Part shown: positions 1-64,000 of the stretch, piece by piece
How positions within the stretch are numbered: the first letter of the stretch is position 1
Layout of the letters: each line of letters opens with the position of its first letter
NCBI GenBank assembly: GCA_902799045.1
Contig: CADBZH010000020.1
Location: 1-64,000 of the forward strand
DNA: 64,000 nucleotides
DNA from: an uncultured Eubacteriales bacterium
Lineage (GTDB): Bacteria; Bacillota; Clostridia; Christensenellales; Aristaeellaceae
Direction: 5' to 3'
Program-made: the position numbers and the translations under genes
The notes under the pieces: generated by a model
Told to the model about the DNA's origin: nothing
The model's database searches: none
Seen by the model: only the letters and a program-made list of their open reading frames with translations

Positions 1-1
1 C

Positions 2-244
2 TACGAAATACCCAGTGACGCCGCCAGCGAAGCCATCCAACTCTTGGCGCGAACGGAGGGCTTGTTTGTGGACCCCGTGTATACGGGAAAGGCATTGGCG
101 GGGCTGCTGGCAGATGTGCGAAGCGGTGCAATCAAAAAAGGCGAAAACCTTTTGTTCTGGCACACGGGCGGCGCGACAGCCCTGTTTGCCGAACCGGAAA
201 TCCTGGGGGATCAGCTTTTAGGGTCTGTCCCGGAATCTGTGTAA
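2..244 (+). CDS. C-terminal end of a PLP-dependent D-cysteine desulfhydrase / ACC deaminase family enzyme (5' end outside window)
   Basis: The frame is open from the window edge and ends with TAA at 242-244, giving about 80 residues. The stretch LFVDPVYTGKALAGL followed by LFWHTGGATALF is typical of the C-terminal third of the fold-type II PLP enzymes that include D-cysteine desulfhydrase and 1-aminocyclopropane-1-carboxylate deaminase; the glycine/threonine-rich segment belongs to the cofactor phosphate region. In this family the enzymes release ammonia from D-cysteine or related amino acids. The substrate cannot be told from this fragment. Nothing downstream is clearly linked to it. Confidence 0.75.
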   Translation, partial: YEIPSDAASEAIQLLARTEGLFVDPVYTGKALAGLLADVRSGAIKKGENLLFWHTGGATALFAEPEILGDQLLGSVPESV

Positions 245-279
245 GCTATAACAAAGCAGTGCAAAGCGCGAATCACTTG

Positions 280-370
280 ATAGCATCCGGGCGATCCAAA
301 ACCGGGGCATTGAAGCGAACGCCGCCTCGGGATTCGTCTCCATTTCCGAAGCGGAAATGGGGGGCGTTTG
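280..370. repeat. Dispersed hairpin repeat, copy 1 (second copy at 20868-20945)
   Basis: A perfect 9-bp stem CCATTTCCG / CGGAAATGG lies at 340-360 with a 3-nt loop, enclosed by an AACGCC / GGCGTT outer pairing. The flanks (GGGCGATCCA, GGGGCA, CGGGAT.CGTCT) recur in the same order at 20868-20945 around the same stem with a different loop triplet. Conservation of the stem with a varied loop suggests a mobile or structured intergenic repeat. It does not act as a classic terminator because no T-run follows directly. Confidence 0.6.
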
Positions 371-425
371 GACAAGACGGGGGTTCTCGCCTGTTTTCCT
401 TTCGAAAAAAACTCAAAAAAATCCG

Positions 426-454
426 TTGAAGTCAACCCATGGTTTTGCTATAAT
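426..454 (+). promoter_or_regulatory. Sigma-A type promoter for the DMT/MATE pair
   Basis: TTGAAG (426-431), a 17-nt spacer and a consensus TATAAT (449-454) stand about 130 nt before the DMT start. The region between 244 and 588 holds otherwise only the hairpin repeat and a leader with no visible riboswitch fold. Confidence 0.7.
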
Positions 455-587
455 TCACGTGTATCTGCAAAGAAAAGGCTGGCAGAGTCTTCGTCCATCA
501 GAGCTTTTGTATCACGATGCTTGAACTTCCGGCTTTGAAGGAGCGTTCTCGCAAGACGGAAGCCGGCAAGGAGGTTTACAGGAGCAT

Positions 588-1526
588 ATGGCCATAGTTT
601 TTACTCTGTTATCCATGCTGATGGTATGCGGAGAGGATCTGTATGAAAAAAAGGCCGTTTCCTCCCACGTGGAAGACGTGCTGAAGATCCTGGTATGGTA
701 TGGGATCTTCAATGCCGTCGTATTGTGCGCTCTGTTTCTCTTTGGATTGGATGAGACCTCGCTGATGCCCCATGAACTCATTCTGAACAAACCGGTGGTG
801 CTTCTGAATCCGATATGCAGCTACGCCTGCCTGTTCTTCGCGCTGGCGGCCTACAAGTATGTGGGAGTATCGGTAAGGAACACCTTCGCCAACGTGGATG
901 GCCTTTTCTATATCCTGTTTCTGGTGGCCTATCACGTGCTGACGGGGAACGCGGGATTTGCCGCCAGACTGTTTACTCCCACCATGGCCATTGGCCTGAT
1001 CCTGATCCTGGGCGTGACGATAATCTATCCCTCCCTCAGGGGCCTTCAGGAGGAGAAGCAGGCGCCTTCAAAACCCGCCGGATCGAGCAAGACAGCGCTC
1101 AAAATCGGTATCACCCTGGCGATCGTCTCCGCGTTATTCGACGGAGCCGATTCCTTCTTCAGCAGCGTGCTGATCGGAGACAAAATCGTGGACTCCATGG
1201 AGTTTATTGCCGCCAACACGCTGGTACAGGTGATTATTTCCGTTTTTGTATGGATCTGTCTTTGGATCAGGCATAAAAAGGTTTACAATCCCTTCCGAAA
1301 AACTGAAAAGTATCGGTTCATCAGCCAGGCGTTCAGCGCCGCAGGCGATCTGCTTTACATTTTTGCCCTGTCCGGAGACGCCCTGCTGGGCGTGGTATTG
1401 TGGAACGCATTTCCCGTTCTGGATATTCTGGGCGCCCGCATCCTGATGAAGGAAAAACTGACCCGGATCCAATATCTGGTCCTGTTCATACTGATCATAG
1501 GCGCTGTGTTGGTCAGTATTTCTTGA
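588..1526 (+). CDS. DMT-superfamily (EamA-like) membrane transporter
   Basis: A 312-residue, very hydrophobic protein with about ten predicted membrane segments in two halves, joined by a polar linker around residues 150-165 (EEKQAPSKPAGSS). This is the layout of drug/metabolite exporters of the EamA type. The C-terminal half carries the typical short loops and ends in a hydrophobic helix. The ATG at 588 is preceded by AGGAGG and AGGAG. The stop overlaps the ribosome site of the next gene, so it is co-transcribed with the MATE fusion 10 nt downstream. The substrate is unknown. Sugar-phosphate or amino-acid exporter roles exist in the superfamily but nothing here chooses between them. Confidence 0.7.
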   Translation: MAIVFTLLSMLMVCGEDLYEKKAVSSHVEDVLKILVWYGIFNAVVLCALFLFGLDETSLMPHELILNKPVVLLNPICSYACLFFALAAYKYVGVSVRNTFANVDGLFYILFLVAYHVLTGNAGFAARLFTPTMAIGLILILGVTIIYPSLRGLQEEKQAPSKPAGSSKTALKIGITLAIVSALFDGADSFFSSVLIGDKIVDSMEFIAANTLVQVIISVFVWICLWIRHKKVYNPFRKTEKYRFISQAFSAAGDLLYIFALSGDALLGVVLWNAFPVLDILGARILMKEKLTRIQYLVLFILIIGAVLVSIS

Positions 1527-1536
1527 GGAGAGAAGC

Positions 1537-3783
1537 ATGAAAGCGTATTCACCGACTTTTAGAAAACGCATCCTGCAGGTACTGGTCATCAGCCTGGTCG
1601 CCTTTTCCATGGATCGTCTCATCGTCCTGCTGTCTCATGATGACTCCATCTGGATGGGGGAAGCGATAGAGGCGGTAGGATCGGTGATCTTTGGGCCGCT
1701 GGTGGGATTTTTCGCGACCTTTCTCAACTGCACCGTGTCTGATTATCTCACCTATCACAGCTTTGATTACATCTTTGTAGACACCCTGGAGGCGGTGGCC
1801 GTGGCGCTGATCGGCGTCATATTCCGAAAACTGAACCGGGACGAGGACCGGTTCGGCATCCGGCAGATCGTGATATTCAACTTTGTCCAGGTCCTGGTGA
1901 ATGTCGCGGTTCTGTACCTGTCGTCCATCCCAGTCGCCATGTTCGCCTTCGGATTCATCGTCGATGATTGGACCAAGGCGGATACGCTGTCCGACGTGGC
2001 AGCCTTGGGAGATAACACCTTTTCCGCCTGTGTCTCCGTGGCGCTGATCGGAACGATCCTGCTGGCGCTGTGCATTTTTATCCGGAGGAAGCTCCGGGAA
2101 AAAGGGAGCGTTTCTGCCGCTCTGCGCTCCATTTTCAAGCCCACGTTTCTGAAGAAGGAGTACCGGCACCGGGCCTTTGAATATACGGCTGGCCTGGTGC
2201 TTGCCATTGGGCTGACCATGGTCGATGGAGTGGTCTCAGGCCATATTTGGGGAACGGACGCATTGGCGGCCACCTCGTTGGTGTTTCCTCTGGTATCCTT
2301 AAGCGCTTTTATCTCCACGATCTTTACCTATGGCTGCTCCAATCTTTGCGCCATCGCTGAGGGAAGCGGTGATTATGAGCGTGCAAGGAGGCTCTTTACG
2401 TTGGGCCTTTTCACGACGCTTCTGCTGGGACTGGCACAATCGGTCCTGTTCAATCTGATGGAGGATTTGTATTTCAGCTACTATACTTCCTCCCCGGCCA
2501 TCGAAGCCTTTGCCCGTGAGTATTACCGACTTTTCATTTTTGTCCCGCCGGTAATGGCGTTGGCTACCTTTTTGGATGAGATGATCTCCGCCGACGGAGA
2601 TGATTCCCTTTCCTATGTGGCGTACCTGGTCTCCTTCGGGGTGAACGTGGGCGCCTCCGTGTTCCTGGCGCGGACCATTGGAATGAGCGGCCTTGCCCTG
2701 GGAACGGCCCTGAGCTATGTGAGCTATGTGATCGTGGTTTCCATCCATTTCCTGAAAAAGAGCAATACCTACCGGTTGCGATACTGGTTCTACTTCAAGG
2801 ATCTTCTGCGCTTCGCCCAGTATTCTCTGAAGAACAATACCGCCGGAATCTGTATGTCCGTGGTCTCCGCCGGTTTTACCAAAGCCATCCTGATTTTCTG
2901 GGGGAATGATTACCTCATCGCCAACACGGTGCTCTGCGCCATGCTGGAAATCTATGAGATGGTCAACGGTCCCTCCGAGGCGGCGGGGTATCTGCTGGCC
3001 AGCTACACCGGTGAAAGAAATAGCGAAGGTATCAGGACCCTCTTTCGGCAGGCGCTGGTTGCGTGTGCTTTCAGTGGCATGGCGGTCACTCTGCTGCTGC
3101 TGATCCTGCCGAACACCGTGCTTCTGCTCTATGGAATCGAGGACACGCCCCTTCGAGTTGATCTGGTCAAGTGCATCCGATTCTGCTCCCTGGGTGTGGT
3201 CGCGGCGTCCATTGGAGGGTTTTTGAGCGATTACTACGGCTATACCGGAAAGCCGCTGTGGTCATGCATGATGGTCGTCTTCCGAACCGCTCTGTTCCCC
3301 ATACTGTTCTGCGTCAACTTCTGCCTGGAGGGCGGGATCGTGTCCATGGGGAAAGGGATGGTATTATCCCAGATCACGGCCCTGGCGATTTTCTTTAGCT
3401 TTGTCCTGATCATGAAGGGCAGGGAAAGCATCCCCTATATGCTGGATGACCCGGACTATGGCAAGGTCAGCATGAATTCCTTCGAATATCAGCCGGAGGA
3501 ATATGAACGGCTCTGGAACTGGATCCAGGAGAACCTGAATGATCACGGCATAGAGAGCGGAAAGCTCGGGGAAGTCAAAACTCTTCTTCAATCCCTGTTC
3601 CGCCAAACGGAGGAAAAAAACGAAAAAAACAAGGTGCTGGGCGAATGTGTCCTCCGGTTCATCGGGGAGCCTGAGATCATTATCAAGGACAACGGCGAGC
3701 TGTTCCAGCCTGACATTCAGGATGACCGCCTGAGCTATAACGCACTTATGTCCTGTAACAGCAGCACGATTCATCTCTCCTGA
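1537..3783 (+). CDS. MATE-family transporter with an extra N-terminal membrane domain and a C-terminal kinase-like domain
   Basis: At 748 residues this is about 300 longer than ordinary MATE proteins (around 450). Residues 1-190 form five or six membrane helices that resemble an ECF S-component or 5TM sensor module. Residues 205-640 are the twelve-helix MATE core. Residues 650-748 are soluble and laid out like a GHKL/histidine-kinase-type ATPase domain: a helix with KTLLQSLFRQTEEKN in the N-box position and IIIKDNGELFQP in the G1 position, but with no clear G2 glycines. The ATG at 1537 has GAGGAG seven nt upstream. It follows the DMT gene in one operon. MATE proteins export cations, drugs or lipid-like compounds by antiport. 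The added domains suggest a sensed or partner-controlled carrier, which is inference. The domain calls at both ends come from pattern, not from a profile search. Confidence 0.75.
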   Translation: MKAYSPTFRKRILQVLVISLVAFSMDRLIVLLSHDDSIWMGEAIEAVGSVIFGPLVGFFATFLNCTVSDYLTYHSFDYIFVDTLEAVAVALIGVIFRKLNRDEDRFGIRQIVIFNFVQVLVNVAVLYLSSIPVAMFAFGFIVDDWTKADTLSDVAALGDNTFSACVSVALIGTILLALCIFIRRKLREKGSVSAALRSIFKPTFLKKEYRHRAFEYTAGLVLAIGLTMVDGVVSGHIWGTDALAATSLVFPLVSLSAFISTIFTYGCSNLCAIAEGSGDYERARRLFTLGLFTTLLLGLAQSVLFNLMEDLYFSYYTSSPAIEAFAREYYRLFIFVPPVMALATFLDEMISADGDDSLSYVAYLVSFGVNVGASVFLARTIGMSGLALGTALSYVSYVIVVSIHFLKKSNTYRLRYWFYFKDLLRFAQYSLKNNTAGICMSVVSAGFTKAILIFWGNDYLIANTVLCAMLEIYEMVNGPSEAAGYLLASYTGERNSEGIRTLFRQALVACAFSGMAVTLLLLILPNTVLLLYGIEDTPLRVDLVKCIRFCSLGVVAASIGGFLSDYYGYTGKPLWSCMMVVFRTALFPILFCVNFCLEGGIVSMGKGMVLSQITALAIFFSFVLIMKGRESIPYMLDDPDYGKVSMNSFEYQPEEYERLWNWIQENLNDHGIESGKLGEVKTLLQSLFRQTEEKNEKNKVLGECVLRFIGEPEIIIKDNGELFQPDIQDDRLSYNALMSCNSSTIHLS

Positions 3784-4014
3784 GAGGGCGTGAAGGGCTT
3801 TGGCTCAGGAATCCCTGATAGCAACGGACGCCCATTGCAGCACAATAGGCGTCCATCGTTATCAGTTCATTGTCGTCCTTCTGGACGCATGGCCCCTCGT
3901 AGCCACAGCGCACGCAGCCCGTGCAGGGGTGGATGTTCATGCGGCACACGTCGAGGACCTCGCAGGCATGGCCCGCCTCCATCGCGCCTTTGACGAAATG
4001 GTCCACCAGTTTGG
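3746..4014 (-). pseudogene. Fragment of an NAD(P)H-dependent FMN reductase-like flavoprotein
   Basis: About 60 residues read as the N-terminal half of a flavodoxin-fold FMN reductase / iron-sulfur flavoprotein: VDHFVKGAMEAGHACEVLDV followed by the cysteine-rich HPCTGCVRCGYEGPCVQKDD. The first 15 or so residues with the phosphate loop are missing, because the frame joins directly, out of phase, to the flavodoxin remnant upstream at about 4010. The C-terminal half is missing beyond about 3865, where the sequence turns into an unrelated tail and an inverted repeat GGACGCC / GGCGTCC at 3826-3853. It cannot make a working enzyme. A C-terminal piece of the same family lies at 13093-13370. Confidence 0.7.
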
Positions 4015-5478
4015 ATAGCCCAGCAGCACGGTGTCGTAGTCCGCCACGTTGTCCACATGCCCGGCGACTTCAGGCCGCGCCTGGGCGTGCTGATCCCGCT
4101 GGGCCTCCATCAGCACGGTGTTGTAGTCGTCGGAATAGGCGGGGATGGGCTCGATCTCAAACAGGTCGTAGCCGGTCTGCCGCTGGATCTCATGGGCGAT
4201 GCCCCGGGTGTTGCCGCCCCAGCAGAAGAAGGCGATCAGAACCTTATTGCCCTCGGAGGCGGCGGGGATGCCGCCCGATACGGCTGCCGAGCCCGCGACG
4301 CCCGCCCCGGCATTGCGCACCAGCCGCACGCCCAGGTTGTAGCTCTTCAGGTCGGCCTGACCCGCCGCGCGGTAGGCGCTGCGCATGTTCTTGCCAAAGT
4401 CGTTCCAGCCGCCGCCGCGCTCCTGGCGTTGGCATACCCAATCGCGTCCAGCCAGGAGAGGTTCTCCACGGGCAGCTTCTCACCTATGAAGGTGCTGGGG
4501 TTTGCCCCCCATCACGGCCGACCATTCGGTCTGGGTGGTCTCGTATGGATCGATGTAGAAGGCGGCCACCGTCACTTCGTGAGGCGTCTCGTCGTCGATG
4601 CGCCAGTTTTCGTCCTCCGCGCTGCCCATCCGGAAGGAGCCGCCCTCGACGAGGACGAAGCCGTCGTCCATCGGTACAGCTTCCGCAGTCGGTTCCGGCC
4701 CGGCTTCCTGCCACGGCGCTTCCATGGCGCTGCCACAGCCGGCATCAAAGCCGACATCGTTCTGATTCGACCAGATCATGTTCAGCATGAGGCCGATCAC
4801 GACCGCCGCCAGGATCAGCGTCACCGGCAGGAGCGGATGGCCCTTCCGGCGCAGCAGCAGCGCAAGCTGACACCCCACGAAGGCCCAGAACAGCAGCATG
4901 GCCACGTTTTCCAGAAGCACCAGCGCCCCGGCCTTTTCATAGTCCAGGAAGGCGAAGGGCACCCGGAAGAACAGGTAGTTCGGCATGCCGTTTTTCAGGA
5001 ACAGCCAAAGGCCGACGCCCGCGACCGCCGCGCAGGCGACGGACAGGGCGCGGCGTGTCTTTTCCTTCACCTTTGCCAGCATCACCGGCACGTGCAGCCC
5101 CAAGTGCAGCCCCATCAGCACGAACGACCAGTGGGACATGGACAGGTGCGTCGCCCGCACGAAGGACACCCGCGCGACACCGTACAGGAAGGGCACGGCG
5201 TAGTTGCTCATGGCCATGCCGCAGAAGGCCGTCAGCGCGAAGGATGCCAGCAGCAGCTCGTTCACGCAGGTGGAGGCGGCGCGATAGGCGCTGTACTTGC
5301 CCTTGAGCATCGCCCCGTACCAGCGCCGGTTGAGGATCTGGTGGACGATCACCAGCGCGGTCAAGGCCATGCCCAGCCATTCGTGGGCCGCCTCGCCCGT
5401 CACCTGATAGGCCATCTGCAAAAGCAGGAGGACGGTCATGCCGATGTCGATCGTCCTCCGAAGATTGTTTTTTTTCAT
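4012..5478 (-). pseudogene. Broken DUF4405 membrane - formylglycine-generating-enzyme-like - flavodoxin fusion protein
   Basis: Residues 1-240 are a DUF4405-like unit with paired membrane helices and histidines, plus further helices. A linker leads to the start of an FGE/SUMF1-type domain (VEGGSFRMGSAEDEN). The frame is then lost at a GGGGGGCAAACCCC tract near 4497-4510, where one base fewer would restore GEKLPVENLSWLDAIGYAN. About 20 codons on, the text jumps to the far C-terminal FGE motif (RGGGWNDFGKNMRSAYR), so the catalytic core of roughly 130-150 residues is absent. The frame then runs into a flavodoxin-like domain (KVLIAFFCWGGNTRGIA) that stops at GYPNWW, where a second deletion joins it to the FMN reductase fragment. 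The start at 5478 overlaps the stop of the intact flavodoxin gene by one base. In intact form it would have been a membrane redox protein. Confidence 0.75.
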
Positions 5479-6026
5479 TATTTCAAGCCATCCACCCAGG
5501 TCTGCAATTCTTCTTCGCTGGCGCCGCCGTTCAGGCGCGCGCCGTCAAGCCAGGTGCCGGTGCCGGCCAGCTGGGCCAGGTCGCTGCCGCTGCGGCCGAT
5601 GCCGCTGCCGCCCGAGGTGCAGAAGGGGATCACGGTGATATCGGTGAAGTCATGAGCCTCCACGAAGGTGCACAGGATGCGCGGCTCCTCGCCCCACCAG
5701 ATGGGATAGCCGATGTAGACGGTGCTGTAGCCGTTCAGGTCGATATCTTCCCTGCCAATCTCCGGCCGGGTCTCGGGGTTGTCCTGCTCCCAGGTGGCGC
5801 GGGTGGAGCGGTCGTTGTAGTTCAGGTCCTCGTCGGTGTAGGGCTCGGCGGGGACGATCTCATACAGGTCCGCGCCGGTCACATTCGCCAGCCTCTCCGC
5901 CACGCCCCGGGTGGTGCCCGTCGCGGAGAAATAGACCACCAGCGTGTCGCTGTGGGCGGCTTCCTCCGCCAGCGCGCCCATACCCAGCAGGCACAGAACC
6001 ATCAAAATCGCGATTGCCTTTTTCAT
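5478..6026 (-). CDS. Exported flavodoxin-like protein
   Basis: A 182-residue protein with an N-terminal signal peptide (MKKAIAILMVLCLLGMGALA) and a flavodoxin fold: phosphate-loop region VVYFSATGTTRGVAERLA, then YIGYPIWWGEEPRI and PFCTSGGSGIGRS, which are the FMN-contacting loops of the Flavodoxin_4 type. The ATG at 6026 has GGAGG ten nt upstream; longer upstream reading is out of character. Its stop overlaps the next gene's start. Known relatives carry FMN and move single electrons. Export is unusual for flavodoxins but is seen in gut Clostridia. It belongs to the TetR-controlled operon that starts near 9510. Confidence 0.85.
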   Translation of the reverse strand: MKKAIAILMVLCLLGMGALAEEAAHSDTLVVYFSATGTTRGVAERLANVTGADLYEIVPAEPYTDEDLNYNDRSTRATWEQDNPETRPEIGREDIDLNGYSTVYIGYPIWWGEEPRILCTFVEAHDFTDITVIPFCTSGGSGIGRSGSDLAQLAGTGTWLDGARLNGGASEEELQTWVDGLK

Positions 6027-6040
6027 TTGAAGAATCCTCC

Positions 6041-6949
6041 TTATATAAGCAGATTGACGGCCATGCCCGTTGCCCAGGCAAAGGCCACGGTGAACAGGAT
6101 ATAGAGGATGAACCGCCGCCACCCCAGCACGATCTTCATCGCGCCCAGGTTGGTGATCTTCGTCGCGGGGCCGGTGATCATGAACGCCGCGGCGCTGCCC
6201 ATGCTCATGCCGTCCACCAGCCATTGCTGCAAAAGCGGTATCATCCCGCCGCCGCACATGTACAGCGGCACGCCGATGGTCGCCGCCATCAGCACGCCGA
6301 AGCCCTCGTTCTTTCCAAACAAGCCGCTGACGAAATCACCGGGGACGTGGATCTGGTACAGCGCCGTCAGCAGGATGCCCAGCGCGAACATGAGGCCGGT
6401 GGCCCGGACGTTGCGCCAGACGTTCTTCAGAAACCGCATAAACAGGTTCGAGTCGGTGTCCCGGCTCGCGCCCTCGCGAAAGCCGGTGAAGTCAAAGAAG
6501 CTCTTGCCCTTTCCGCTGTAGAACAGCCGGATCAGCCACCCGGCCACGCAGCCGCAGAGGGTGCAGCTGACGCAGCGGATCACCACCGCCGTCTGTCCCA
6601 GCGCGCCGCTGTAGAAGATCAGCTGGGGGTTCAGGAGGATGCTGGACATCATGAACGCGGCCAGATAATCGTCCTTCACACCCTGCTCGGAAAAGCTCGC
6701 CGCGATCGGGATCGTGCCGTACATGCACAGCGGCGAGGCCACTCCCAGCAGGCTCGCGGGGATCACGCCCAGCCAGCCCATTCGGCGTTGACCAATTTTG
6801 GAGAAAGCGCCGTGGATGGCCTTCTTGCCGAATACGGACACCGCGCTGCCCAGCAGGATGCCCAGCGCCCAGTAGGGCGCGATCTGCCGGACCTGGATGT
6901 CCAGGTAATACCAGAGGTAGATCGCCTCCCGGCGAATCCAATCAATCAT
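6041..6949 (-). CDS. Permease of the ArsP/DUF318 type
   Basis: A 302-residue membrane protein with about eight to ten helices. It shows the two repeated helix pairs of the ArsP_1/YraQ permease family: GVASPLCMYGTIPIAASF early and GVPLYMCGGGMIPLLQQWL late, each with a Cys and Gly/Pro-rich break, and TGPATKITNLGAMK near the end. Some family members export trivalent organoarsenicals; others are thought to move metals or thiols. It overlaps the DUF362 gene by 8 nt, so translation is probably coupled. In this operon, next to flavodoxins and a flavin reductase, it may move a redox-active or metal-bound substrate, which is inference. Confidence 0.8.
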   Translation of the reverse strand: MIDWIRREAIYLWYYLDIQVRQIAPYWALGILLGSAVSVFGKKAIHGAFSKIGQRRMGWLGVIPASLLGVASPLCMYGTIPIAASFSEQGVKDDYLAAFMMSSILLNPQLIFYSGALGQTAVVIRCVSCTLCGCVAGWLIRLFYSGKGKSFFDFTGFREGASRDTDSNLFMRFLKNVWRNVRATGLMFALGILLTALYQIHVPGDFVSGLFGKNEGFGVLMAATIGVPLYMCGGGMIPLLQQWLVDGMSMGSAAAFMITGPATKITNLGAMKIVLGWRRFILYILFTVAFAWATGMAVNLLI

Positions 6950-7934
6950 CCAGATTCACCAGATTGTAGGTCCGGCTTCCAAGGCCAATCGCCTCGGCGG
7001 CTTCCAGCGTGTGCAGGCCGTTGCGGCTCTCGATGCGGGCCACCAGGCTTTCGCTGTCCGGCATGGCGTACACCAGGTCGATGGCCGCCTGGTCGATGGC
7101 CAGCGGGTCAGCGGAGGCCAGTATGCCGATGTCGTGCATGTCCGGCTCATCCGGATAGCCGTCACAGTCGCAGTCCACGGACAGGCGGTTCAGCACGCTG
7201 ATGTAGACGATGTTCTTCCCCATCGCGGTGTCCACGCCCTTGGCCGCGTCCGCCATGGCCTCCAGGAACGGGTCCTGGTCGCCCCAGATGCTGCCGCTGG
7301 TGCGGGTGCCGCCGGAGTGGATCCACACCTTGCCCATGGACGAACCGAAGCCGATGGAGATGTTCTTGATCGCCCCGCCGAAGCCCGCCATGGCGTGGCC
7401 CTTGAAGTGACTGAGCACCAGGAAGGAATCGTAGTTCGCGAAGTGACTGCCCACATAATCCACGCTCAGCCGATTGCCGTCCTCGATCGGCAGCTCCATG
7501 CTGCCCTCGGCGTCCAGGATGTCCACCTCCGCGATGTCGGTGAAGCCGTGGTCCTTCGCCAGCTGCAGGTGCATGGCCGTGGAGGCGCGGCTGCCGCCGT
7601 ATGCGGTGTTGCACTCCACGATGGCGCCGTCCAGCATCTGCACCAGGTCGCCGATCAGCGCCGGGCGCAGGTAGTTGCTGTTCTCGCTTTCACCGGTGGA
7701 CAGCTTCACGCCCACCCGGCCGGGCAGTTCCACGCCCAGCACCCGGTAGGCCTTCACGAGGCTCTCCGGGGAAATATCGCTGACGAAGTACACCGCAGCC
7801 GGGGCGGCTTCATCCTGATGGGGCAGCGCGGAAAGGTCGATCTCCACGCCTCCGTTGGTGGTCAGGTCCGCCGCCAGCGCGGAACTGCCGCACAGGCAGA
7901 GCGCCAGCAGCGCGATCAACAGCTTTTTCATCAT
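6942..7934 (-). CDS. Exported DUF362-domain protein
   Basis: A 330-residue protein that starts with a cleavable signal peptide (LLIALLALCLCGSSALAA). The body is a DUF362 domain: VGVKLSTGE, YGGSRAST, VLSHFKGHAMAGFGGAIKN and a late GILASADPLAIDQAA. DUF362 proteins often sit next to 4Fe-4S domains and redox enzymes; the biochemical role is not settled. No ferredoxin cysteine clusters are present here apart from DCDCDG. The ATG at 7934 overlaps the flavin reductase stop by 4 nt and its own stop overlaps the permease start. Confidence 0.85.
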   Translation of the reverse strand: MMKKLLIALLALCLCGSSALAADLTTNGGVEIDLSALPHQDEAAPAAVYFVSDISPESLVKAYRVLGVELPGRVGVKLSTGESENSNYLRPALIGDLVQMLDGAIVECNTAYGGSRASTAMHLQLAKDHGFTDIAEVDILDAEGSMELPIEDGNRLSVDYVGSHFANYDSFLVLSHFKGHAMAGFGGAIKNISIGFGSSMGKVWIHSGGTRTSGSIWGDQDPFLEAMADAAKGVDTAMGKNIVYISVLNRLSVDCDCDGYPDEPDMHDIGILASADPLAIDQAAIDLVYAMPDSESLVARIESRNGLHTLEAAEAIGLGSRTYNLVNLDD

Positions 7935-8473
7935 GCGTTCATCCTCCCGCAGTCGCCCGCCTTTTCGCCGGTCACAAAGTATTCATAGGTCGGGAACTCG
8001 AACAGCACCGGCTTGAAGGTGTGGTAGTCGATCTTGCCCTTCTCGTTCAGCACGGTCTCGTCGGCGTAGGTCGCCAGGATCCTGCAGATGAAGTGGTCGA
8101 AGTGCTCCAGCTCGTAATTGCCGTCCACTTCGCACTCGATGGACACCTTCGCGTCGTCGATCAGCGGCGCGCCGTTCTCGCCCAAGGCCCAGGCGAACGC
8201 TTCCGACTTGTCCGCCTTGTTGCCGCTGATCGTGCCCATGCGGTCGGCGGCCTTCAGCCAGGAGGCGTCCACCACGTTCACGGACAGCTTCCTGTTCTCG
8301 CGGATGCCCTTGTTGATGTAGTGTGCCTGCACCAGCGACACCATCAGGTGGCTGTGGGCCACGGTGCCCGCGTGGGCCACCAGCGTCCAGGTGGGCTTGC
8401 CGTCCACCATCGCACCCACCACGATCAGCGGGGAGGGATACAAGGCCAAAGTCGCTCCGATGTTCTTCTTCAC
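7931..8473 (-). CDS. Flavin reductase-like protein (FMN-binding split barrel)
   Basis: 180 residues with the flavin-reductase split-barrel pattern: PSPLIVVGAMVDGKPTW near the N-terminus, the S-L-V substrate loop, the conserved S-V-N-V strand (KLSVNVVDASWLKAADRMG) and the C-terminal strand with FDHFICRILATYADE. These proteins bind FMN and reduce it or a bound substrate with NAD(P)H. The start is GTG at 8473 with AAGGAG 10-15 nt upstream. It is the second gene of the TetR-controlled operon, after the metallo-hydrolase, and probably supplies reduced flavin to the flavodoxin partners (inference). Confidence 0.85.
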   Translation of the reverse strand: MKKNIGATLALYPSPLIVVGAMVDGKPTWTLVAHAGTVAHSHLMVSLVQAHYINKGIRENRKLSVNVVDASWLKAADRMGTISGNKADKSEAFAWALGENGAPLIDDAKVSIECEVDGNYELEHFDHFICRILATYADETVLNEKGKIDYHTFKPVLFEFPTYEYFVTGEKAGDCGRMNA

Positions 8474-8519
8474 GTTCCTTCATCTCCTTAAAGCTGTTTT
8501 TCACGGTTGTCGATCCCCG

Positions 8520-9404
8520 TCATCCTTCGGCAATCCTCCGCGCGTCCAATCGGAACGCTTCCCCCGGCCTCATTGCGTGGACCCTCTGCGGATGGATCAC
8601 GCGGGAGAGCAAATCCTCCGGATTGCCGTTGAAGGTATTCATGTCCGGCGCGTCGACGCTGCCCCAGTGAATGCAGATCAGCTCTGCCTGCGGGTAGGCG
8701 TTCGCCAGCTTTGCGGCGCCATCCAGCGTGATGTGATAGGCGTTGTCTGAAAAATCCAGCAGGATGACATCCGGGTTCGGCATATGAAGCTGCTCCTCCA
8801 ACAGCCTGGAATCTCCCGGCAGCCATAGGGTGCCGTCCGCCGTTTCGATCCAGAACCCGCAGTAATCCTCCTTGGCCCAATGCCGGAAGCTGAATTCCGG
8901 GAAATCATTCTGCCAGTCGTGATCCGCGGGGGTCAATGTCACCTTTATATCGCCGATGCCAAAGCTTTCATGGATGGCATGGCCGGTACCGGGGATGCCG
9001 TCCAGCCGCATCTCATCGGCCACGTATTTCGGCGCATGGTAGGCTTTGCAGACGCCCAGGAGGCCCTTGCAGGTGGCGCGGCTGAAGTGATCGTTGTCAA
9101 TGTGGGTGATCAGAACGGCATCCAGCGCGGGTACGTCCCCGGGCAGCAGCGGGCTTTCAAACAGGACGGGCATGTCAAAGCCCTCCAGCAGGGGATCGAC
9201 CATGATGGTCGTGCCGCGGCTGTTGATGAATACGCCGGCGCTCCCCAGCCAGCGAACCTCCGTTGCTTCCACAGGCGCAAAAGCCGACGGAGCAATTTGA
9301 ACGACCCCGGAAGGCGTGGCTTGTCCCCTGGCGTTTTTGACGATGTTCAGCCCGTTGATGCTCAAGTTGAATCCCTCCCATAGTCTCTGATTGTCGGCGC
9401 CCAT
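8520..9404 (-). CDS. MBL-fold metal-dependent hydrolase (UlaG-like)
   Basis: A beta-lactamase-fold protein with RWLGSAGVFINSRGTTIMVDP at the front, then THIDNDHFS as the metal motif, TPADHDW, LWLPGDSRL, and CIHWGS near the end. This is the order seen in UlaG-like enzymes. The motif reads H-x-D-x-D-H where most members have H-x-H-x-D-H, so one zinc ligand differs. ATG at 9404 is chosen. A TTG at 9365 with a better placed GGGAGGG is a real alternative, and TTG at 9422 is possible. It is the first gene after the operator-promoter at 9496-9543. The natural substrate is unknown. Confidence 0.85.
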   Translation of the reverse strand: MGADNQRLWEGFNLSINGLNIVKNARGQATPSGVVQIAPSAFAPVEATEVRWLGSAGVFINSRGTTIMVDPLLEGFDMPVLFESPLLPGDVPALDAVLITHIDNDHFSRATCKGLLGVCKAYHAPKYVADEMRLDGIPGTGHAIHESFGIGDIKVTLTPADHDWQNDFPEFSFRHWAKEDYCGFWIETADGTLWLPGDSRLLEEQLHMPNPDVILLDFSDNAYHITLDGAAKLANAYPQAELICIHWGSVDAPDMNTFNGNPEDLLSRVIHPQRVHAMRPGEAFRLDARRIAEG

Positions 9405-9495
9405 GCGCCCCTGTCCTCTCAATCCAACCGCTTCCGCCCGTCAGTGGCGCGGGCGGTGTCGATCAGGGCCACGCTCATTCCACCGAATGATATAA

Positions 9496-9543
9496 TGACA
9501 TCGTGTCAATACATAGTATACACTATATCTGACACGATGTCAA
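9496..9543 (-). promoter_or_regulatory. Promoter with two TetR-type operators for the flavodoxin operon
   Basis: On the minus strand TTGACA (9543-9538), 17 nt and TATACT (9520-9515) form a strong promoter. Two copies of the palindrome TGACA-N3-TGTCA sit at 9530-9542, over the -35 box, and at 9496-9508, just downstream of the -10 box. The same palindrome occurs in front of the neighbouring TetR gene, so that protein is the likely repressor. A TAGTATACACTA half-palindrome lies between them. Confidence 0.85.
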
Positions 9544-9568
9544 CACTATACACACCAAACCCCTATGT

Positions 9569-10198
9569 TTATTTTCCAGACCCCAGCAGCGTCCGAATGC
9601 TGTTGTAGGCGAGGTCATAGACGCTCATGTATACGAAATCCAGCCCGGCGTCCGCCATCGCCTGGCGCTGCTTCACGGACACGGTGGTATAGGGGAAGAT
9701 GCCGTAGAGGAAGGGCATAAAGGCATACAGGAAGCCCTGCCGGGCCTTCGCGTCCATATCCGGGAAGAACTTGATGAGGCAGCGGCGCACCGCTTCGATG
9801 GAAGCGCCATAGGCCCGCTTGAAATCCACCAGGCACTCCGCCCGGCTGTTTTCCTCCATGTCAAAGTGGTTCATGCTCAAAAGCTTCAAAAGCATGCTCC
9901 GCTTCTCCAGGGAGTGGGCCAGCATGCTGGAAAAGGACTCGACGCTCATGGTGGTGTAGTCGTTCGCCATGACGTCCAGTTCCGCCACCCAGCGCTCGTA
10001 CTCCTTCTGCATCAGGGCAAGGAAGATCTCCTCCTTGGTCTGAAAGTAGTTGTAGATCGAAGTGCGCGTGAAGCTGGTCGCCCCGGCGATGTCCTTCAAT
10101 GTGATCTCCTTGAAGCTCATGGTCTGATAGAGCTTTTCGCAGGCCGAAATGATCTCTTCCCTGCGCGCATTGGCCAATTCCACGGAACCCTTGGGCAT
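9569..10198 (-). CDS. TetR-family repressor of the flavodoxin operon and of itself
   Basis: 209 residues with an N-terminal TetR helix-turn-helix: ISACEKLYQTMSFKEITLKD, then AGATSFTRTSIYNYFQTKEE, which is the classic recognition helix followed by Y-x-Y-F-x-T/S-K-E. The remaining 150 residues are the helical ligand-binding and dimer part, with no family I can name. The ATG at 10198 follows a leader that begins at a consensus promoter overlapped by a TGACA-N3-TGTCA site. The same sites flank the promoter of the downstream genes on the same strand, so it probably represses both and is released by a small molecule. Confidence 0.88.
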   Translation of the reverse strand: MPKGSVELANARREEIISACEKLYQTMSFKEITLKDIAGATSFTRTSIYNYFQTKEEIFLALMQKEYERWVAELDVMANDYTTMSVESFSSMLAHSLEKRSMLLKLLSMNHFDMEENSRAECLVDFKRAYGASIEAVRRCLIKFFPDMDAKARQGFLYAFMPFLYGIFPYTTVSVKQRQAMADAGLDFVYMSVYDLAYNSIRTLLGSGK

Positions 10199-10245
10199 GC
10201 AGATACTCCCTTCATCGTCGGAGGACGATGGCCTTGATTATCCAC

Positions 10246-10307
10246 ATTATAGCAACTGGATGACACTTTGTCAACAATATATTCCCGGCTATACTGACTA
10301 TTTGTCA
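10246..10307 (-). promoter_or_regulatory. Promoter and operators of the TetR gene
   Basis: TTGACA (10274-10269), 17 nt and TATAAT (10251-10246) on the minus strand. The palindrome TGACACTTTGTCA at 10261-10273 overlaps the -35 box. A weaker copy, TGACTATTTGTCA, lies at 10295-10307. The core TGACA-N3-TGTCA matches the two sites at 9496-9542. Confidence 0.85.
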
Positions 10308-10319
10308 TCGCCGTGTTAC

Positions 10320-10726
10320 ACTATACTTCAAATAGTGATATTGAAGACCTTTGAAACAGGGATCAGGTTCCCAATCATGGCGCTATCACACATCGGCCCC
10401 ACGCTGCCCCTGTCGCAGGCTTAACTGCTCCGGGCGATCAAATCCCGGGCCCACCCTCCTGCCGCGACAATGTCCAATGTGGAACTCGAATAAAAGCCTC
10501 ACTGCAGAACCATGTGGGATTTCGGGTTCTTCTCGTAGGGATGGCGGCTTGATTCCATGACCTTGAGGAAGAAATACGCATCATCAAGATCCCCTTAGAC
10601 CTGATCCCCGATATTGTCGATCATGCGGTTGGTCCCTCCGTTTTTCACAGATGAGTATGACCATGTCGCATGGGCAGCAATCCCCCAGGTGGTTGTTGAG
10701 CAGGTTGCCGAACATCCTCTCATTCC
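10320..10726. other. Intergenic stretch without a convincing gene
   Basis: About 400 nt separate the TetR promoter from the next reading frame. On the minus strand a short protein-like stretch can be read (GDLDDAYFFLKVMESSRHPY, about 10590-10500), preceded in frame by a stop and by MIDNIGDQV. It may be a remnant of a lost gene. I see no start with a ribosome site and no recognised family. Confidence 0.35.
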
Positions 10727-11304
10727 TTACTGAGAATACCCGTGCAGCGGCTCCGGCAGCGAAGCGGCGTACACCTCCATCAGCGTCTCCCTGCTCACGG
10801 GGTATTTTCCATGATCCACTCGCAGGTGAGCATGACCGTGCCGAAGCCGTATAGCCGCACGAGCATCTCCGTCTTCCGGTCCGGCCCGTCATGCTCGGAA
10901 ACGGCGCGGATGTGATCCATCACGGCGTTGAAGTGGATCTCCGTCATATACCGGATGAACAAATCGTATCCGCTCGTGTTGGTGAGCAGGTTGGCGAGGT
11001 ATTCCCTCTGCTCGTCGTAATAATCCGCCGCGTCGGAAAGCGACTGCCGCCAGTCCTTCCGGGTGCCGTCCTCCTTCTCCAGGAGCTTCTGCACGTCGCG
11101 GGCGTAGTCCCAGGCGATCAGGTCGTATTTGTCCCCGAGCTGCCGGTAGAAGGTCGCGACGGAATAGCCGCAGTTCTTCGCGATGTCCTGCACCGTGATC
11201 CTGTCGATGTCCCGGTCCTGTGCCAGCTCCCGAAAGGATTCCGCCAGCAGCTCCTTCGCCGTCTTGCGCTTCACCTGCGTCCCTCCCGCACGGCGTCTCT
11301 CCAA
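10727..11304 (-). pseudogene. TetR/AcrR-family regulator with a late frameshift
   Basis: The N-terminal HTH is complete: FRELAQDRDIDRITVQDIAK, then NCGYSVATFYRQLGDKYDLI. The regulatory half resembles the TetR_C_7/DhaS group (WDYARDVQKLL, YDLFIRYMTEIHF). The frame ends at 10795 after CEWIMENTP. One base shifted, the text goes on with ETLMEVYAASLPEPLHGYSQ to a TAA at 10727, so a single indel in AATACCCCG removed the last 20 or so residues. The N-terminal DNA-binding part would still be made. It follows the aldo/keto reductase gene by 37 nt and is probably its regulator. The indel may be a sequencing error. Confidence 0.75.
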
Positions 11305-11341
11305 AGAGGCTGGAATCCGAGTTTCCCCAAGAATCAGTCAA

Positions 11342-12184
11342 TCACACCTTCTCAAAATCGGGTCTCCAGGCCGCGAACTGCTTTAGCTGTTCGTCCGTGC
11401 GGTGGTAATAGCGAACGCCCTTGTCCAGCTGCGCAACGGCAGACATCTCTGCCTCCGTCAGCGTGAAGTCGAGGATATCGAGGTTGTCCCGGATGTGGTC
11501 CACGTTCCGGCTGCCGGGGATCACCGCGAAGCCCATCTGGGTGTGCCAGCGCAGGATGACCTGGGCCGGGGACTTGCCATACTTCGCGCCGAGTTCGGTG
11601 AAGACCGGCTCGTTGATCAGGCTCTTGTCGCCGTGTCCCAAGGGATACCAGCTCATCAGCTTGATGCCGTACTTGTCCAGCGTGACGCGAAGCTCCTTCT
11701 GGGTGTAATACGGATGCGCCTCCACCTGGATGAACTGGGGCGCGATCTCCCACTTCGTCTCCAGCTCCGCGATGTACCTGCCCTCGAAGTTGGAGATGCC
11801 GATGGCCTTCGCCTTGCCGTTCCTGTAGGCCTGCTCCAGCCGGCGATACCCGGCCAGCCAGTTCCCCGCGGGCTGGTGGATGTACAGCAGGTCCACATAA
11901 TCCACGCCCAGACGCTCCAGCGTCTCGTCCACCGCGTTGGGGTTTTCATACTCGCTGGGCCAGAGCTTCGTGGACAGGAAGATGTCCTCGCGCTTCACGC
12001 CGCTGGCCCTCATGCCGCGACCCACCGCCCGCTCGTTCACATAGGCGTTCGCCGTGTCCACCAGGGAATAGCCCATCTTCAGCGCCTCGCGCACGCTGTT
12101 ATCCGCGTCCGCCGGGGAGAGCATGAAGGTTCCGATGCCCACCACGGGGCACTTGGCGCCATTGTTCAAAACGATGTATTCCAT
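11342..12184 (-). CDS. Aldo/keto reductase
   Basis: 280 residues, normal for the family. The catalytic set is visible: SLVDTANAYVNERAVGRGM carries the Asp and Tyr, STKLWPSEYENP the Lys, and YIHQPAGN the His. The C-terminal NADPH-binding segment VIPGSRNVDHIRDN is also present. These enzymes fold as a TIM barrel and reduce aldehydes or ketones with NADPH. The ATG at 12184 has AAGGAGG seven nt upstream; a longer reading from 12232 lacks this. The TetR-like gene 37 nt downstream probably belongs to the same transcript. The substrate is not predictable. Confidence 0.9.
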   Translation of the reverse strand: MEYIVLNNGAKCPVVGIGTFMLSPADADNSVREALKMGYSLVDTANAYVNERAVGRGMRASGVKREDIFLSTKLWPSEYENPNAVDETLERLGVDYVDLLYIHQPAGNWLAGYRRLEQAYRNGKAKAIGISNFEGRYIAELETKWEIAPQFIQVEAHPYYTQKELRVTLDKYGIKLMSWYPLGHGDKSLINEPVFTELGAKYGKSPAQVILRWHTQMGFAVIPGSRNVDHIRDNLDILDFTLTEAEMSAVAQLDKGVRYYHRTDEQLKQFAAWRPDFEKV

Positions 12185-12299
12185 ATTCACCCTCCTTACA
12201 AGGCCACTTCTAAAAACTGACGCGACGCCCAACGCGATGAATCTAGAGTGTGTTTCTAAATCCCAGGAGATGCAGTTTCGAGCGTAGTTGGCTGCATTT

Positions 12300-12995
12300 C
12301 AAGGCGGTTTTCCGCAGGTTTACTGGTGGCAAAGTCATGACCACCAGTTCAACTGGTGGTTTGGGAATGCCCCTGAAAGGGGCGGATTACTCGCACCGCC
12401 CAAGGCGGTGTCGAAAGCACAATACTGGCAGCCTCACAAGGAGGTTACTTCAGCGTCCTGCTCTCCTTCTTGGATTCTTCCTCCTGCTCTCGAATGTACT
12501 TCCGTATCGTTTCCTCGTCCACATTGCCGATTGTCGATACGTAGTACCCTCTCGCCCAGAAGTCCCTTTCAAACTTGTTCCCCAGTTCCGGGTGCCTGTC
12601 GTAAATCATCAACGCTGTCTTCCCCTTCAAGTACCCTACAAACTGGCTTACCATTATCTTCGGTGGTATACTCAGGCACAAGTGTACGTGATCTACGCAT
12701 ACCGCCCCCCCTCAATAATCTCCACCTTCTTGTATCGGCACAATGTTCGCAGTATCTCGCGTATATCTGCCTTTACTTTCCCATACAGCACTTTCCTCCG
12801 ATATTTATGGTACTGGCATTTCCATCTCGTATGTGATAAACTATTCTCGTCCATTCGTGGATGCCTCCTTTGGTTTTTTTGTATTGGCTTTCGACACCGC
12901 TACCATTATACCATTGGAGGCTTTCGCCATCTTCTACACTACTGTTTATTCCATTCTCCCCAGCTTAGCTGGGGTTTTGAGTTTGTCAATCACAA
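12300..12995 (-). mobile_element. IS200/IS605-family insertion sequence (tnpA only, decayed)
   Basis: A Y1 transposase frame (12445-12854) lies between subterminal hairpins of the kind this family needs for single-strand transfer. On the right end are ACCACCAGTT-C-AACTGGTGGT (12340-12360), GCCCC / GGGGC (about 12369-12383) and CACCGCC-CAA-GGCGGTG (12394-12410). On the left end is CCCCAGC-TTA-GCTGGGG (12958-12974). No terminal inverted repeats and no tnpB are seen, as expected for IS200-like elements. The outer limits are approximate. Confidence 0.75.
12445..12854 (-). pseudogene. tnpA: IS200/IS605 TnpA transposase, frameshifted
   Basis: Reading from ATG at 12854 gives the normal start (MDENSLSHTRWKCQYHKYRR), but about five residues (usually IVFAP or similar) are missing after CQYH. 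The frame breaks in a run of seven G after VEIIEG; one more G would continue as GAVCVDHVHLCLSIPPK, which holds the HUH metal motif. The rest, YLKGKTALMIYDRH through RGYYV to the catalytic-tyrosine helix TIRKYIREQ, is intact. The enzyme cuts and joins single-stranded DNA. The deletion plus the frameshift make this copy very probably inactive. Confidence 0.85.
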
Positions 12996-13030
12996 AGAAT
13001 AAATGGCTGGAGAAGGATGGCTGGTATATC

Positions 13031-13069
13031 CCATGACCACAGATGTTCTTAAGACACCTGTGGTCATGG
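13031..13069. repeat. 12-bp perfect inverted repeat
   Basis: CCATGACCACAG (13031-13042) pairs fully with CTGTGGTCATGG (13058-13069), and the 15-nt loop itself holds the palindrome TCTTAAGA. No T-run follows on either strand, so it is a weak terminator candidate at best. It sits between the insertion sequence and the flavoprotein remnant. Confidence 0.6.
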
Positions 13070-13092
13070 CTTGTCTGTATTTTATTGGATAG

Positions 13093-13370
13093 TTACAGCG
13101 CTTTGGCAAATTCGCGGATCTCTGCAAGTTTGGCTTCGGACCCATTCTCGTCTCCGGCGGCGGTGAAGATGCCCTTGTCCTCAATGCCCTTGAAGGCGAG
13201 CATGTTCTTATAGGTCGTAATTGCGCCTTCAAAGGGATTCGGGGACGCGGAGCTCAGCAGCAGCGCGGCTTGGGTCGCCTTCGGGGGCTTTCCGATGGCA
13301 CAGACCTTCTGGATCGCGGCTGAGAGCTGGGCGGTCATGTCGAAAGAGTAGCCTATCCCCAGCGGATTCG
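13093..13370 (-). pseudogene. C-terminal fragment of an NADPH-dependent FMN reductase-like protein
   Basis: About 90 residues read GYSFDMTAQLSAAIQKVCAI, then an ITTYKNMLAFKGIEDKGIF segment and a C-terminal acidic helix. This is the normal second half of the FMN-reductase / iron-sulfur flavoprotein family, including the SF-x-MTAQL-x-AAI dimer helix. Upstream the frame hits a stop at about 13373, inside the ABC transporter frame, so no start with the phosphate loop exists. The internal ATG at 13338 could only yield a partial domain. Together with the N-terminal fragment at 3746-4014 it covers almost one whole protein. Confidence 0.75.
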
Positions 13371-15463
13371 TCGATCAGTGATTCATAGGACGGACACAGG
13401 GTCGCCTGGCCGTTTTCGATGCGAAAGATGAGATCCGCCTTTTTCAGCGTGTTCAGCCGGTGGGCGACCATGATGACGGTACATTTGGACAGCATGGCGT
13501 CGATGGCCCGTTGAACCTGCCGCTCGCTGGCCGCGTCCAGGGCGCTGGTGGCTTCGTCGAACAGCACGATCCGGGCATCCCTCAACAACGCTCGGGCGAT
13601 GGCTACACGCTGCCGCTGTCCGCCGGACAGGTTGCCGCCACCCTCCAGGATGACGGTGTTCAGGCCGTCGGGCAGGGATTGCAGCATGTCCTCCAGGCCC
13701 ACGCTGCGGATCACCTCCATCACCTGGCTGCGGCTGACGTATTTCAGTCCAAAGACCAGATTGTCCCACAGCGTGCCGGAGAACAGCACCGTGTTCTGGG
13801 GAACGACCGCGATATGGCGGCGATAGTCGTTCAGATCCAGCTCGGCCAGGTTCATGCCGTCGATCCGGATCTCGCCGCCCGTCGGCGGATAAAGGCCCAG
13901 GATCAGCTTCAGCAGGCTGGTCTTGCCCGCGCCGGATTGGCCCACAAAGGCCGCCACCTTTCCGGCGGGAAGATGCAGACTGATGTCCTTCAGCACCGGC
14001 GCAGAATGGTCGTCGTAGGCAAAGCAGAGGTGATCCAGCTCGATTTCTCCACGGATGGGCTCGGGCAGCCGCAGGCTGCCGCTGTGCTCCACGTCCTTCT
14101 CGAACAGGATCTCGTTGATGCTGACCAGGCTGTCGTAGCCCTGGGCGATCTGCGGCAGCGCATCCAACACCTTTTGGATGCTGTTGACAAGCATGTCGAA
14201 CAGGAATTCGAACAGCACCACCGTGCCCATGCTGATGTGCCCCCGGGTGTACAGATAGGCCGCAAAGCACAGGCAAATCAGGCGGAAGCCCTGGAAGCCG
14301 CCGTAGGTGACGCTGTTGACCGCCACATTGACCGTATCGAAGGACTGGGCGGCCTGCTGAACCTGGCGGACCTCGTTGGAGATTTTCCGGAATTCCGCCT
14401 GCTGAAGGCCGTGGGAGCGCGTCAACTGGTCCATCTCCAGCATTTCCTTGAAGGAGGCGTTGGTGCGCTCCGTCTGGCGGCGCATGATGGTTTTCCGCTT
14501 CATGATGGGCTTGGAAAAGCTGCGAATGATCAGAAGGGCCGCGGGAATGATCGCCACATAGAACACCAGCATCGGCGGATAGCGCAGCAGGGCCTGGCAA
14601 AGTACGATCAGCACGTCGATGATCAGGTGCAGCACATCCTGAAGCCGGTCGTAGATCAGCATGCCCACAAACTGGACGTCCGAGATCAGCTTGGACAGCA
14701 GATGGCCGCTCTGCGCCTGGTTGTGATACTTGAAGGACAATAGTTGCAGCTTTTTGACCAGCGCCAGCTTGAAGCCCGATTCCACGCTGCGGGTGAAGCG
14801 CCGATAGGTGGTCGTCTCCGCCCAGAAGCCCAGCAGGTTGGCCGCCAGCGCCAGCACCGAACCGAGGATATTCAGCCAGACGTCGCGACTGAAAAACGGT
14901 TGGCTATCCAGCACCACGTCGATGATGCCGGAGGCGAACACCGGCAGCAGCATGGCGCCGAGATGCCGGATCGTCTTGAACAGCATCGAGACCGCGAAGA
15001 GACGCTTGTGCCGCTTCATCAGGTATACCAGCACGGAGGTCGGCTTCTGCCGCTGGCGCTCGTCCGCGTTCTCATAGAAGGCTTCGATCTCCTCGCTCAG
15101 GTCCGCGTCCCGGCCGGAGACGGCGTGGATGCGGCACCGGTTGACGCCCTTTGCATAGCGCAGGTCGATCCTGTTCTTATGGCTCTCCAGGATGCCGAGG
15201 CCGATCTCCAGCTCCAGGCGGGTCTCATCGTCCATGTGCCGGGGCACGACAAAGTCGACCTCGTCGCCCGGGGCGATCAGGTCGATCCGGCGGGCATGCA
15301 CCGCCACGCTGATTTCAGAAAGGCCGCTGTCCAGAAAATGGACCAGCAGCGTTTCACACAGGAGGGTGTTGATTGGAACGTCCTGTCGCCGGCAACGCTT
15401 CTCGATCTGAAGCAGGGCCGGGGCGATGTCTGTTTTATCCCTGACGATCATCTTTGTGCTCAT
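13229..15463 (-). CDS. ABC exporter (membrane plus ATPase) with an N-terminal kinase-like module; C-terminus altered
   Basis: Residues 1-115 form a soluble module with the layout of a degenerate GHKL/RsbW-type ATPase: LLCETLLVHFLDSGLSEISV in the N-box position, LIAPGDEVDF in the G1 position and GLGILESHKNRIDLRYAKGV in the G2 region. Residues 150-440 are six membrane helices. Residues 460-690 are the nucleotide-binding domain with Walker A GQSGAGKTS, Q-loop VVPQNT, signature LSGGQRQR, Walker B IVLFDEATS and H-loop VAHR. It is thus a half-transporter that works as a dimer. After about 13370 the reading runs out of phase through the flavoprotein remnant, so the native tail is lost, but all ATPase motifs remain. 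The ATG at 15463 lies 7 nt after the beta-helix gene stop. The cargo is unknown. Confidence 0.88.
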   Translation of the reverse strand: MSTKMIVRDKTDIAPALLQIEKRCRRQDVPINTLLCETLLVHFLDSGLSEISVAVHARRIDLIAPGDEVDFVVPRHMDDETRLELEIGLGILESHKNRIDLRYAKGVNRCRIHAVSGRDADLSEEIEAFYENADERQRQKPTSVLVYLMKRHKRLFAVSMLFKTIRHLGAMLLPVFASGIIDVVLDSQPFFSRDVWLNILGSVLALAANLLGFWAETTTYRRFTRSVESGFKLALVKKLQLLSFKYHNQAQSGHLLSKLISDVQFVGMLIYDRLQDVLHLIIDVLIVLCQALLRYPPMLVFYVAIIPAALLIIRSFSKPIMKRKTIMRRQTERTNASFKEMLEMDQLTRSHGLQQAEFRKISNEVRQVQQAAQSFDTVNVAVNSVTYGGFQGFRLICLCFAAYLYTRGHISMGTVVLFEFLFDMLVNSIQKVLDALPQIAQGYDSLVSINEILFEKDVEHSGSLRLPEPIRGEIELDHLCFAYDDHSAPVLKDISLHLPAGKVAAFVGQSGAGKTSLLKLILGLYPPTGGEIRIDGMNLAELDLNDYRRHIAVVPQNTVLFSGTLWDNLVFGLKYVSRSQVMEVIRSVGLEDMLQSLPDGLNTVILEGGGNLSGGQRQRVAIARALLRDARIVLFDEATSALDAASERQVQRAIDAMLSKCTVIMVAHRLNTLKKADLIFRIENGQATLCPSYESLIDESAGDRLLFRHDRPALSRDPEGLCHRKAPEGDPSRAAAELRVPESL

Positions 15464-15470
15464 ATGCCTC

Positions 15471-17870
15471 TCACTCTCCGTGCAGATGGGCGGCCACGCC
15501 CCGCGGGTCAAGCCCCGCGCTTTGAAGCGCCTGCGTTCCCTCTTCCGTCAGCTTCAGAAAGCAACCCAGGTCGATGCGCCCATCGCCGTCCATCAGTCGC
15601 CCCATCGCGTCGGGCAGCCGGTCCGGGTCGAACCGCGGTGCCTCCAGGGATTCAAACCACGATTCCGGAATCGCAAGGCCCTCCCCGTTGCGGCACTGTC
15701 CGTCCCGCCAGTAGAAATTGCGCCTTCCGTAAAGGTCGGTCCCATCCTGGGTCCCCCGGGGGAGGAGGATGTCCTCCCTGTCTTTTTGGGCTGTCCGGAC
15801 GGAGCACAGGCCCCGGACGGCGTAATCGGTGTTCTTCGCGTCCGAGGTGTAAAGCGCCACGTTCGGCCCCAGGTTGTCAAAGCTGGTGCAGCCCTTGATG
15901 TTTTCGTTGGGCGCGGTGTTTGAATCGATGCCCTTGCCCCGGTTGCTCCAGGCCGCGCAGTTGTACAGATAATGTCCGGCGGGCAGGCTGGTTCCACCCA
16001 GCTTGAAGCCGTTTCCGTGGCCCCTCGGCTGTCCGGCGGGATCGAAGCCGTTTCGGAAGGCGACGCAGTTCTTGATGACCACGGGGCTGGTGGTCCCCAG
16101 CTCCACCTTTGTGAACAGGTCCCAGCCGTCGTCCGCGTTGAAGCAGGATATGCAGTGGTCGAACACGATCCCGGGGCCCACGGTCAGCTTCGCGGCGAAG
16201 CCGTCCGCGTTGGTGGCTCCCGGGTCAGCATTGTTGCAGGAGATGCAATGGGTGACCTGGATGTCGTGGGGCCAATCGTCCCGGGTGTCGGTGTCCAGCA
16301 GGGTCCAGACCACGATGCCCACCTCGCCGTTTGAACAGGCCCTCGCGTGGTGCAGGTGGATGTCGTGCCCGCACAGCGCGATGCCGGGGCTGAAATCCGC
16401 CGTGTTCAGGCAGTCGATGTGGTCGATCTCCCAGTGGCTGCCTGCGAAGGTGAAGCCCGCGGAGCGCCGCTTGAAATCAAAGACGGCGCGCTTGCCGTCC
16501 TCCGCATGCAGGTGGATGGGCCTGCCTTCGATGCCGCTGACATCCCGCTCCACCACCACGGGCTTTCCCGGCAGGTATACCCCCTCCAGCAGGATGATCT
16601 CGCAGCCGGGGGAGGCGCAGGCGATGGCGGTGTGGATGTCCACCGGCGATTCACGGGTGGCCGCCCCGCCGGGCGTGCCGTCGGGGGAGGCGTAGATCGT
16701 GCTGTTGCCGTTCACCGGGACGAAGGAGACCGCGAAATCCCGGATCAGCGTCCGGTTGACCACCCGGAACAGGCCGAGATCGTTCTCAAAGCAGAAATCC
16801 TTTTTCGGCTCAAAGCGAAGCCTCAGGTCGTTGTCGCCCTCCTCCAGCAGCAGCCGACAGGCGGCGGACGCCCCTGCCCTGACCGGGACGGCGCTCTCCC
16901 CTTCCGGCTTTCCCCGGCGGGCGACAAATACCGTGCCGTCGGCATTGGTGATGAAGCGCAGGAAATAGACTGCGTGGTTGGACAGCCGCGAGGAGATGAT
17001 CCGGCAGGTGGGCGTCACGCGCTCGATCTGCGCCGGGATCGCCCTTCCATCGGCTTCCCAGGTTTCAAGGGATATGTCCCGGAAGGTGATGCGGCAGGCC
17101 CGGGCGGCGAACAGGCCCACATAGATGCGGTCGACGCCAAGGGCGCGAAGGGCGTCGGGATTGGAAAAGTGCTGGGTGCCCAGGATGGCGCCTGTGTCGT
17201 CCAGCCAGCTCACTTCAAAGGCCGAGGGCGTCCTGCGGAGGCGCAAAACCACCTCCGTCAACGGCTTGGCCACCGTGCCCACCACGCGGCCCGTCTTTTC
17301 GTTCCCAAAGAGGTTGTAGCTGCCCTCGCCATATTCCGCGCAGGACGTTTCCAGCGGCAGCATGCGGCAGGAGATCCACTTTTTGACGGCATCCGGTTTG
17401 CCCGCCTCCAGCTCGGGCAGGCTCTGCGGCGTGACGCCCGTCTTTTCCAGGGCGCCGAGGCCCAGCTTCATGCTGATCAACGGGTATTGCCGGTCCGAAA
17501 CCACCGCGCCGGTCTCCGGGTCCAGCCGGTATTCCACCCGGGCACAGGCGGCCATGCAGGCATTGTACCAAAGGGAACGGTCCTCGCCGTGTCGGCCCAC
17601 CCGGTCGGCAGCCATCAGCCCGAAGCCCTCCTGGCCGTTGGTAAAGGTCCAGGATTCCAAGCAGGCACGAGCCGTCAGCGTAAAGCGGCGGTCGGCGGGG
17701 ATCGATGTGTAGTAAAAGGCCAGGCCGTCCGTGGAGGGCTGGTTCAGCTTGCCGCGGTTGTTGAGGCTCCAGAGGGTGACGGAGCCGTCGTCATGGCGGC
17801 AAAAGCCGTTGTCCGCCTCGTCTGCCGAGGTGTTCAGGCCAAAGGCGGCAAAGCGCCAGTCCTCACACAT
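15471..17870 (-). CDS. Right-handed beta-helix protein resembling PL9 pectate lyases
   Basis: 799 residues. The last 400 show parallel beta-helix repeats with short N-C-x-x-x-x-N turns: HIDCLNTADFSPGIALCG, THCISCNNADPGATNADGF, then HGNGFKLGG and NRGKGIDSNTAPNENIKGC. The order GNGFKLGG followed by a helix rung with KGIDSN is characteristic of PL9 / PelX-like lyases. The first 350 residues look like a jelly-roll or DUF1349-like unit (FYYTSIPADRRFTLTAR) plus a beta-sandwich. No signal peptide is seen from the chosen ATG (17870, with GGAGGG upstream), which is odd for a polysaccharide enzyme. It might be exported by the ABC transporter next door or act on an intracellular glycan (inference). It overlaps the STAS gene by 8 nt. 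Confidence 0.8.
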   Translation of the reverse strand: MCEDWRFAAFGLNTSADEADNGFCRHDDGSVTLWSLNNRGKLNQPSTDGLAFYYTSIPADRRFTLTARACLESWTFTNGQEGFGLMAADRVGRHGEDRSLWYNACMAACARVEYRLDPETGAVVSDRQYPLISMKLGLGALEKTGVTPQSLPELEAGKPDAVKKWISCRMLPLETSCAEYGEGSYNLFGNEKTGRVVGTVAKPLTEVVLRLRRTPSAFEVSWLDDTGAILGTQHFSNPDALRALGVDRIYVGLFAARACRITFRDISLETWEADGRAIPAQIERVTPTCRIISSRLSNHAVYFLRFITNADGTVFVARRGKPEGESAVPVRAGASAACRLLLEEGDNDLRLRFEPKKDFCFENDLGLFRVVNRTLIRDFAVSFVPVNGNSTIYASPDGTPGGAATRESPVDIHTAIACASPGCEIILLEGVYLPGKPVVVERDVSGIEGRPIHLHAEDGKRAVFDFKRRSAGFTFAGSHWEIDHIDCLNTADFSPGIALCGHDIHLHHARACSNGEVGIVVWTLLDTDTRDDWPHDIQVTHCISCNNADPGATNADGFAAKLTVGPGIVFDHCISCFNADDGWDLFTKVELGTTSPVVIKNCVAFRNGFDPAGQPRGHGNGFKLGGTSLPAGHYLYNCAAWSNRGKGIDSNTAPNENIKGCTSFDNLGPNVALYTSDAKNTDYAVRGLCSVRTAQKDREDILLPRGTQDGTDLYGRRNFYWRDGQCRNGEGLAIPESWFESLEAPRFDPDRLPDAMGRLMDGDGRIDLGCFLKLTEEGTQALQSAGLDPRGVAAHLHGE

Positions 17871-19076
17871 GATCCATCCCTCCGTTTCTGATCTGAACCA
17901 GCGTGTCAAAGCCGGTCTTTTCAAGCACATCGCCGACCCCTTCGTTGATGTTCAAAAGCGTCAGCGGAAAGGCTTTCAGGATCTGAAGCAGCGTCCGCAG
18001 CCCGGCGGAGGAGAGGTAGTCCAGCGCGGCGCAGTCGATCTCCACCGCTTGAAGGCCCTCGCTCCAGGCTGTGAAGTCATTCAAAAGGGCATCCGAAGAC
18101 AGCGTGTCCAGCCGCCCGGACAGCTTTATGCGCAGCATGTCGCCCTCCCGCCGGGAGACGATCTTCAGTCCCGTAGCGCGGACGACGGCCTGGCGCGCCC
18201 CGGCCGGGGCGGACGCGGTGATTTGCCACCAGCATTGCCCGGCAAGGCCTTGCAGAATGGCGTCGCGGGCCGGGTGTGTTTCGGGAACGGACCGCAGCGC
18301 CAGGGCCTTCGGCGCCATCGGGATTCGCGCCACGGCAAGGCCGCGCCGCGCCAGCCGCGCGACGGCCCGGTCCCGAAGGCGCTCAAAATCCCAGCGGGGG
18401 TCGATCACCAGGGCGTTGTCAAACTGGACCGCCGTCCTCCACTGGCGCATGTCGTTCGATTGCAGCAGCACGTCCATGTAGCGGTCCCCGCACAGCGCCT
18501 TCAGGGTCGCCATGAAGGCGCGGGGGAATTCCGCATCCAGGGTCAGCCATACGCCGCCGTGGGCGCGCAGGGCCTGGCCCAGGGCATCGCACAGCGGGTC
18601 CAGCTCCGGGTCCGTCAGGGTGGGAAACAGCCCCGCGGTGAGGATGCAAAGCTCGCCCCGGGTGCTCTCAAGGCCCCGGAGGATCGAGGCGGGGTTGGTG
18701 GCGTCCGCCGGAAAGAAGCCGGCGCGGGAGCCTTTCCGCAGCGCCCCCGCGGCTTCGGCGATCGATAGCGCGCCCAGGCCAATGTAGGACAGGCCCGCGT
18801 CCGTAAAGGGGCGGGCAGGCCGACACAAGGAAATCCGACCACGGTTTCACGGCCGGAGCGCAGGGCCAGGGCGGTCAGCCCCCGATATTGCGTCTCCAGC
18901 AGGATGCGCCTTGCCGCGTCGTGGGCCTCGCCGAAGCCGGTACAAACGGGCAGGGCGAAGCGGCGCAGAGGAAGGGCGTCGGCGTCTTCCAGCGCGCACA
19001 GGCAGCCCAGCGTTTCCATGGCGACCCGGGCCAGGGGATTCAGGGCTTCGCTTTTATTCCAATTCGCTTCTGACAT
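17863..19076 (-). pseudogene. SAM-methyltransferase-like protein fused to a STAS domain (one frameshift)
   Basis: From ATG 19076 the text reads to VVGFPCVGLPAP. At a CCCC-TTT tract near 18805 the frame is lost; one extra C joins it to FTDAGLSYIGLGALSIAEAA, which continues to the stop at 17863. The joined protein of about 404 residues has a central part like the TcmP/leucine-carboxyl methyltransferase fold (GFFPADATNPASIL, ILTAGLFPTLTDPEL). Residues from about 290 to the end form a STAS domain: RIKLSGRLDTLSSDALLNDF and VEIDCAALDYLSSAGLRTLL, where the D-x-LSSAGL loop is the usual phosphorylated-serine site of anti-sigma antagonists. It overlaps both neighbours in the operon. The frameshift may be a sequencing error, because the rest of the frame is clean. 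Confidence 0.75.
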
Positions 19077-20388
19077 AGTAGAATTTCCCTGTCTTTTCCG
19101 AGGGAATGCTGTCGCAGAAGGTGAACCGGCATTCCACCCCCATGACTTCCCTGATTTGCTCAGTGATCTGATCGAGGCCCTCCCGGTGCTCCTGGGGCGT
19201 GCCCTCCAGCACCACCAGCGCCTCCAGGTTGTCATAGGAGTGCTGGATGAGCTGGAAGGTTTTGATCCAGGGCTTGGTCAGCAGGTCGCGCAGGTGCAGG
19301 CCGGTCACGCTGGTGCCGTCCCGCCGCCGCAGCATCGACAGCCGCCGCCCCATGACCCGGGAGATGGAGCCGAAGGAGCCCTCCTTTTCGTCACCATAGG
19401 GCAGCACGGTGACCATGTCGCCCATGCGATAGCGGATCAGGGGCATGCTGTAGTTGTTGAGCCCGGTGATCACGATGTCGCCGGTGCCGTGGGGCAACAG
19501 CCTGCCCGCGTCGTCCAGCACCTCCACCCGGGCGGAATGCTCGAAGATGCGCAGGTTTTTGTCCTCGCGGATGCCGCAAGCCACCACGCCGAATTCCGTG
19601 CCGCCGTATTGATCCGCGATCCAGGTGCCGGGAAAGGCCTGCTGCATCGCCTGGCGCATCTCGTCATAGAGGGGGTTGCTGGTCAGGATGATGCTCCTGG
19701 GGCGGTGGACGGGGATGCCCTGGCTGACGACATACTTGGACACCTCGAAGATGGGCGCCGGGTTGGACCAGATCTGAACCGGCTTGACCTGGTTGATGGC
19801 ATCGATATAGCCCTTCAACGCTTCCTCGTTGATCACCGAGGCCAGCCGGAAGGTGCGGTTGGTGAAGAAGTTGTAGAAGCGGTCCTTGTCCTTGCCATTT
19901 TTCTGATACAGGTCAAAATCCCGGAACCACATTTTCAGCTCCGGCTCGCCCAGCTCCCGGCCGTTTAGCTGGCCCATGAAAAACTTGTCCGCCCGATTCC
20001 GGACCATGTAATGCCGGTCGTACCAGATCGTCAGCGGGATGCCGGTGGAGCCGGAGGTCGCCGCCGAATAGGGCCTGCGCGACTGCATTTCGTCGGAATA
20101 CATGTTCTCCTGCTCCTGGCGCAGGATGTCCTTGGTCAGTATGGGAATGTCCCCCAGGCGATCCTCGCGCAGCCGGCCGCCCTCGAACAGGCCGATGCCG
20201 TCAAACACGCGGCGATAGTAGGGGACGTGGCGATAGGCATATTCAACGAGCCTGCGATACTTCTCCTCCTGATAGGCCATCATGGCCTCCCGGGAACCGT
20301 GATACAGCCGCCCGGCCTCGCGCATGTAGGACAGCGCCCCGGGCAGCCTTGTGGCGCAATATCCCAACGACATCAGCTTGTGGATCAT
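19054..20388 (-). CDS. CapK / phenylacetate-CoA-ligase-like adenylate-forming enzyme
   Basis: 444 residues of the PaaK/CapK branch of adenylate-forming enzymes. Seen are YRRLVEYAYRHVPYYRRVFD, the phosphate loop SAATSGSTGIPL, QYGGTEFGVVACG, MPLIRYRMGDM and the C-terminal lysine region IPSEKTGKFYYV. Relatives activate acids as adenylates in capsule and polysaccharide pathways; a CoA-binding partner is not always used. The ATG at 20388 is chosen because it has GAGG eight nt upstream and because a clear promoter lies inside the longer frame that opens at 20535. It is the first gene of the four-gene operon and overlaps the methyltransferase-STAS gene by 23 nt. Confidence 0.85.
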   Translation of the reverse strand: MIHKLMSLGYCATRLPGALSYMREAGRLYHGSREAMMAYQEEKYRRLVEYAYRHVPYYRRVFDGIGLFEGGRLREDRLGDIPILTKDILRQEQENMYSDEMQSRRPYSAATSGSTGIPLTIWYDRHYMVRNRADKFFMGQLNGRELGEPELKMWFRDFDLYQKNGKDKDRFYNFFTNRTFRLASVINEEALKGYIDAINQVKPVQIWSNPAPIFEVSKYVVSQGIPVHRPRSIILTSNPLYDEMRQAMQQAFPGTWIADQYGGTEFGVVACGIREDKNLRIFEHSARVEVLDDAGRLLPHGTGDIVITGLNNYSMPLIRYRMGDMVTVLPYGDEKEGSFGSISRVMGRRLSMLRRRDGTSVTGLHLRDLLTKPWIKTFQLIQHSYDNLEALVVLEGTPQEHREGLDQITEQIREVMGVECRFTFCDSIPSEKTGKFYYVRSELE

Positions 20389-20476
20389 ATTTCGTGCCTC
20401 TTTCAATGCGTCGTGTCCTTCGCGGTCCGGATTCAGGCTTCTGTAAATCGAGCATTCGTGTCGGATTTCCTGCGCT

Positions 20477-20505
20477 ATTATAACATAACGGCATTCAGAA
20501 TACAA
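20477..20505 (-). promoter_or_regulatory. Promoter of the CapK-STAS-PL9-ABC operon
   Basis: On the minus strand TTGTAT (20505-20500), 17 nt and consensus TATAAT (20482-20477) stand about 85 nt before the ATG at 20388. No operator palindrome is evident. Confidence 0.7.
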
Positions 20506-20540
20506 TTCTTCAGAGTAACTATTCAGTTTTGCCACAAAGG

Positions 20541-20616
20541 ACTCCCCCAGTCTGGCCTGTCGGCCAGCCAGCTCCCTCCAAGAGGGAGCTGGCCCGCGAA
20601 GCGGGTCGGAGGGAAT
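20541..20616. repeat. Dispersed palindromic repeat, family A (copy 1)
   Basis: ACTCCCCC at one end and GGAGGGAAT at the other enclose AGCTCCCTC / GAGGGAGCT and CCCGC / GCGGG hairpins. It is the same architecture as at 44533, 49385 and 50689: edges CCCTC / GAGGG with internal CTCCC / GGGAG stems. Confidence 0.65.
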
Positions 20617-20867
20617 ATGGGACTGAACAGGCCTACCCCTCCCCCGGACCCCTCACCCCACCCAGGGGGGATACAGGGGTTGCTGCAAGGTCGCTACGAT
20701 CACGGCGCGGATCCCGGCGAAATCCAAAAACGGAGCACTGTCACGCCGCATCTTTCGCCGATTCGCAGCGACCTTCCCACGATCTTTCCGAGGCTCATCA
20801 ACGCCACCCCCCACCACAAAATCGCCGCGATATCTGGGCTTTTGGGCGATCCAGTATCGCATACAGA

Positions 20868-20945
20868 GCGTTCCAGCATAGGGGCACTGAGACGGATACC
20901 GCGACGGGATCCGTCTCCATTTCCGCAACGGAAATGGGGCGTTTT
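20868..20945. repeat. Dispersed hairpin repeat, copy 2 (partner of 280-370)
   Basis: The stem CCATTTCCG / CGGAAATGG at 20917-20937 is identical to that at 340-360 but with loop CAA in place of AAG. GACGGAT / ATCCGTC pairing adds an outer stem here. The flanking GGGCGATCCA and GGGGCACTGA match copy 1 closely. Confidence 0.6.
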
Positions 20946-20975
20946 GTTTCAGATTTGGGAACGGTTTTGGCATAG

Positions 20976-21028
20976 AAAAAACGCCCCGGGGTCCACCTGG
21001 AAGCAACCCAGGTTCGGAGCGTTTTTTT
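20976..21028. terminator. Bidirectional rho-independent terminator
   Basis: AAAAAACGC on the left and GCGTTTTTTT on the right pair around an inner ACCTGG / CCAGGT stem, giving a T-run on the plus strand and, by symmetry, on the minus strand. Confidence 0.7.
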
Positions 21029-21029
21029 C

Positions 21030-21365
21030 GTGTTTCTCTTGTTGGTCGTTTCGTGCTCGTTTTGTTCTCGAATCAGTTTCGCTCATGGACAACTTTTTGC
21101 CCCTTCCAGGGACATCGGGGTTGTCCTTGACATGGTACTGGTTTTTTTCCAAAAGCATGATACAGTAATGTTCATTACTCCCGTATCCCTTCTGTCAGAG
21201 CAGCATCCCGGCAGCGCCATACTCGGGTATATCCAGGTTTATTGCTATGTTCTTCATCCAACACATTGTCCTCGATCATCAATACCCGTTCACATCAGGA
21301 GCCGAAATCAACTGCCGTCAGGCAGTATTTTATCCTGCATCAAGCTCATACCTCCGATGTATTGG
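21030..21365. other. Intergenic stretch, no gene seen
   Basis: Low-GC sequence with short frames on both strands, none with a ribosome site or a recognised motif. It follows the stop of the oligoendopeptidase remnant and is probably what is left of that region after decay. Confidence 0.4.
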
Positions 21366-21635
21366 TCAGCATTCACCCATTGTGCGATAATAAGCGAATT
21401 GCAGGTAATCGTAGATCGCCTGGGCGTTGTTCAGCGTGCCCCGGAATTCCTCGTAGCGATCCAGCATCCCCATCACTTCATCGTAATCCGCCTGCCATAC
21501 CTCCACGCTTGCGTAAATGGAATCCAGATCCCATTCCACAGGCAGTTTTTCGGTCGTTTCCACTTCCACCGTCGCGCAGGCCGCCGTAGCGAGCAGCATA
21601 ACGCAAACCAGCAGTATAGCCAGCCATTTCCTCAT
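21366..21635 (-). pseudogene. N-terminal remnant of a lipoprotein oligoendopeptidase F (M3 family)
   Basis: 90 residues only; full PepF proteins have about 600. A lipoprotein signal (MRKWLAILLVCVMLLATAAC) is followed by PVEWDLDSIYASVEVWQADY and YEEFRGTLNNAQAIYDYLQF, the usual beginning of the M3 oligoendopeptidase F domain. The frame stops at 21366, far before the HExxH zinc site. The ATG at 21635 has AAGGAG upstream, so a short exported stub might still be made. No continuation is visible in other frames to 21030, which points to a deletion. Confidence 0.7.
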
Positions 21636-21962
21636 CGGGGTCATCTCCTTCAAAATATATCGAGTGTAAAATGCAAAAGCATTATTCCAGATCCATGCGA
21701 TCATTTCAAGCCGCCGCATCGGATGGATTCAAACGCAACGTGCCGCCCACATTCTCCCCTGTCGCCGGCTTGGCCACCTCGGGCGATCTTGTGAGCGATT
21801 TCCTTGTCCGCCCATGACAGGAACAAGCGTGAGCAAAAGTGCGCAACTATCGAATCCGACCTCTTTTCACCAGCTTTGTTTCCTTCGTGAAGGAAACAGC
21901 CCCAAAATCCGTCTTCATCTTCTTTTATTGTAGAGCCGGAAATGTTAACTTTTATAAAGCGC

Positions 21963-22009
21963 TTGACGAGTGACCTTTCGTTCACTATAATATGTGAACG
22001 AAAGGTCAC
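21963..22009 (+). promoter_or_regulatory. Promoter and 16-bp palindromic operator of the TetR gene
   Basis: TTGACG (21963-21968), 17 nt and TATAAT (21986-21991). The arms GTGACCTTTCGTTCAC (21970-21985) and GTGAACGAAAGGTCAC (21994-22009) form a perfect inverted repeat centred on the -10 box, so a bound dimer would block the polymerase. This strongly suggests autorepression by the gene at 22031. Confidence 0.88.
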
Positions 22010-22030
22010 AAATTTTGAAGGCAGGGTATT

Positions 22031-22647
22031 ATGGCAAAGGATACAAAGGAAAGAATACTCGAAACGGCACTGCAAATGTTTTCACAGAATGGTTATGCCG
22101 GCACAAATGTCCGCGAGCTGACTGCGCCCCTCGGGCTCGTCAAATCCTCGATGTACAGGCATTTCGAGAGCAAGGAAGCCATTTGGAACGCCCTGCTCGA
22201 CAGGATGATTGCGTATTACGACGAGCGGTTCGGCTCCACGGAGCACCTTCCTCCCGTGCCGGACTCTCTGGAGGGTCTGGTTCAGATGACGATGCAGATG
22301 GCAAATTTCACCATCCATGACGAAAAGATCGTCATGACGAGGAAGGTACTGACGCTTGAACAGTTCAGAGACGAAAGCGCACGGGGCTGGCGACCAAGCA
22401 CTTCCTCACCGGTCTCACAGAAATGTTCACGCATGTCTTCTCCGGTATGATGGACAAAGGCCTGTTGCGAAGGGACGATCCTGCGATGCTCGCCTTTGCC
22501 TACACCGCGCCGATCTCCGCGCTGATCCATCTGTGCGACCGGGAGCTGGAGAGAACGACGGAGGCCATTGCGCAGGTGGAGGTGTTCAGTCGGCACTTCG
22601 TGAAGGTGTACGGAGAAGGAAAAACAAAAAGGAATAGAACGGAATAA
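22031..22647 (+). pseudogene. TetR-family regulator with an internal frameshift
   Basis: The N-terminal part is complete: KERILETALQMFSQNGYAGT, then the HTH ending in SSMYRHFESKEAIWNALLDR. After LEQFRDES (about 22375) the frame is lost. One base shifted, the text resumes as ATKHFLTGLTEMFTHVFSGM and runs to a stop at 22645-22647, giving a normal 205-residue TetR protein when joined. The shift is at GAAAGCGCACGGGG and not in a long homopolymer. The DNA-binding half could still be made as a 140-residue protein. A perfect operator overlies its own promoter. No obvious target other than itself is nearby, although the divergent remnant at 21635 may have been one. Confidence 0.8.
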
Positions 22648-22791
22648 AAAAACGCTATGACATAAAGAAGATGCCGGAAATGCTTGCCTACTACAGGGGC
22701 AAGGGCTGTGAGGTCAAAACGCTGGCGGAGTGTGTGGGGTCAAATCAGTGACAGTAAGATAATCGCGGATCGAGAGTGCGGAGGGAACACT
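22648..22791 (+). other. Short gap with a gene-like remnant
   Basis: One frame reads RYDIKKMPEMLAYYRGKGCE and VKTLAECVGSNQ before a TGA at about 22749. It looks like a protein end but has no start and no recognised family. A ribosome site GGAGGG for the next gene closes the stretch. Confidence 0.3.
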
Positions 22792-23679
22792 GTGCATTAT
22801 GTGAAAGCAAAGGGGATCCTATCTTCTCAAAACGGAATGAATCTTTATCGGGGCTGTACGCACGGATGTATTTACTGCGATTCAAGAAGCAGCTGCTATC
22901 GGATGGATCACCCTTTTGAAGATATCGCGGTTAAAGAAAACGCCCTTGAATTGCTGGAAGACGCGCTGCGTCGCAAGAGAAAACGCTGTATGATCGGGAC
23001 AGGCTCCATGAGCGATCCATACATCCCGCAGGAGCTGAAAACAGAATACACGCGAAAAGCATTGTTGATTATCGAGAAATACGGCTGCGGCGTCGCGCTG
23101 CAGACAAAGTCCAATCGTGTGCTCAGAGATCTGGATATCCTGAAACGCATCAATGAAAAGACCAAAGCCGTTGTTCAGATGACGCTGACAACAGCGGATG
23201 AAAACCTGTGCAAGATCATCGAGCCGAATGTCTGCTCGACAAAAGAGAGGTTCGAGGCGCTGAAAACCTTGCGCGATAACGGTATTCCCACCGTCGTGTG
23301 GCTGTGTCCGATCCTGCCCCATATCAACGATACCCACGAAAACATTGAGTCGATCCTTCGGATGTGTATAGAGACTCAGGTGCGCGGCGTGATCTGCTTT
23401 GGAATGGGGCTGACGCTTCGCGACGGCAGCCGCGAGTATTTCTATCATCAGCTTGACAGGCATTTCCCCGGATTGAAGGAGCGCTATATCAGGGAATACG
23501 GAGACCGCTACGAGATCCCCAGTCCGCACAGCGATGAACTGATGAGATTGTTTCATCACACCTGCGAGCAAAACGGGATCATGCACGATAACAACGGGAT
23601 CTTCGCTTATCTGCGCCGCTTCGAAGATAAGGAATCATCCGAACAGCTCAGCTTGTGGTCGCTTCAGCGGAATGAATGA
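22792..23679 (+). CDS. Radical SAM protein of the SPL-like family
   Basis: 295 residues. The cluster motif C-x3-C-x2-C is in NLYRGCTHGCIYCDSRSSCY. GTGSMSDPYIPQE and the following TKSNRVLRDLDIL match the radical SAM enzymes annotated as spore-photoproduct-lyase-like (Rv2578c group), which are about this length. The C-terminal DNA-contact residues of true photoproduct lyase cannot be confirmed here. The GTG at 22792 has GGAGGG six nt upstream and opens with HYVKAKGILSS, a normal start; the longer frame from 22684 is unlikely. The gene stands alone. The substrate is unknown. Confidence 0.85.
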   Translation: MHYVKAKGILSSQNGMNLYRGCTHGCIYCDSRSSCYRMDHPFEDIAVKENALELLEDALRRKRKRCMIGTGSMSDPYIPQELKTEYTRKALLIIEKYGCGVALQTKSNRVLRDLDILKRINEKTKAVVQMTLTTADENLCKIIEPNVCSTKERFEALKTLRDNGIPTVVWLCPILPHINDTHENIESILRMCIETQVRGVICFGMGLTLRDGSREYFYHQLDRHFPGLKERYIREYGDRYEIPSPHSDELMRLFHHTCEQNGIMHDNNGIFAYLRRFEDKESSEQLSLWSLQRNE

Positions 23680-23974
23680 CGATCGAAGATAAACCACGCT
23701 TGATGAAAAAACTCCGGTTTATACTAAATTCCTTCTAAAACATGTACAAATGCGGAGTGGTTTTTTTGTTCTGGCAAAGCTGAGCGGAGGGAGGCGATGC
23801 AGCGCATCGTTGACCGAAGCGAAGCACAGCCAGGGCAAAAAAGGCACCCGCAGATGTGCATGCCGGGCGGTTCCCTCGGCTCCAAACAGCATCGCCGCCC
23901 CTACAAGTGTCTGCCTGCTGTATGGTTATGGGTTTTGAGACCGTCTTTTGTCAGGGCATTGGAGGCGCAGCGCG
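23680..23974. other. Intergenic region with a weak terminator and a GC-rich repeat
   Basis: ACTCCG (about 23720) and CGGAGT followed by GGTTTTTTT (about 23752-23767) could form a long-looped terminator for the radical SAM gene. Next comes GGGCGGTTCC ... GCCGCCCCTAC (about 23865-23905), half of the family B repeat seen better at 60419. No gene is seen. Confidence 0.5.
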
Positions 23975-25828
23975 TCAATAGATCACGATGGCGGTGGTGC
24001 CCTTCTTGCAGTGGGTGAAGAGCCAGCGCGCGTCGCTCACCTTCAGGCGGACGCAGCCATGGCTCGCCTTCTGGCCCAGCGCGTAGTAGGAGCTCTCGCG
24101 CAGGGTCTCGGGGTCGTCCTTGCTGTAGAGCACCGAGTGGAACATGATATCCCCCTCGATCACATAGCTGTACTGTGCCCAGCAGTCAAACTTTGAAAAG
24201 TGATGCCAGCGGTTCACCGGGAAGCCGTCCAGATACACGCCGCGCGGCGTGGAATTGCCCAGGCCCGTGGAGCAGATGAAGGTCTGCGTCTGCTCGTATT
24301 CGCCGTTTTCGCCCAACTCATAGACGTACACGCGCTGGTCGTCGATGCTCACGTCCACCCGGTAGGGCAGCGGCTTGCGCGCGGCCTCGTCAGAGAAGAG
24401 CAGCGCGCGGGTGGCCACGTTGGTCGTGCCGGTGACGGTCAGGCCGTTCTCCGCCTGGAAGTCCTTCAGCGCCTCGACGGTCCGCTCGCCCTCCAGCCCG
24501 TCCACATAGTCCTTGCTGAGGTAGAACAGTGTGTGCAGGCGGCGCTGGACGCGCAGGATGGTGGCCTCGTCGGTCAGGATATTGGGAATGGTCAGCCATT
24601 CAACGGTGAGGAACTCCTGCGCCTCGACGCTCAGCGTCTCCGCGTCCTCGAAGAGGCCGGCGCTTTGCTGATAGGCCGCGATCCTGCTCTCCGCCAGGTA
24701 GGTATGCAGGCGGTCTATGCCGGTGACCAGCGCGTCGTTGTAGCGGCCGCCGGGCAGCGCAACGATCACGCCGCCGCGAAGCAGAGCGTCCTCCACCGCC
24801 TTCACGGCCAGGCCGGTGTCGCCCTTGTGGATCTCATGGGGCACGAAGGTCTCGGCCTGGGGCGCGTCGTCGGCGAACAGCGCGTCCAGGGTGGCCTTGT
24901 CCACCCCGTCGCCCTCCGGCAGGCCCGCCGCCGCGCGGAAGGCCGCCGCCGACCGGGCCGCGTAGTCGTCGAAGGTGTCGTCCGGCTCCCGATCCATGTA
25001 GCCCAGCTGGTTCAGTCGGCGCTCCACGCGCTGCACCTCGTCGCTCGTCTCGTCCACGGCGATGTCGGCGATGTAGCTGGAATACTCCGGGTCAAACAGC
25101 AGCGCCTGGGTGGCGGAGGTCGCCTCGCCGGTGGCCTCGATGCCCAGCTCCGCCTTCACGTCCTGCGCCAGAAGATGCTGCTGGAAGCGCTTCACCGCCG
25201 CCGCGGTGGCCCGGCCATAGGTGCCGTCGGCCTTTCCGGTCAGGAAGCCGAACTGCCTGAGCCGCTCCTGCAGCGCCACGACGGCGTCGCCCTTGTCGCC
25301 GCCGCTCAGCCGGGACGGGACCGCCCGGGCGTCCTTCGCGAACAGCGCCTGTCGGGTGGCGTCGTCCGCCTCGCCGGTGACGGGCAGGCCTGCCAGCGCC
25401 TGAAACAGCTTCAGCGCCGTCTGGGAGCGCTCGCCGAAGATGCCGTCCGCCGTGCCGCGCAGATAGCCCAGGTCGATCAGCCGCTGCTGCACCTGTCTGG
25501 CCGCGCCGGCCGTCTCCGCCTTGCGGCACAGGGCCTCGTAGGTGGCGTCGTTCAGCTCACCGTTCTCCACCAGGCCGTTCCGGGACTGGAACAGCCGAAT
25601 GGCCTGGGCGGTGCGCGGGCCGTAGGCGCCGTCCGCCGCGCCGTCCAGCATATTCAGGTCGATCAGCATCTGTTGGGCGCTGCGCATGCGCTCCTTCTCG
25701 GCCTCGGCGGCCTCCTCGGCGGTCAGCGGCTCGTCCGTCACGACGGGCATCTCCTCCGCCAGGGAACAAAAAGCGCCCAGCAGCACAATCGCCGTCGCCA
25801 GGCCCAGTGTTCTCAAAATCCGTTTCAT
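23975..25828 (-). CDS. Exported L,D-transpeptidase with multiple peptidoglycan-binding repeats
   Basis: 617 residues with a signal peptide (LGLATAIVLLGAFCSLAE). Four or more PG_binding_1 repeats follow, each with the pattern Q-x-L-x-x-L-G-x-L-x-G-x-x-D-G-x-x-G: MLIDLNMLDGAADGAYGPRT, RLIDLGYLRGTADGIFGERS, RLRQFGFLTGKADGTYGRAT, and later RLNQLGYMDREPDDTFDDYA. The C-terminal YkuD domain has the active-site motif SHGCVRL with its Cys about 30 residues from the end. It forms 3-3 cross-links in the wall or attaches proteins to it. The number of binding repeats is high for this family. It is on its own, next to the divergent DUF3048 gene. Confidence 0.93.
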   Translation of the reverse strand: MKRILRTLGLATAIVLLGAFCSLAEEMPVVTDEPLTAEEAAEAEKERMRSAQQMLIDLNMLDGAADGAYGPRTAQAIRLFQSRNGLVENGELNDATYEALCRKAETAGAARQVQQRLIDLGYLRGTADGIFGERSQTALKLFQALAGLPVTGEADDATRQALFAKDARAVPSRLSGGDKGDAVVALQERLRQFGFLTGKADGTYGRATAAAVKRFQQHLLAQDVKAELGIEATGEATSATQALLFDPEYSSYIADIAVDETSDEVQRVERRLNQLGYMDREPDDTFDDYAARSAAAFRAAAGLPEGDGVDKATLDALFADDAPQAETFVPHEIHKGDTGLAVKAVEDALLRGGVIVALPGGRYNDALVTGIDRLHTYLAESRIAAYQQSAGLFEDAETLSVEAQEFLTVEWLTIPNILTDEATILRVQRRLHTLFYLSKDYVDGLEGERTVEALKDFQAENGLTVTGTTNVATRALLFSDEAARKPLPYRVDVSIDDQRVYVYELGENGEYEQTQTFICSTGLGNSTPRGVYLDGFPVNRWHHFSKFDCWAQYSYVIEGDIMFHSVLYSKDDPETLRESSYYALGQKASHGCVRLKVSDARWLFTHCKKGTTAIVIY

Positions 25829-26011
25829 CTATCTGTAAACCTCTGTTTTGATTTCGGGATTTCATATTATAACGGCCCGCCGGGCGCTGCAAGCGGGTTC
25901 ATGTTATTTATTTCCTACAAATTGCGCGGCTTGGCGTTATGCCGATTTTGTCGGTTTTGCGCCACAAAGTCGCAATGAAATCAACAATAATTAGAATTAA
26001 TATTGTATGTG

Positions 26012-26040
26012 TAGACAGATAAACTCTGTTTTGCTACAAT
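26012..26040 (+). promoter_or_regulatory. Promoter of the DUF3048 gene
   Basis: TAGACA (26012-26017), 17 nt, TACAAT (26035-26040), about 55 nt before the start at 26097. The preceding AT-rich stretch (25920-26010) may act as an UP element and also separates the divergent L,D-transpeptidase gene. Confidence 0.65.
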
Positions 26041-26096
26041 AAAGCGTGACGGGGTCGGCTCTGGCCCCGACAAGCATGAAAGGAGCTTCACTTTCC

Positions 26097-27089
26097 ATGA
26101 AGAAGATTATTTGTATCGTCCTGGCGATGCTGATGCTGATGGCCAGCGCCGCCGTGGCCGAGGGCACGGGCCTCTCCATCACCACAGGTCTGCCCACCAC
26201 CCAGCCCCAGCGCACGATGGTCGTGCAGCTGGACAACGAGCCGAAGGCCCGCCCCCAGAAGGGCATCGCCTCCGCCGACGTGGTGTATGAGATCGAGCTG
26301 TACAACGGCGGCTACACCCGCTATACCGCGGTGTTCAACGACACCATTCCCGAGCTGGTCGAGGCCGTTCGCTCCGCCCGCATCGTCAACGTGGACGTTT
26401 ACAGCGAGTACGGCGGCGCGCTGGTGCACTTCGGCGCACGCGTCGATCCCGACAGCAATATGTACGATTACTTCAACGCCAACGGCTTCACCGCGGAGCT
26501 GGACGGCAACAACCACAACCCCGTGAAGACCTATCCCAGCGCCGGCGGCCTGTTCTATCGCGACAACGGCCGCGCCGCCCCCAACAACGTGATCGGCAAG
26601 CTGCAGCAGATGTACGACATGGTGGATTGGTCCACGCTGAGCTGCCGCAGCCCGCTGAAGTTCAACGAGTATCCCACCATTCCCGCGGACGGCGAGGACG
26701 TGAACCGCTTCCAGATCGCCTATCGCGACAGCTACACCCCGTCCTATCAGTGGGACGCCGCCCAGGGCAAGTACCTGCGCTTCTACAACGGCAACCCCTA
26801 TAACGACGGCACCACCGGCGCGCAGGTGACCTGCGACAACATCATCGTGCAGCACGTGGAATACAGCTGGTTCGGCGGCAAGTCCGAGGCGCCCAATGTG
26901 GCCCTGTACGGCACCAACAGCTGCGATTACTTCCTCGGCGGCAAGCACATCACCGGCTACTGGGTGCGCGACAACATTGCCAACAACACCGTGTACTACG
27001 ATGCCAACGGCAACGAGATGCTGTTCAACCCCGGCCACACCTACGTAGAGATCCTCAAGACCGAGAAGAACATCGAGATCCTCGGCTGA
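26097..27089 (+). CDS. Exported DUF3048 protein (YerB-like)
   Basis: 330 residues with a signal peptide (MKKIICIVLAMLMLMASAAV). The DUF3048 pattern is clear: PQRTMVVQLDNEPKARPQKG, then IASADVVYEIELYNGGYTRY, VRSARIVNVDVYSEYGGALV and, at the end, the C-terminal unit with TGYWVRDNIANNTVYYDANG. YerB-type proteins are envelope proteins of Bacillota with no fixed biochemical role. The lipoprotein cysteine seen in many relatives is absent. The ATG at 26097 is chosen over 26046 because the signal peptide starts there and AGGAG lies upstream. A strong terminator follows, so it is monocistronic. Confidence 0.9.
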   Translation: MKKIICIVLAMLMLMASAAVAEGTGLSITTGLPTTQPQRTMVVQLDNEPKARPQKGIASADVVYEIELYNGGYTRYTAVFNDTIPELVEAVRSARIVNVDVYSEYGGALVHFGARVDPDSNMYDYFNANGFTAELDGNNHNPVKTYPSAGGLFYRDNGRAAPNNVIGKLQQMYDMVDWSTLSCRSPLKFNEYPTIPADGEDVNRFQIAYRDSYTPSYQWDAAQGKYLRFYNGNPYNDGTTGAQVTCDNIIVQHVEYSWFGGKSEAPNVALYGTNSCDYFLGGKHITGYWVRDNIANNTVYYDANGNEMLFNPGHTYVEILKTEKNIEILG

Positions 27090-27102
27090 TCGAACGACAG
27101 CG

Positions 27103-27132
27103 AACCCCCAGGCTTTGATGCCTGGGGGTTTT
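27103..27132 (+). terminator. Rho-independent terminator of the DUF3048 gene
   Basis: AACCCCCAGGC / GCCTGGGGGTT form a perfect 11-bp stem with a 6-nt loop, followed by TTTT. It lies 14 nt after the stop. Confidence 0.9.
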
Positions 27133-27166
27133 CATTTGGCTCTTTACGGGAAACTTGGGAAATCCC

Positions 27167-27193
27167 TGTCATCCTGAGCGAAGCGAAGGATCT
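27167..27193. repeat. Short dispersed repeat, family C
   Basis: TGTCATCCTGAGCGAAGCG followed by AAGGATCT is a word I recognise as recurrent in intergenic regions of many gut Bacillota. Only one full copy is in this window; related AGATCCTTCG words occur at 29976. Confidence 0.45.
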
Positions 27194-27276
27194 GTGCGAA
27201 GCGTCAAGGGGTTCCATTTTGCAAGCCCCTCAGCTCTCCGTGAAGATTTCCTCAGATTGCGGCGATGAACCGTCTG

Positions 27277-28293
27277 TCACCGTCCGCGGCCCGCGCCGCC
27301 GCCGCGGAAGCTGCCGCCGCCGCTCCGGGCGCCGCCGAAGCCGCTGGAATGCCCGCTGCCGAAGGAGGAACGGGATGAACTGCTGCCGAAGGACGAGTGG
27401 GAGGAGCTGCTGCCAAATGACGAACGGGAGGAGCCGCTGCTCCAGCCGGAGGTGCTGTGAGGCCGGACGTAGACAGAGGGCGCGCGGTGGACCACCCTGC
27501 GCGTGGGCGCATACCCTACCCCGCCGATCACCGGCGGCGGCGGGGGAGGCGGCATCACGCCCATGCGACGGCGCGCGCGGCGGCCCTTGCTCATGGCCAC
27601 GATCAGCACGATGATCAGCACCAGCACCAGCAGGAAGCCGAAGCCCAGGCCCGTATCCTCGTTGTCGCGATAGCCGCTGCCCTGGGCCTCCGAACGGCGC
27701 GTGCCGTTGTAGCCGCCAAAGCCGGTCTGCGCGCTGTTTTCAGCGACGTAGGCGTCATAGGCGGCGATGGCGTCCTCGATCGTCACGTCCGCGTTGTAGA
27801 TGTCCGCGATGCGCGAGAAGGTCGCTTCGAAGAACTTCTTCACGCCCGCCTCGTAGTTGCCCGCGGCGAAATCCGCCTCAAGGTAGCGGTCGTAGTAATC
27901 CTTGATCGTCCCGGCGGAGAAGCGGCTGTCCAGGCCCGGGCCGGGAAGGGCGTAGTAATCCTGGTCGTCGATGGCCAGCAGCAGCACAAAGCCGTTCTGC
28001 TTCGAGGCGTCGCCTATCTTCCAGCTGTTGCCCAGCTCGTAGGTGTAGTCGTCGATGGCCTCGCGGCCGGTGGTATCGACGGTCACCACCACGATCTGCG
28101 CGCCGCAGGCGTCGTACAGCAGCTTGTTGGCGAAGAAGATCTCGCCCTCCAGCGCCTCCGACAGCACGTTCGCGTTGTCCAGATAGTAGAAATCCGCGTT
28201 CGGGGAGACGGTCTTTGCCAGCGCGGGCGCGCACAGCAGCGCCAGCATCGCCAGCGCGCAGAGGCACACCCGTATCCATTTGCTCCTCTTCAT
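27277..28293 (-). CDS. TPM-domain membrane protein (Gly/Ser-rich tail)
   Basis: 338 residues: signal peptide, then a TPM domain (YYLDNANVLSEALEGEIFFA, AQIVVVTVDTTG, NGFVLLLAIDDQDYYALPGP), one transmembrane helix (about residues 215-240) and an arginine-rich then Ser/Gly-rich tail with SSFGSSSSHSSFGSSSS repeats ending in GGGAGRGR. TPM proteins are envelope proteins linked to photosystem repair in plants and to unknown wall or membrane roles in bacteria. The ATG at 28293 has GGGAGG upstream and lies just behind the stop of the paralogue. The low-complexity tail is of the type seen at the ends of YgcG-like proteins. Confidence 0.9.
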   Translation of the reverse strand: MKRSKWIRVCLCALAMLALLCAPALAKTVSPNADFYYLDNANVLSEALEGEIFFANKLLYDACGAQIVVVTVDTTGREAIDDYTYELGNSWKIGDASKQNGFVLLLAIDDQDYYALPGPGLDSRFSAGTIKDYYDRYLEADFAAGNYEAGVKKFFEATFSRIADIYNADVTIEDAIAAYDAYVAENSAQTGFGGYNGTRRSEAQGSGYRDNEDTGLGFGFLLVLVLIIVLIVAMSKGRRARRRMGVMPPPPPPPVIGGVGYAPTRRVVHRAPSVYVRPHSTSGWSSGSSRSSFGSSSSHSSFGSSSSRSSFGSGHSSGFGGARSGGGSFRGGGAGRGR

Positions 28294-28311
28294 GCTCAAC
28301 CTCCCATCCAA

Positions 28312-29340
28312 TTACCTGCCCCTGCCGGCGCCGCCGCCGGTGAAGCGGCCTCCGCCGCCGGAGGATCGTCCGCCGGAATCATGGTCGTCGCGACCGGCGC
28401 CGGTCAACAGCGCGTCCAGGACGCAGCGCAACAGGAAAAACGTGATGTTCCAGCCGTGGCGGCTGTCAAACACCAGCAGCGCGATGATCCCCAGCAGGGC
28501 GAGGATCATGAGGATCGACTGCCGGAAATCAGGCTCGTCCCCGTCCTCCGCTTCGGCCTCCCGGGCCGACGCTTCCGCCCGAAGGGCATCCAGCACAGCC
28601 CGCCTCTCGGTCACGTCGCGAAAGGCCGCTCCCCCGCCGCCTTCGGCGCGCAGGGCTGCCCAGGAAGCGCCGCGCGCGGATTCCCAGGTCGTCCGGGCCA
28701 GCCGGGCCTGTCGCTCGACGTCCCGTCGCGCCTGGCTCAGCGCCTCGCTGTATGCGTCGTAGGTGGCGTAGTCCTTCATCCGGGGCGCTTCGTCGCTCAG
28801 CCGGATCATCTCGCCGATGTATCGCGTCAGAAAGGCCTCGGCAAAGCCGTCATAGTCGCCGGCCTCAAAGCGCGCGTCCAGCGCCTCGATCGCCTCGCTG
28901 AAGCGGTAGCTGAGCTCGCGGTTCGGGCCCTCCGCCACGCAATAGTTGCCGTTGTTCACCGCCATCAGCAGCAGAAGCCCGCTGCCGTGCCGCATCGTGC
29001 CGATGCCCCAGCGGTTGTAGAGGGTGTAGGCGTAATCGCCGATGTCCGCGCCGCCGGTGGAATCCACCGTCACCACGACGAGCTGGACCCCGTACCGGTC
29101 ATACGCCGCCTGATCGAGGAAGAAGATCCCGCGCTCTGTCGACTCGTCGAGCGCGTCCGCCTGATCCAGCACATAGAACCACCCGGGCGGCTCGGGCACA
29201 GCAAAGGCTGCGTCGGCGATGGCGCGGGTGGGTCCGGGCGTCACCGTGGGCGACGGCGCTTCCGCCGACGCGTCCGGACCGCACAGCAGCCACAGCGCCG
29301 CCAGCGCGCAGAGCAGCTGTTTGAGCTTCACGATACGCAT
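28312..29340 (-). CDS. Second TPM-domain membrane protein
   Basis: 342 residues and clearly a paralogue of the gene 18 nt downstream: signal peptide, Pro-rich spacer (SPTVTPGPTRA), TPM domain (FYVLDQADALDESTERGIFF, YGVQLVVVTVDSTGGADIGD), an alanine/arginine-rich coiled segment (residues 200-275), one membrane helix and the same GGGAGRGR ending. The middle part is more divergent than the TPM core. It sits between LemA and the other TPM gene, a pairing often seen in bacteria. Confidence 0.9.
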   Translation of the reverse strand: MRIVKLKQLLCALAALWLLCGPDASAEAPSPTVTPGPTRAIADAAFAVPEPPGWFYVLDQADALDESTERGIFFLDQAAYDRYGVQLVVVTVDSTGGADIGDYAYTLYNRWGIGTMRHGSGLLLLMAVNNGNYCVAEGPNRELSYRFSEAIEALDARFEAGDYDGFAEAFLTRYIGEMIRLSDEAPRMKDYATYDAYSEALSQARRDVERQARLARTTWESARGASWAALRAEGGGGAAFRDVTERRAVLDALRAEASAREAEAEDGDEPDFRQSILMILALLGIIALLVFDSRHGWNITFFLLRCVLDALLTGAGRDDHDSGGRSSGGGGRFTGGGAGRGR

Positions 29341-29356
29341 GGGTTTCCCGCGGGGA

Positions 29357-29923
29357 TCAGCCCCCGAAGGTGTTCAGCGCGCCCTGGCCCATGATGCCCG
29401 CGACAATGCTGCCGGGAAAGCCGGAGATCATGCCGTTGTAGCCCTTGGCCAGCTTGTGGTAGTCGTCGCGCTCGATCAGGTCAGTGAAGCCCTTGAAGTC
29501 GTCGTAGGCCAGCTTGAAGTTGCGGAACTGGCTGCTGTCCACGTCGCCGTAGAGCTTGTTGTACATCTGCTCCACGTGGGGCGTCAGCCGGGCATAGGCC
29601 GCGTAGCGGGCGTCCACGCCGCTGGGATCGTCGGCGATGGCGCCGGCCTCGCTGGTCACGTCCTGCGTGAGCTGCGATTCGCCGAGATAGATCTCATATT
29701 CGCCCGCCATCACCAGCGCGCGCTCGGAAGCGCTGTCCAGATAGGCGTCCATGCTGTGGCGGCTGGGAAGCGAAGGGTCCGTTCCGGCGTCAAACACCGT
29801 CAGGACCTTGCCCCGTTCGCGGGCCAGGCCCATGCCGCCCAGGCCGAACACGCTGCCCAATACGCACGCCACCAGCACGATGATGGCGATGGTTCTGTTT
29901 TCAGAAAACCGCAAATGGATCAC
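29357..29923 (-). CDS. LemA-family membrane-anchored protein
   Basis: 188 residues with one N-terminal membrane helix (AIIVLVACVLGSVFGLGGMG) and a helical body that ends in KLAKGYNGMISGFPGSIVAG, the C-terminal Y-N-x-x-I-x-x-F-P signature of LemA proteins. The middle of the protein is poorly conserved, so the assignment rests on the anchor, the C-terminal motif and the following two TPM genes, which form the usual LemA-TPM set. The start ATG at 29923 has GGAG upstream. The three genes lie within 17-18 nt of each other and are surely one transcript. Confidence 0.75.
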   Translation of the reverse strand: MIHLRFSENRTIAIIVLVACVLGSVFGLGGMGLARERGKVLTVFDAGTDPSLPSRHSMDAYLDSASERALVMAGEYEIYLGESQLTQDVTSEAGAIADDPSGVDARYAAYARLTPHVEQMYNKLYGDVDSSQFRNFKLAYDDFKGFTDLIERDDYHKLAKGYNGMISGFPGSIVAGIMGQGALNTFGG

Positions 29924-29975
29924 TCCTTCGAGGAGAATGGTTCAGAAACGCACCCTGACGCCGTTCTGTGCCGAT

Positions 29976-30056
29976 GCGTACAGATCCTTCGCTCCGCCCG
30001 GGACGGCAGGCCTTTCGCCGTGCCGTCCTCCTGGACGAAGGGAAGAATCTGTACGC
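29976..30056. repeat. Large imperfect cruciform repeat
   Basis: GCGTACAGATCCTTCG (29976-29991) faces CGAAGGGAAGAATCTGTACGC (30036-30056), and inside it GGACGGCA (30001-30008) pairs with TGCCGTCC (30021-30028). It lies between the LemA and TelA genes and resembles the repeat at 35380. Confidence 0.6.
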
Positions 30057-30101
30057 CCGGATCGGTGACCGCGATCGGTTCAGCGAACCCGCAGGGTTCC
30101 G

Positions 30102-31283
30102 TCAGGGCCGGACCTCCAGGATCTTCGCGCGGAGCTCGCCCTCGATGGTGGCCAGCTCGGCCTCGGCGGCGCGGCGCTTCTCCTTGCCCTGCTGCTGGAT
30201 CTCCAGGACCTCGTCCATGGTCTCGATGAGCAGCTTGTTGGTGTGCTTCAGGGTCTCGATGTCCACCATGCCGCGCTCGGCTTCCTTGGCGGTCTCGACG
30301 GTCGCCATGTGCAGCTTCTCGGCGTTCTTGGTGAGCAGGTCGTTGGTCAGGTCGGTCACGGCCCGCTGCGCCTTCATGGCGTTCTCGGTGTGGGCCAGGC
30401 CCAGGGCCAGCACCATCTGGCTCTTCCACAGCGGAATGGTGTTCACCAGGGAGGTCTGGATCTTCTCGGCCATGATCTGGTTGGAGGACTGAATCAGGCG
30501 GATCTGCGGGGCCATCTGGATGGAGATGTTGCGGGTCAGCTCCAGGTCATAGAGCTTCTTCTCAAAGCGATCGGCCTTGTCCGCCAGGTCCTTGGCGAAC
30601 TGGGCGTCCTCCGGCAGGGCGGAAGCGGCGGCCTTGTCGCGGGCCTGCTGCACTTCGTTGGCGCGGAAGGATTCCAGGCGCTTCTTGCCGGCGGCGATGT
30701 ACATGCTCAGCTCCTTGAAGTAGACCAGGTTCTGGTCATAGAGCTTGTCCAGCATGGCGATGTCCTTCAGCAGCTGGATCTGATGCTGCTCCAGGCCCTC
30801 GACGATCTTGTTGACGTTGACCTCGGTGTGGTCGTACTTGGCCTTCAGCAGCTCCAGGTTGTTGATCTTCTTCTTGAACAGCCCGAACAGACCGCCCTTC
30901 TCCTCCTCGTCGGTGTCGAAGTTTTTCAGCTCCACCACGAGGTTCGCGATCATGTTGCCGACCTCGTCCAGGTCCTTGGTCTGCACGTTCTTCAGTGCGG
31001 CGTCGGAGAACTGGGAAATGTTCTGCTGGGCGGCGGCGCCATAGCTGAACACAAGGTTGCTGTCGCGCACGTCGATCTTCTCGGAGAAGTCGTCGATCAT
31101 CTTCTGCTCTTCCTCGGTGAAGCTCTGCATGTCCAGCGTGGCCTGCTGAACCTCCTTCTGCACGTTCTGCTCGGCCTGCTCCAGCGCCTCGGTGGCCTGC
31201 ATGGCGGCCGCCACCGCAGTGTCCAGTTCCTGCTTGTTCTCGTCGCCCATCGGGTCCAGGGTCAGCTTGATCTCGTCAGACAT
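30102..31283 (-). CDS. TelA-like toxic anion resistance protein
   Basis: 393 residues, mostly helical, matching the TelA/KlaA family: FSEKIDVRDSNLVFSYGAAAQ early, LFGLFKKKINNLELLKAKYD in the centre, then QMAPQIRLIQSSNQIMAEKI and IPLWKSQMVLALGLAHTENA, and KLHMATVETAKEAERGMVD near the end. The family is linked to tellurite, bacteriocin and antibiotic tolerance; its mechanism is unknown. The ATG at 31283 (not the TTG two codons upstream) has AGGAGG nine nt before it. It follows the XpaC-like gene by 131 nt, a pairing common in Bacillota. Its start (EIKLTLD) echoes the XpaC C-terminus (IKLTLGG). Confidence 0.93.
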   Translation of the reverse strand: MSDEIKLTLDPMGDENKQELDTAVAAAMQATEALEQAEQNVQKEVQQATLDMQSFTEEEQKMIDDFSEKIDVRDSNLVFSYGAAAQQNISQFSDAALKNVQTKDLDEVGNMIANLVVELKNFDTDEEEKGGLFGLFKKKINNLELLKAKYDHTEVNVNKIVEGLEQHQIQLLKDIAMLDKLYDQNLVYFKELSMYIAAGKKRLESFRANEVQQARDKAAASALPEDAQFAKDLADKADRFEKKLYDLELTRNISIQMAPQIRLIQSSNQIMAEKIQTSLVNTIPLWKSQMVLALGLAHTENAMKAQRAVTDLTNDLLTKNAEKLHMATVETAKEAERGMVDIETLKHTNKLLIETMDEVLEIQQQGKEKRRAAEAELATIEGELRAKILEVRP

Positions 31284-31414
31284 GTTCAAATACCTCCTGC
31301 TTCTTTGTCGTGTGGGTTGTATGGCGATTCGATTCAGGTTTTATAACGAGGAATCAGGAATCGGAACAGCCGGGGTTTCCCCCGTCTTCCCCCGTTCCCC
31401 ATTCCCAATTAGCG

Positions 31415-32146
31415 TCAGTGTCCGCCCAGAGTCAGCTTGATGCCCTCCTTGGTGGCGGGGGTGTCGGGCTCCTTCGCGGCGGCCTTCGCGGCGGCGGCGG
31501 AGGTCTCTAGGATGGAGTTCATCTCGGTCTTGATCAGGTTGTCGCCGGTGAGCATGGTCTGCATGACCTTGATCTCGGCATCGATGTCCATCTCGTCGTC
31601 GCGGTAGAGGTTGTCGGCGCACTTGTCAAAGGCGTCCGCCGCCAGGCCCAGGCTCTTCTCGATGGTCGTCATGGCGCTCTGGATGTTCTCGCCCTTGGTG
31701 GTGGCGTTCATCAGCACCTGATACTGCTCCATCAGCTTTTCAGAGGTGGGCAGGTAGTAATTCATGAAGCGGCGCACCAGCGCGATCTTGCGCGGGTCGC
31801 GGTTCAGTTCGCCAAAGATCTGCTGGCCGGAGGCGTACATGCGGTCCAGGTTCTTCGTGATCTGAGGGTCGGGGATCGCCTCGTTGGCCTTGCGCAGGTT
31901 CTCCAGGCGCTCCCGCGCCACGGCGATCTCGCGGTCCACGGCGGCGTCGCCGGTGGAGATAGCCTGCTCCTCCTCGCGGCCCGGGAACAGCTTCGTGCCC
32001 ACGAAATACCCCGCCGCGCTGAGCACCGCCGCGACGATCAGCCCCGGCAGCTTCATCAGGAACGTCGGCGCGACGAGCCCCATCACCAGCCAGACCGCCG
32101 CCGCGATGTAGATGGGAATCGCCGACTTGATGTGCACCTTTTTCAT
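31415..32146 (-). CDS. xpaC: XpaC-like membrane protein (5-bromo-4-chloroindolyl phosphate hydrolysis family)
   Basis: 243 residues with two N-terminal membrane helices (IPIYIAAAVWLVMGLVAPTF and LIVAAVLSAAGYFVGTKLF) and a cytosolic helical domain with RRFMNYYLPTSEKLMEQYQV, the hallmark of the XpaC family. Despite the name, no phosphatase motif is present. It is usually found with TelA, as here. The ATG at 32146 overlaps the exonuclease III stop by 4 nt. Confidence 0.88.
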   Translation of the reverse strand: MKKVHIKSAIPIYIAAAVWLVMGLVAPTFLMKLPGLIVAAVLSAAGYFVGTKLFPGREEEQAISTGDAAVDREIAVARERLENLRKANEAIPDPQITKNLDRMYASGQQIFGELNRDPRKIALVRRFMNYYLPTSEKLMEQYQVLMNATTKGENIQSAMTTIEKSLGLAADAFDKCADNLYRDDEMDIDAEIKVMQTMLTGDNLIKTEMNSILETSAAAAKAAAKEPDTPATKEGIKLTLGGH

Positions 32147-32925
32147 GCCGCATGGCCTCCTTTGTCCTCAGGGGATAGTATGTCCAGCTCCACCGGGCAG
32201 TGGTCGCTGCCCATGATCTGCGGATGAATCCTGGAATCGAGCATTTTGTCCTTCAGCTTCTCGGAGACGATGAAATAGTCGATGCGCCAGCCCGCGTTCC
32301 GGCTGCGCGCGCCGCCGATGTAGCTCCACCAGCTGTAGGCGCCCGTCACGTCCGGATAAAAGTGGCGGAAGCTGTCGACGAAGCCGGCGCCCAGCAGCTC
32401 CGTCATCTTGCCGCGCTCCTCGTCGGTAAAGCCGGCGTTGTGGTGGTTCGTCTTGGGGTTCTTCAGGTCGATCTCCTGGTGCGCCACGTTCAAATCGCCG
32501 GTGAGGATCACGGGCTTGACCTGGTCCAGACCGACGAGGTAGGCGCGGAAATCGTCCTCCCAGCGCATGCGGTAGTCCAGCCGCTTCAACTCGTTCTGGG
32601 AATTGGGCGTATAGCAGCAGACCAGGTAGAAATCCTGAAACTCGCAGGTGATGACGCGGCCCTCGTGGTCGTGCTCATCCACGCCGATGCCGGTGGTATG
32701 GCCCAGCATCGGCACCCGCGAGAACACCGCCGTGCCGGAATAGCCCTTGCGGTCGGCGTAGTTCAGCACCTGCTCATAGCCCTCGAGCTGCACCTCGCAC
32801 TGGCCCTTCTGCATCTTGATCTCCTGCAGGCAGATCACGTCCGCGTCCAGGCTCGCCACGCTCTCATAGAAGCCCTTGCCGATCACGGCGCGCAGGCCGT
32901 TCACATTCCAGGATACGATTCTCAC
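32143..32925 (-). CDS. xth: Exodeoxyribonuclease III / AP endonuclease
   Basis: 260 residues of the Xth family with every signature: RIVSWNVNGLRA, VICLQEIKMQKGQ with the metal-binding Glu, GDLNVAHQEIDL, WRIDYFIVSEKL and MGSDHCPVELDI with the catalytic Asp-His pair. It cuts at abasic sites and removes 3' blocks. GTG at 32925 is taken as the start because it gives the normal N-terminus; the ribosome site is weak and an upstream start at 32967 is possible. Its own promoter lies at 32986-33013. Confidence 0.93.
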   Translation of the reverse strand: MRIVSWNVNGLRAVIGKGFYESVASLDADVICLQEIKMQKGQCEVQLEGYEQVLNYADRKGYSGTAVFSRVPMLGHTTGIGVDEHDHEGRVITCEFQDFYLVCCYTPNSQNELKRLDYRMRWEDDFRAYLVGLDQVKPVILTGDLNVAHQEIDLKNPKTNHHNAGFTDEERGKMTELLGAGFVDSFRHFYPDVTGAYSWWSYIGGARSRNAGWRIDYFIVSEKLKDKMLDSRIHPQIMGSDHCPVELDILSPEDKGGHAA

Positions 32926-32985
32926 GAAAACAACACCGTCCCGATCAGCGCTTTGCCATAATAGCACAAACGCCCTACTCTATCC

Positions 32986-33013
32986 ATTATAACATATTTT
33001 CTTCAAAATGCAA
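32986..33013 (-). promoter_or_regulatory. Promoter of xth
   Basis: TTGCAT (33013-33008), 16 nt and TATAAT (32991-32986) on the minus strand, divergent from the cysS promoter about 85 nt away. Confidence 0.7.
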
Positions 33014-33095
33014 TCATATTTTGGCGGAAGATGGCAAAAGCCGCAGGGCCCGGAATTCTCTTACCCGGTTCCCTCCGGATTTAACTCCCCCCGCC

Positions 33096-33124
33096 TTGAC
33101 GGGGCCGCAGCCAAAGACTATAAT
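33096..33124 (+). promoter_or_regulatory. Promoter of cysS
   Basis: TTGACG (33096-33101), 17 nt, TATAAT (33119-33124). The leader to the ATG at 33158 is about 25 nt, too short for a T-box, so cysS is not controlled by one here. Confidence 0.8.
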
Positions 33125-33157
33125 ACAGCCAGAATTCTCCACAGCGAGGTAAAACGC

Positions 33158-34576
33158 ATGAAACAGATGACGATCTACAACACGCTGAGCCGCAAGAAGG
33201 AGCCCTTTGTGCCGGTGCGGGAGGGCAAGGTGGGCATCTACGCCTGCGGCCCGACGGTCTACAACTACTTCCACATCGGCAACGCCCGCCCGTTCATCAT
33301 CTTTGACACGCTGCGGCGCTTCATGGAGCACCTGGGCTACGAGGTGACGTTCGTGCAGAACTTCACTGACATCGACGATAAGATGATCAAGCGCGCCAAC
33401 GAAGAGGGCACCACGGTGGAGGCCATCGCGGAGAAGTACATCGCGGAATACTTCAAGGACGCCGAGGCCATCGGCGTGAAGAAGGCCGACGTGCACCCCC
33501 GCGCCACGAAGCACATCGGCGAGATCATCGGCCTGATCAAGAAGCTGGAGGGCAAGGGGCTGGCCTATCGCGCCGAAAACGGCGACGTCTACTTTGACAC
33601 CCAGGCCTGGCGCAGCAATTACGGCCGGCTCATCGGCCAGGATCTGGACGACTTGGAGTCCGGCGCGCGGGTCGAGGTGGGCGACGTGAAGCGTCACCCG
33701 ATGGACTTCGCCCTCTGGAAGGCGAAGAAGCCCGGCGAGCCCTTCTGGAAGAGCCCCTGGGGCGAAGGCCGCCCCGGCTGGCACATCGAATGCAGCGCCA
33801 TGAGCATGAAATACCTGGGCGAGACCTTCGACATCCACTGCGGCGGCGTGGACCTGATCTTCCCGCACCACGAGAACGAGATCGCCCAGTCCGAGGGCGC
33901 GACCGGCAAGCCCTTCGCGCACTATTGGATGCACAACGGCCACATCAACGTGGACAACAAGAAGATGAGCAAGTCAGCCGGCAACTTCTTCACCGTGCGG
34001 GACATCTCAAAGGAATTCGACCCGGAGGTCGTGCGGATGTTCATGCTGTCGGCCCACTACCGCAGCCCGATCAACTTCTCCCGCGACCTGATGGAGCAGG
34101 CGCGCGCCGGCCTGGAGCGCCTGTACACCGCCCGCAACAACGCGCTGTTCGCGCTGGATCACGCGCCGGATCGCGCGCTGAGCGCCGAGGAGCAGGCCTT
34201 CATCGAGCGCGGCAAGGGCTTCATGGACCAGTTCGATGACGCCATGTGCGACGACCTGAACACCAGCGAGGCTATGGGCGTGCTGTTTGAGTACGTGCGC
34301 GACATGAACACGGCCCTCTCCGACGCCAAGCAGCCCTCCAGGGCCGCCATCGAAGCGGGCCTTGGGATGCTGAACACCATGGCCAGCGACGTGCTTGGCC
34401 TTCTGATGAAGGAGGCCGACACCGTGCCCGAAGACGTGAAGGCATTGGTGCAGGCCAGGGTGGACGCCAAGAAGGCCCGGGACTTCGCCGAGGCCGACCG
34501 CATCCGCGCCCAGGTGCTGGAAATGGGCTACGTCATCGAGGACACCCCGAAGGGCCCGAAAGTGAAAAAGGCCTGA
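33158..34576 (+). CDS. cysS: Cysteinyl-tRNA synthetase
   Basis: 472 residues, the usual length. The class I signature appears as [18 protein letters not shown], where the first Cys is a zinc ligand and HIGN replaces HIGH as is normal in Cys[19 protein letters not shown] holds the other zinc ligands, and [10 protein letters not shown] is the KMSKS loop. The C-terminal helical anticodon domain ends in lysine-rich GPKVKKA. The ATG at 33158 has GAGGT eight nt upstream; the longer frame starts inside the promoter and is excluded. A strong terminator follows. Confidence 0.98.
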
Positions 34577-34592
34577 AGCAGCCGTCAAATTG

Positions 34593-34630
34593 GACACGCC
34601 GCGCCGGGGATTCCGGCGCGGCGTGTCTTG
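34593..34630 (+). terminator. Terminator of cysS
   Basis: GACACGCCGCGCCGG / CCGGCGCGGCGTGTC give a perfect 15-bp stem with a 5-nt loop, followed by TTG and an AT-rich tract. The T-run is short but the stem is very stable. Confidence 0.85.
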
Positions 34631-34661
34631 TATTAAATTATGACAGAATTCGCACATGATA

Positions 34662-34691
34662 TTGACAAAATCCGAGCATGCGTGTTATAAT
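34662..34691 (+). promoter_or_regulatory. Promoter of the SH3-domain gene
   Basis: Consensus TTGACA (34662-34667), 18 nt, consensus TATAAT (34686-34691). Confidence 0.85.
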
Positions 34692-34748
34692 ATTTTTACG
34701 ATGATATCCGGCACACGCTGTGTGTCGATCTGCGAGGGGGATTGGCAA

Positions 34749-35282
34749 ATGAAGTTTTCTGGCATGATCAGGCGCGTGTTCGCGCTGGCGTTGGTCGTGG
34801 CGCTGCTGGCTGGTATTTCCACCGTCGGCGTGGCTTTCGCTGAAAAGAGCAACTACTATTGCACGGCGAACCGTGTGAACGTTCGCTCCGGCCCCTCGAG
34901 CAGCAACGCGAGCATCGGCAAACTGATGAAGGGCGACGTGGTGACCTACATTGGCAAGTCCAACGGCTGGTACAAGGTCTCCTTCTATGACAAGAAGAGT
35001 CACACCTCCGTCAACGGCTACGTCTATCGCAAGTATCTCAGCGCGGTGGCCCCGTCGAAGAGCTCCGGCTCCTCGATCTCCACTACCACCACCTACAAGA
35101 CCACCGTGAACCTGCGCGTGCGATCCGAGCCGTCCATCACCAGCGGCTATGTGCGCACCAAGCTGAAGAGCGGCACCAAGGTCAGCGTGGTCAAGCAGAA
35201 GAAGTCCTGGGTGTACGTCACCTACAAGGGTGGCTCCGGCTGGGTGAGCGCGAAGTACCTGAAGAAGGTCTACAAGAAATAA
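34749..35282 (+). CDS. Exported protein with two bacterial SH3 domains
   Basis: 177 residues. Signal peptide (VFALALVVALLAGISTVGVA), first SH3 domain at about 30-100 (ANRVNVRSGPSSSNASIGKL, YIGKSNGWYKVSFY, GYVYRKYLS), a serine-rich linker and a second SH3 domain at about 115-177 (VNLRVRSEPSITSGYVRTKL, WVSAKYLKK). The domains are of the SH3b type that binds cell-wall peptides. No catalytic domain is attached, which is unusual because most such proteins carry a lytic domain. The basic C-terminus may bind wall polymers. Single gene between strong promoter and terminator. Confidence 0.92.
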   Translation: MKFSGMIRRVFALALVVALLAGISTVGVAFAEKSNYYCTANRVNVRSGPSSSNASIGKLMKGDVVTYIGKSNGWYKVSFYDKKSHTSVNGYVYRKYLSAVAPSKSSGSSISTTTTYKTTVNLRVRSEPSITSGYVRTKLKSGTKVSVVKQKKSWVYVTYKGGSGWVSAKYLKKVYKK

Positions 35283-35293
35283 ATAAAGCGGCA

Positions 35294-35329
35294 AAAGCGC
35301 TTCGGGAATCGATCCCGAAGCGCTTTTTG
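35294..35329 (+). terminator. Terminator of the SH3-domain gene
   Basis: AAAAGCGCTTCGGGA / TCCCGAAGCGCTTTT, 15-bp perfect stem, 5-nt loop, then T. Confidence 0.92.
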
Positions 35330-35379
35330 GTTCTTCATGCACAGTTGAGAAATCTGCGAATTGGATCTGCTTGACGTTT

Positions 35380-35433
35380 CGTACAGCTCCTGCGCTTCAC
35401 TGGCCTTCGGCTGCGCTGCGCAGGAGCTGTACG
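35380..35433. repeat. 16-bp perfect inverted repeat
   Basis: CGTACAGCTCCTGCGC (35380-35395) and GCGCAGGAGCTGTACG (35418-35433) pair completely around a 22-nt loop that itself contains GGCCTTCGGC. No T-run. It lies between the convergent SH3 and cbiD genes, and its outer CGTACAG matches the repeat at 29976. Confidence 0.7.
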
Positions 35434-35488
35434 CATCATTGACCGATCGCATATCGCCTGTTCCCCCGCTCTTCCGTGACGAACCGCT

Positions 35489-36622
35489 TTACCCCCTCAG
35501 CCGCTCCGCCAGGGCGTCGGCGTTGTCGCTCCGGCAGAGGATGCCCGCGTGGGGCGGGCGGTTGGTGAAGCAAACGAAGCCGATCTCCACCGACTCCGGC
35601 GTCCAGCGCTCCAGCGTCGCCCGGATGCGTTCGCCCAGCGCCGCCATGGCCGGCTGCAGGAGGCCCGCCCCGCGCAGGGCGTCCAGCGCCGCGTCGGTGG
35701 TGGCGCAGGCCAGGAGCTCGCGCAGCAGCGGCGCCTCGGCGCCCGCCTCCAGGGCGCAGGCAACCAGCGCCTCCATGCGGCCGTCGCCCTGGGCGGAGTG
35801 GGTGTTGCGCGCGCCGATGCCCAGCTTCACCAGCTTGCCGACGTGCCCCACCAGCAGGATCTCGCGAAACCCCGCCGCCACCGCCGCGTCCACCCCGTCG
35901 CCGATGAAATTCGCCACGCTGACCGGCCGGGCGCCCAGATGCATGGCGTTGCGGGCGAAGGTCTCGCCGTAGTTGCCGGGACAGAGCAGCGCGGCCTCCG
36001 CCCCCTCGGCGCGCCGCACGTTCAGCTCCAGGCGGATGGTGTCCACCAGCGCGGCGGCGGACATGGGCTCCACGATGCCGGTGGTGCCGATCACGGACAG
36101 CCCGCCCTCGATGCCAAGGCGCGGGTTGAACGTCTTTTGGGCGAGCGCCTCGCCGCCGGGAATGGAGATGGTGACGGAGAGGCCCCCGGCATAGCCGTGG
36201 CGCGCCATGGCGGCCTCGGCCTGTTCGCGGATCATCCGCCGGGGCACGCTGTTAATCGCCGCCGCGCCGACGGGCTGGTCCAGGCCCTCCCGGGTGACGC
36301 GCCCGACGCCATCGCCGCCATCGATCGCGACGCCGCTTTCGATCCTGCGGACGCTGGCGAACACCAAAACGCCGTTCGTGATGTCCGGATCGTCGCCGCT
36401 GTCCTTGCGCACGGCGCAGGCGGCGCGGTTCTCCCCCGCCGACGGCTCCAGGATGTCCAGCTCGAGCCTCACGCCCTTCGGGGTGTCCAGCGCCACGGAC
36501 TTCGGCGCTTCCCCGCCCAGCAGCAGCTCCGTCGCTGCCGCCGTCGCCGCCGCCGCGCACGCCCCGGTGGTGTAGCCGCAGCGCAGGGCGCGGCCGTTTC
36601 GCGTGATGGTATAGCGCAGCAT
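35489..36622 (-). CDS. cbiD: Cobalt-precorrin-5B C1-methyltransferase
   Basis: 377 residues. The start LRCGYTTGACAAAATAAA is the family hallmark, followed by DDPDITNGVLVFASV and GRVTREGLDQPVGAAAIN, then GTTGIVEPMS and GHVGKLVKLGIGARNTHSAQ near the end. CbiD methylates C1 of cobalt-precorrin-5B in the anaerobic pathway and has no counterpart in the aerobic one. It is the last gene of the six-gene cobalamin operon, 3 nt after cbiC. Confidence 0.97.
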   Translation of the reverse strand: MLRYTITRNGRALRCGYTTGACAAAATAAATELLLGGEAPKSVALDTPKGVRLELDILEPSAGENRAACAVRKDSGDDPDITNGVLVFASVRRIESGVAIDGGDGVGRVTREGLDQPVGAAAINSVPRRMIREQAEAAMARHGYAGGLSVTISIPGGEALAQKTFNPRLGIEGGLSVIGTTGIVEPMSAAALVDTIRLELNVRRAEGAEAALLCPGNYGETFARNAMHLGARPVSVANFIGDGVDAAVAAGFREILLVGHVGKLVKLGIGARNTHSAQGDGRMEALVACALEAGAEAPLLRELLACATTDAALDALRGAGLLQPAMAALGERIRATLERWTPESVEIGFVCFTNRPPHAGILCRSDNADALAERLRG

Positions 36623-36625
36623 GGC

Positions 36626-37255
36626 CTACCTCCCCAGCATGTAGATGAGGGCGTTGCAGATCGCCGCGGCCACATTGCTGCCGCCCTTGCGGCCACGGGC
36701 CACGATTTGCGGCACGTCCGTCTGCATCAGCAGCTCCTTCGACGCCGTCACGTTCACAAAGCCCACCGGCGCGCCGATCACCAGCCGCGGGCAAAGCCGC
36801 CCCCCGTCGATCAGTTCGCAGGCGCGGATCAGCGCCGTCGGCGCGTTGCCGATGGCCAGGATCAGCGGACGGTCGATGGCCGCGGCGCGCTCCATGGAGA
36901 CCAGCGAGCGCGTCACGCCCCGGCGGGCAGCCTCGGCGGCCACGTCCGGCTCCGCGATGAAGCAGCGCGCCTCGCCGCCCCACCGGCCCAGCGCTCCCTT
37001 GTTGATGCCCGCCATGGCCATGGTCGTGTCCGTGACGATCACCGTGCCCTCGCGAAGGGCCTGAAGCGCCGCGTCCACCGCGTCCTCGGAGATGAACAGG
37101 TTGTCGGCGTAGTCAAAGTCCGCCGTGGTGTGGATCACTCGCTTGACGATCGGCGCGGTGCGCGGGTCGAGGGGATGCTTCAGCTCCGATTCGATGATCT
37201 CAAAGCTCCGCGCCTCGATGTCCATCGGCGCGACGCGCTCCAGCGCCACCTTCAT
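36626..37255 (-). CDS. cbiC: Precorrin-8X / cobalt-precorrin-8 methylmutase
   Basis: 209 residues. IEARSFEIIESELKHPLDPR includes the start of the fold; VKRVIHTTADFDYADNLF holds the catalytic His; ALILAIGNAPTAL-like text (ILAIGNAPTALIRACELID) and VIGAPVGFVNVTASKELLM close the active site. It moves the C11 methyl to C12 to give hydrogenobyrinate or cobyrinate. Its start overlaps the stop of the upstream fusion gene by 4 nt. Confidence 0.97.
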   Translation of the reverse strand: MKVALERVAPMDIEARSFEIIESELKHPLDPRTAPIVKRVIHTTADFDYADNLFISEDAVDAALQALREGTVIVTDTTMAMAGINKGALGRWGGEARCFIAEPDVAAEAARRGVTRSLVSMERAAAIDRPLILAIGNAPTALIRACELIDGGRLCPRLVIGAPVGFVNVTASKELLMQTDVPQIVARGRKGGSNVAAAICNALIYMLGR

Positions 37256-39237
37256 CGTCCCTCGCCTCCCTCGTCATTTTCCATCGCCGCGATCCAGACG
37301 GGGTTCGCCGCCTCCATCAGGTGCACGCGGCCCTTCGGCTTCGCCCGGGAGACGCTCAGCTGGATCAGCTCGCGCGACGCAAAGCGCCCCTCGCCGAGGA
37401 TCGCCGCGATTTCGCCGACGCTCTCCGGCGCGATGGCGTTGACGACGATCCGCGCGCCCGGATTCTTCGTGAGCGCCGCGTCGATGATCCCGCGCAGGCT
37501 GCCCCCGCTGCCGCCGATGAACACGCGGTCCGGCACGGGCAGGTCCGCCAGCGCCCCGGGGGCCTCACCGCGAACGATCTCAAGGTTCTTCAGGCCAAAG
37601 CGCCGCGCGTTTCGCCCGATCAGCGCCGCGGCGTCCTCCCGGCACTCCACGGCAAAGACGCGGCCCCTGGGACACAGAAGCGCCGCTTCGACGGACACCG
37701 AGCCGGTGCCCGCGCCCACGTCCCACACGACGGCGTCCTCCGTCAGGCGCAGCTTCGAGACGGCCACGGCGCGGACCTCACTCTTCGTCATCGGTACAAT
37801 CCGGCCGCACGTCTCCCGCAGGAACGCGCCGTCCGGCATGCCCACCGGCAGCGGCCGGGGCGCATGCTCGATCAGCGCGACGCTCAACGGCTCACAGGCC
37901 GCGTCCGAAAGCGCCTCCGCCGTGCCGGTCAATATCGCCTCATCCGGGTAGGAAAGCCGCTGGCCCACGCAGAGGCGCGCGTCGCCCAGCCCGGCCTCGC
38001 ACAGCGTCCCGCACAGGCGCTTCAGGCCGTCCGCGCCGCCCAGCAGCGCGAAAACCCGACCCGTGCGCCCCAGCGCCTGCACGACGCCGCCCTCGCGCCC
38101 GTGGAGCGATACCGGCTGCACGTCTTCCCAGGTCGTGCCCAGCTTTGCGCACAGCGCCTGCAGCGAGCTCAGCCCCGGCAGAAGGCGCACGTCGTGGCCC
38201 GCCAGCAGCGGCAGCAGCTTCTTCGCGCCGCTGAAAAAGCCCGTGTCGCCGGACATCGCCACCACCACGCGGCGGTATTCCGGGTGCTCGCGGATGATCC
38301 GGGCGATCTGCTCCGGCGCGATCGCCTCATGGCAGGGCTTGCCGAAGCCCTTCGCCGTTACCAGAAGCCGCGCCGCGCCGATCACGCAGTCGCAGGCCTC
38401 CAGCGCCGCTTTCGCCTCGAGGGTCAGCGTCTCAGGCGCGCCCATGCCCATGCCGACGACGGCGATCTCCCGCGCGTCCCGCAGGCCGAAGCGCCCGATG
38501 AGCCTCGCGACGACCCCGGCAAAGTCCTCGCCATCCCCGGCCTCCGGGCGCCCGACCACCACGCATTTCGCCCCGGCCAGCCGCGCCGCCTCCAGCTTCT
38601 CCCGCAGCCCGCCGATGTCTCCGGAATCCTTCGTCACCAGCCACTCGGCGCGGATCTGGCGCAGCGTGGCGGCGTTCATCTCCACGGAAAACGGGCCCTG
38701 CATGGCGATCACGTGGCTGGGCGGAAAGCCCGCCTCCTCGCACGCCGACAGCGACGCGGCCATCGGCAGCACCCGCGCCCAGAGGCGGCCTTGGTAATCC
38801 GGGACGCGCGCGTAGGGCGCCAGCGCCTTGCCGCCGGTAGCGATCAGGGCGTTTCCGGCGTGGGCCGCGAGGAAATCCGCCGCCGCCTCGACGCTGTCGA
38901 CGACGATGGCGTCGCCGTCGGGCCCGGTCCCGCCGCGGCAAAGGCGGATGTACTCCACATGCGCCGCTTCGCAGGCGGCGCGGATGTTGCGCGAGGCCTC
39001 CGTGGCGAAGGGATGGGTGGCGTCCACCACCGCGTCAAAGCGGCGCTGCTCCAGGAACGCCGCCATGCCCGCCGCGTCCATCCGTCCGGCGAGCACCCGC
39101 ACGTCGTCGCTCTCCGGGATCAGCGCCTCGCCGTACTCCGTCGCCACGCAGACGGTCACGCGGCCGCCCTGGCCCCGAAGGAATTCCGCGAGCCGCCGTC
39201 CCTCGGTGGTACCCCCGAAAATGCAGATCTCAAACAT
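37252..39237 (-). CDS. Triple fusion: precorrin-6A reductase, C5,15-methyltransferase (CbiE) and decarboxylating CbiT
   Basis: 661 residues in three units. Residues 1-250 are CobK/CbiJ (ICIFGGTTEGRRLAEFL, VVDATHPFATEASRNI, IATGGKALAPY). Residues about 258-460 are CbiE (IAVVGMGMGAPETLTLEAKA, VIGAARLL, VVVAMSGDTGFFSGAKKL, LPGLSSLQALCAKLG). Residues about 470-661 are CbiT (MTKSEVRAVAVSKLRLTEDA, VWDVGAGTGSVSVEAA, VFIGGSGGSLRGII). CbiE-CbiT fusions (CobL) are common. The extra CbiJ part makes one protein for the reduction, two methylations and decarboxylation. The ATG at 39237 overlaps the cobJ stop by 8 nt. Confidence 0.95.
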   Translation of the reverse strand: MFEICIFGGTTEGRRLAEFLRGQGGRVTVCVATEYGEALIPESDDVRVLAGRMDAAGMAAFLEQRRFDAVVDATHPFATEASRNIRAACEAAHVEYIRLCRGGTGPDGDAIVVDSVEAAADFLAAHAGNALIATGGKALAPYARVPDYQGRLWARVLPMAASLSACEEAGFPPSHVIAMQGPFSVEMNAATLRQIRAEWLVTKDSGDIGGLREKLEAARLAGAKCVVVGRPEAGDGEDFAGVVARLIGRFGLRDAREIAVVGMGMGAPETLTLEAKAALEACDCVIGAARLLVTAKGFGKPCHEAIAPEQIARIIREHPEYRRVVVAMSGDTGFFSGAKKLLPLLAGHDVRLLPGLSSLQALCAKLGTTWEDVQPVSLHGREGGVVQALGRTGRVFALLGGADGLKRLCGTLCEAGLGDARLCVGQRLSYPDEAILTGTAEALSDAACEPLSVALIEHAPRPLPVGMPDGAFLRETCGRIVPMTKSEVRAVAVSKLRLTEDAVVWDVGAGTGSVSVEAALLCPRGRVFAVECREDAAALIGRNARRFGLKNLEIVRGEAPGALADLPVPDRVFIGGSGGSLRGIIDAALTKNPGARIVVNAIAPESVGEIAAILGEGRFASRELIQLSVSRAKPKGRVHLMEAANPVWIAAMENDEGGEGR

Positions 39238-39958
39238 CCCGATACCCCCTGGGCGTCACCATCCTGCCGCCGATGACCCTTGTGGCGGAATTGCCGACGT
39301 AGGCGGTGGTGAACATGTCCGCCGGATAGTCGCTCAGCTCCAAGAGCGTCATCAGCCGCGTCGCTTCCCCCGCCCGGCCGATGTTTCGCGCCACGCCGCA
39401 GACGGTTTCAGGCTTTGCATAGCGAAGCAGCGCGTCGCAGGCCCGCCGGAGCGCGTCCGGGCGATGGCGGCTGGCGGGGTTGTAGAGGGCCACGCAGAAA
39501 TCGCCCATGGCAGCGCACTGAAGCCGCCTTTCGATGACCTCCCAGGGCGTCAGCTGGTCTGACAGGGAGATCACGGCGAAGTCATGCCCAAGCGGCGCGC
39601 CCAGCAGCGCCGCGCCGGAGGTGGCCGCCGTGAGCCCGCCGACGACCTCCACCTCGACGGGCGCGTCGCCGATCAGCTCGCAGACCAGGCCCGCCATGCC
39701 GTAGACGCCGGCGTCGCCGCTGCAGATCACCGCGACGCTCCTGCCCGACCGGGCCAGCTCCAGCGCCAGCTTACAGCGCTCGACCTCGCCTCGCATGCCG
39801 GTGGCTCGGAATTCCTTGCCCGGCAGGCGCGGGCGGATCAGCTCCACATAGAGCGTATAGCCCACGATCACGTCGGCTGCCTCCAGCGCCTCCACGGCCC
39901 GCAGGGTCAGCTCCCGCCAGTCGCCGGGGCCGATGCCCACCACGCTAAGCCTCGCCAA
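39230..39958 (-). CDS. cobJ: Precorrin-3B C17-methyltransferase
   Basis: 242 residues, a single tetrapyrrole methylase domain: VVGIGPGDWRELTLRAVEAL, VIVGYTLYVELI, VAVICSGDAGVYGMAGLVCE, VVGGLTAATSGAALLGAPLG, HDFAVISLSDQLTPW and CVALYNPASRHRPD. The Y-x-x-Y and SLSD-LL-TPW features fit CobJ/CbiH, which adds the C17 methyl and contracts the ring. It overlaps cbiG by 14 nt upstream and the fusion gene downstream. Confidence 0.95.
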   Translation of the reverse strand: MARLSVVGIGPGDWRELTLRAVEALEAADVIVGYTLYVELIRPRLPGKEFRATGMRGEVERCKLALELARSGRSVAVICSGDAGVYGMAGLVCELIGDAPVEVEVVGGLTAATSGAALLGAPLGHDFAVISLSDQLTPWEVIERRLQCAAMGDFCVALYNPASRHRPDALRRACDALLRYAKPETVCGVARNIGRAGEATRLMTLLELSDYPADMFTTAYVGNSATRVIGGRMVTPRGYRDV

Positions 39959-41003
39959 AGTCGATCCCCCATTTCATCTCCGCCACGGCGACGGTCACGC
40001 CGTTTTCCGCGGTCTTTGGAACCACCAGCCGTCCGCCCCCGGCCATGGCCGCACGTTCGCAGACGTTCCCCACGCCGACGGCGCGCTTCACGAATTCGGA
40101 AGCGCTGAAATCGCCGGGCACCGCCGCCAGCTGTTCAGCCGTATACAGCCGAAGCGGCCAGCCGCGCGCTTCACAGAGCGCGATCAGGCCCGCCTCGTCG
40201 GCCTTGAGGTCGATGGACGCGGCCTCCCGCACGGCGTCCGAACGCAATCCGTGCTCGGCAAAAGCCCTCTCGATCAGCGCGTCGATGGCCTCCGGGGGCG
40301 TTCCGCGGCGACAGCCGATCCCCACCCGCAGCGCCCGGGGCACGATCGCCAGCGTCGCCTCAAAGGGGCGGCGGAGTCGGGTCGTCACGCAGATGCCCAG
40401 CGGGCCGGAATCGCCCGGAACCAGGCCGTCCGGCAGGTCGCTGTTCACCGGCACGTCCGCGCAAAGCGGGATCTCCCCGGTCAGTATCTCCGCCGAGACG
40501 CGCTTTGCCAGCGCCATGTCCGCAATCAAAAAGCCGCGCTCCGCCGCCCAGGCATCCACGGCGAAGCGGCCGTTTACATCTGTGGCGGTGGTGATCACGG
40601 GCGTCGCGCCCAGCGCCCCGGCCAGCCGCACCGCCAGCCGGTTCGCGCCGCCGATGTGGCCGGAGAGCAGCGGGACGACGAACCGCGCCCGCTCGTCCAC
40701 GCACAGCACCGCCGGGTCGCTGCGCTTGTCCCGCACGTGCGGCGCGACGGCCCGCACGGCGATGCCCGCGGCCCCGACAAACACCAGCGCGTCCCATTCA
40801 AACACGCTGCCGACAAAGCCGGGCAGGTCGTCCCCGTAGGTCTCGCAGACCTCGCTGGCCTCGCAGACCTCGCAGGCCTCGCAGGTCTCGCATGTCTCGC
40901 GGGCCAGCCGCGCGGGCACCAGAAGCCGCCCGCCGACGCTCTGCCGGATGCGCCGGGCGGTTTCGATGCCCTGCCGGGTGAAGGCGAAGATCGCGGTGTT
41001 CAC
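39945..41003 (-). CDS. cbiG: Cobalt-precorrin-5A hydrolase, with a cysteine-rich repeat insert
   Basis: 352 residues from the GTG at 41003. N-terminal CbiG domain: ALVFVGAAGIAVRAVAPHVR, DPAVLCVDERARFVVPLLSG, HIGGANRLAVRLAGALGATP. C-terminal CbiG/CobE domain: VGIGCRRGTPPEAIDALIER and KAEAGLIA-like text through FVKRAVGVGNVCERAAMA. It opens the lactone ring and releases acetaldehyde. Near residues 35-55 is an unusual stretch CETCEACEVCEASEVCET coded by seven 9-bp tandem repeats at 40839-40901; ordinary CbiG proteins have a plain linker there. It overlaps cbiF by 4 nt. Confidence 0.94.
   Translation of the reverse strand: MNTAIFAFTRQGIETARRIRQSVGGRLLVPARLARETCETCEACEVCEASEVCETYGDDLPGFVGSVFEWDALVFVGAAGIAVRAVAPHVRDKRSDPAVLCVDERARFVVPLLSGHIGGANRLAVRLAGALGATPVITTATDVNGRFAVDAWAAERGFLIADMALAKRVSAEILTGEIPLCADVPVNSDLPDGLVPGDSGPLGICVTTRLRRPFEATLAIVPRALRVGIGCRRGTPPEAIDALIERAFAEHGLRSDAVREAASIDLKADEAGLIALCEARGWPLRLYTAEQLAAVPGDFSASEFVKRAVGVGNVCERAAMAGGGRLVVPKTAENGVTVAVAEMKWGIDFGEA
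40839..40901. repeat. Seven tandem 9-bp repeats inside cbiG
   Basis: The plus-strand unit is approximately GGCCTCGCA, repeated head to tail with single-base changes. On the coding strand it reads as the triplet Glu-x-Cys. The length is a multiple of three, so the frame is kept. Confidence 0.9.
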
Positions 41004-41755
41004 GGCCTCGCCTCCCGGCACCCGGTGGTGAAGCCGGGGTCGTAGAGCCTGGAGCGCTCGTACGCCTCCCCCAGGAAATCCCCGACGAGGATCAGCGCCG
41101 TCTTTGCAATGTCCTCCGCCGCCATCGTCTTCGCCAGCATCCCGACGGTGCAGCGGAGAACGCGCTCGTCCGGCCAGGTGGCCTTGTAGACCACGGCGGC
41201 GGGGGTTTCGGCGGGGTAGCCGCCCGCCAGCAGCTCCGCCTGGGTCTCCCGCGCCAGAGAGGCGCTCAGAAACAGCACCATCGTCGCGCGATGGGCCGCC
41301 AGCGCGCGCAGCTTCTCCCTCTCCGGCACGGGGGTGCGCCCCTCGGCGCGGGTGATGACGACGGTCTGGCTCACGCCCGGCAGCGTGTACTCTGCCCGAA
41401 GCGCCGCCGCCGCGCCGCAGAAGGCGCTGACGCCGGGGCAGACGTCGTAGTCGATGCCCCGGGCCCTGAGCGCGTCGAACTGCTCCCGCACGGCGCCGTA
41501 GAGGCAGGGATCGCCGGTGTGCAGGCGCACGGTGGTCTTGCCCGCGCTCTCGGCGGCTTCGATCACCTGAAGCACCTCCTCCAGCGTCATCTCCGCGCTG
41601 TTGTGGATCTCGCAACCCGCCTTCGCGTACTGAAGCAGCGCCGGGTTCACCAGCGAACCGGCCCAGATGACGACGTCCGCCTCGCCGAGCAGCCTCGCGC
41701 CGCGCACCGTGATCAGGTCCGCCGCGCCGCTGCCCGCGCCGATGAAGTGTACCAT
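41000..41755 (-). CDS. cbiF: Precorrin-4 / cobalt-precorrin-4 C11-methyltransferase
   Basis: 251 residues of the tetrapyrrole methylase fold: VHFIGAGSGAADLITVRGAR, VIWAGSLVNPALLQYAK, EIHNSAEMTLEEVLQVIEA, VRLHTGDPCLYGAVREQFDA, VCPGVSAFCGAAAALRAEYT and TVVITRAEGRTPVPERE. NSA-x-MTLEE is specific for CbiF/CobM. The ATG at 41755 has GGGAGGG six nt upstream. It is the first gene of the operon and has its own promoter with a leader of about 17 nt. Confidence 0.97.
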   Translation of the reverse strand: MVHFIGAGSGAADLITVRGARLLGEADVVIWAGSLVNPALLQYAKAGCEIHNSAEMTLEEVLQVIEAAESAGKTTVRLHTGDPCLYGAVREQFDALRARGIDYDVCPGVSAFCGAAAALRAEYTLPGVSQTVVITRAEGRTPVPEREKLRALAAHRATMVLFLSASLARETQAELLAGGYPAETPAAVVYKATWPDERVLRCTVGMLAKTMAAEDIAKTALILVGDFLGEAYERSRLYDPGFTTGCREARP

Positions 41756-41778
41756 GCTGTTCCCTCCCGTCCCCTCAA

Positions 41779-41807
41779 TCTTACCACCATCCCCTTTGCC
41801 TGTCAAC
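41779..41807 (-). promoter_or_regulatory. Promoter of the cobalamin operon
   Basis: TTGACA (41807-41802), 17 nt and TAAGAT (41784-41779) on the minus strand. Transcription would start near 41772, leaving only about 17 nt before cbiF, so there is no room for a cobalamin riboswitch. Confidence 0.75.
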
Positions 41808-41816
41808 GCAGCACAA

Positions 41817-41845
41817 AGGCGGCGGGCCGATGGCCCGCCGCCTTG
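41817..41845 (-). terminator. Strong hairpin after the oxidoreductase operon
   Basis: AAGGCGGCGGGCC / GGCCCGCCGCCTT pair perfectly (13 bp, 3-nt loop) eight nt after the vorC stop. On the minus strand only TTTGTG follows, so termination may be partial. Confidence 0.75.
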
Positions 41846-41853
41846 CGTTGGTT

Positions 41854-42393
41854 TTACTTCCGGGTTTCCCAGGCGTGCAGCGCAGTCTTGTTGATGTCCA
41901 GCAGGTGCGCCTTGCGGCCGGAGAAGGTCTTTTCCATGATCTTGTGGACCATGGCCTCCGGCACCACCGGGCTGACGCTCATCAGGGCGCCGAGCATCAC
42001 GGTGTTGGCCGTGCGGGCGTTGCCCAGCTGCATGGCGATGTCGTTGGCGGGGACGTAGTAGACGTTGATATCGTCCCGGGTCGCCTTCTGCTCGATCATC
42101 GAGCTGTTGACGAACAGGTTGCCGCCCGGCTTCACCAGCGATTCAAACTTGATCAGCGAGGGCAGGTTCATCACCACCACATCGTCGGCCTCATAGATCA
42201 GCGGGCAGCTGACCGGCTTTTCCGGGCTGATGACCACGGTGCAGTTGGCCGTGCCGCCGCGCATCTCCGGGCCGTAGGAGGGCAGCCACGTGGCGTTCAT
42301 GTCCGCGTACATGGCCGCGTAGGTCAGCATCTGGCCCATGGTCAGCACGCCCTGGCCGCCGGAACCGGCAAAAAACAGCTTTGTCGTCGCCAT
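41854..42393 (-). CDS. vorC: 2-oxoacid:ferredoxin oxidoreductase, gamma subunit
   Basis: 179 residues of the POR/KOR gamma domain: KLFFAGSGGQGVLTMGQMLT at the start, WLPSYGPEMRGGTANCTVVI in the centre and TVMLGALMSVSPVVPEAMVH towards the end. It completes the CoA-binding part of the enzyme. The ATG at 42393 has GGAGG seven nt upstream. It follows the beta subunit with the start and stop only 2 nt apart. The subunit set (D-B-A-C order) is that of the VOR-type enzymes annotated in Clostridia as acting on branched-chain 2-oxoacids. Confidence 0.93.
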   Translation of the reverse strand: MATTKLFFAGSGGQGVLTMGQMLTYAAMYADMNATWLPSYGPEMRGGTANCTVVISPEKPVSCPLIYEADDVVVMNLPSLIKFESLVKPGGNLFVNSSMIEQKATRDDINVYYVPANDIAMQLGNARTANTVMLGALMSVSPVVPEAMVHKIMEKTFSGRKAHLLDINKTALHAWETRK

Positions 42394-42395
42394 AA

Positions 42396-43136
42396 TCACA
42401 CCTCCGCTTCCCTGTAGACGCCCAGCGGATAGTAGGCCGCGACTTCCTCGCGCATCCGCTTCATGGCGTCGGCCGGGGTCAGGCCCCAGTTCGTCGGGCA
42501 GGTGGAGAGCAGTTCCACGAAGGAGAAGCCCTTGCCCGCCAGCTGCACCTCAAACGCCTTGTGCACGGCCTTCTTCGCCGCGCGGATGTGGGCCGGGGAA
42601 TCCAGCGCCACGCGCTCGATGTAGGCCGGGCCGTCCAGCGTCGCCAGCAGCTCGCAGATCTTCAGCGGCATGCCGGCCTGCTCGCGGGTGCGGCCGTCCA
42701 CCGACGTGGTGGAGCGCTGGCCGATCAGCGTGGTGGGGGCCATCTGGCCGCCGGTCATGCCGTAGATGCCGTTGTTGATGAAGAACGTGGAGAACTTCTC
42801 GCCCCTCGCCGCAGCGTGGACGATCTCGCCCATGCCGATGGAGGCCAGGTCGCCGTCGCCCTGATAGGTGAACACCACCTTGTCCGGATGGACGCGGCGG
42901 ATGCCGGAGGCCACTGCCGGGGCGCGCCCGTGGGCCGCCTCGCACATATCCACGTTCATAAACTGGTGCGCCACCACCGAGCAGCCGATGGGCGCGACGC
43001 CGAGCGTCTTGCCCAGCAGGCCCATCTCATCCAGCGTCTCCATGATGATGCGATGGGCCACGCCGTGGGTGCAGCCGGGGCAATAGCTGGTGCTGACGGG
43101 CAGCATGCCCTCTGTGACTTTGAATACAGGTTTCAT
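42396..43136 (-). CDS. vorA: 2-oxoacid:ferredoxin oxidoreductase, beta (thiamine diphosphate) subunit
   Basis: 246 residues. STSYCPGCTHGVAHRIIMET is the family start, GVAPIGCSVVAHQFMNVDMC follows, and the thiamine diphosphate motif GDGD...N is in VVFTYQGDGDLASIGMGEIV with its second half STFFINNGIYGMTGGQMAPT. No 4Fe-4S cysteines of its own, so electrons leave through the separate ferredoxin-like subunit. Starts at ATG 43136, overlapping the alpha subunit stop as ATGA. Confidence 0.95.
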   Translation of the reverse strand: MKPVFKVTEGMLPVSTSYCPGCTHGVAHRIIMETLDEMGLLGKTLGVAPIGCSVVAHQFMNVDMCEAAHGRAPAVASGIRRVHPDKVVFTYQGDGDLASIGMGEIVHAAARGEKFSTFFINNGIYGMTGGQMAPTTLIGQRSTTSVDGRTREQAGMPLKICELLATLDGPAYIERVALDSPAHIRAAKKAVHKAFEVQLAGKGFSFVELLSTCPTNWGLTPADAMKRMREEVAAYYPLGVYREAEV

Positions 43137-44209
43137 CGCACTTCCTCCAGTATCTTCTTCGTCTTTTCCACGACCTCCAGGCTCGTGGGCAGCATGCCGC
43201 CCACGCGGTGGATCAGCTTCACCGGCACGCGGCCCTTGACGCCCAGGTTGATGTCCTGCAGCATCTGGCCCATGCTCAGCTCCACGGAGATCACGGCCTT
43301 CGTCTTGTCGGAAATCGCGTCGAACGCCTTGTAGGGATAGGGCCACAGGCTGATCGGGCGGATCATGCCCGCCTTGATGCCCTGGGCCTCCAACAGCTCC
43401 ATGGCCTCCTTCGCCAGGCGCGCCATCGTGCCGAAGGCCACGAACACCACCTCGGCGTCCTCCAGGCCCTCGCACTCCACGCGCTCCAGCTCCTTCTCCA
43501 TGACGGCGTACTTTTCAAACAGGTGCTCCACGTGCTGCTCCAGCACCTCCGGCTGCAGCCGCAGGCTCTTCACCACGCTGCGGGTCCCCTTCTCGGAGCC
43601 GGAGAGGGCCCAGGGCTTGGCGGTGGAGATCTCCTCGCTGGTGAAGGCGTGCTTCGCCTCCGGCAGCGTCACGGGCTCCATCATCTGGCCCATCAGGCCG
43701 TCCGCCAGCACCATCACGGGGTTGCGATACCTGTCGGCGATCGCGGGGGCCTCGTAGAGGATGTCCACAGCCTCCTGGATCGACGCCGGTGCGAACACGG
43801 GGATCCTGTAATCGCCGTTGCCGCCGCCGCGGGTGACCTGGTTGTAGTCCGCCTGGCCCGGCTGGATGGAGCCGATGCCGGGGCCGCCGCGGGACACGTT
43901 CAGAAGCGTCACCGGCACCTCCGCGCCGCAGAGGAAGCTCATGCCCTCCTGCATCAGCGCGATGCCCGGCGAGGACGAGGAGATGAAGCCGTTGCCGCCC
44001 GCCGCGCCGCAGCCGTAGGCCATGTTGATGGCCCCCAGCTCGCTCTCGGCCTGCAGGAACGCGCCGCCCCGCTTGGGCAGCTCGCGGCTCATGAACTCCG
44101 GGATCTCGCTCTGGGGCGTGATGGGGTAGCCGAAATAGAAGCGCACGCCGCCGCGGATGACAGCCTCGGCGAAGGCCTCGTTGCCCTTCATCAATACCTT
44201 TTCGCTCAT
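43133..44209 (-). CDS. vorB: 2-oxoacid:ferredoxin oxidoreductase, alpha subunit (VorB type)
   Basis: 358 residues. The start EKVLMKGNEAFAEAVIRGGV with FYFGYPITPQSEIPEFMS and AESELGAINMAYGCGAAGGN is typical of the alpha subunit, and the whole N-terminus matches what is usually annotated as 3-methyl-2-oxobutanoate dehydrogenase subunit VorB in Clostridia. The C-terminal part (AEVVFVAFGTMARLAKEAME, GMIRPISLWPYPYKA) is the domain II/III unit. Assignment to branched-chain acids rests on this resemblance. 2-oxoglutarate or a broad range remains possible. Overlaps the ferredoxin subunit stop by 4 nt. Confidence 0.92.
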   Translation of the reverse strand: MSEKVLMKGNEAFAEAVIRGGVRFYFGYPITPQSEIPEFMSRELPKRGGAFLQAESELGAINMAYGCGAAGGNGFISSSSPGIALMQEGMSFLCGAEVPVTLLNVSRGGPGIGSIQPGQADYNQVTRGGGNGDYRIPVFAPASIQEAVDILYEAPAIADRYRNPVMVLADGLMGQMMEPVTLPEAKHAFTSEEISTAKPWALSGSEKGTRSVVKSLRLQPEVLEQHVEHLFEKYAVMEKELERVECEGLEDAEVVFVAFGTMARLAKEAMELLEAQGIKAGMIRPISLWPYPYKAFDAISDKTKAVISVELSMGQMLQDINLGVKGRVPVKLIHRVGGMLPTSLEVVEKTKKILEEVR

Positions 44210-44436
44210 GCTTCCCCCTCCTCCAGCTGGTAGATTTCGATCGCGCAGTCCGGGCAGACCGTGGCGCAGCTGGCGCAGCCGATGCACTGCGCCTGATCGA
44301 CGATCATCGCCGGACAGTAGCCCTTGGTGTTCACCTGGGTGTCCATCGCGATGATCTGCTTCGGGCAGAAGCTCTTGCACAGCTCGCAGCCCTTGCAGCG
44401 CTCGCGGTCAAAGATGACCTTGAACCTTCTTGCCAT
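44206..44436 (-). CDS. vorD: 2-oxoacid:ferredoxin oxidoreductase, ferredoxin-like delta subunit
   Basis: 76 residues with two 4Fe-4S motifs: CKGCELCKSFCP and CIGCASCATVCP. It passes electrons from the thiamine centre to free ferredoxin. The ATG at 44436 has AAGGAGG eight nt upstream. It is the first gene of the operon; I do not see a fully convincing promoter in the 100 nt before it. Confidence 0.95.
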   Translation of the reverse strand: MARRFKVIFDRERCKGCELCKSFCPKQIIAMDTQVNTKGYCPAMIVDQAQCIGCASCATVCPDCAIEIYQLEEGEA

Positions 44437-44532
44437 AACGTTGCCTCCTTGTATCAAGCGAATGGCGCGTTGCGCCAAGCTCACGTTTTATCGTGGAGAG
44501 TTGATCCGGTACCGTGCGACGGATCATTCCCG

Positions 44533-44649
44533 ACAATCCCTCCGCCGACTTCGTCGGCACCTCCCTTTACACAAGGGAGGCTATGGAATCCTGCCGCCCT
44601 GGCTCCCCTGTGCACGGGGAGCTGTCACCGCAGGTGACTGAAGGGTTGT
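44533..44649. repeat. Dispersed palindromic repeat, family A (copy 2)
   Basis: Edges ACAATCCCTC and GAAGGGTTGT; inside are GCCGAC / GTCGGC, CTCCCTT / AAGGGAG, CTCCCC / GGGGAG and GTCACC / GGTGAC stems. It fills most of the gap between vorD and the P-loop gene; nothing else is seen there. Confidence 0.75.
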
Positions 44650-44726
44650 TTCAAAGACACATTCCAGCGGTACACGGCACCAATCAGGAATCGAGGCGCC
44701 CTCGCTCCTGGCCCCTCACTTCTGAC

Positions 44727-45443
44727 TCACTTGTCGATCCAGCTCGGCCGCATGTACATCCCGAGCGGCAGCAGGTGTTTATACTTTCCTTCCACCTCGC
44801 TCGCGGGGACGATGGGCGCCGGGTAGGTGTCGCACCAGAGCAGCTTGCCGGTCTCCCGGCAGAGGACCTCGCACAGCCTGTGCCCCTTTTCGACGCAGGC
44901 GGCGTCGGTCTCGCGCAGCAGGTGGCAGTTGTTGATGACGCCGTCGATGCTCCGGCCGGTCTTCAGTTCAATGGCCCGCAGGTGCTCCAGCGCCCCTTCC
45001 AGCGTGCGGGTCTCGGGGCGGTTGGCGTTGACGACGATCAAAAACAGCGCGTCCTCCGGGGCGAAGTACTTGCCGAACTGGTTCAGCACCACCGCGCCGG
45101 AATCGTTGCCGCCCACGTCGACGATGACGCGGCAGTCCGCGTCCTCCAGCGGGGCGCGGATGTTCGCGCCCAGGGCAGGCAGCTCGGCGGTGATCTCGTG
45201 CTCGTAGGCGCTGCCGTAGACCCTGACGCCCGCGCTCTCCAGCATTTCCCGGCGCTCGCGGGAGCGGAAGTAGGGGTTGGCGATGTCCAGGTCCACCAGG
45301 GCCAGCCGCCGATACGGGCCGAAGCCGGAGCGGGCCAGCGCCATGGCGAGGCTCACGCAGAACTCCGTCTTGCCGCCGCCGTAGTGGCCGGTGACGACCA
45401 TCACCCGCCGGTCGGGTTCACGGATGCCGTTGAAGGGCTCCAT
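44727..45443 (-). CDS. P-loop ATPase of the ParA/MinD-like type, next to the oxidoreductase
   Basis: 238 residues. Deviant Walker A VVTGHYGGGKTEFCVSLAMA, then LALVDLDIANPYFRSRERRE, where the DLD-x-x-NPYFR segment is the switch region, VIVDVGGNDSGAVVLNQFGK as Walker B, and VNANRPETRTLEGALEHLRA. Relatives are often found beside 2-oxoacid ferredoxin oxidoreductase genes in Clostridia, and may help cluster or cofactor delivery, which is inference. It lies 290 nt upstream of vorD on the same strand, with a repeat between. Confidence 0.85.
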   Translation of the reverse strand: MEPFNGIREPDRRVMVVTGHYGGGKTEFCVSLAMALARSGFGPYRRLALVDLDIANPYFRSRERREMLESAGVRVYGSAYEHEITAELPALGANIRAPLEDADCRVIVDVGGNDSGAVVLNQFGKYFAPEDALFLIVVNANRPETRTLEGALEHLRAIELKTGRSIDGVINNCHLLRETDAACVEKGHRLCEVLCRETGKLLWCDTYPAPIVPASEVEGKYKHLLPLGMYMRPSWIDK

Positions 45444-45458
45444 GCGCCTCTCCTCCCC

Positions 45459-46496
45459 TCAGTCCAAAAAGCCGGTCTCCCGGGGCTTGCCATCCTGCTT
45501 CACCCGCAGGATGGCCGGAAGGGCCGGGGCCGCGGCGTTGAAGCCGTCGCCGCCGGAGCGAAGATACACCGTGTCGGCATTCAGGCCCCTGAAATCGCAA
45601 TCGAAGCGCACGTTCTGCGCGCCGTTTTCCGGCAGGTGGTTTCGGATCTCATAGCCGTCCAGCGACCGCCAGCGCCCGAAGAGGGCGCGCCGGGCATAGT
45701 AGCCGCGCAGCTGACAGCCGCGCATCGCGTTGCCGCCCTGCCAGTCCTCCAGGAAGAAGCAGTCCCAGGAGAAGCCCAGCTTCGGCGCGGGATACGCGAT
45801 CGCCGCCAGCTTTTCCCAGCCGCCGTCCGCCGCCTTCACCCACTGCTCGTACACCGTCCGCCGACCCACGGTGCGGGCCTGGATGCGCATGGTGTACCAC
45901 ACGCCGGTCCGCCACGGATAGTCCGTCAGCACGTGCACGCCGCTGCCCTCGCCGCCGAACGGCTCCGCCACGGCGCCGCTTTTGGCGAACTCCACGGTGG
46001 GCCTGCCGCGATCGGTGTTCCACAGGGAGAGGATCGCGACGCCCTTGCCCCGACAGGCCTGAAAGCCCGCGTAGCCGGAGCCCGGGGCGATGCCCGTGAA
46101 GCCCTCGGCGCCGCTGTACCAGTTGTGCAGGCAATAGTAGGTGTTGTCCGCCCGCTGGACGCACCGCCACTGGCCCTCCACCGCGTCATAGAGCGCGCCG
46201 TCCGGCCGGTACAGGGTGGCCGACAGGTAGGGCGCGAAGCGGGGGTGAACGTCCGGCATCCACTGGGCCACGTAGACGATGGAGAGCTCATTGCAGGGAG
46301 CGGCCGTCCACTCCCCCGCGCCTTCCAGCGGATGGTTCGCCGCGTCCCCGCCGCAGATCCAGCCGATGAAGCGCCAGCCCGGGCGAACGGGAATCGCGGC
46401 GGGATGGCGGAAGCGGATCGCGCCGCTTGCGTCCTGCCTGGCCTCCACGGGATTGACGTCCCCGGAGCCGCCGTTGAGCTGATAGTAGATCGTCAA
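45459..46496 (-). CDS. DUF3472-type protein with an InlB-like N-terminal repeat
   Basis: 345 residues. Residues 1-75 resemble a single Listeria/Bacteroides InlB B-repeat (IYYQLNGGSGDVNP, PVRPGWRFIGWICGG, AQWMPDVHPR). Residues 90-290 match DUF3472: YYCLHNWYSGAEGFTGIAPG, FQACRGKGVAILSLWNTDRG, WRTGVWYTMRIQARTVGRRT and FFLEDWQGGNAMRGCQLRGY. The last 50 residues form another beta unit. DUF3472 proteins are usually exported, but no signal peptide is seen from the ATG at 46496. An alternative start in this frame is not visible upstream. It ends 15 nt before the P-loop ATPase. Function unknown. Confidence 0.75.
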   Translation of the reverse strand: MTIYYQLNGGSGDVNPVEARQDASGAIRFRHPAAIPVRPGWRFIGWICGGDAANHPLEGAGEWTAAPCNELSIVYVAQWMPDVHPRFAPYLSATLYRPDGALYDAVEGQWRCVQRADNTYYCLHNWYSGAEGFTGIAPGSGYAGFQACRGKGVAILSLWNTDRGRPTVEFAKSGAVAEPFGGEGSGVHVLTDYPWRTGVWYTMRIQARTVGRRTVYEQWVKAADGGWEKLAAIAYPAPKLGFSWDCFFLEDWQGGNAMRGCQLRGYYARRALFGRWRSLDGYEIRNHLPENGAQNVRFDCDFRGLNADTVYLRSGGDGFNAAAPALPAILRVKQDGKPRETGFLD

Positions 46497-46661
46497 GGGT
46501 CTCCGCCTCGCATCTCACGGACTTATGTTTCTATAAATCTATCAGCATTGCCGCCGCTTGTCAAGTCGGTCCGGCGGGATTTATCCGAACATTTTCCCGC
46601 AATTCCTACAAAATATTCGCGTGTAAAGCCGAACGCAATACAAATTTAACGCGCAAATGCT

Positions 46662-46690
46662 TTGACATATGCCCGTCGGAGTGATAGAAT
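46662..46690 (+). promoter_or_regulatory. Promoter of the T-box transcript
   Basis: TTGACA (46662-46667), 17 nt, TAGAAT (46685-46690). Transcription from about 46697 would include the whole T-box leader. Confidence 0.8.
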
Positions 46691-46696
46691 AACCGC

Positions 46697-46996
46697 AATC
46701 GAATAATTGCCAAAGGCGATGACGAAGACGGCGGAGCCAATCGGTGCGCAGAGAGCCGGCCAGCTGCTGAAAGGCCGGACACAGGTTGCTCACAAGCCCA
46801 TCCCTTCCGAGCCGGAAGCGCGAAAGGCCTTCGAGGGCGAAGGTACTGAGTAGACGCTTCCCGTGAAAGCTGCGTAAAGGCTTAGGGCTTGATGGAGCCT
46901 GAAGGGGCACGGCAACGTGCAATTTGAGTGGTACCGCGGGTTGATTGCGACTCGTCTCAAGGAACGCGCAAGCGTTCGTTTGAGGCGGGTTTTTTT
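46697..46996 (+). ncRNA. T-box leader (uncharged tRNA sensor) with terminator
   Basis: The T-box sequence TGGTACCGCG is at 46929-46938. GATGACGAAGAC and CAGAGAGCC (about 46718-46757) are stem I landmarks. The antiterminator can form from TTTGAG (46924) with CTCAA (46956), and it competes with a terminator stem CTCGTCTCAAGGAACGC / GCGTTC-GTTTGAGGCGGG (46951-46988) with seven T. The variable base in the T-box is U, which pairs with a discriminator A, so serine, glycine-type U or tryptophan G tRNAs are unlikely. In the specifier region CAAGCCCATCCCTTCCGAGC (46792-46811) the codon could be ATC (Ile) or CCC (Pro); I cannot decide. It controls the gene at 47075. Confidence 0.93.
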
Positions 46997-47074
46997 CATG
47001 CGACCGCTTCGCCCCTGTCACGGAGGAATGATTCGATTGACCCCGCACCCACTGAATCGAGGAGGTAGTTTCCA

Positions 47075-49374
47075 ATGAACATGACGGACACCAAGGGCAT
47101 GCTCTTTGAGGTCGGCACCCGAATCCGCGCCCTGCGCGAGATCGCCGGCTACAGCGTGGTCTACATGGCGGACCAGACCAAGCTGGACGTGGAGACCTAC
47201 ATGGATTATGAGGCCGGCAAGGCCGACCTGCCCTTTACCTTTATCCACAACTGCGCCCGCATCTTCGGCGTGGACATCACCGACCTGATTGAGGGCCGCA
47301 GCGCCAACCTGCGCTCCTACACTGTCACCCGCAAGGGCGAGGCCACCATCACCGCCCGCGAGGAGGGCATCGAGATCAGCAACCTGGCGCCGCTGTTCTC
47401 CGGAAAGATCGCCGAGCCCTTCTGGGTCACCTACAGCTATTCCGAGGAGCTGCAGAACCAGCCCATCCACACCCACGCCCACCCCGGCCAGGAATTCGAC
47501 CTGATCCTCTCCGGCGAACTGCTGGTGCGCATCGGCGACCACGTGGAGCACCTCAAAGAGGGCGACAGCATCTACTACGACTCCTCCACCCCCCACGGCG
47601 AGATCGCCACCGGCGGCAGGGACTGCACCTTCGTGGCCGTGGTGCTGCCCGGCGAGGAGACCGAGCAGGAGAAGCTGGTGGAGGCGGTCATGCCCGTGCG
47701 CCTGCCGAAGCAGCACATGGTGTACGACGAGTTCGTGGAGCTGGACGAGGACGGCGAGGGCCACCTGCTGCACATCGACTTCCCGAATCGCGAGAACTTC
47801 AACTTCGCCTTCGACATCGTGGACAGGCTGGCCGAGCGCAAGCCCGACAAGCTGGCGATGCTGCACGTGGACCGCTACATGAACGAGCAGCGCTTCACCT
47901 TCGAGGACATCAGCCGCAAGTCCAACCGCGCCGCCAACTACTTCAAGGCCCTGGGCATCAAAAAGGGCGACCGGGTGATGCTGGTGCTGCGCCGCAACTG
48001 GCAGTTCTGGGTGGTGATGATGGCGCTGCACAAGCTGGGCGCGGTGGCCATCCCCGCCACGGACCAGCTGCTGAAGAAGGACTATGAATACCGCTTTGAG
48101 ACCGCGGGCGTGACCGCCATCTGCATGACCGCCGACAGCGATGGCGCGGTCCACGCGGAGGAGGCCTTCGAGACCTGCCCCTACGTGACGACCCGCATCC
48201 TCTGCGGCGGCAAGCGGGACGGCTGGCGCGATTTCGACGAGGAATACCTGCGCTATCGCTCCACGTTCGCGCGCACCGAGGAATCCCCGAAGGGCAACGA
48301 CCCGATGGTGATGTTCTTCTCCTCCGGCACCACCGGCTATCCGAAGCTGGCGATGCACAACCACATGTACCCGCTGGGCCACTTCATCACGGCCCACTAC
48401 TGGCACTGCGTGGAGCCGGACGGCCTGCACTTCACCATCAGCGACACCGGCTGGGGCAAGGCGCTGTGGGGCAAGCTCTACGGGCAATGGATGAACGAGT
48501 GCGCCGTGTTCGTGTATGACTTCGACCGCTTCAACGCCCACGACATCCTGCCGATGTTCGCTCGGTACAACATCACCACCTTCTGCGCCCCGCCGACCAT
48601 GTACCGCTTCCTGATCCGCGAGGACATCTCGAAGTACGACCTGTCGAGCATCCACTGCGCCTGCACCGCCGGCGAGGCCCTGAACCCCGAGGTGTTCAAC
48701 CTCTTCAAGAAGATCACGGGTCTGTCCATCATGGAGGCCTTCGGCCAGACCGAGACCACGCTGGTGCTGGGCAACTTCGCGGGCACCACGCCGAAGATTG
48801 GCTCCATGGGCAAGCCCAGCCCGATGTTCGACGTGGACCTGGTGGACGCCAACGGCAATCCCGTCAAGGCCGGCGAGCCGGGCGAGATCGTCATTCGCAC
48901 GGACAGGGAGATCCCCTGCGGCCTGTTCATGGGCTACTACGGCAACCAGGAGGCCACCGACACCGTGTGGCACGACGGCCTGTACCACACCCGCGACATG
49001 GCCTGGCGCGATGAGGACGGCTACTACTGGTACGTCAGCCGCACCGACGACGTGATCAAGTCCTCCGGCTACCGCATCGGGCCGTTCGAGATCGAGAGCG
49101 TCATCATGGAGCTGCCCTACGTGCTGGAGTGCGGCGTGAGCTGCCCTACGTGCTGGAGTGCGGCGTATCCGCCTCGCCGGACGAGATCCGCGGACAGGTG
49201 GTCAAGGCGTCCATCGTGCTCACCAAGGGCATCGAGGGCACCGAGGAACTCAAGAAGGACATCCAGAACTACGTCAAGAAGCGAACTGCGCCCTACAAGT
49301 ATCCCCGCATCGTGGTGTTCCGCGACGAGCTGCCCAAGACCATCAGCGGCAAGATCCAGAGAAACAAGCTGTAA
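47075..49374 (+). CDS. Fusion of XRE-type HTH, cupin and acyl-CoA synthetase (AMP-forming); frame broken by a 29-bp tandem duplication
   Basis: Residues 10-65 form an XRE-like HTH ([31 protein letters not shown]). Residues 110-205 form a cupin ([35 protein letters not shown]). Residues 245 to the end form the ANL synthetase: [16 protein letters not shown] is the phosphate loop, [14 protein letters not shown] and [10 protein letters not shown] follow, and [20 protein letters not shown] is the hinge. At 49109-49166 a 29-bp unit occurs twice. With one copy removed the frame runs on through [20 protein letters not shown] to the catalytic lysine [11 protein letters not shown] and TAA at 49374. As read, translation goes out of phase and ends at 49525, losing the C-terminal domain. 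It is controlled by the T-box leader. A carboxylic acid substrate is expected, identity unknown. Confidence 0.9.
49109..49166. repeat. Exact 29-bp tandem duplication inside the acyl-CoA synthetase frame
   Basis: The unit begins GAGCTGCCCTACGTG and ends GCGGCGT; both copies are identical (49109-49137 and 49138-49166). 29 is not a multiple of three, so the reading frame shifts. A perfect copy suggests a recent replication slip or an assembly error. Confidence 0.95.
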
Positions 49375-49384
49375 GCCAAGTTCG

Positions 49385-49501
49385 ACAACCCCTCAGTCTG
49401 CTGCGCAGACAGCTCCCCTTACACAGGGGAGCCCATCGGGAAATCGCGTCCAAAGCCTCCCTTGTGTAAAGGGAGGCGGCCCGCATGGCCGGAGGGATTG
49501 T
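49385..49501. repeat. Dispersed palindromic repeat, family A (copy 3)
   Basis: Edges ACAACCCCTC and GAGGGATTGT are near-perfect inverted repeats. Inside are GTCTGC / GCAGAC, CTCCCCT / AGGGGAG and GCCTCCCTT / AAGGGAGGC stems. It lies directly after the synthetase gene and may stop transcription. Confidence 0.8.
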
Positions 49502-49534
49502 AGTTGCGCAACAAATCCTATATGAGGTATCCAT

Positions 49535-50086
49535 ATGTTATACGAATCCAAAACCTTCACCCTCAAGGACGGTCGGGAGGCCGTGCTGCGCAACGCCGAC
49601 CCGGAGCACGACGCGGCGGCAATGGTGAAATACCTCACCGACACCGCCGCGGAGACGGAGTTTGTGCTGCGCTACCCGGAGGAATGCAGCCGCTATACCG
49701 TGGAAAGTGAACGCTCATTTTTGGAAGGCTTCAACGCCAATCCAAACAGCCTGTTTCTCACCTGTTTTATCGGCGAACGGCTGGCGGGCAACTGCGAATT
49801 GCAGTTCAACACGCAGATCAAGTACCGCCACAAGGCCTCCGTCGCTATCGCGCTGTACCGGGAATTCTGGGGCCAGGGCATCGGCACGGCCATGTTCCGC
49901 GCCATGGAGGAGGTCGCCCGCCAGCGGGGCGTGATGCTTCTGGAGCTGGAGTACATCGGCGGCAACGAGCGCGGCCGGGGCCTGTACGAGAAGATGGGCT
50001 TCAAGGAGATTGCCGAGCACCCCGACGCCGTGATGCTGAAGGACGGCAGCACGCGCAGCCTGGTGTATATGATGAAGAAGCTGTAG
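49535..50086 (+). CDS. GNAT-family N-acetyltransferase
   Basis: 183 residues. The GNAT fold is clear from motif A: VAIALYREFWGQGIGTAMFR (Q/R-x-x-G-x-G/A at WGQGIGTA), followed by the helix and GVMLLELEYIGGNERGRGLY and EKMGFKEIAEHPD as motif B. The N-terminal part has the usual beta strand and the LTDTAAETEFVLRYPEE stretch seen in YjcF/protein-acetyltransferase-like members. Probably acts on a small amine or protein; substrate unknown. The ATG at 49535 has GAGGT upstream. Stands alone between two repeat elements. Confidence 0.9.
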   Translation: MLYESKTFTLKDGREAVLRNADPEHDAAAMVKYLTDTAAETEFVLRYPEECSRYTVESERSFLEGFNANPNSLFLTCFIGERLAGNCELQFNTQIKYRHKASVAIALYREFWGQGIGTAMFRAMEEVARQRGVMLLELEYIGGNERGRGLYEKMGFKEIAEHPDAVMLKDGSTRSLVYMMKKL

Positions 50087-50095
50087 TATAAGAAA

Positions 50096-50225
50096 AGAGG
50101 CTGTCTCAAAACAGATGTCCAGCGCATGTACCCAACCGCAGGGACGCCATTCATGGCGTCCGCGGCGGCAAGAATGCCGCCTCTACGACGGGGATGGATT
50201 TGGACAGCGTTTTGGGACAGCCTCT
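50096..50225. repeat. MITE-like element with 17-bp terminal inverted repeats
   Basis: AGAGGCTGTCTCAAAAC (50096-50112) and GTTTTGGGACAGCCTCT (50209-50225) pair with a single G-U. Inside lie GGACGCCATTCATGGCGTCC and GGCGGCAAGAATGCCGCC hairpins, the latter related to family B. It sits between convergent genes and can also serve as a bidirectional terminator. Confidence 0.75.
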
Positions 50226-50235
50226 GTCGTAACGC

Positions 50236-50631
50236 TTACTGCCTGTTCAAGTCCTGCTTGATCTGCGTGGTGGAGATCTCCGGCGTTCTCGGCAGGTACA
50301 CCACCTCGCAGCCCTCCTCCTTCAGGAAGTCAAACCGGCCGACCCAGTCGTCGCCCATCACGAAGGTATCCACGCGATAGAGGTGCACGTCGGTGCGCTT
50401 CTGCTCCCAGTTCTCCTCGGGGATCACCAGGTCCACATAGCGGATGGATTCCAGCAGCAGCTTGCGCTCCTCATAGGAAAAATAGCACTTCTTGTTCTTC
50501 TCCACGCGGTTGAATTCGTCGGTGGACAGGGCCACGATCAGGTAGTCGCCCAGCGCCCTGGCGCGCCGAAGCAGGTTGATGTGGCCATAGTGCAAGAGGT
50601 CGAACGTGCCGTAGGTGATGACGCGCTTCAT
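50236..50631 (-). CDS. tagD: Glycerol-3-phosphate cytidylyltransferase (TagD-like)
   Basis: 131 residues. RVITYGTFDLLHYGHINLLR has the nucleotidyltransferase motif GTFD-x-x-H-x-G-H. STDEFNRVEKNKKCYFSYEE holds the conserved R/K-K-x-x-Y-x-x-x-x-R segment, and PRTPEISTTQIKQDL the ISTT motif. It makes CDP-glycerol for teichoic-acid-type polymers. The ATG at 50631 with GGAGG upstream is chosen; the long frame from 50862 crosses a repeat element. No other teichoic acid genes are close by. Confidence 0.95.
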   Translation of the reverse strand: MKRVITYGTFDLLHYGHINLLRRARALGDYLIVALSTDEFNRVEKNKKCYFSYEERKLLLESIRYVDLVIPEENWEQKRTDVHLYRVDTFVMGDDWVGRFDFLKEEGCEVVYLPRTPEISTTQIKQDLNRQ

Positions 50632-50688
50632 GGGAAAACCTCCATATTGCGGGTTGAAATGATCAGGTTCGTGGGATATACTGTGAAT

Positions 50689-50806
50689 AACTCCCCCCGT
50701 CAGGCTTCGCCTGACAGCCCCCCCTCCGGGAGGGGCCCTCAATCCAATCTCCCATTCAGGCTCCCTCTCCGAGGGAGCTGTCACACGAAGTGTGACTGAG
50801 GGAGTT
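50689..50806. repeat. Dispersed palindromic repeat, family A (copy 4)
   Basis: AACTCCCCCC and GAGGGAGTT edges; internal GTCAGGC / GCCTGAC, CCCTCC / GGAGGG, CTCCCTC / GAGGGAG and GTCACAC / GTGTGAC stems. It lies just before the NUDIX gene and overlaps its leader. Confidence 0.8.
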
Positions 50807-50827
50807 GCCCAGGAAGGCGGGATACTT

Positions 50828-51382
50828 ATGAAAGAGCTCCGCAGCCAGATCGAGGCGTACATTCCCTGTGACGCCCGGGAGGCGCAGGACCGGGAGGGGC
50901 TGCTCTATGCCCTGGACCACCTGGAGACGCCGCTTTCGCGGGAGAACCCCATCGCCCACTTCACAGCGTCCGCCTGGATCGTGAATCCCGCGCGGGACAA
51001 GGCGCTGATGGCCTGGCACAACATCTACCAGACCTGGTCCTGGACCGGCGGCCACGCGGACGGGGAAGCCGACCTGCTGGCGGTGGCCCTGCGCGAGGCC
51101 CGGGAGGAGACCGGTGTCGAAGCTATCCGCCCCGTTCATGTGGGCATCTACTCCCTGGAGATCCTGCCGGTGTTCAGCCACGTCAAGCGGGGAAGGATCG
51201 TCTCCGCGCACCTGCACCTGAACGTCACCTACCTGCTGGAGGCCGACGACGCCCAGCCCATTCGGCCCAAGCCCGACGAGAACAGCGCCGTTCGGTGGAT
51301 GCCGCTCGACGAGGCCGCGGAGAACAAGGAGGAGCCGTTCATGGCGGCGGTGTACCGAAAGCTGAATGAAAAAATGGGATGA
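50828..51382 (+). CDS. NUDIX hydrolase
   Basis: 184 residues. The Nudix box G-x5-E-x7-REUxEExGU is complete: GGHADGEADLLAVALREARE followed by ETGVEA. The N-terminal extension (about 45 residues, HFTASAWIVNPARDKALMAW) and the C-terminal RPKPDENSAVRWMPLDEA fit ADP-ribose or isopentenyl-diphosphate-like subgroups of unknown substrate. The ATG at 50828 is preceded by GGAAGGCGGG. Convergent with dnaB. Confidence 0.92.
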   Translation: MKELRSQIEAYIPCDAREAQDREGLLYALDHLETPLSRENPIAHFTASAWIVNPARDKALMAWHNIYQTWSWTGGHADGEADLLAVALREAREETGVEAIRPVHVGIYSLEILPVFSHVKRGRIVSAHLHLNVTYLLEADDAQPIRPKPDENSAVRWMPLDEAAENKEEPFMAAVYRKLNEKMG

Positions 51383-51403
51383 AGGAATCCCATTCCTCGC
51401 TCC

Positions 51404-52771
51404 TCACTCACTCGAAACCGCTTCCTTCGCCCTGGCGGACAGATCCATGAACCAGGTATACTCGCCCTTCCAGCCGAGCTTGACCGTGCCCAGCGAGCCG
51501 TTGCGCTGCTTGGCGATGATCAGCTCGGCGATGTTCTTGTCGGGGGTCTCGGGATCGTAGTAATCCTCGCGATGGATGAACATCACCACGTCGGCGTCCT
51601 GCTCGATAGCGCCGGATTCGCGGATATCCGAGAGCAGCGGCCGATGGTTGGCGCGGCCCGTGGGGGCGCGGGACAGCTGCTGCAGCGCGATCACCGGCAC
51701 GCCCAGCTCCAGCGCCAGGCCCTTCAGCGTTCGCGAGATCTGGGAAACCTCCTCCTGGCGGCTGCCGTTCTTGCCGGTGGCCGTCATCAGGGAGAGGTAG
51801 TCGATCATGATCAGGTCCAGGCCGTGCTCCAGCTGGAGGCGGCGGGCCTTGGAGCGGACCTCAGGCACAGTGATGCCCGGGGTACAGTCGATGTAGATGG
51901 AGGCGGGGCCGATGCTCACCAGCGCGTCCGCCAGCTTGCCCCACTCCTCGTCCTCGATGGCGCCACGGCGCACCCGCTGCATGTCCACGCGGGCCTCGGT
52001 GCACATCATGCGCATGGCCAGCTGCTCGGCGGGCATCTCCAGTGAGAACACGGCGGCCTTCTTCCCCGCCCGAATGGCGGCGTTCTCGACGAAGTTCATG
52101 CCGATGGAGGTCTTGCCCATGGCGGGTCGGCCCGCCACCAGCACCAGCTCGCCGGGATGCAGGCCGGTCAGCAGGTCGTCCAGCTCCGTATAGCCGGTGG
52201 GCACGCCCTCGATGCGGCCGTGGTTCTTCACCAGCTGCTCGATCTTCTCGAAGGTGCTGATCAGCACCGGCTGGATGGGCTGCAGCTCCTCGCCGCCCTT
52301 GCGCATGGTGATGTCGTAGATGGCCTTCTCCGCGCCCTCCAGGATCTCCGCGTTCTCTTTCTGGCCGGCGTAGCTGTCCTGCAGGATCTGCTCGGCGGCG
52401 GCGATCAGGCGGCGCAGCGTGGCCTTCTCGTCCACGATGCGGATGTAGGCCTGCACGTTCGCGGCGGAGGGCACCCCCTGGCTCAGCTCGATCAGATAGG
52501 CCGCGCCGCCGACGGCATCCAAACGGCCCCGACGGGTCAATTCCTCGTCGAGGGTCACCAGGTCGATCGGGCGGGATTCGTCGGACATGGCCTTCATGGC
52601 GGCGAATATCTCCCGGTTGGCCGGGTCGTAGAAGTCGTCGGGCCGCAGGCTCTCCACGGCGATCTGCGCCGCCTGGCGGGACCTGAGCATCGCGCCCAGC
52701 ACGCTGCGCTCCGATTCGGGGTGGCTCGGCGGCGTGCGCACCGCGTCGGACATAGGTATGTACTGTTCCAT
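51404..52771 (-). CDS. dnaB: Replicative DNA helicase DnaB (DnaC in Bacillus)
   Basis: 455 residues. N-terminal helical domain (PPSHPESERSVLGAMLRSRQ, PDDFYDPANREIFAAMKAM), linker, and RecA-like C-terminal domain with Walker A VAGRPAMGKTSIGMNFVENA, SLEMPAEQLAMRMMC, Walker B LIMIDYLSLM, Q-loop VIALQQLSRAP and RPLLSDIRESGAIEQDADVV as the arginine-finger and C-terminal region. It unwinds DNA at forks. It follows rplI by 69 nt and belongs to the DUF2232-rplI-dnaB operon. The gdpP gene often found in that operon is absent here. Confidence 0.98.
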   Translation of the reverse strand: MEQYIPMSDAVRTPPSHPESERSVLGAMLRSRQAAQIAVESLRPDDFYDPANREIFAAMKAMSDESRPIDLVTLDEELTRRGRLDAVGGAAYLIELSQGVPSAANVQAYIRIVDEKATLRRLIAAAEQILQDSYAGQKENAEILEGAEKAIYDITMRKGGEELQPIQPVLISTFEKIEQLVKNHGRIEGVPTGYTELDDLLTGLHPGELVLVAGRPAMGKTSIGMNFVENAAIRAGKKAAVFSLEMPAEQLAMRMMCTEARVDMQRVRRGAIEDEEWGKLADALVSIGPASIYIDCTPGITVPEVRSKARRLQLEHGLDLIMIDYLSLMTATGKNGSRQEEVSQISRTLKGLALELGVPVIALQQLSRAPTGRANHRPLLSDIRESGAIEQDADVVMFIHREDYYDPETPDKNIAELIIAKQRNGSLGTVKLGWKGEYTWFMDLSARAKEAVSSE

Positions 52772-52840
52772 AAGGCACCTTCTGTATCGGCGTTAATGGA
52801 GAATGGAAATGAAAAGCGGGCCATCCCCATTATCCATTCT

Positions 52841-53293
52841 TCATTTCCCCTGTATCGTCACGTTCACGATCATCCGCGTGGAGATGCCGGGATAGAGCTT
52901 CAGGGTCACGAAGGCCTGGCCCTCCTTCTTGATCGGCTCCTCCTGCTCCAGCTTGCGCTTGTCGATCTCGATGCCGTGCTGCTCCTTGAGGGCGCTGGCG
53001 ATCTGGTCGTTGGTGACGGAGCCGTAGAGCTTGCCGTTCTCGCCACCCTTCACCGTCAGCTGCACGACCTTGCCCTTCAGCTCGCGGGCGCGCTTCTCGG
53101 CCTCCTGGCGGCGCACCTCCTCGCGATGCTTGTCCGCCCCGCGGCTCTTCTCCAGCGCGTTCGCGGCCTCGGCGGTCGCCTCCTTCGCCAGCTTTCTGGG
53201 CAACAGATAGTTGCGGGCATAGCCGTCGGAAATCTCCAGGATCTGATCCTTCTTGCCGGTGCCCTGGATGTCTTGAAGCAGGATTACCTTCAT
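52841..53293 (-). CDS. rplI: Ribosomal protein L9
   Basis: 150 residues. MKVILLQDIQGTGKKDQILE and ISDGYARNYLLPRKLAKEAT are the family signature, followed by the long connecting helix (RRQEAEKRARELKG) and the C-terminal RNA-binding domain LYGSVTNDQIASALKEQHGI. Standard length. 12 nt after the DUF2232 gene. Confidence 0.98.
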   Translation of the reverse strand: MKVILLQDIQGTGKKDQILEISDGYARNYLLPRKLAKEATAEAANALEKSRGADKHREEVRRQEAEKRARELKGKVVQLTVKGGENGKLYGSVTNDQIASALKEQHGIEIDKRKLEQEEPIKKEGQAFVTLKLYPGISTRMIVNVTIQGK

Positions 53294-53305
53294 GTCAACG
53301 TCCTC

Positions 53306-54397
53306 CTATTCCTGCGGATCGTGCCGATCCGATTGATCGTCCTCTTCCCCGCCCGTCAGGCGCTTGAGCGCCCCGCGGGAACCAAACAGCGCCGACAGCA
53401 CGCCGACGACGGCGAACACCAAGGCGAATTCCCGCATCAGCAGCGAGCCCACCGCCGTAATCGCCAGCAGCACGCGCCGCCGCGTGAGGGTACGCCCCGC
53501 GCGCAGCATCCGCCGGTCCATCGACGCCATCGCCTGGATCACGAAGATCGCGCCCACCAGCTGAGTCACCGTCTGGAACACCGTCGCGCCGGCGCTGTAG
53601 CCGCTGGCGGTGAGTATGAAGCTGATCGCCAGCAGCGCCAGCGCGCCGAGGCTGATCTGCCCGGGCAGGAACCAGCGGCTCATGCCCTGGAAGCTCTCGT
53701 TGGTGGCCATGCCCTGGCGCGCCATCGTCCAGTTGCCCCAGAGCACGCTCAACACGCCGGACAGCAGCGCCCCGGAAAGCAGCGCCCCCGGCAGCATTCT
53801 GGCGTAGGTCTGCTGCATCAGGTCAAACACGCCCGTCAGCTGGGCGCGATACAGCTCCACCGTGTATTCCCCGGCAAGGCGCACGCCGCTGATCGTGAAG
53901 GCCGAGTTCATTGCGTCCACGATGGGCTGGAGCGCCGAATCGGGCATCCGGGCAAACTCCGCGCGAAGCAGGTCCGTGAACCGGGCCACCATGCTGCCGC
54001 CGAAGCTGACATACGCGATGCCCAGCGCCACCACCAGGCCGAGGCCGAAGGCCGCGATGCCGCCGCGGAGCTGGTCGAAGAAGGGCTGCTTCAGGGCCAC
54101 GCCCCGCATCACCCACAGCGCCGGCAGCACGGCCGCCGCGGCCATCGCCAGCGTCAGCGTCATGCCCAGGAAGAACGCCGACGAGGCCAGCGTCGCCGTG
54201 ATCAGCGTCAGCGCCGACACCCATCCCGTCCGGGCCTTCAGCCACACCGCGAACAGCCCGCAGAGCATCAGCACTGGCAGCAGCATCGAAACCTGCAGCA
54301 CCGCGACGATCGGCAGCAGAGTGCCGATCAACAGCGCCAGCGCGACGTCGCCCACGATCCTGCCCTTCGGCGCGGAAACAACCTGTCTGGATTCCAA
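53306..54397 (-). CDS. DUF2232 membrane protein (YybS-like)
   Basis: 363 residues with about eight membrane helices and a charged C-terminus (SRGALKRLTGGEEDDQ). Position upstream of rplI-dnaB and the paired helix blocks fit YybS/DUF2232. The central loop (residues 130-185, RFTDLLRAEFARMPDSALQP) is typical of this family, for which no activity is known; links to sporulation and cell-wall control have been proposed. It is the first gene of its operon, with a promoter at 54430-54458. Confidence 0.85.
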   Translation of the reverse strand: MESRQVVSAPKGRIVGDVALALLIGTLLPIVAVLQVSMLLPVLMLCGLFAVWLKARTGWVSALTLITATLASSAFFLGMTLTLAMAAAAVLPALWVMRGVALKQPFFDQLRGGIAAFGLGLVVALGIAYVSFGGSMVARFTDLLRAEFARMPDSALQPIVDAMNSAFTISGVRLAGEYTVELYRAQLTGVFDLMQQTYARMLPGALLSGALLSGVLSVLWGNWTMARQGMATNESFQGMSRWFLPGQISLGALALLAISFILTASGYSAGATVFQTVTQLVGAIFVIQAMASMDRRMLRAGRTLTRRRVLLAITAVGSLLMREFALVFAVVGVLSALFGSRGALKRLTGGEEDDQSDRHDPQE

Positions 54398-54429
54398 GAT
54401 ACGCCTCCGAAGATATTAATTCAATATAC

Positions 54430-54458
54430 ATTATAGCATGATCCCGGTCTTGACGCAA
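54430..54458 (-). promoter_or_regulatory. Promoter of the DUF2232-rplI-dnaB operon
   Basis: TTGCGT (54458-54453), 17 nt and TATAAT (54435-54430) on the minus strand, about 33 nt before the first ATG. Confidence 0.7.
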
Positions 54459-54552
54459 CCTTATAAATCCGTAAATAACAGGGCAAACGCACGGGTTACA
54501 ATAGCATTACAATAATCCAAATAAATGCTGACACAGGGGGAGAAATCCATCT

Positions 54553-54585
54553 GTCGCAGGGGCGCCGATGCGGCGCCCCTACGCG
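54553..54585. repeat. GC-rich hairpin repeat, family B (short copy)
   Basis: GCAGGGGCGCC and GGCGCCCCT flank a 5-nt centre. The same GGGGCG / CGCCCC edges, in longer form, occur at 60419-60496 and about 23865. The rest of the gap 54459-54713 shows no gene. Confidence 0.6.
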
Positions 54586-54713
54586 ATAAAGCGATGCCAT
54601 TTCATTCACGATTCGTCATTCATGCGTTCTCCGTGTCCGGAATCCACGGCGGCATCCTTTGCTGCGCAGGCCAACGGCCTCATCCGCGTCAGCGATGGGC
54701 ATCCTGAACGGAA

Positions 54714-54763
54714 AGAACCGGATCGCCGCGCCGACCCAAAGGGTCGGTGGTCGATCCGGTTCT
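54714..54763. terminator. Hairpin terminator of the HTH gene
   Basis: AGAACCGGATCG (54714-54725) and CGATCCGGTTCT (54752-54763) form a 12-bp stem, extended inside by CCGACCC-AAA-GGGTCGG. On the minus strand TTCTTTCC follows, so it would end the gene at 54795. Confidence 0.7.
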
Positions 54764-54794
54764 CCGGCAGCCGCTGTCAGCGGTCACACAGCGC

Positions 54795-56384
54795 TCACAG
54801 GTGCTCGTCCAGCATGTCGATGGCGTCAAAGTTGCCCTCGGCGATGGCCAGCTCCATCATCTGGGCCACGCTCTCGTGGTCGGCCGTGCCGACGAACCGG
54901 GCCACGAGCTCCCACTTCTGCTGCTGGGCGTTGGCGAGGAGCACCTTGCCGATGTACTCCGGCCGCAACAGCTCCGAAAGCTGCTGCAGGTACTCGTAAT
55001 CCTCGGCGGCCACGGCGGCGTCGGCGAGCTTTTCCCGCTGCTCATCGGTCATGCAGCGCTCGGCGATCTGCCTGGCCAGCACATGGGCCTCCGCGCGATA
55101 GGCGGCGATGGCGATCTCATCCGCGCAGTTCTCCAGCGAGATCTGCTCGGCATAGGTGGAAAGCCACTGCCAGTTCTCCTGCTTCGCGGCGGCCAGGGCG
55201 ATCTTCTCCTGAAGGTCGTCCTCGAACTGCCAGACGTGGTCGCCCAGCCAGCCCCAGTTGCCGGCCTCGATGGCCGCGTCGATGGTGCGCGTATCGGCAT
55301 AGCCGTTCAGGTTTTCCAGCACCCAGTCGTGCATGCCCAGGCCGTTGGCCTTCTGGGCGATCTCCCGCAGCAGGGCCTCGTCCCGGATCTCCGGGATGTG
55401 CTCCGCCAGCCAGTCCCACTTCTCGTCGGCCAGCGCCCGCTCACAGGCGGCCCTGCGCAGCGCGTCGGCGCGGTTCTGGCGCTCGCGGCTGTTCTCCATC
55501 AGGTCGTTGAGGGTGTTGGAGACGCCGTTGACCACGTCGCCGCCCAGCTTCGTGGCCTTGCGGAAGGCGGACTCGAGGCCCGCGCCGATCTTCTGGCCCA
55601 CGTCCTGCACGGCCTTGCCGAGGTCCTCGGTGTTGATGCCGGTGGATTCCACGCCCTTTTTGACGTACTGCCCGCCCTTGGCCGCGGCCTTGGCCAGCTT
55701 GTCCACCACCTCGCGCTTGAGGAACGGCGCCACCTTGCGCAGCACGTCCCAGTTGATCTGCTGGTCGCTGTTCTGGATCAGCTTTTCGATGCACTCAGGG
55801 CTGGCGAAGGGCGCGAACTTGCCGATGTCCTCGGCGGTCAGCTTCGCCTTGTTCTCCAGCAGCAGCTCGTCCACGGCGCTCTTGCTCATGAACGGCGCCA
55901 TCTGCAACAGCCGCTGCACGTCAAATTCCTCGGTCTCCCCGTCGCAAGCGGCGCCGTCCTCGGCGGCGTCGGCCTGCGCGTCGGCCTGCGCGTCGGCCTC
56001 GTCCGCCGCTTCCGGCTCGGTGACGGGCGCTTCGGCGTCCTCGTTTTCCGCCGCGTCGGGCTTCGGCTGGGGCTTGAAGATGCCGGTGACGATGTTGTTG
56101 ACAAAGTTTCCTATATTCTGGATCGGCTCCTCAAAGGGGGACGCGGGCTTCGGCGACTCGATGCGGTCCTCCGGCACCTCGCCGTTGAGCAGCTGCTCCA
56201 TGGTGATGCCGAACAGCCGGGTCAGGGCCATCAGGGTCTGCACGTCCGGCAGGGCCGCGCCCGTCTCCCACTTGGAAACGGCCTGATGCGATACGTTCAA
56301 CGCCGCCGCCAGCTGCTGCTGGGTCATGTTCTTGTTCTGCCTGAGCTTTGCGATGGTCTTTCCAACCGCGATGTTGTCAATCAT
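54795..56384 (-). CDS. Large XRE-family HTH protein with tryptophan-containing helical repeats
   Basis: 529 residues. Residues 5-62 are a standard Cro/CI HTH (GKTIAKLRQNKNMTQQQLAA, NVSHQAVSKWETGAALPDVQ). Residues 75-160 are acidic and low complexity (ADEADAQADAQADAAED). Residues 160-250 hold two copies of a helical unit with LLQMAPFMS / ECIEKL and similar text. Residues 325-529 consist of about seven units of 28-30 residues with a core E-K-W-D-W-L-x-x-H/Y (ALADEKWDWLAEHIPEIRDE, EAGNWGWLGDHVWQFEDDLQ, KQENWQWLSTYAEQISLENC). I know no function for this repeat; HEAT- or TPR-like stacking is plausible. The ATG at 56384 has GGAGG eight nt upstream. Own promoter at 56441. Confidence 0.85.
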   Translation of the reverse strand: MIDNIAVGKTIAKLRQNKNMTQQQLAAALNVSHQAVSKWETGAALPDVQTLMALTRLFGITMEQLLNGEVPEDRIESPKPASPFEEPIQNIGNFVNNIVTGIFKPQPKPDAAENEDAEAPVTEPEAADEADAQADAQADAAEDGAACDGETEEFDVQRLLQMAPFMSKSAVDELLLENKAKLTAEDIGKFAPFASPECIEKLIQNSDQQINWDVLRKVAPFLKREVVDKLAKAAAKGGQYVKKGVESTGINTEDLGKAVQDVGQKIGAGLESAFRKATKLGGDVVNGVSNTLNDLMENSRERQNRADALRRAACERALADEKWDWLAEHIPEIRDEALLREIAQKANGLGMHDWVLENLNGYADTRTIDAAIEAGNWGWLGDHVWQFEDDLQEKIALAAAKQENWQWLSTYAEQISLENCADEIAIAAYRAEAHVLARQIAERCMTDEQREKLADAAVAAEDYEYLQQLSELLRPEYIGKVLLANAQQQKWELVARFVGTADHESVAQMMELAIAEGNFDAIDMLDEHL

Positions 56385-56440
56385 ATCTTCCGCCTCCATT
56401 CACACGGATATCTTTATTGTCTGAGCTTTGGCTCGGGAAC

Positions 56441-56469
56441 ACTATAGCATATTCTACCGCCATTTGCAA
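56441..56469 (-). promoter_or_regulatory. Promoter of the large HTH gene
   Basis: TTGCAA (56469-56464), 17 nt and TATAGT (56446-56441) on the minus strand. It is divergent from the htpG promoter, with about 85 nt between them. Confidence 0.65.
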
Positions 56470-56518
56470 GCAACCGATGGTAGAGTTCTATAGATTCAGG
56501 GTTGCAACCACAAATTTG

Positions 56519-56545
56519 TTAGCACTCTTTTTAACTGAGTGCCAG
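56519..56545 (+). promoter_or_regulatory. CIRCE-like HrcA operator
   Basis: TTAGCACTC (56519-56527), 9 nt and GAGTGCCAG (56537-56545). The CIRCE consensus is TTAGCACTC-N9-GAGTGCTAA, so the left half is perfect and the right half has two changes. It lies just upstream of the htpG promoter. Confidence 0.85.
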
Positions 56546-56552
56546 ATTTTAC

Positions 56553-56580
56553 TTGACATCCCCCCGATTCAGATTATAAT
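56553..56580 (+). promoter_or_regulatory. Promoter of htpG
   Basis: TTGACA (56553-56558), 16 nt, TATAAT (56575-56580), about 50 nt before the ATG. Confidence 0.8.
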
Positions 56581-56631
56581 AGGGGTTGTAAACCCAGTTT
56601 AAACCACAACCCGAACGGAGGTAAAAAGGAT

Positions 56632-58491
56632 ATGTCCAGGGGAACCGTTTCCATCAACGCTGAAAACATCATGCCGGTCATCAAGCAGTGGCTGTATTCC
56701 GATAAAGACATCTTCATGCGCGAGCTGGTGAGCAACGGCTGCGACGCCATCAGCAAGTATCGCTGGCTGGTGAACAACGGCCAGGCCGAGGCCGACGACG
56801 CGCCGGACCGCATCGACGTGATCGCCGACAAGGAGCAGGGCACGCTCACCTTCATCGACAATGGCATCGGCATGACCGAGGAGGAGATCGTGAAGTACAT
56901 CGCGCAGGTGGCCTTCTCCGGCGCGACGGACTTCATCACCAAGTACACCGAGGATTCCAAGGGCGAGGGCGCGGGCATCATCGGCCACTTCGGCCTGGGC
57001 TTCTACAGCGCGTTCATGGTGTCCGACAAGGTGGTCATCGACTCCAAGAGCTATTCCGACGCCCCGGCCGTCCGCTGGACGAGCGAGGACGGCATGGAAT
57101 ACGAGATCGAGCCCTCCGACCGTGCGGAGCGCGGCACCGCCATCACCCTCTACATCGACGAGGCTGACAGGGATTTCCTGAACCTGTGGACGCTGCGCTC
57201 GACCCTGGAGAAGCATTGCGCGTTCATGCCCGTGCCGATCTTCGTCAGCGAGGTGACCAAGCCCGAGGCGCCCAAGGAGGGCGAGGAGCCGAAGAAGCCC
57301 GCCGAGCCGCAGCAGATCAACGACACGCACCCCCTGTGGATGAAGCGCCCCAACGAGTGCACCGACGAGGAATACAGGGAATTCTACCGCAAGGTGTTCA
57401 ACGACTATGAGGAGCCGCTGTTCTGGATCCACCTGAACGCGGAATACCCGTTCAACCTGAAGGGCATCCTCTACTTCCCCCGCATCAAGAACGAATTCAC
57501 CGCCAGCGAGGGCGTCATCAAGCTGTACAACAACCAGGTGTTCGTGGCGGACAACATCAAGGAGGTCATCCCGGAGTTCCTGCTGCTCCTGAAGGGCTGC
57601 GTGGACTGCCCGGACCTGCCGCTGAACGTGAGCCGCTCGTTCCTGCAGAACGACGGCTACGTGAAGAAGATGGCCGCCTACATCACCCGCAAGGTGGCCG
57701 ACCGGCTGGTGAGCGAGTTCAACACGAAGCGCGAGGACTACCAGCGCTATTGGGACGACATCCATCCCTTCGTGAAGTACGGCTGCATGAAGGACGAGAA
57801 GTTCTATGAGCGCGTGAAGCCCGCCCTGATCTACAAGACCACCGGCGGCAAGTATGTGACGCTGGAGGAATACCTGAACGACAACTGCGAGGGCGACGAG
57901 AGCAAGACCGTCTACTACGCCAGCGACGAGAAGCGCCAGGCCCAGATGATCCGCCTGTACACCGACCAGGGCCGCGACGTCATCCTGCTGGACACGCTGA
58001 TCGACAACAACTTCATCAGCTTCCTGGAGTACACCGAACGGGACGCGAAGGTTTCCTTCAAGCGGGTGGACGCCGCTGCCGACAGCCTGACCGAGGACGG
58101 CGAGGTGAGCGAGGACGCCCGGGCGAAGCTGGAAGGCCTGTTCCGCAAGGCCATGGCCGACGAGCAGGTGGACGTGCAGCTGAAGCCGTTCAAGGACGAC
58201 GCCCTGATCGCCATGATCACCGTGGACGAGCAGAACCGCCGCTTCACCGAGATGTCCAGCCGCTGGGGCGGCGCGGACATGAAGCTGCCGGAAAAGCGCA
58301 CGCTGGTGCTCAACGACAAGCACCCGCTGGTGAAGTGGCTCAAGGACGCCGAGGCGAACGAGCACACCGAGACCGTCTGCGCCCAGGTGGCCGACCTGGC
58401 CGAGATGGCCCGCCAGCCCCTGGTGGCCGACCGCATGGTGGACTTCCTCAGGCGCAGCAACCAGCTGCTGACGGAGCTGATCGGAAAATAA
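56632..58491 (+). CDS. htpG: Chaperone HtpG (Hsp90)
   Basis: 619 residues. N-terminal ATPase domain: MRELVSNGCDAISKYRWLVN (N-box), TFIDNGIGMTEEEIVKYIAQ (G1) and GHFGLGFYSAFMVSDKVVID (lid). Middle domain: DDYEEPLFWIHLNAEYPFNL, KLYNNQVFVADNIKEVIPEF and LPLNVSRSFLQNDGYVKKMA with the catalytic-loop Arg. C-terminal dimer domain to ELIGK. A Pro/Glu/Lys-rich linker (PEAPKEGEEPKKPAEPQQIN) separates the first two, as in most Hsp90s. The ATG at 56632 has GGAGG. A CIRCE-like site suggests HrcA control. Confidence 0.98.
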   Translation: MSRGTVSINAENIMPVIKQWLYSDKDIFMRELVSNGCDAISKYRWLVNNGQAEADDAPDRIDVIADKEQGTLTFIDNGIGMTEEEIVKYIAQVAFSGATDFITKYTEDSKGEGAGIIGHFGLGFYSAFMVSDKVVIDSKSYSDAPAVRWTSEDGMEYEIEPSDRAERGTAITLYIDEADRDFLNLWTLRSTLEKHCAFMPVPIFVSEVTKPEAPKEGEEPKKPAEPQQINDTHPLWMKRPNECTDEEYREFYRKVFNDYEEPLFWIHLNAEYPFNLKGILYFPRIKNEFTASEGVIKLYNNQVFVADNIKEVIPEFLLLLKGCVDCPDLPLNVSRSFLQNDGYVKKMAAYITRKVADRLVSEFNTKREDYQRYWDDIHPFVKYGCMKDEKFYERVKPALIYKTTGGKYVTLEEYLNDNCEGDESKTVYYASDEKRQAQMIRLYTDQGRDVILLDTLIDNNFISFLEYTERDAKVSFKRVDAAADSLTEDGEVSEDARAKLEGLFRKAMADEQVDVQLKPFKDDALIAMITVDEQNRRFTEMSSRWGGADMKLPEKRTLVLNDKHPLVKWLKDAEANEHTETVCAQVADLAEMARQPLVADRMVDFLRRSNQLLTELIGK

Positions 58492-58598
58492 ACCGGAAAT
58501 GAAGCATCGGGAACGGAAGGCACCCCAGGGTCATTCCGCGCCCGGCGCCGTTCCGGTTCTCCATTCTCCACTCTCAATTCAAACAGGAGGTTGTATCC

Positions 58599-59576
58599 AT
58601 GAAGTAGTTCCTCGTCCTGACGCTCTGCATGGCGCTGCTGCTTCCCGCCTGTCTGGCCGAACCCACGGCGCTGGGATATCGCTTCGCCGACGCCAACGAG
58701 GCGGCCGGACTGCTGCTCTCCAACCGGGATTACTATGACAACCTGAACCAGAACGACCTGAACTACCGCCTGCAGAAGCTGGACGCCACACTCGAGGAGC
58801 TGGAAGCCTTTGCCGCCGCCCAGACCCTGGACTTCACCGACGCCGAGAAGGCGCGGATCGACGAGTCAATGGCTCAGATTTAAAAGATCTGCGCCGAGCG
58901 AGGCTACGCGCTGCCGCCGATGGACGATATCGCGTTCTCCAAGACCACCATGCTCGAGGAATGCGGCGCCGCAGCCTACACCCACAGCACGCAGATCTAC
59001 CTCGGTGAAGCCATCATGGAATACGGCTTCAGCGATACGCCGGAGGTTCAGGAATACTTCGACACCATCGTCGTCCACGAGCTGTTCCACTGTCTGACCC
59101 GCAACCACCCCGACTTCCGCGCGGCGATGTACGACATACTGGGCTTCACCATCATGGATGAGGACTTTGCGTTCGCCCCGGAGATCCAGGCGCGGATCAT
59201 TTCCAACCCGGATGTGGAGCATCACAATTCCTTCGCCGCCTTTGAGATCAACGGCGCCAGGCAGGACTGCGTGGTCCTGTACACCACGTCAAAGGCCTTC
59301 GAGCAGCCGGGAGACTCCTTCTTCGACGACATGGTGACCGGCCTGGTGCCGGTGGACGATCCGGCCACCCTGTATACCGCGGACGACGCCGCCAATTTTT
59401 GGGACGTGTTCGGCAGGAACACCGGCTATGTCATCGACCCGGAGGAGACCCTGGCCGACAACTTCGCCTATGCGATGATCTACGGAAGGGACGGCATGAA
59501 TTACAACAACCCCGAGATCATACAGGCCATAGACGACCTGTTGAAGTCGGGCTTCGGGATCGAGGAGGCCGCGTAG
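58599..59576 (+). pseudogene. Secreted zinc metallopeptidase-like gene with two in-frame stop codons
   Basis: From ATG 58599, after GGAGG, one frame runs 325 codons to TAG at 59574. It is interrupted only by TAG at codon 3 (58605) and TAA at 58881. Read through these, it has a signal peptide (FLVLTLCMALLLPACLAEP), a helical prodomain and a gluzincin site: HELFHCLTRNHPDFRAAMYD with HExxH, followed by IMDEDFAFAPEIQARIISNP, which could supply the third ligand. Both stops lie where a lysine would be expected (MKK start; IKKICAERG), each one A-to-T change away. No frameshift is present. A 218-residue product from 58920 would still contain the zinc site but no signal peptide. Confidence 0.8.
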
Positions 59577-59717
59577 GCGTTTCCTGCAGGGCTTCGATTC
59601 GCCATCCTCCTGTGCGGAGCGAAAGCTCTGCGCGCAGCGTGAACCGGCCGCGTCATCCCCGCCCTGCGGGTTTCAATGAAGGGACCGCTTTGTTTTCTGT
59701 GTGTAATATGTTCGTGA

Positions 59718-59750
59718 CAATTCCCGGTCAAAGCCGGGAATTGCTTTTAT
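59718..59750 (+). terminator. Terminator before maf
   Basis: CAATTCCCGG / CCGGGAATTG (10 bp, 6-nt loop) followed by CTTTTATT, 140 nt after the metallopeptidase frame. Confidence 0.85.
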
Positions 59751-59764
59751 TCGGCGAAAATGTG

Positions 59765-59773
59765 TGGTATAAT
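59765..59773 (+). promoter_or_regulatory. Extended -10 promoter of maf
   Basis: TGGTATAAT: a TG one base before a consensus TATAAT (59768-59773). The -35 region is poor, as is common with extended -10 sites. It would drive maf and possibly mreBCD. Confidence 0.55.
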
Positions 59774-59819
59774 GTTTGATGGTATATAATGTAGTATTAT
59801 GCGCTGACGAGGATGAACC

Positions 59820-60392
59820 ATGACAGACAACACGCCAAGGCCGCTGATCCTGGCCTCCGGCTCCCCCCGACGGCGGGAGCTGCTCGGAAAGATGGGCTAT
59901 ACCTTTGAGGTGTGCGCGCCGGACGTGGACGAGCACGTGACCGGCCACGCGCGGGATATCGTATACACGCTGGCCCAGCGCAAGGCCCGGGCGGCGGCAG
60001 AGCGCTTCGACCGCGGCGTGATCATCGCCTCGGACACGCTGGTCTCGCTGGACGGCGCGCCGCTGGGCAAGCCGGAGGACCGGGAAGACGCCCGCCGGAT
60101 GCTGAACGCGCTCTCCGGCCGGGAACACGAGGTGTTCACCGGCGTGTGCCTGATCGATTCGCAGACCGGGAAGATGGAAACGCGCACCGTGCGCACCGGC
60201 GTCACGTTCCGCGCCCTCTCCCCCGAGGAGATCGACGCCTACATCGACACCGGCGAGCCGATGGACAAGGCCGGGGCCTACGCCATCCAGGGTGGCGCCG
60301 GCGCGTTCGTCGAACGACTCGACGGCGAATTTGACAACGTGGTCGGCTTCCCGACGGAGGAAGTCGGAGAAATGTTGAAGCAATTTCTGTAG
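59820..60392 (+). CDS. maf: Maf-type nucleoside triphosphate pyrophosphatase
   Basis: 190 residues. PLILASGSPRRRELLGKMGY is the phosphate-binding start. VIIASDTLVSLDGAPLGKPE, HEVFTGVCLIDSQTGK, IDTGEPMDKAGAYAIQGGAG and DGEFDNVVGFPTEEVGEML complete the family motifs. Maf proteins hydrolyse non-canonical or excess dTTP/UTP/CTP and are often found just before mreB, as here. The gap to mreB holds a repeat only. Confidence 0.97.
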   Translation: MTDNTPRPLILASGSPRRRELLGKMGYTFEVCAPDVDEHVTGHARDIVYTLAQRKARAAAERFDRGVIIASDTLVSLDGAPLGKPEDREDARRMLNALSGREHEVFTGVCLIDSQTGKMETRTVRTGVTFRALSPEEIDAYIDTGEPMDKAGAYAIQGGAGAFVERLDGEFDNVVGFPTEEVGEMLKQFL

Positions 60393-60418
60393 ATTGACAG
60401 GGCGTGCACCTTGCGGCT

Positions 60419-60496
60419 GTAGGGGCGGCGTTGCGCCGCCCGCCCAAGCCAATCGCAGCGAACTTACCCGACGGACGGCGCAATGCCGCCCCTGCA
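60419..60496. repeat. GC-rich hairpin repeat, family B (long copy)
   Basis: TGTAGGGGCGGC (60418-60429) and GCCGCCCCTGCA (60485-60496) face each other across 55 nt that hold a GGCGTTGCGCC stem. It separates maf from mreB without an obvious terminator. Confidence 0.7.
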
Positions 60497-60553
60497 AGGA
60501 GTCACCGAGCGTCGGCGATACCGCCAGCGCATCGACAACTACGGAGGCAAGCA

Positions 60554-61594
60554 ATGGGCGTTTTTTCTACCGGCGGCGTGGGCATCGACCTGGGCTCCGC
60601 CAACCTGACGATCTGTCTTGAAAACGAGGGCATCGTCCTGCGGGAGCCCAGCTACGTGCTGACGCTGCGCGAGGACACCGACCAGATCCTGGCCGTGGGC
60701 CGCGACGCCCGGCAAATGCTGGGCCGCACCCCCAAGGACGTGGCGCTGATCAGCCCGATCATGGACGGGGCCGTGGGCAATGTCGAGCTCACCACGGCGC
60801 TGATCCAGCGGCTGGCGGACAAGGCCCTGGGCAAGCGCCGGGCGCTGGAGAAGAACCGGCTGGTGGTTTCCATGAGCCAGGGCTGCACCCGCGTGGAGCA
60901 GACCGCCCTGGAGGACGCCGTGCGCACGGCGGGTGCCAGGCGCAGCGCCATGGTGCGCTCCAGCGTCGCGGCGGCCCTCGGCGCGGGCGTGCCCATCGAG
61001 GAGCCGCGGGGCTCGCTGCTGGTTTGCATCGGTGGGGCGACCACCGAGGTGACCATCGTGTCCATGAACGGCGTGGTGGCGGCGCGGACGCTGCGCACCG
61101 GCTCAAACGGGCTGGACGAGGCCATCATGCGCTACATCCGCCGGGAGAAGGGCCTGATCATCGGCCAGCGCACGGCGGAGGATCTGAAGATCGACCTGGC
61201 CAGCGCGGTGCGCTCCCCCTCGCTGATGCGCACGAAGGTGACGCTGCGCGGGCGCGACGCCGCCAGCGGCAAGCCGAACACGGTGGAGATCACCGCCGCA
61301 GACGTGCACAACGCCATCCAGCCCCCGCTGGAGACGCTGGTGGAGAACATCCGCGACGCCTTCGAGAACATCCCGCCGGAGCTGGCGGAGGACATCCTGC
61401 CCCAGGGGCTGTGGCTGTCCGGCGGCGGCGCGCTGCTGGAGGGGCTGAGCGAGCGCCTGGGCGAGGTGCTGGGGCTGCGCGTCACCATCGACGAGAACCC
61501 GCAGGACGACGTGGCCCTCGGCTGCTGCATGATCGCCGCCAGCGACCGGCTGATGACCCGCTTCGAGCAGAGCGGATGCCTCATTGAGATTTGA
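60554..61594 (+). CDS. mreB: Rod-shape protein MreB
   Basis: 346 residues of the actin fold: GIDLGSANLTICLENEGIVL is phosphate 1 (GSAN where most have GTAN). RLVVSMSQGCTRVEQTALED, LLVCIGGATTEVTIVSMNGV (phosphate 2; IGGATTE for the usual IGGGTTE) and GLWLSGGGALLEGLSERLGE (adenosine motif) follow. It forms membrane filaments that guide wall growth. The two phosphate-loop variants are worth noting but keep the fold. ATG at 60554 with GGAGG. Followed by mreC in 33 nt. Confidence 0.97.
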   Translation: MGVFSTGGVGIDLGSANLTICLENEGIVLREPSYVLTLREDTDQILAVGRDARQMLGRTPKDVALISPIMDGAVGNVELTTALIQRLADKALGKRRALEKNRLVVSMSQGCTRVEQTALEDAVRTAGARRSAMVRSSVAAALGAGVPIEEPRGSLLVCIGGATTEVTIVSMNGVVAARTLRTGSNGLDEAIMRYIRREKGLIIGQRTAEDLKIDLASAVRSPSLMRTKVTLRGRDAASGKPNTVEITAADVHNAIQPPLETLVENIRDAFENIPPELAEDILPQGLWLSGGGALLEGLSERLGEVLGLRVTIDENPQDDVALGCCMIAASDRLMTRFEQSGCLIEI

Positions 61595-61627
61595 CATTCC
61601 ATCCTTCCCCAAGGGAGTTACCGAGAT

Positions 61628-62731
61628 ATGCCTAGCAAGAAGTCTCCAAAGAAGCAGCCCAGCGCGAAGAAGCGGTCGCGGCGATCGGCGCAGGAGCAGC
61701 GCCGGACGCGGCTCGCCCGCCGGCGCGTGCTGTTTTCCGTGCTGGTGCTGCTGGTGGTCGCCGCCATCGTGTTCTTCCTGGTGCTGCGCAATTCCAGCGA
61801 GATCTCCATCGCCGAAAACGGCATCGGCTCGCTGTTCAGCCGCATCCAGAGCGTGTTCACCGGCGCGGCCAACGGCGTGCGCCAATTCACCCAGCGCTGG
61901 CGGGACTTTGACAAGCTGGAGGCGGACTACCAGGCCCTGTCCATTGAAAACCAGCAGCTGAGCCTGCAGCTGCAAAGCGCCCAGGAGGCCGTGCGTGAGA
62001 ACGAGCGGCTGCAAAACGCGCTGGACGCCAGGAGCCGCTACGAGGCGCTGGACCCGATCTTCGCCCGGGTGATCGCCCGGGAGCCGGGCCAGTGGTTTGA
62101 AACCTTCTCCATCAACCGCGGCAAGAACGACGGCGTGAACGCCGGCATGTCCGTGGTGAACGGCGACGGCCTGATCGGGCGCGTCTACGAGGCCGGCATG
62201 AACTACGCCAAGGTGATCGCAATCATCGATTCCCGAAGCGCCGTGGCCTGTATGGTGCAGAGCACCCGCGACAACGGCATCATGCGCGGGCGCGTGGCCG
62301 CCTCGTCGAGCGACGCCCAGTGCTTCGTCTACTACCTGCCCAACCTGAACAGCATCATGCCCGGCGACGCGGTCATCACCTCCGGCACGGACTCGCTGTT
62401 CCCCAAGGGGCTGCACATCGGCACCGTCACCGCCGTGTCCATGGACGCGGGCAGCGACGGCAGCTACGCCGTGGTGACGCCCTCGGTGGATTTCCGACAC
62501 ATCGAAGAGGTGTTCGTGCTGCGCGAGGTCATCGAGACCGACAACGACGAGGCCCTGCCCGTCGTCACCAGCGCCGCCCGGCCCACCGGCTCCGGCGCCA
62601 CTCCCGCGCCGAACGCCACACCCACCCCCTCGCCCACGCCCGCCGAGGAAACCTGGAGCTATCCCTCCGCCGACGCGACCGTCGAGATCCTCGAAACCCT
62701 GCCGGAGGACGAGTGGGTTCGGGAAGAGTGA
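61628..62731 (+). CDS. mreC: Rod-shape protein MreC
   Basis: 367 residues: a very basic cytoplasmic N-terminus (about 45 residues rich in K/R), one membrane helix (VLFSVLVLLVVAAIVFFLVL), a coiled coil (residues 95-140) and the MreC beta domain (VIAREPGQWFETFSINRGKN, GVNAGMSVVNGDGLIGRVYE, GDAVITSGTDSLFPKGLHIG). A Thr/Pro-rich tail (ATPAPNATPTPSPTPAE) extends beyond the domain. It links MreB to the wall synthases. Confidence 0.95.
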   Translation: MPSKKSPKKQPSAKKRSRRSAQEQRRTRLARRRVLFSVLVLLVVAAIVFFLVLRNSSEISIAENGIGSLFSRIQSVFTGAANGVRQFTQRWRDFDKLEADYQALSIENQQLSLQLQSAQEAVRENERLQNALDARSRYEALDPIFARVIAREPGQWFETFSINRGKNDGVNAGMSVVNGDGLIGRVYEAGMNYAKVIAIIDSRSAVACMVQSTRDNGIMRGRVAASSSDAQCFVYYLPNLNSIMPGDAVITSGTDSLFPKGLHIGTVTAVSMDAGSDGSYAVVTPSVDFRHIEEVFVLREVIETDNDEALPVVTSAARPTGSGATPAPNATPTPSPTPAEETWSYPSADATVEILETLPEDEWVREE

Positions 62732-62797
62732 GGCTGTGTGGACGGGAGCGCAAGCGCCCCCATGCCCCGGTAAGAATGCGTTCTGGAGGGTCTGATA

Positions 62798-63346
62798 TTG
62801 CTTAGAAGACTTGCCCCCGCGCTGATGATACTGGCGACCGTGATCCTGGATACCACGGTCCTGCCCATCGTGTATTCCGGCGTGTACGCCATCCCGCTGA
62901 CGGTGGTGGCGGTATTTCTGATCGGCATGCTGATGGGCCGCATGCGCGGGCTGCTCTACGGCACGATCGGCGGCCTGCTGATCGACATCACCTCCGGCAC
63001 GCTGGGGCTGATGACGTTCTTCTTCATGGCCGTGGGCTTCCTGATCGGCCTGATCCTCTATAATCCCGGCGAGCACCTGCGCTCCGGCCGCCGCGTGGCC
63101 CGCAAAAAGCGGCTGCAGCGCGGCGTGTGGGTGTTTGTGCTGTACACGCTGGGCGAGGTGACGCTGTTCGTGATCCAGTATTTCAACACGGCCGAGCTAC
63201 AGCTGGCCTACTTTGGCAACATCGCCGTACGCGCCCTGATCTGCACGGCGCTGACGATCCTGCTCCGCCCGCTGGCCTACGCCATCCTGCTGGGCGGCGA
63301 TCGCGGGCGCATCCCCACCCGCCACAAGGAGGTGAAATCCTTTTGA
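62798..63346 (+). CDS. mreD: Rod-shape protein MreD
   Basis: 182 residues with about five membrane helices in the normal MreD pattern (AVFLIGMLMGRMRGLLYGTI, GGLLIDITSGTLGLMTFFFM), after an N-terminal helix. A basic loop (RSGRRVARKKRLQRG) is between helices. Start is TTG at 62798 with GGAGGG eight nt before it. Its stop overlaps the start of the PBP2 gene. Confidence 0.92.
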   Translation: MLRRLAPALMILATVILDTTVLPIVYSGVYAIPLTVVAVFLIGMLMGRMRGLLYGTIGGLLIDITSGTLGLMTFFFMAVGFLIGLILYNPGEHLRSGRRVARKKRLQRGVWVFVLYTLGEVTLFVIQYFNTAELQLAYFGNIAVRALICTALTILLRPLAYAILLGGDRGRIPTRHKEVKSF

Positions 63347-64000
63347 AGCCCTATTTCAAGCGCATGCTGATCCTCTCCGGCCTGCTGGTGCTGGTGTTCG
63401 CGGCGTTCTTTATCCGCCTGAACTGGATGATCCAGGCCAGGGGTGACAGCTACACCGAGCGCGCCGAGACCCGCTCCGCCAAGACGATCACCCTCTACGG
63501 CATGCGCGGCACGATCTACGACACCAACATGGTGCCGCTGGCCTACGACCGGCGCAGCTTCAACGTCACCTTCTATCGCGACCCGCTGAAGAACAGCGAG
63601 GCCGACCGACTGGCCTACACCCAGACGCTGGTGGACGTGATCAAGCTGGTGGAATCCAACGGCAAGTCCACCGTGAACGACTTCTGGCTGAAAAAGGATG
63701 AGGACGGCGTCTGGCGCTTCAACAGCGGCTCGGACAGCGCCGCCGTGGAGCAGACCCGCGAAAACCAGTGGCGCAGCAACTTCTACCTGACCAAGGTGGA
63801 CGAGAAGGACCTGTATCGGACGCTGGTCCAGAAGTACAGGGTGCTGGACGTGCTGGGGCCGGACGCCGATGAGAGCATGATCGTCAAGGTGCTGGCGCTG
63901 TGGCAGGAGAGCCGCATGAACGCCTTCAAGCCCACGCCCGTCACCATCGCCTACGACGTGGGCTACGAGACCGTCTCCGAGATCGAGGTGCGCTCGCTGG
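63343..64000 (+). CDS. mrdA: Penicillin-binding protein 2 (N-terminal part; continues beyond the window)
   Basis: The frame opens at TTG 63343, with AAGGAGG eleven nt upstream and a 4-nt overlap with mreD, and stays open for 219 codons to the window end. It has a short cytoplasmic start, one membrane helix (MLILSGLLVLVFAAFFIRLN) and then the PBP dimerisation domain: RSAKTITLYGMRGTIYDTNM and VPLAYDRRSFNVTFYRDP, the R-G-x-I-x-D pattern of class B PBPs. The transpeptidase domain is not in the window. Position after mreD identifies it as the elongasome PBP2. Residues after 100 (KKDEDGVWRFNSGSDS) are a less conserved head region. Confidence 0.9.
   Translation, partial: MKPYFKRMLILSGLLVLVFAAFFIRLNWMIQARGDSYTERAETRSAKTITLYGMRGTIYDTNMVPLAYDRRSFNVTFYRDPLKNSEADRLAYTQTLVDVIKLVESNGKSTVNDFWLKKDEDGVWRFNSGSDSAAVEQTRENQWRSNFYLTKVDEKDLYRTLVQKYRVLDVLGPDADESMIVKVLALWQESRMNAFKPTPVTIAYDVGYETVSEIEVRSL

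Follow-up and report, generated by a model that had tools for sequence, protein, structure and literature searches.

The isoacid carboxylation of rumen anaerobes (Allison, Robinson and others) is known as physiology. Synthesis of isoleucine from 2-methylbutyrate and of valine from isobutyrate is reported as established in the rumen (accessible part of PMC7356843, citing papers of 1969 and 1971), and rumen methanogens use 2-methylbutyrate for isoleucine and isovalerate for leucine (accessible part of PMC10658910). The reverse reaction by ferredoxin oxidoreductase is described, in the accessible part of a 2020 paper, as theoretically possible and not proven yet (PMC7709123). The rumen isoacid-synthesis literature examined names, in its accessible parts, no bacterial genes for the route. 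The locus described here is predicted to serve the same two conversions; what differs is that it supplies proposed genes, gene clusters and a control switch for them. This switch is a T-box leader placed before a gene that fuses helix-turn-helix (HTH), cupin and acyl-CoA synthetase domains. The main texts of two T-box surveys (PMC2494555, PMC3766115), in their accessible parts, have no words beginning with CoA; one of them is also without the word ferredoxin and the other without oxidoreductase. The literature searched, whose coverage of the relevant papers is incomplete, holds no recognised description of a T-box before such a fusion. Both the chemistry and this kind of switch are already known; the assembled gene system, its isoleucine/valine paralogue split and the fusion are undescribed as far as these searches reach.

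The closest solved relative of the synthetase part is PDB entry 3etc (E 6.8e-158), which we take to be MacsMa, the medium-chain acyl-CoA synthetase of Methanosarcina acetivorans. The two proteins have in common the ligase domain over 450 residues, six acyl-pocket residues and a glycine between two of these (residue 461 of the window protein), whereas the aligned 3etc chain lacks the HTH-cupin part; we know of no T-box for MacsMa. Its preferred substrate is 2-methylbutyrate (accessible part of PMC10455477).

The window is a stretch of 64,000 nucleotides from an uncultured Eubacteriales bacterium of the Aristaeellaceae (assembly GCA_902799045.1, contig CADBZH010000020.1, positions 1 to 64,000). 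The initial annotation had read in it a T-box directly before the fusion gene and a VorDBAC-type 2-oxoacid:ferredoxin oxidoreductase ~2 kb away on the other strand, and both are confirmed (Table 1). The vorDBAC genes lie ~2.3 kb from the T-box in divergent orientation, with the ATPase-like and DUF3472 genes between them; their assignment follows from a VorB above its cut-off and from the adjoining position of all four subunits. A relative of the ATPase-like protein is CbiA/ParA-like, below cut-off.

Table 1. Features of the fusion gene, its leader and the neighbouring vor operon (positions in the window).
Feature	Position	Strand	Remarks
VorC, gamma subunit	41854..42393	-	Pfam; TIGR02175 88.1 bits, cut-off 81.1
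VorA, TPP-binding subunit	42396..43136	-	Pfam domain; under NCBIfam model cut-offs
VorB	43133..44209	-	NF005507 472.7 bits, cut-off 399
VorD, ferredoxin-like subunit	44206..44436	-	two cysteine clusters in reading frame
P-loop ATPase-like gene	44727..45443	-	travels with vor; no Pfam match on window protein
DUF3472 gene	45459..46496		between ATPase-like gene and leader
Promoter-like site TTGACA-17-TAGAAT	46662..46690	+	11/12 consensus matches, consensus match only; precedes leader
T-box leader (RF00230)	46710..46962	+	covariance-model match over full model; same place in genome scan
5' helix strand GAAG beside specifier	46724..46727	+	alignments; covariation in relatives
Specifier codon ATC (isoleucine)	46800..46802	+	covariance alignment, relatives' leaders; followed by one base and CTTC
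3' helix strand CTTC beside specifier	46804..46807	+	one base after codon ATC
T-box sequence TGGTACCGCGG in antiterminator	46929..46939	+	sequence and covariance alignment
Intrinsic-terminator-like hairpin and T run	46949..46996	+	-27.5 kcal/mol, z -6.5 for 46949-46991; alternative to antiterminator
HTH-cupin-acyl-CoA synthetase fusion gene	47075..49374	+	ORF as assembled ends at 49525
XRE-type helix-turn-helix	47108..47296	+	~residues 12-74; HTH_31 26.2 bits, cut-off 27; predicted fold
Cupin domain (Cupin_2)	47468..47641	+	residues 132-189; invariant H136, E140, H174
AMP-binding acyl-CoA synthetase core	47825..48940	+	residues 251-622; Gly461 codon 48455-48457
Perfect 29-bp tandem duplication	49109..49166	+	copies 49109-49137 and 49138-49166; shifts reading frame
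AMP-binding_C domain of fusion gene	49141..49374	+	out of frame

In a permissive covariance-model scan the leader matches RF00230 with 60.6 bits (E 8.2e-13, model positions 1-219). This is below the Rfam gathering score of 93, and the default Rfam scan of the window therefore lists no T-box. Some orthologous leaders exceed the gathering score (L040 100.6, L045 97.5, L043 96.4 and L028 95.6 bits), and all 12 related loci tested have an RF00230 match before the fusion gene, at 53.6 to 100.6 bits. The whole genome of the window has 15 T-box matches in the Rfam scan. The leader shares with the isoleucine-class leaders of ileS the specifier codon, the T-box sequence and the competing antiterminator and terminator. 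It differs from them in preceding an acyl-CoA synthetase fusion, in its score under the gathering cut-off and in a specifier loop that shows neither of the usual motifs, AGUA and GAA, in recognisable form. Folding of the whole leader is more stable than that of shuffled sequences (z -2.8); taken alone, neither the antiterminator fragment (-12.2, z -0.4) nor the stem I fragment (z +1.1) does better than shuffles, and a simple terminator scan lists none at the hairpin.

The specifier is ATC in the alignments both of the window leader and of four same-genus copies. The automatic rule misreads the window leader (CCA), and its ATC reading rests on the alignments, where ATC is constant among relatives and the flanking bases vary; second paralogues have GTA, GTC or GTG at the same codon place. 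The adjacent helix covaries among the 126 unique leaders readable by pattern (GAAG:CTTC in 103, GGAG:CTCC in 14, GAGG:CCTC in 3, other in 6); note that the pattern demands a pyrimidine-rich 3' strand and leaves free which pairs go together. One of the 126 reads ATG (L132) and precedes neither of the two fusion genes of that locus. Pattern reading is imperfect, with 11 of 80 primary leaders unread and 2 misread, 8 unread in the full-length set and, in the family sample, L056 misread and L084 unread; such leaders were read by eye from their sequences, and the T-box of L124 was found by Rfam. The rule was checked on eight T-boxes before presumed aminoacyl-tRNA synthetase genes, whose identity was judged from the gene starts. 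It agrees for ValS (GTC), PheS (TTC), MetG (ATG), LeuS (CTC) and SerS (TCC); the IleS T-box reads ATC by eye and GTA by pattern, that of HisS reads GAC by the rule, and that of AlaS is unreadable by it. The T-box of L052 reads GTC.

The HTH, cupin and synthetase domains of the initial annotation stand. As assembled, the ORF runs to 49525 and codes for 816 aa, instead of ending at 49374 as in that annotation; its frame is shifted after the first repeat copy of the tandem duplication, which puts the AMP-binding_C domain out of frame. The gene could consequently be a decaying pseudogene in this strain, leaving the window itself without a working system: the duplication is perfect, and in enzymes of this class the displaced domain carries a catalytic lysine. 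We consider this unlikely, for both the leader and the remainder of the gene are conserved, each of the four same-genus copies fetched is intact at 756 aa, and assembly errors can also produce short exact tandem duplications. A repeated intergenic element flanks the region (44560-44649 and 49385-49476, in opposite orientation), with arms 86% and 96% complementary.

The HTH-cupin part has known counterparts in the epoxidase HppE and the regulator 1y9q; both combine an HTH with a cupin, and neither has a synthetase attached. The predicted model of residues 1-240 (mean pLDDT 87, pTM 0.53) finds these two as best structural matches (E 1.1e-13 each). Over the whole chain they fit poorly (TM 0.33-0.39, rmsd 14-17, identity 17-20%), so that the domains agree with HppE and 1y9q and their arrangement does not. 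In a profile search with the amino-terminal part, 1y9q comes out on top (E 1.3e-7) and HppE in fourth place. All of 104 proteins share H136, E140 and H174, in an H-x3-E ... H pattern that we take to resemble HppE, while the presumed DNA-facing positions vary. Other genomes have adjoining but separate HTH-cupin and ligase genes at six loci, of which one is in the genus of the window; no T-box is seen at the six. The genome of the window has a further such pair on contig 45 (L067:9501-11757), also with no T-box seen, whose ligase has alanine at the pocket place that marks the valine types described below. From these separate neighbours, sequence comparison suggests that the fusion probably arose by joining the enzyme with its own regulator, and that once separate protein most likely survives in the HTH-cupin part as a remnant sensing a ligand or a metal.

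A scan of genome contigs returned at least 593 relatives, from which 80 loci were kept; all counts for kept loci, here and below, are among the matches listed. Every title of the 80 is a MAG or uncultured, and 35 name a ruminant gut site. One contig is cut, and a T-box precedes 74 of the 79 evaluable primary fusion genes. The specifier check proposed with the initial annotation returned ATC for the window and for 61 of these 74 T-boxes; the other 13 are GTA, GTC or GTG (valine). For the remaining five primary genes of the listed set no T-box is found, Rfam included, which counts against the main reading, as does a fusion gene without T-box in the family sample (L027). The 103 full-length fusion genes of the listed loci (only proteins of 700 aa or more were counted) divide into 55 with ATC, 35 with GTN, 12 with none and 1 cut, and 7 of the 12 follow another fusion gene as second copies. 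Upstream of position 9001 in L155, a fusion gene lacking a T-box is preceded by a short reading frame and then, by eye, a hairpin-like stretch and a T run, possibly a leader-peptide attenuator.

Two full-length fusions are present in 28 of the 80 listed loci, in 22 of them as one ATC and one GTN gene, and 21 of these 22 have vor. VorB is found in 38 listed loci (35 with ATC, 2 with GTN, 1 with no T-box), in 35 of the 38 on the strand of the fusion gene. An aminotransferase match is found in 24, all of them with VorB. By their gene content, these 24 loci with fusion, vorDBAC and aminotransferase carry the whole predicted acid-to-amino-acid route in one cluster. A frequent order in the listed loci is isoleucine-type fusion, valine-type fusion, ATPase, vorDBAC and aminotransferase, the latter sometimes before the ATPase. 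The branched-chain aminotransferase of one tested cluster exceeds its cut-offs (NF009897, 486 versus 307; TIGR01123, 401 versus 250). The main reading is weakened by the other 42 listed loci, in whose fetched stretch vor does not appear, for some of them because the contig ends, and by the window itself, in which the fusion gene is frame-shifted and no T-box is seen on the divergent vor. One genome has a T-box of unreadable specifier directly before its ATPase-vor operon (L046 at 10154).

Co-occurrence of the fusion with Vor, a check proposed with the initial annotation, extends beyond the clusters. In a family sample of 120 genomes, 37 code for the fusion in one open frame, and VorB is present in 36 of these 37 versus 38 of the 83 others, kinship ignored. 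VorB lies within 7 kb of the fusion gene, by its coordinates, in 18 of the 37, once only as a fragment. With 118 of the 120 genomes grouped into genera, Vor occurs in 14 of 14 fusion genera versus 19 of 36 others (p 0.002). IlvC and IlvD of the classical route show the opposite trend: IlvC is over cut-off in 2 of 37 fusion genomes versus 39 of 83 others and IlvD in 3 of 37 versus 37 of 83, in the same sample with kinship ignored. By genus, IlvC is lacking in 12 of 14 fusion genera versus 21 of 36 others (p 0.10), a weak contrast that counts against the main reading. In the window's genus, the fusion, VorB and a branched-chain aminotransferase are present in each of the five genomes; neither IlvC nor IlvD was found in any of the five. 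Acetolactate synthase IlvB is present in all five and is counted against the main reading; IlvB alone cannot complete the classical isoleucine route.

The substrate is suggested by the pocket. The six MacsMa residues, presumably those of Meng 2010, were located on the alignment of the window protein with 3etc; the window protein retains all six, as does each of the 91 proteins whose specifier was read. Residue 461 follows the specifier: it is glycine in 56 of 56 ATC proteins and alanine in 35 of 35 GTN proteins. The loci of the family sample, which overlap slightly with the 91-protein set, agree (29 ATC with Gly and 14 GTN with Ala, the latter joined by L056 and L084 on reading by eye), and on recheck each of 17 loci with Ala461 is GTN. 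In the tree of fusion proteins the valine types form one clade of 33, together with 7 copies without T-box, and a separate pair (L136, L138) beside the isoleucine-type sister L095, which amounts to at least two isoleucine/valine changes in an unrooted tree. With its extra methyl group, Ala461 would give a pocket better fitted to isobutyrate, the smaller acid. The initial proposal that the synthetase activates a short or branched acid gains support by homology: of the closest characterised relatives, MacsMa prefers 2-methylbutyrate and MbcS uses 2-methylbutyrate and isobutyrate.

MbcS raises another explanation. It is the best NCBIfam match of the window synthetase (NF047394), at 317.4 bits on a 688-aa in-frame piece versus a curated cut-off of 850, and the NF047394 model has no HTH-cupin part. 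The Staphylococcus aureus enzyme takes 2-methylbutyrate and isobutyrate and serves branched fatty acid synthesis (accessible part of PMC10026030). The fusion synthetase could likewise make branched primers for membrane fatty acids, the T-box switching it on when 2-methylbutyryl-CoA derived from isoleucine is missing, given that isoleucine shortage would limit this primer too. Such a role is improbable: the MbcS score falls far short, and the clusters with vorDBAC and branched-chain aminotransferase, as well as the presence of Vor in nearly every fusion genome, would be left unexplained.

The preferred reading, to which we assign a probability of roughly 0.85, is that isoleucine starvation directs 2-methylbutyrate through activation, carboxylation by Vor and transamination to isoleucine. 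In isoleucine shortage, uncharged tRNA-Ile would base-pair at both the T-box and the ATC specifier; with no terminator formed, the fusion gene would be transcribed. The synthetase domain would convert 2-methylbutyrate, ATP and CoA to 2-methylbutyryl-CoA, VorDBAC working reductively with reduced ferredoxin and CO2 would yield 3-methyl-2-oxopentanoate, and the branched-chain aminotransferase would turn this into isoleucine. In relatives, the paralogue under a valine T-box would lead from isobutyrate to valine by the same steps. We infer the substrates, the direction of Vor and the regulation in vivo from what the sequences hold, namely the T-box, its specifier, the paralogue split, the clusters, the pattern at residue 461 and the IlvC and IlvD not found. 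The initial idea of a starvation-driven synthesis of amino acids from carboxylic acids is in this way supported and, by comparison of loci, sharpened to isoleucine and, in addition, valine. Fatty-acid priming and amino-acid breakdown are ranked lower. Breakdown, in which Vor would oxidise the 2-oxoacid, as it does in amino-acid fermenters, and the synthetase would run backwards or recycle the acid, is highly improbable, because a T-box turns genes on at amino acid scarcity, the wrong sign for breakdown, AMP-forming synthetases make ATP from acyl-CoA poorly, and IlvC and IlvD are not found in the five genomes of the genus.

Other T-box genes were observed in the same genomes. On contig 49 of the window genome (L070), a T-box with CTC (leucine) is followed by a LeuA-like gene and a TIM-barrel-AMP-ligase fusion, and in relatives a CTC T-box and the same two genes stand beside valine-type fusions (L080:8101-12035). 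LeuA-like genes occur in 22 and the TIM-barrel ligase in 21 of the 80 listed loci; the pair is a candidate leucine arm. A TIM-barrel-AMP-ligase fusion in L082 is preceded by a T-box at 11435 whose specifier is perhaps TGG (tryptophan). T-boxes with TAC (tyrosine) precede an acyl-CoA ligase and an aminotransferase-like gene, and a sodium:solute symporter has a T-box whose specifier is unclear (L066:7087-8949, on contig 20 at ~72.8 kb, beyond the window; L069; L068); these genes could serve synthesis of tyrosine from 4-hydroxyphenylacetate. IorA matches are found in all five genomes of the genus, over cut-off in four. Tyrosine by the same logic is weak because a TyrA-type dehydrogenase is present in four of the five.

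A wider picture, put forward tentatively and somewhat doubtful, is that these gut Clostridia have a general T-box-controlled acid-to-amino-acid economy with isoleucine, valine, leucine and tyrosine-type arms, in which the cupin His-Glu-His triad would be a built-in sensor that brings RNA and protein control together on one enzyme. The isoleucine/valine arm would consist of the fused HTH-cupin synthetases, the leucine arm of the LeuA-like enzyme with the TIM-barrel-synthetase fusion under leucine T-boxes, and the tyrosine-type arm of the acyl-CoA ligase behind its TAC T-box.

Across many uncultured Clostridia, the analysis names a gene for acid activation together with its partner genes, the switch that precedes it and a candidate residue for its specificity. 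If the main reading is true, isoacid use would be readable from the genome, T-boxes would report substrate chemistry, and use of 2-methylbutyrate versus isobutyrate would come down to a one-residue Gly/Ala test. In a bacterium with no detected IlvC and IlvD, a switch for isoleucine shortage would stand before the predicted first step that rebuilds isoleucine from a branched waste acid.
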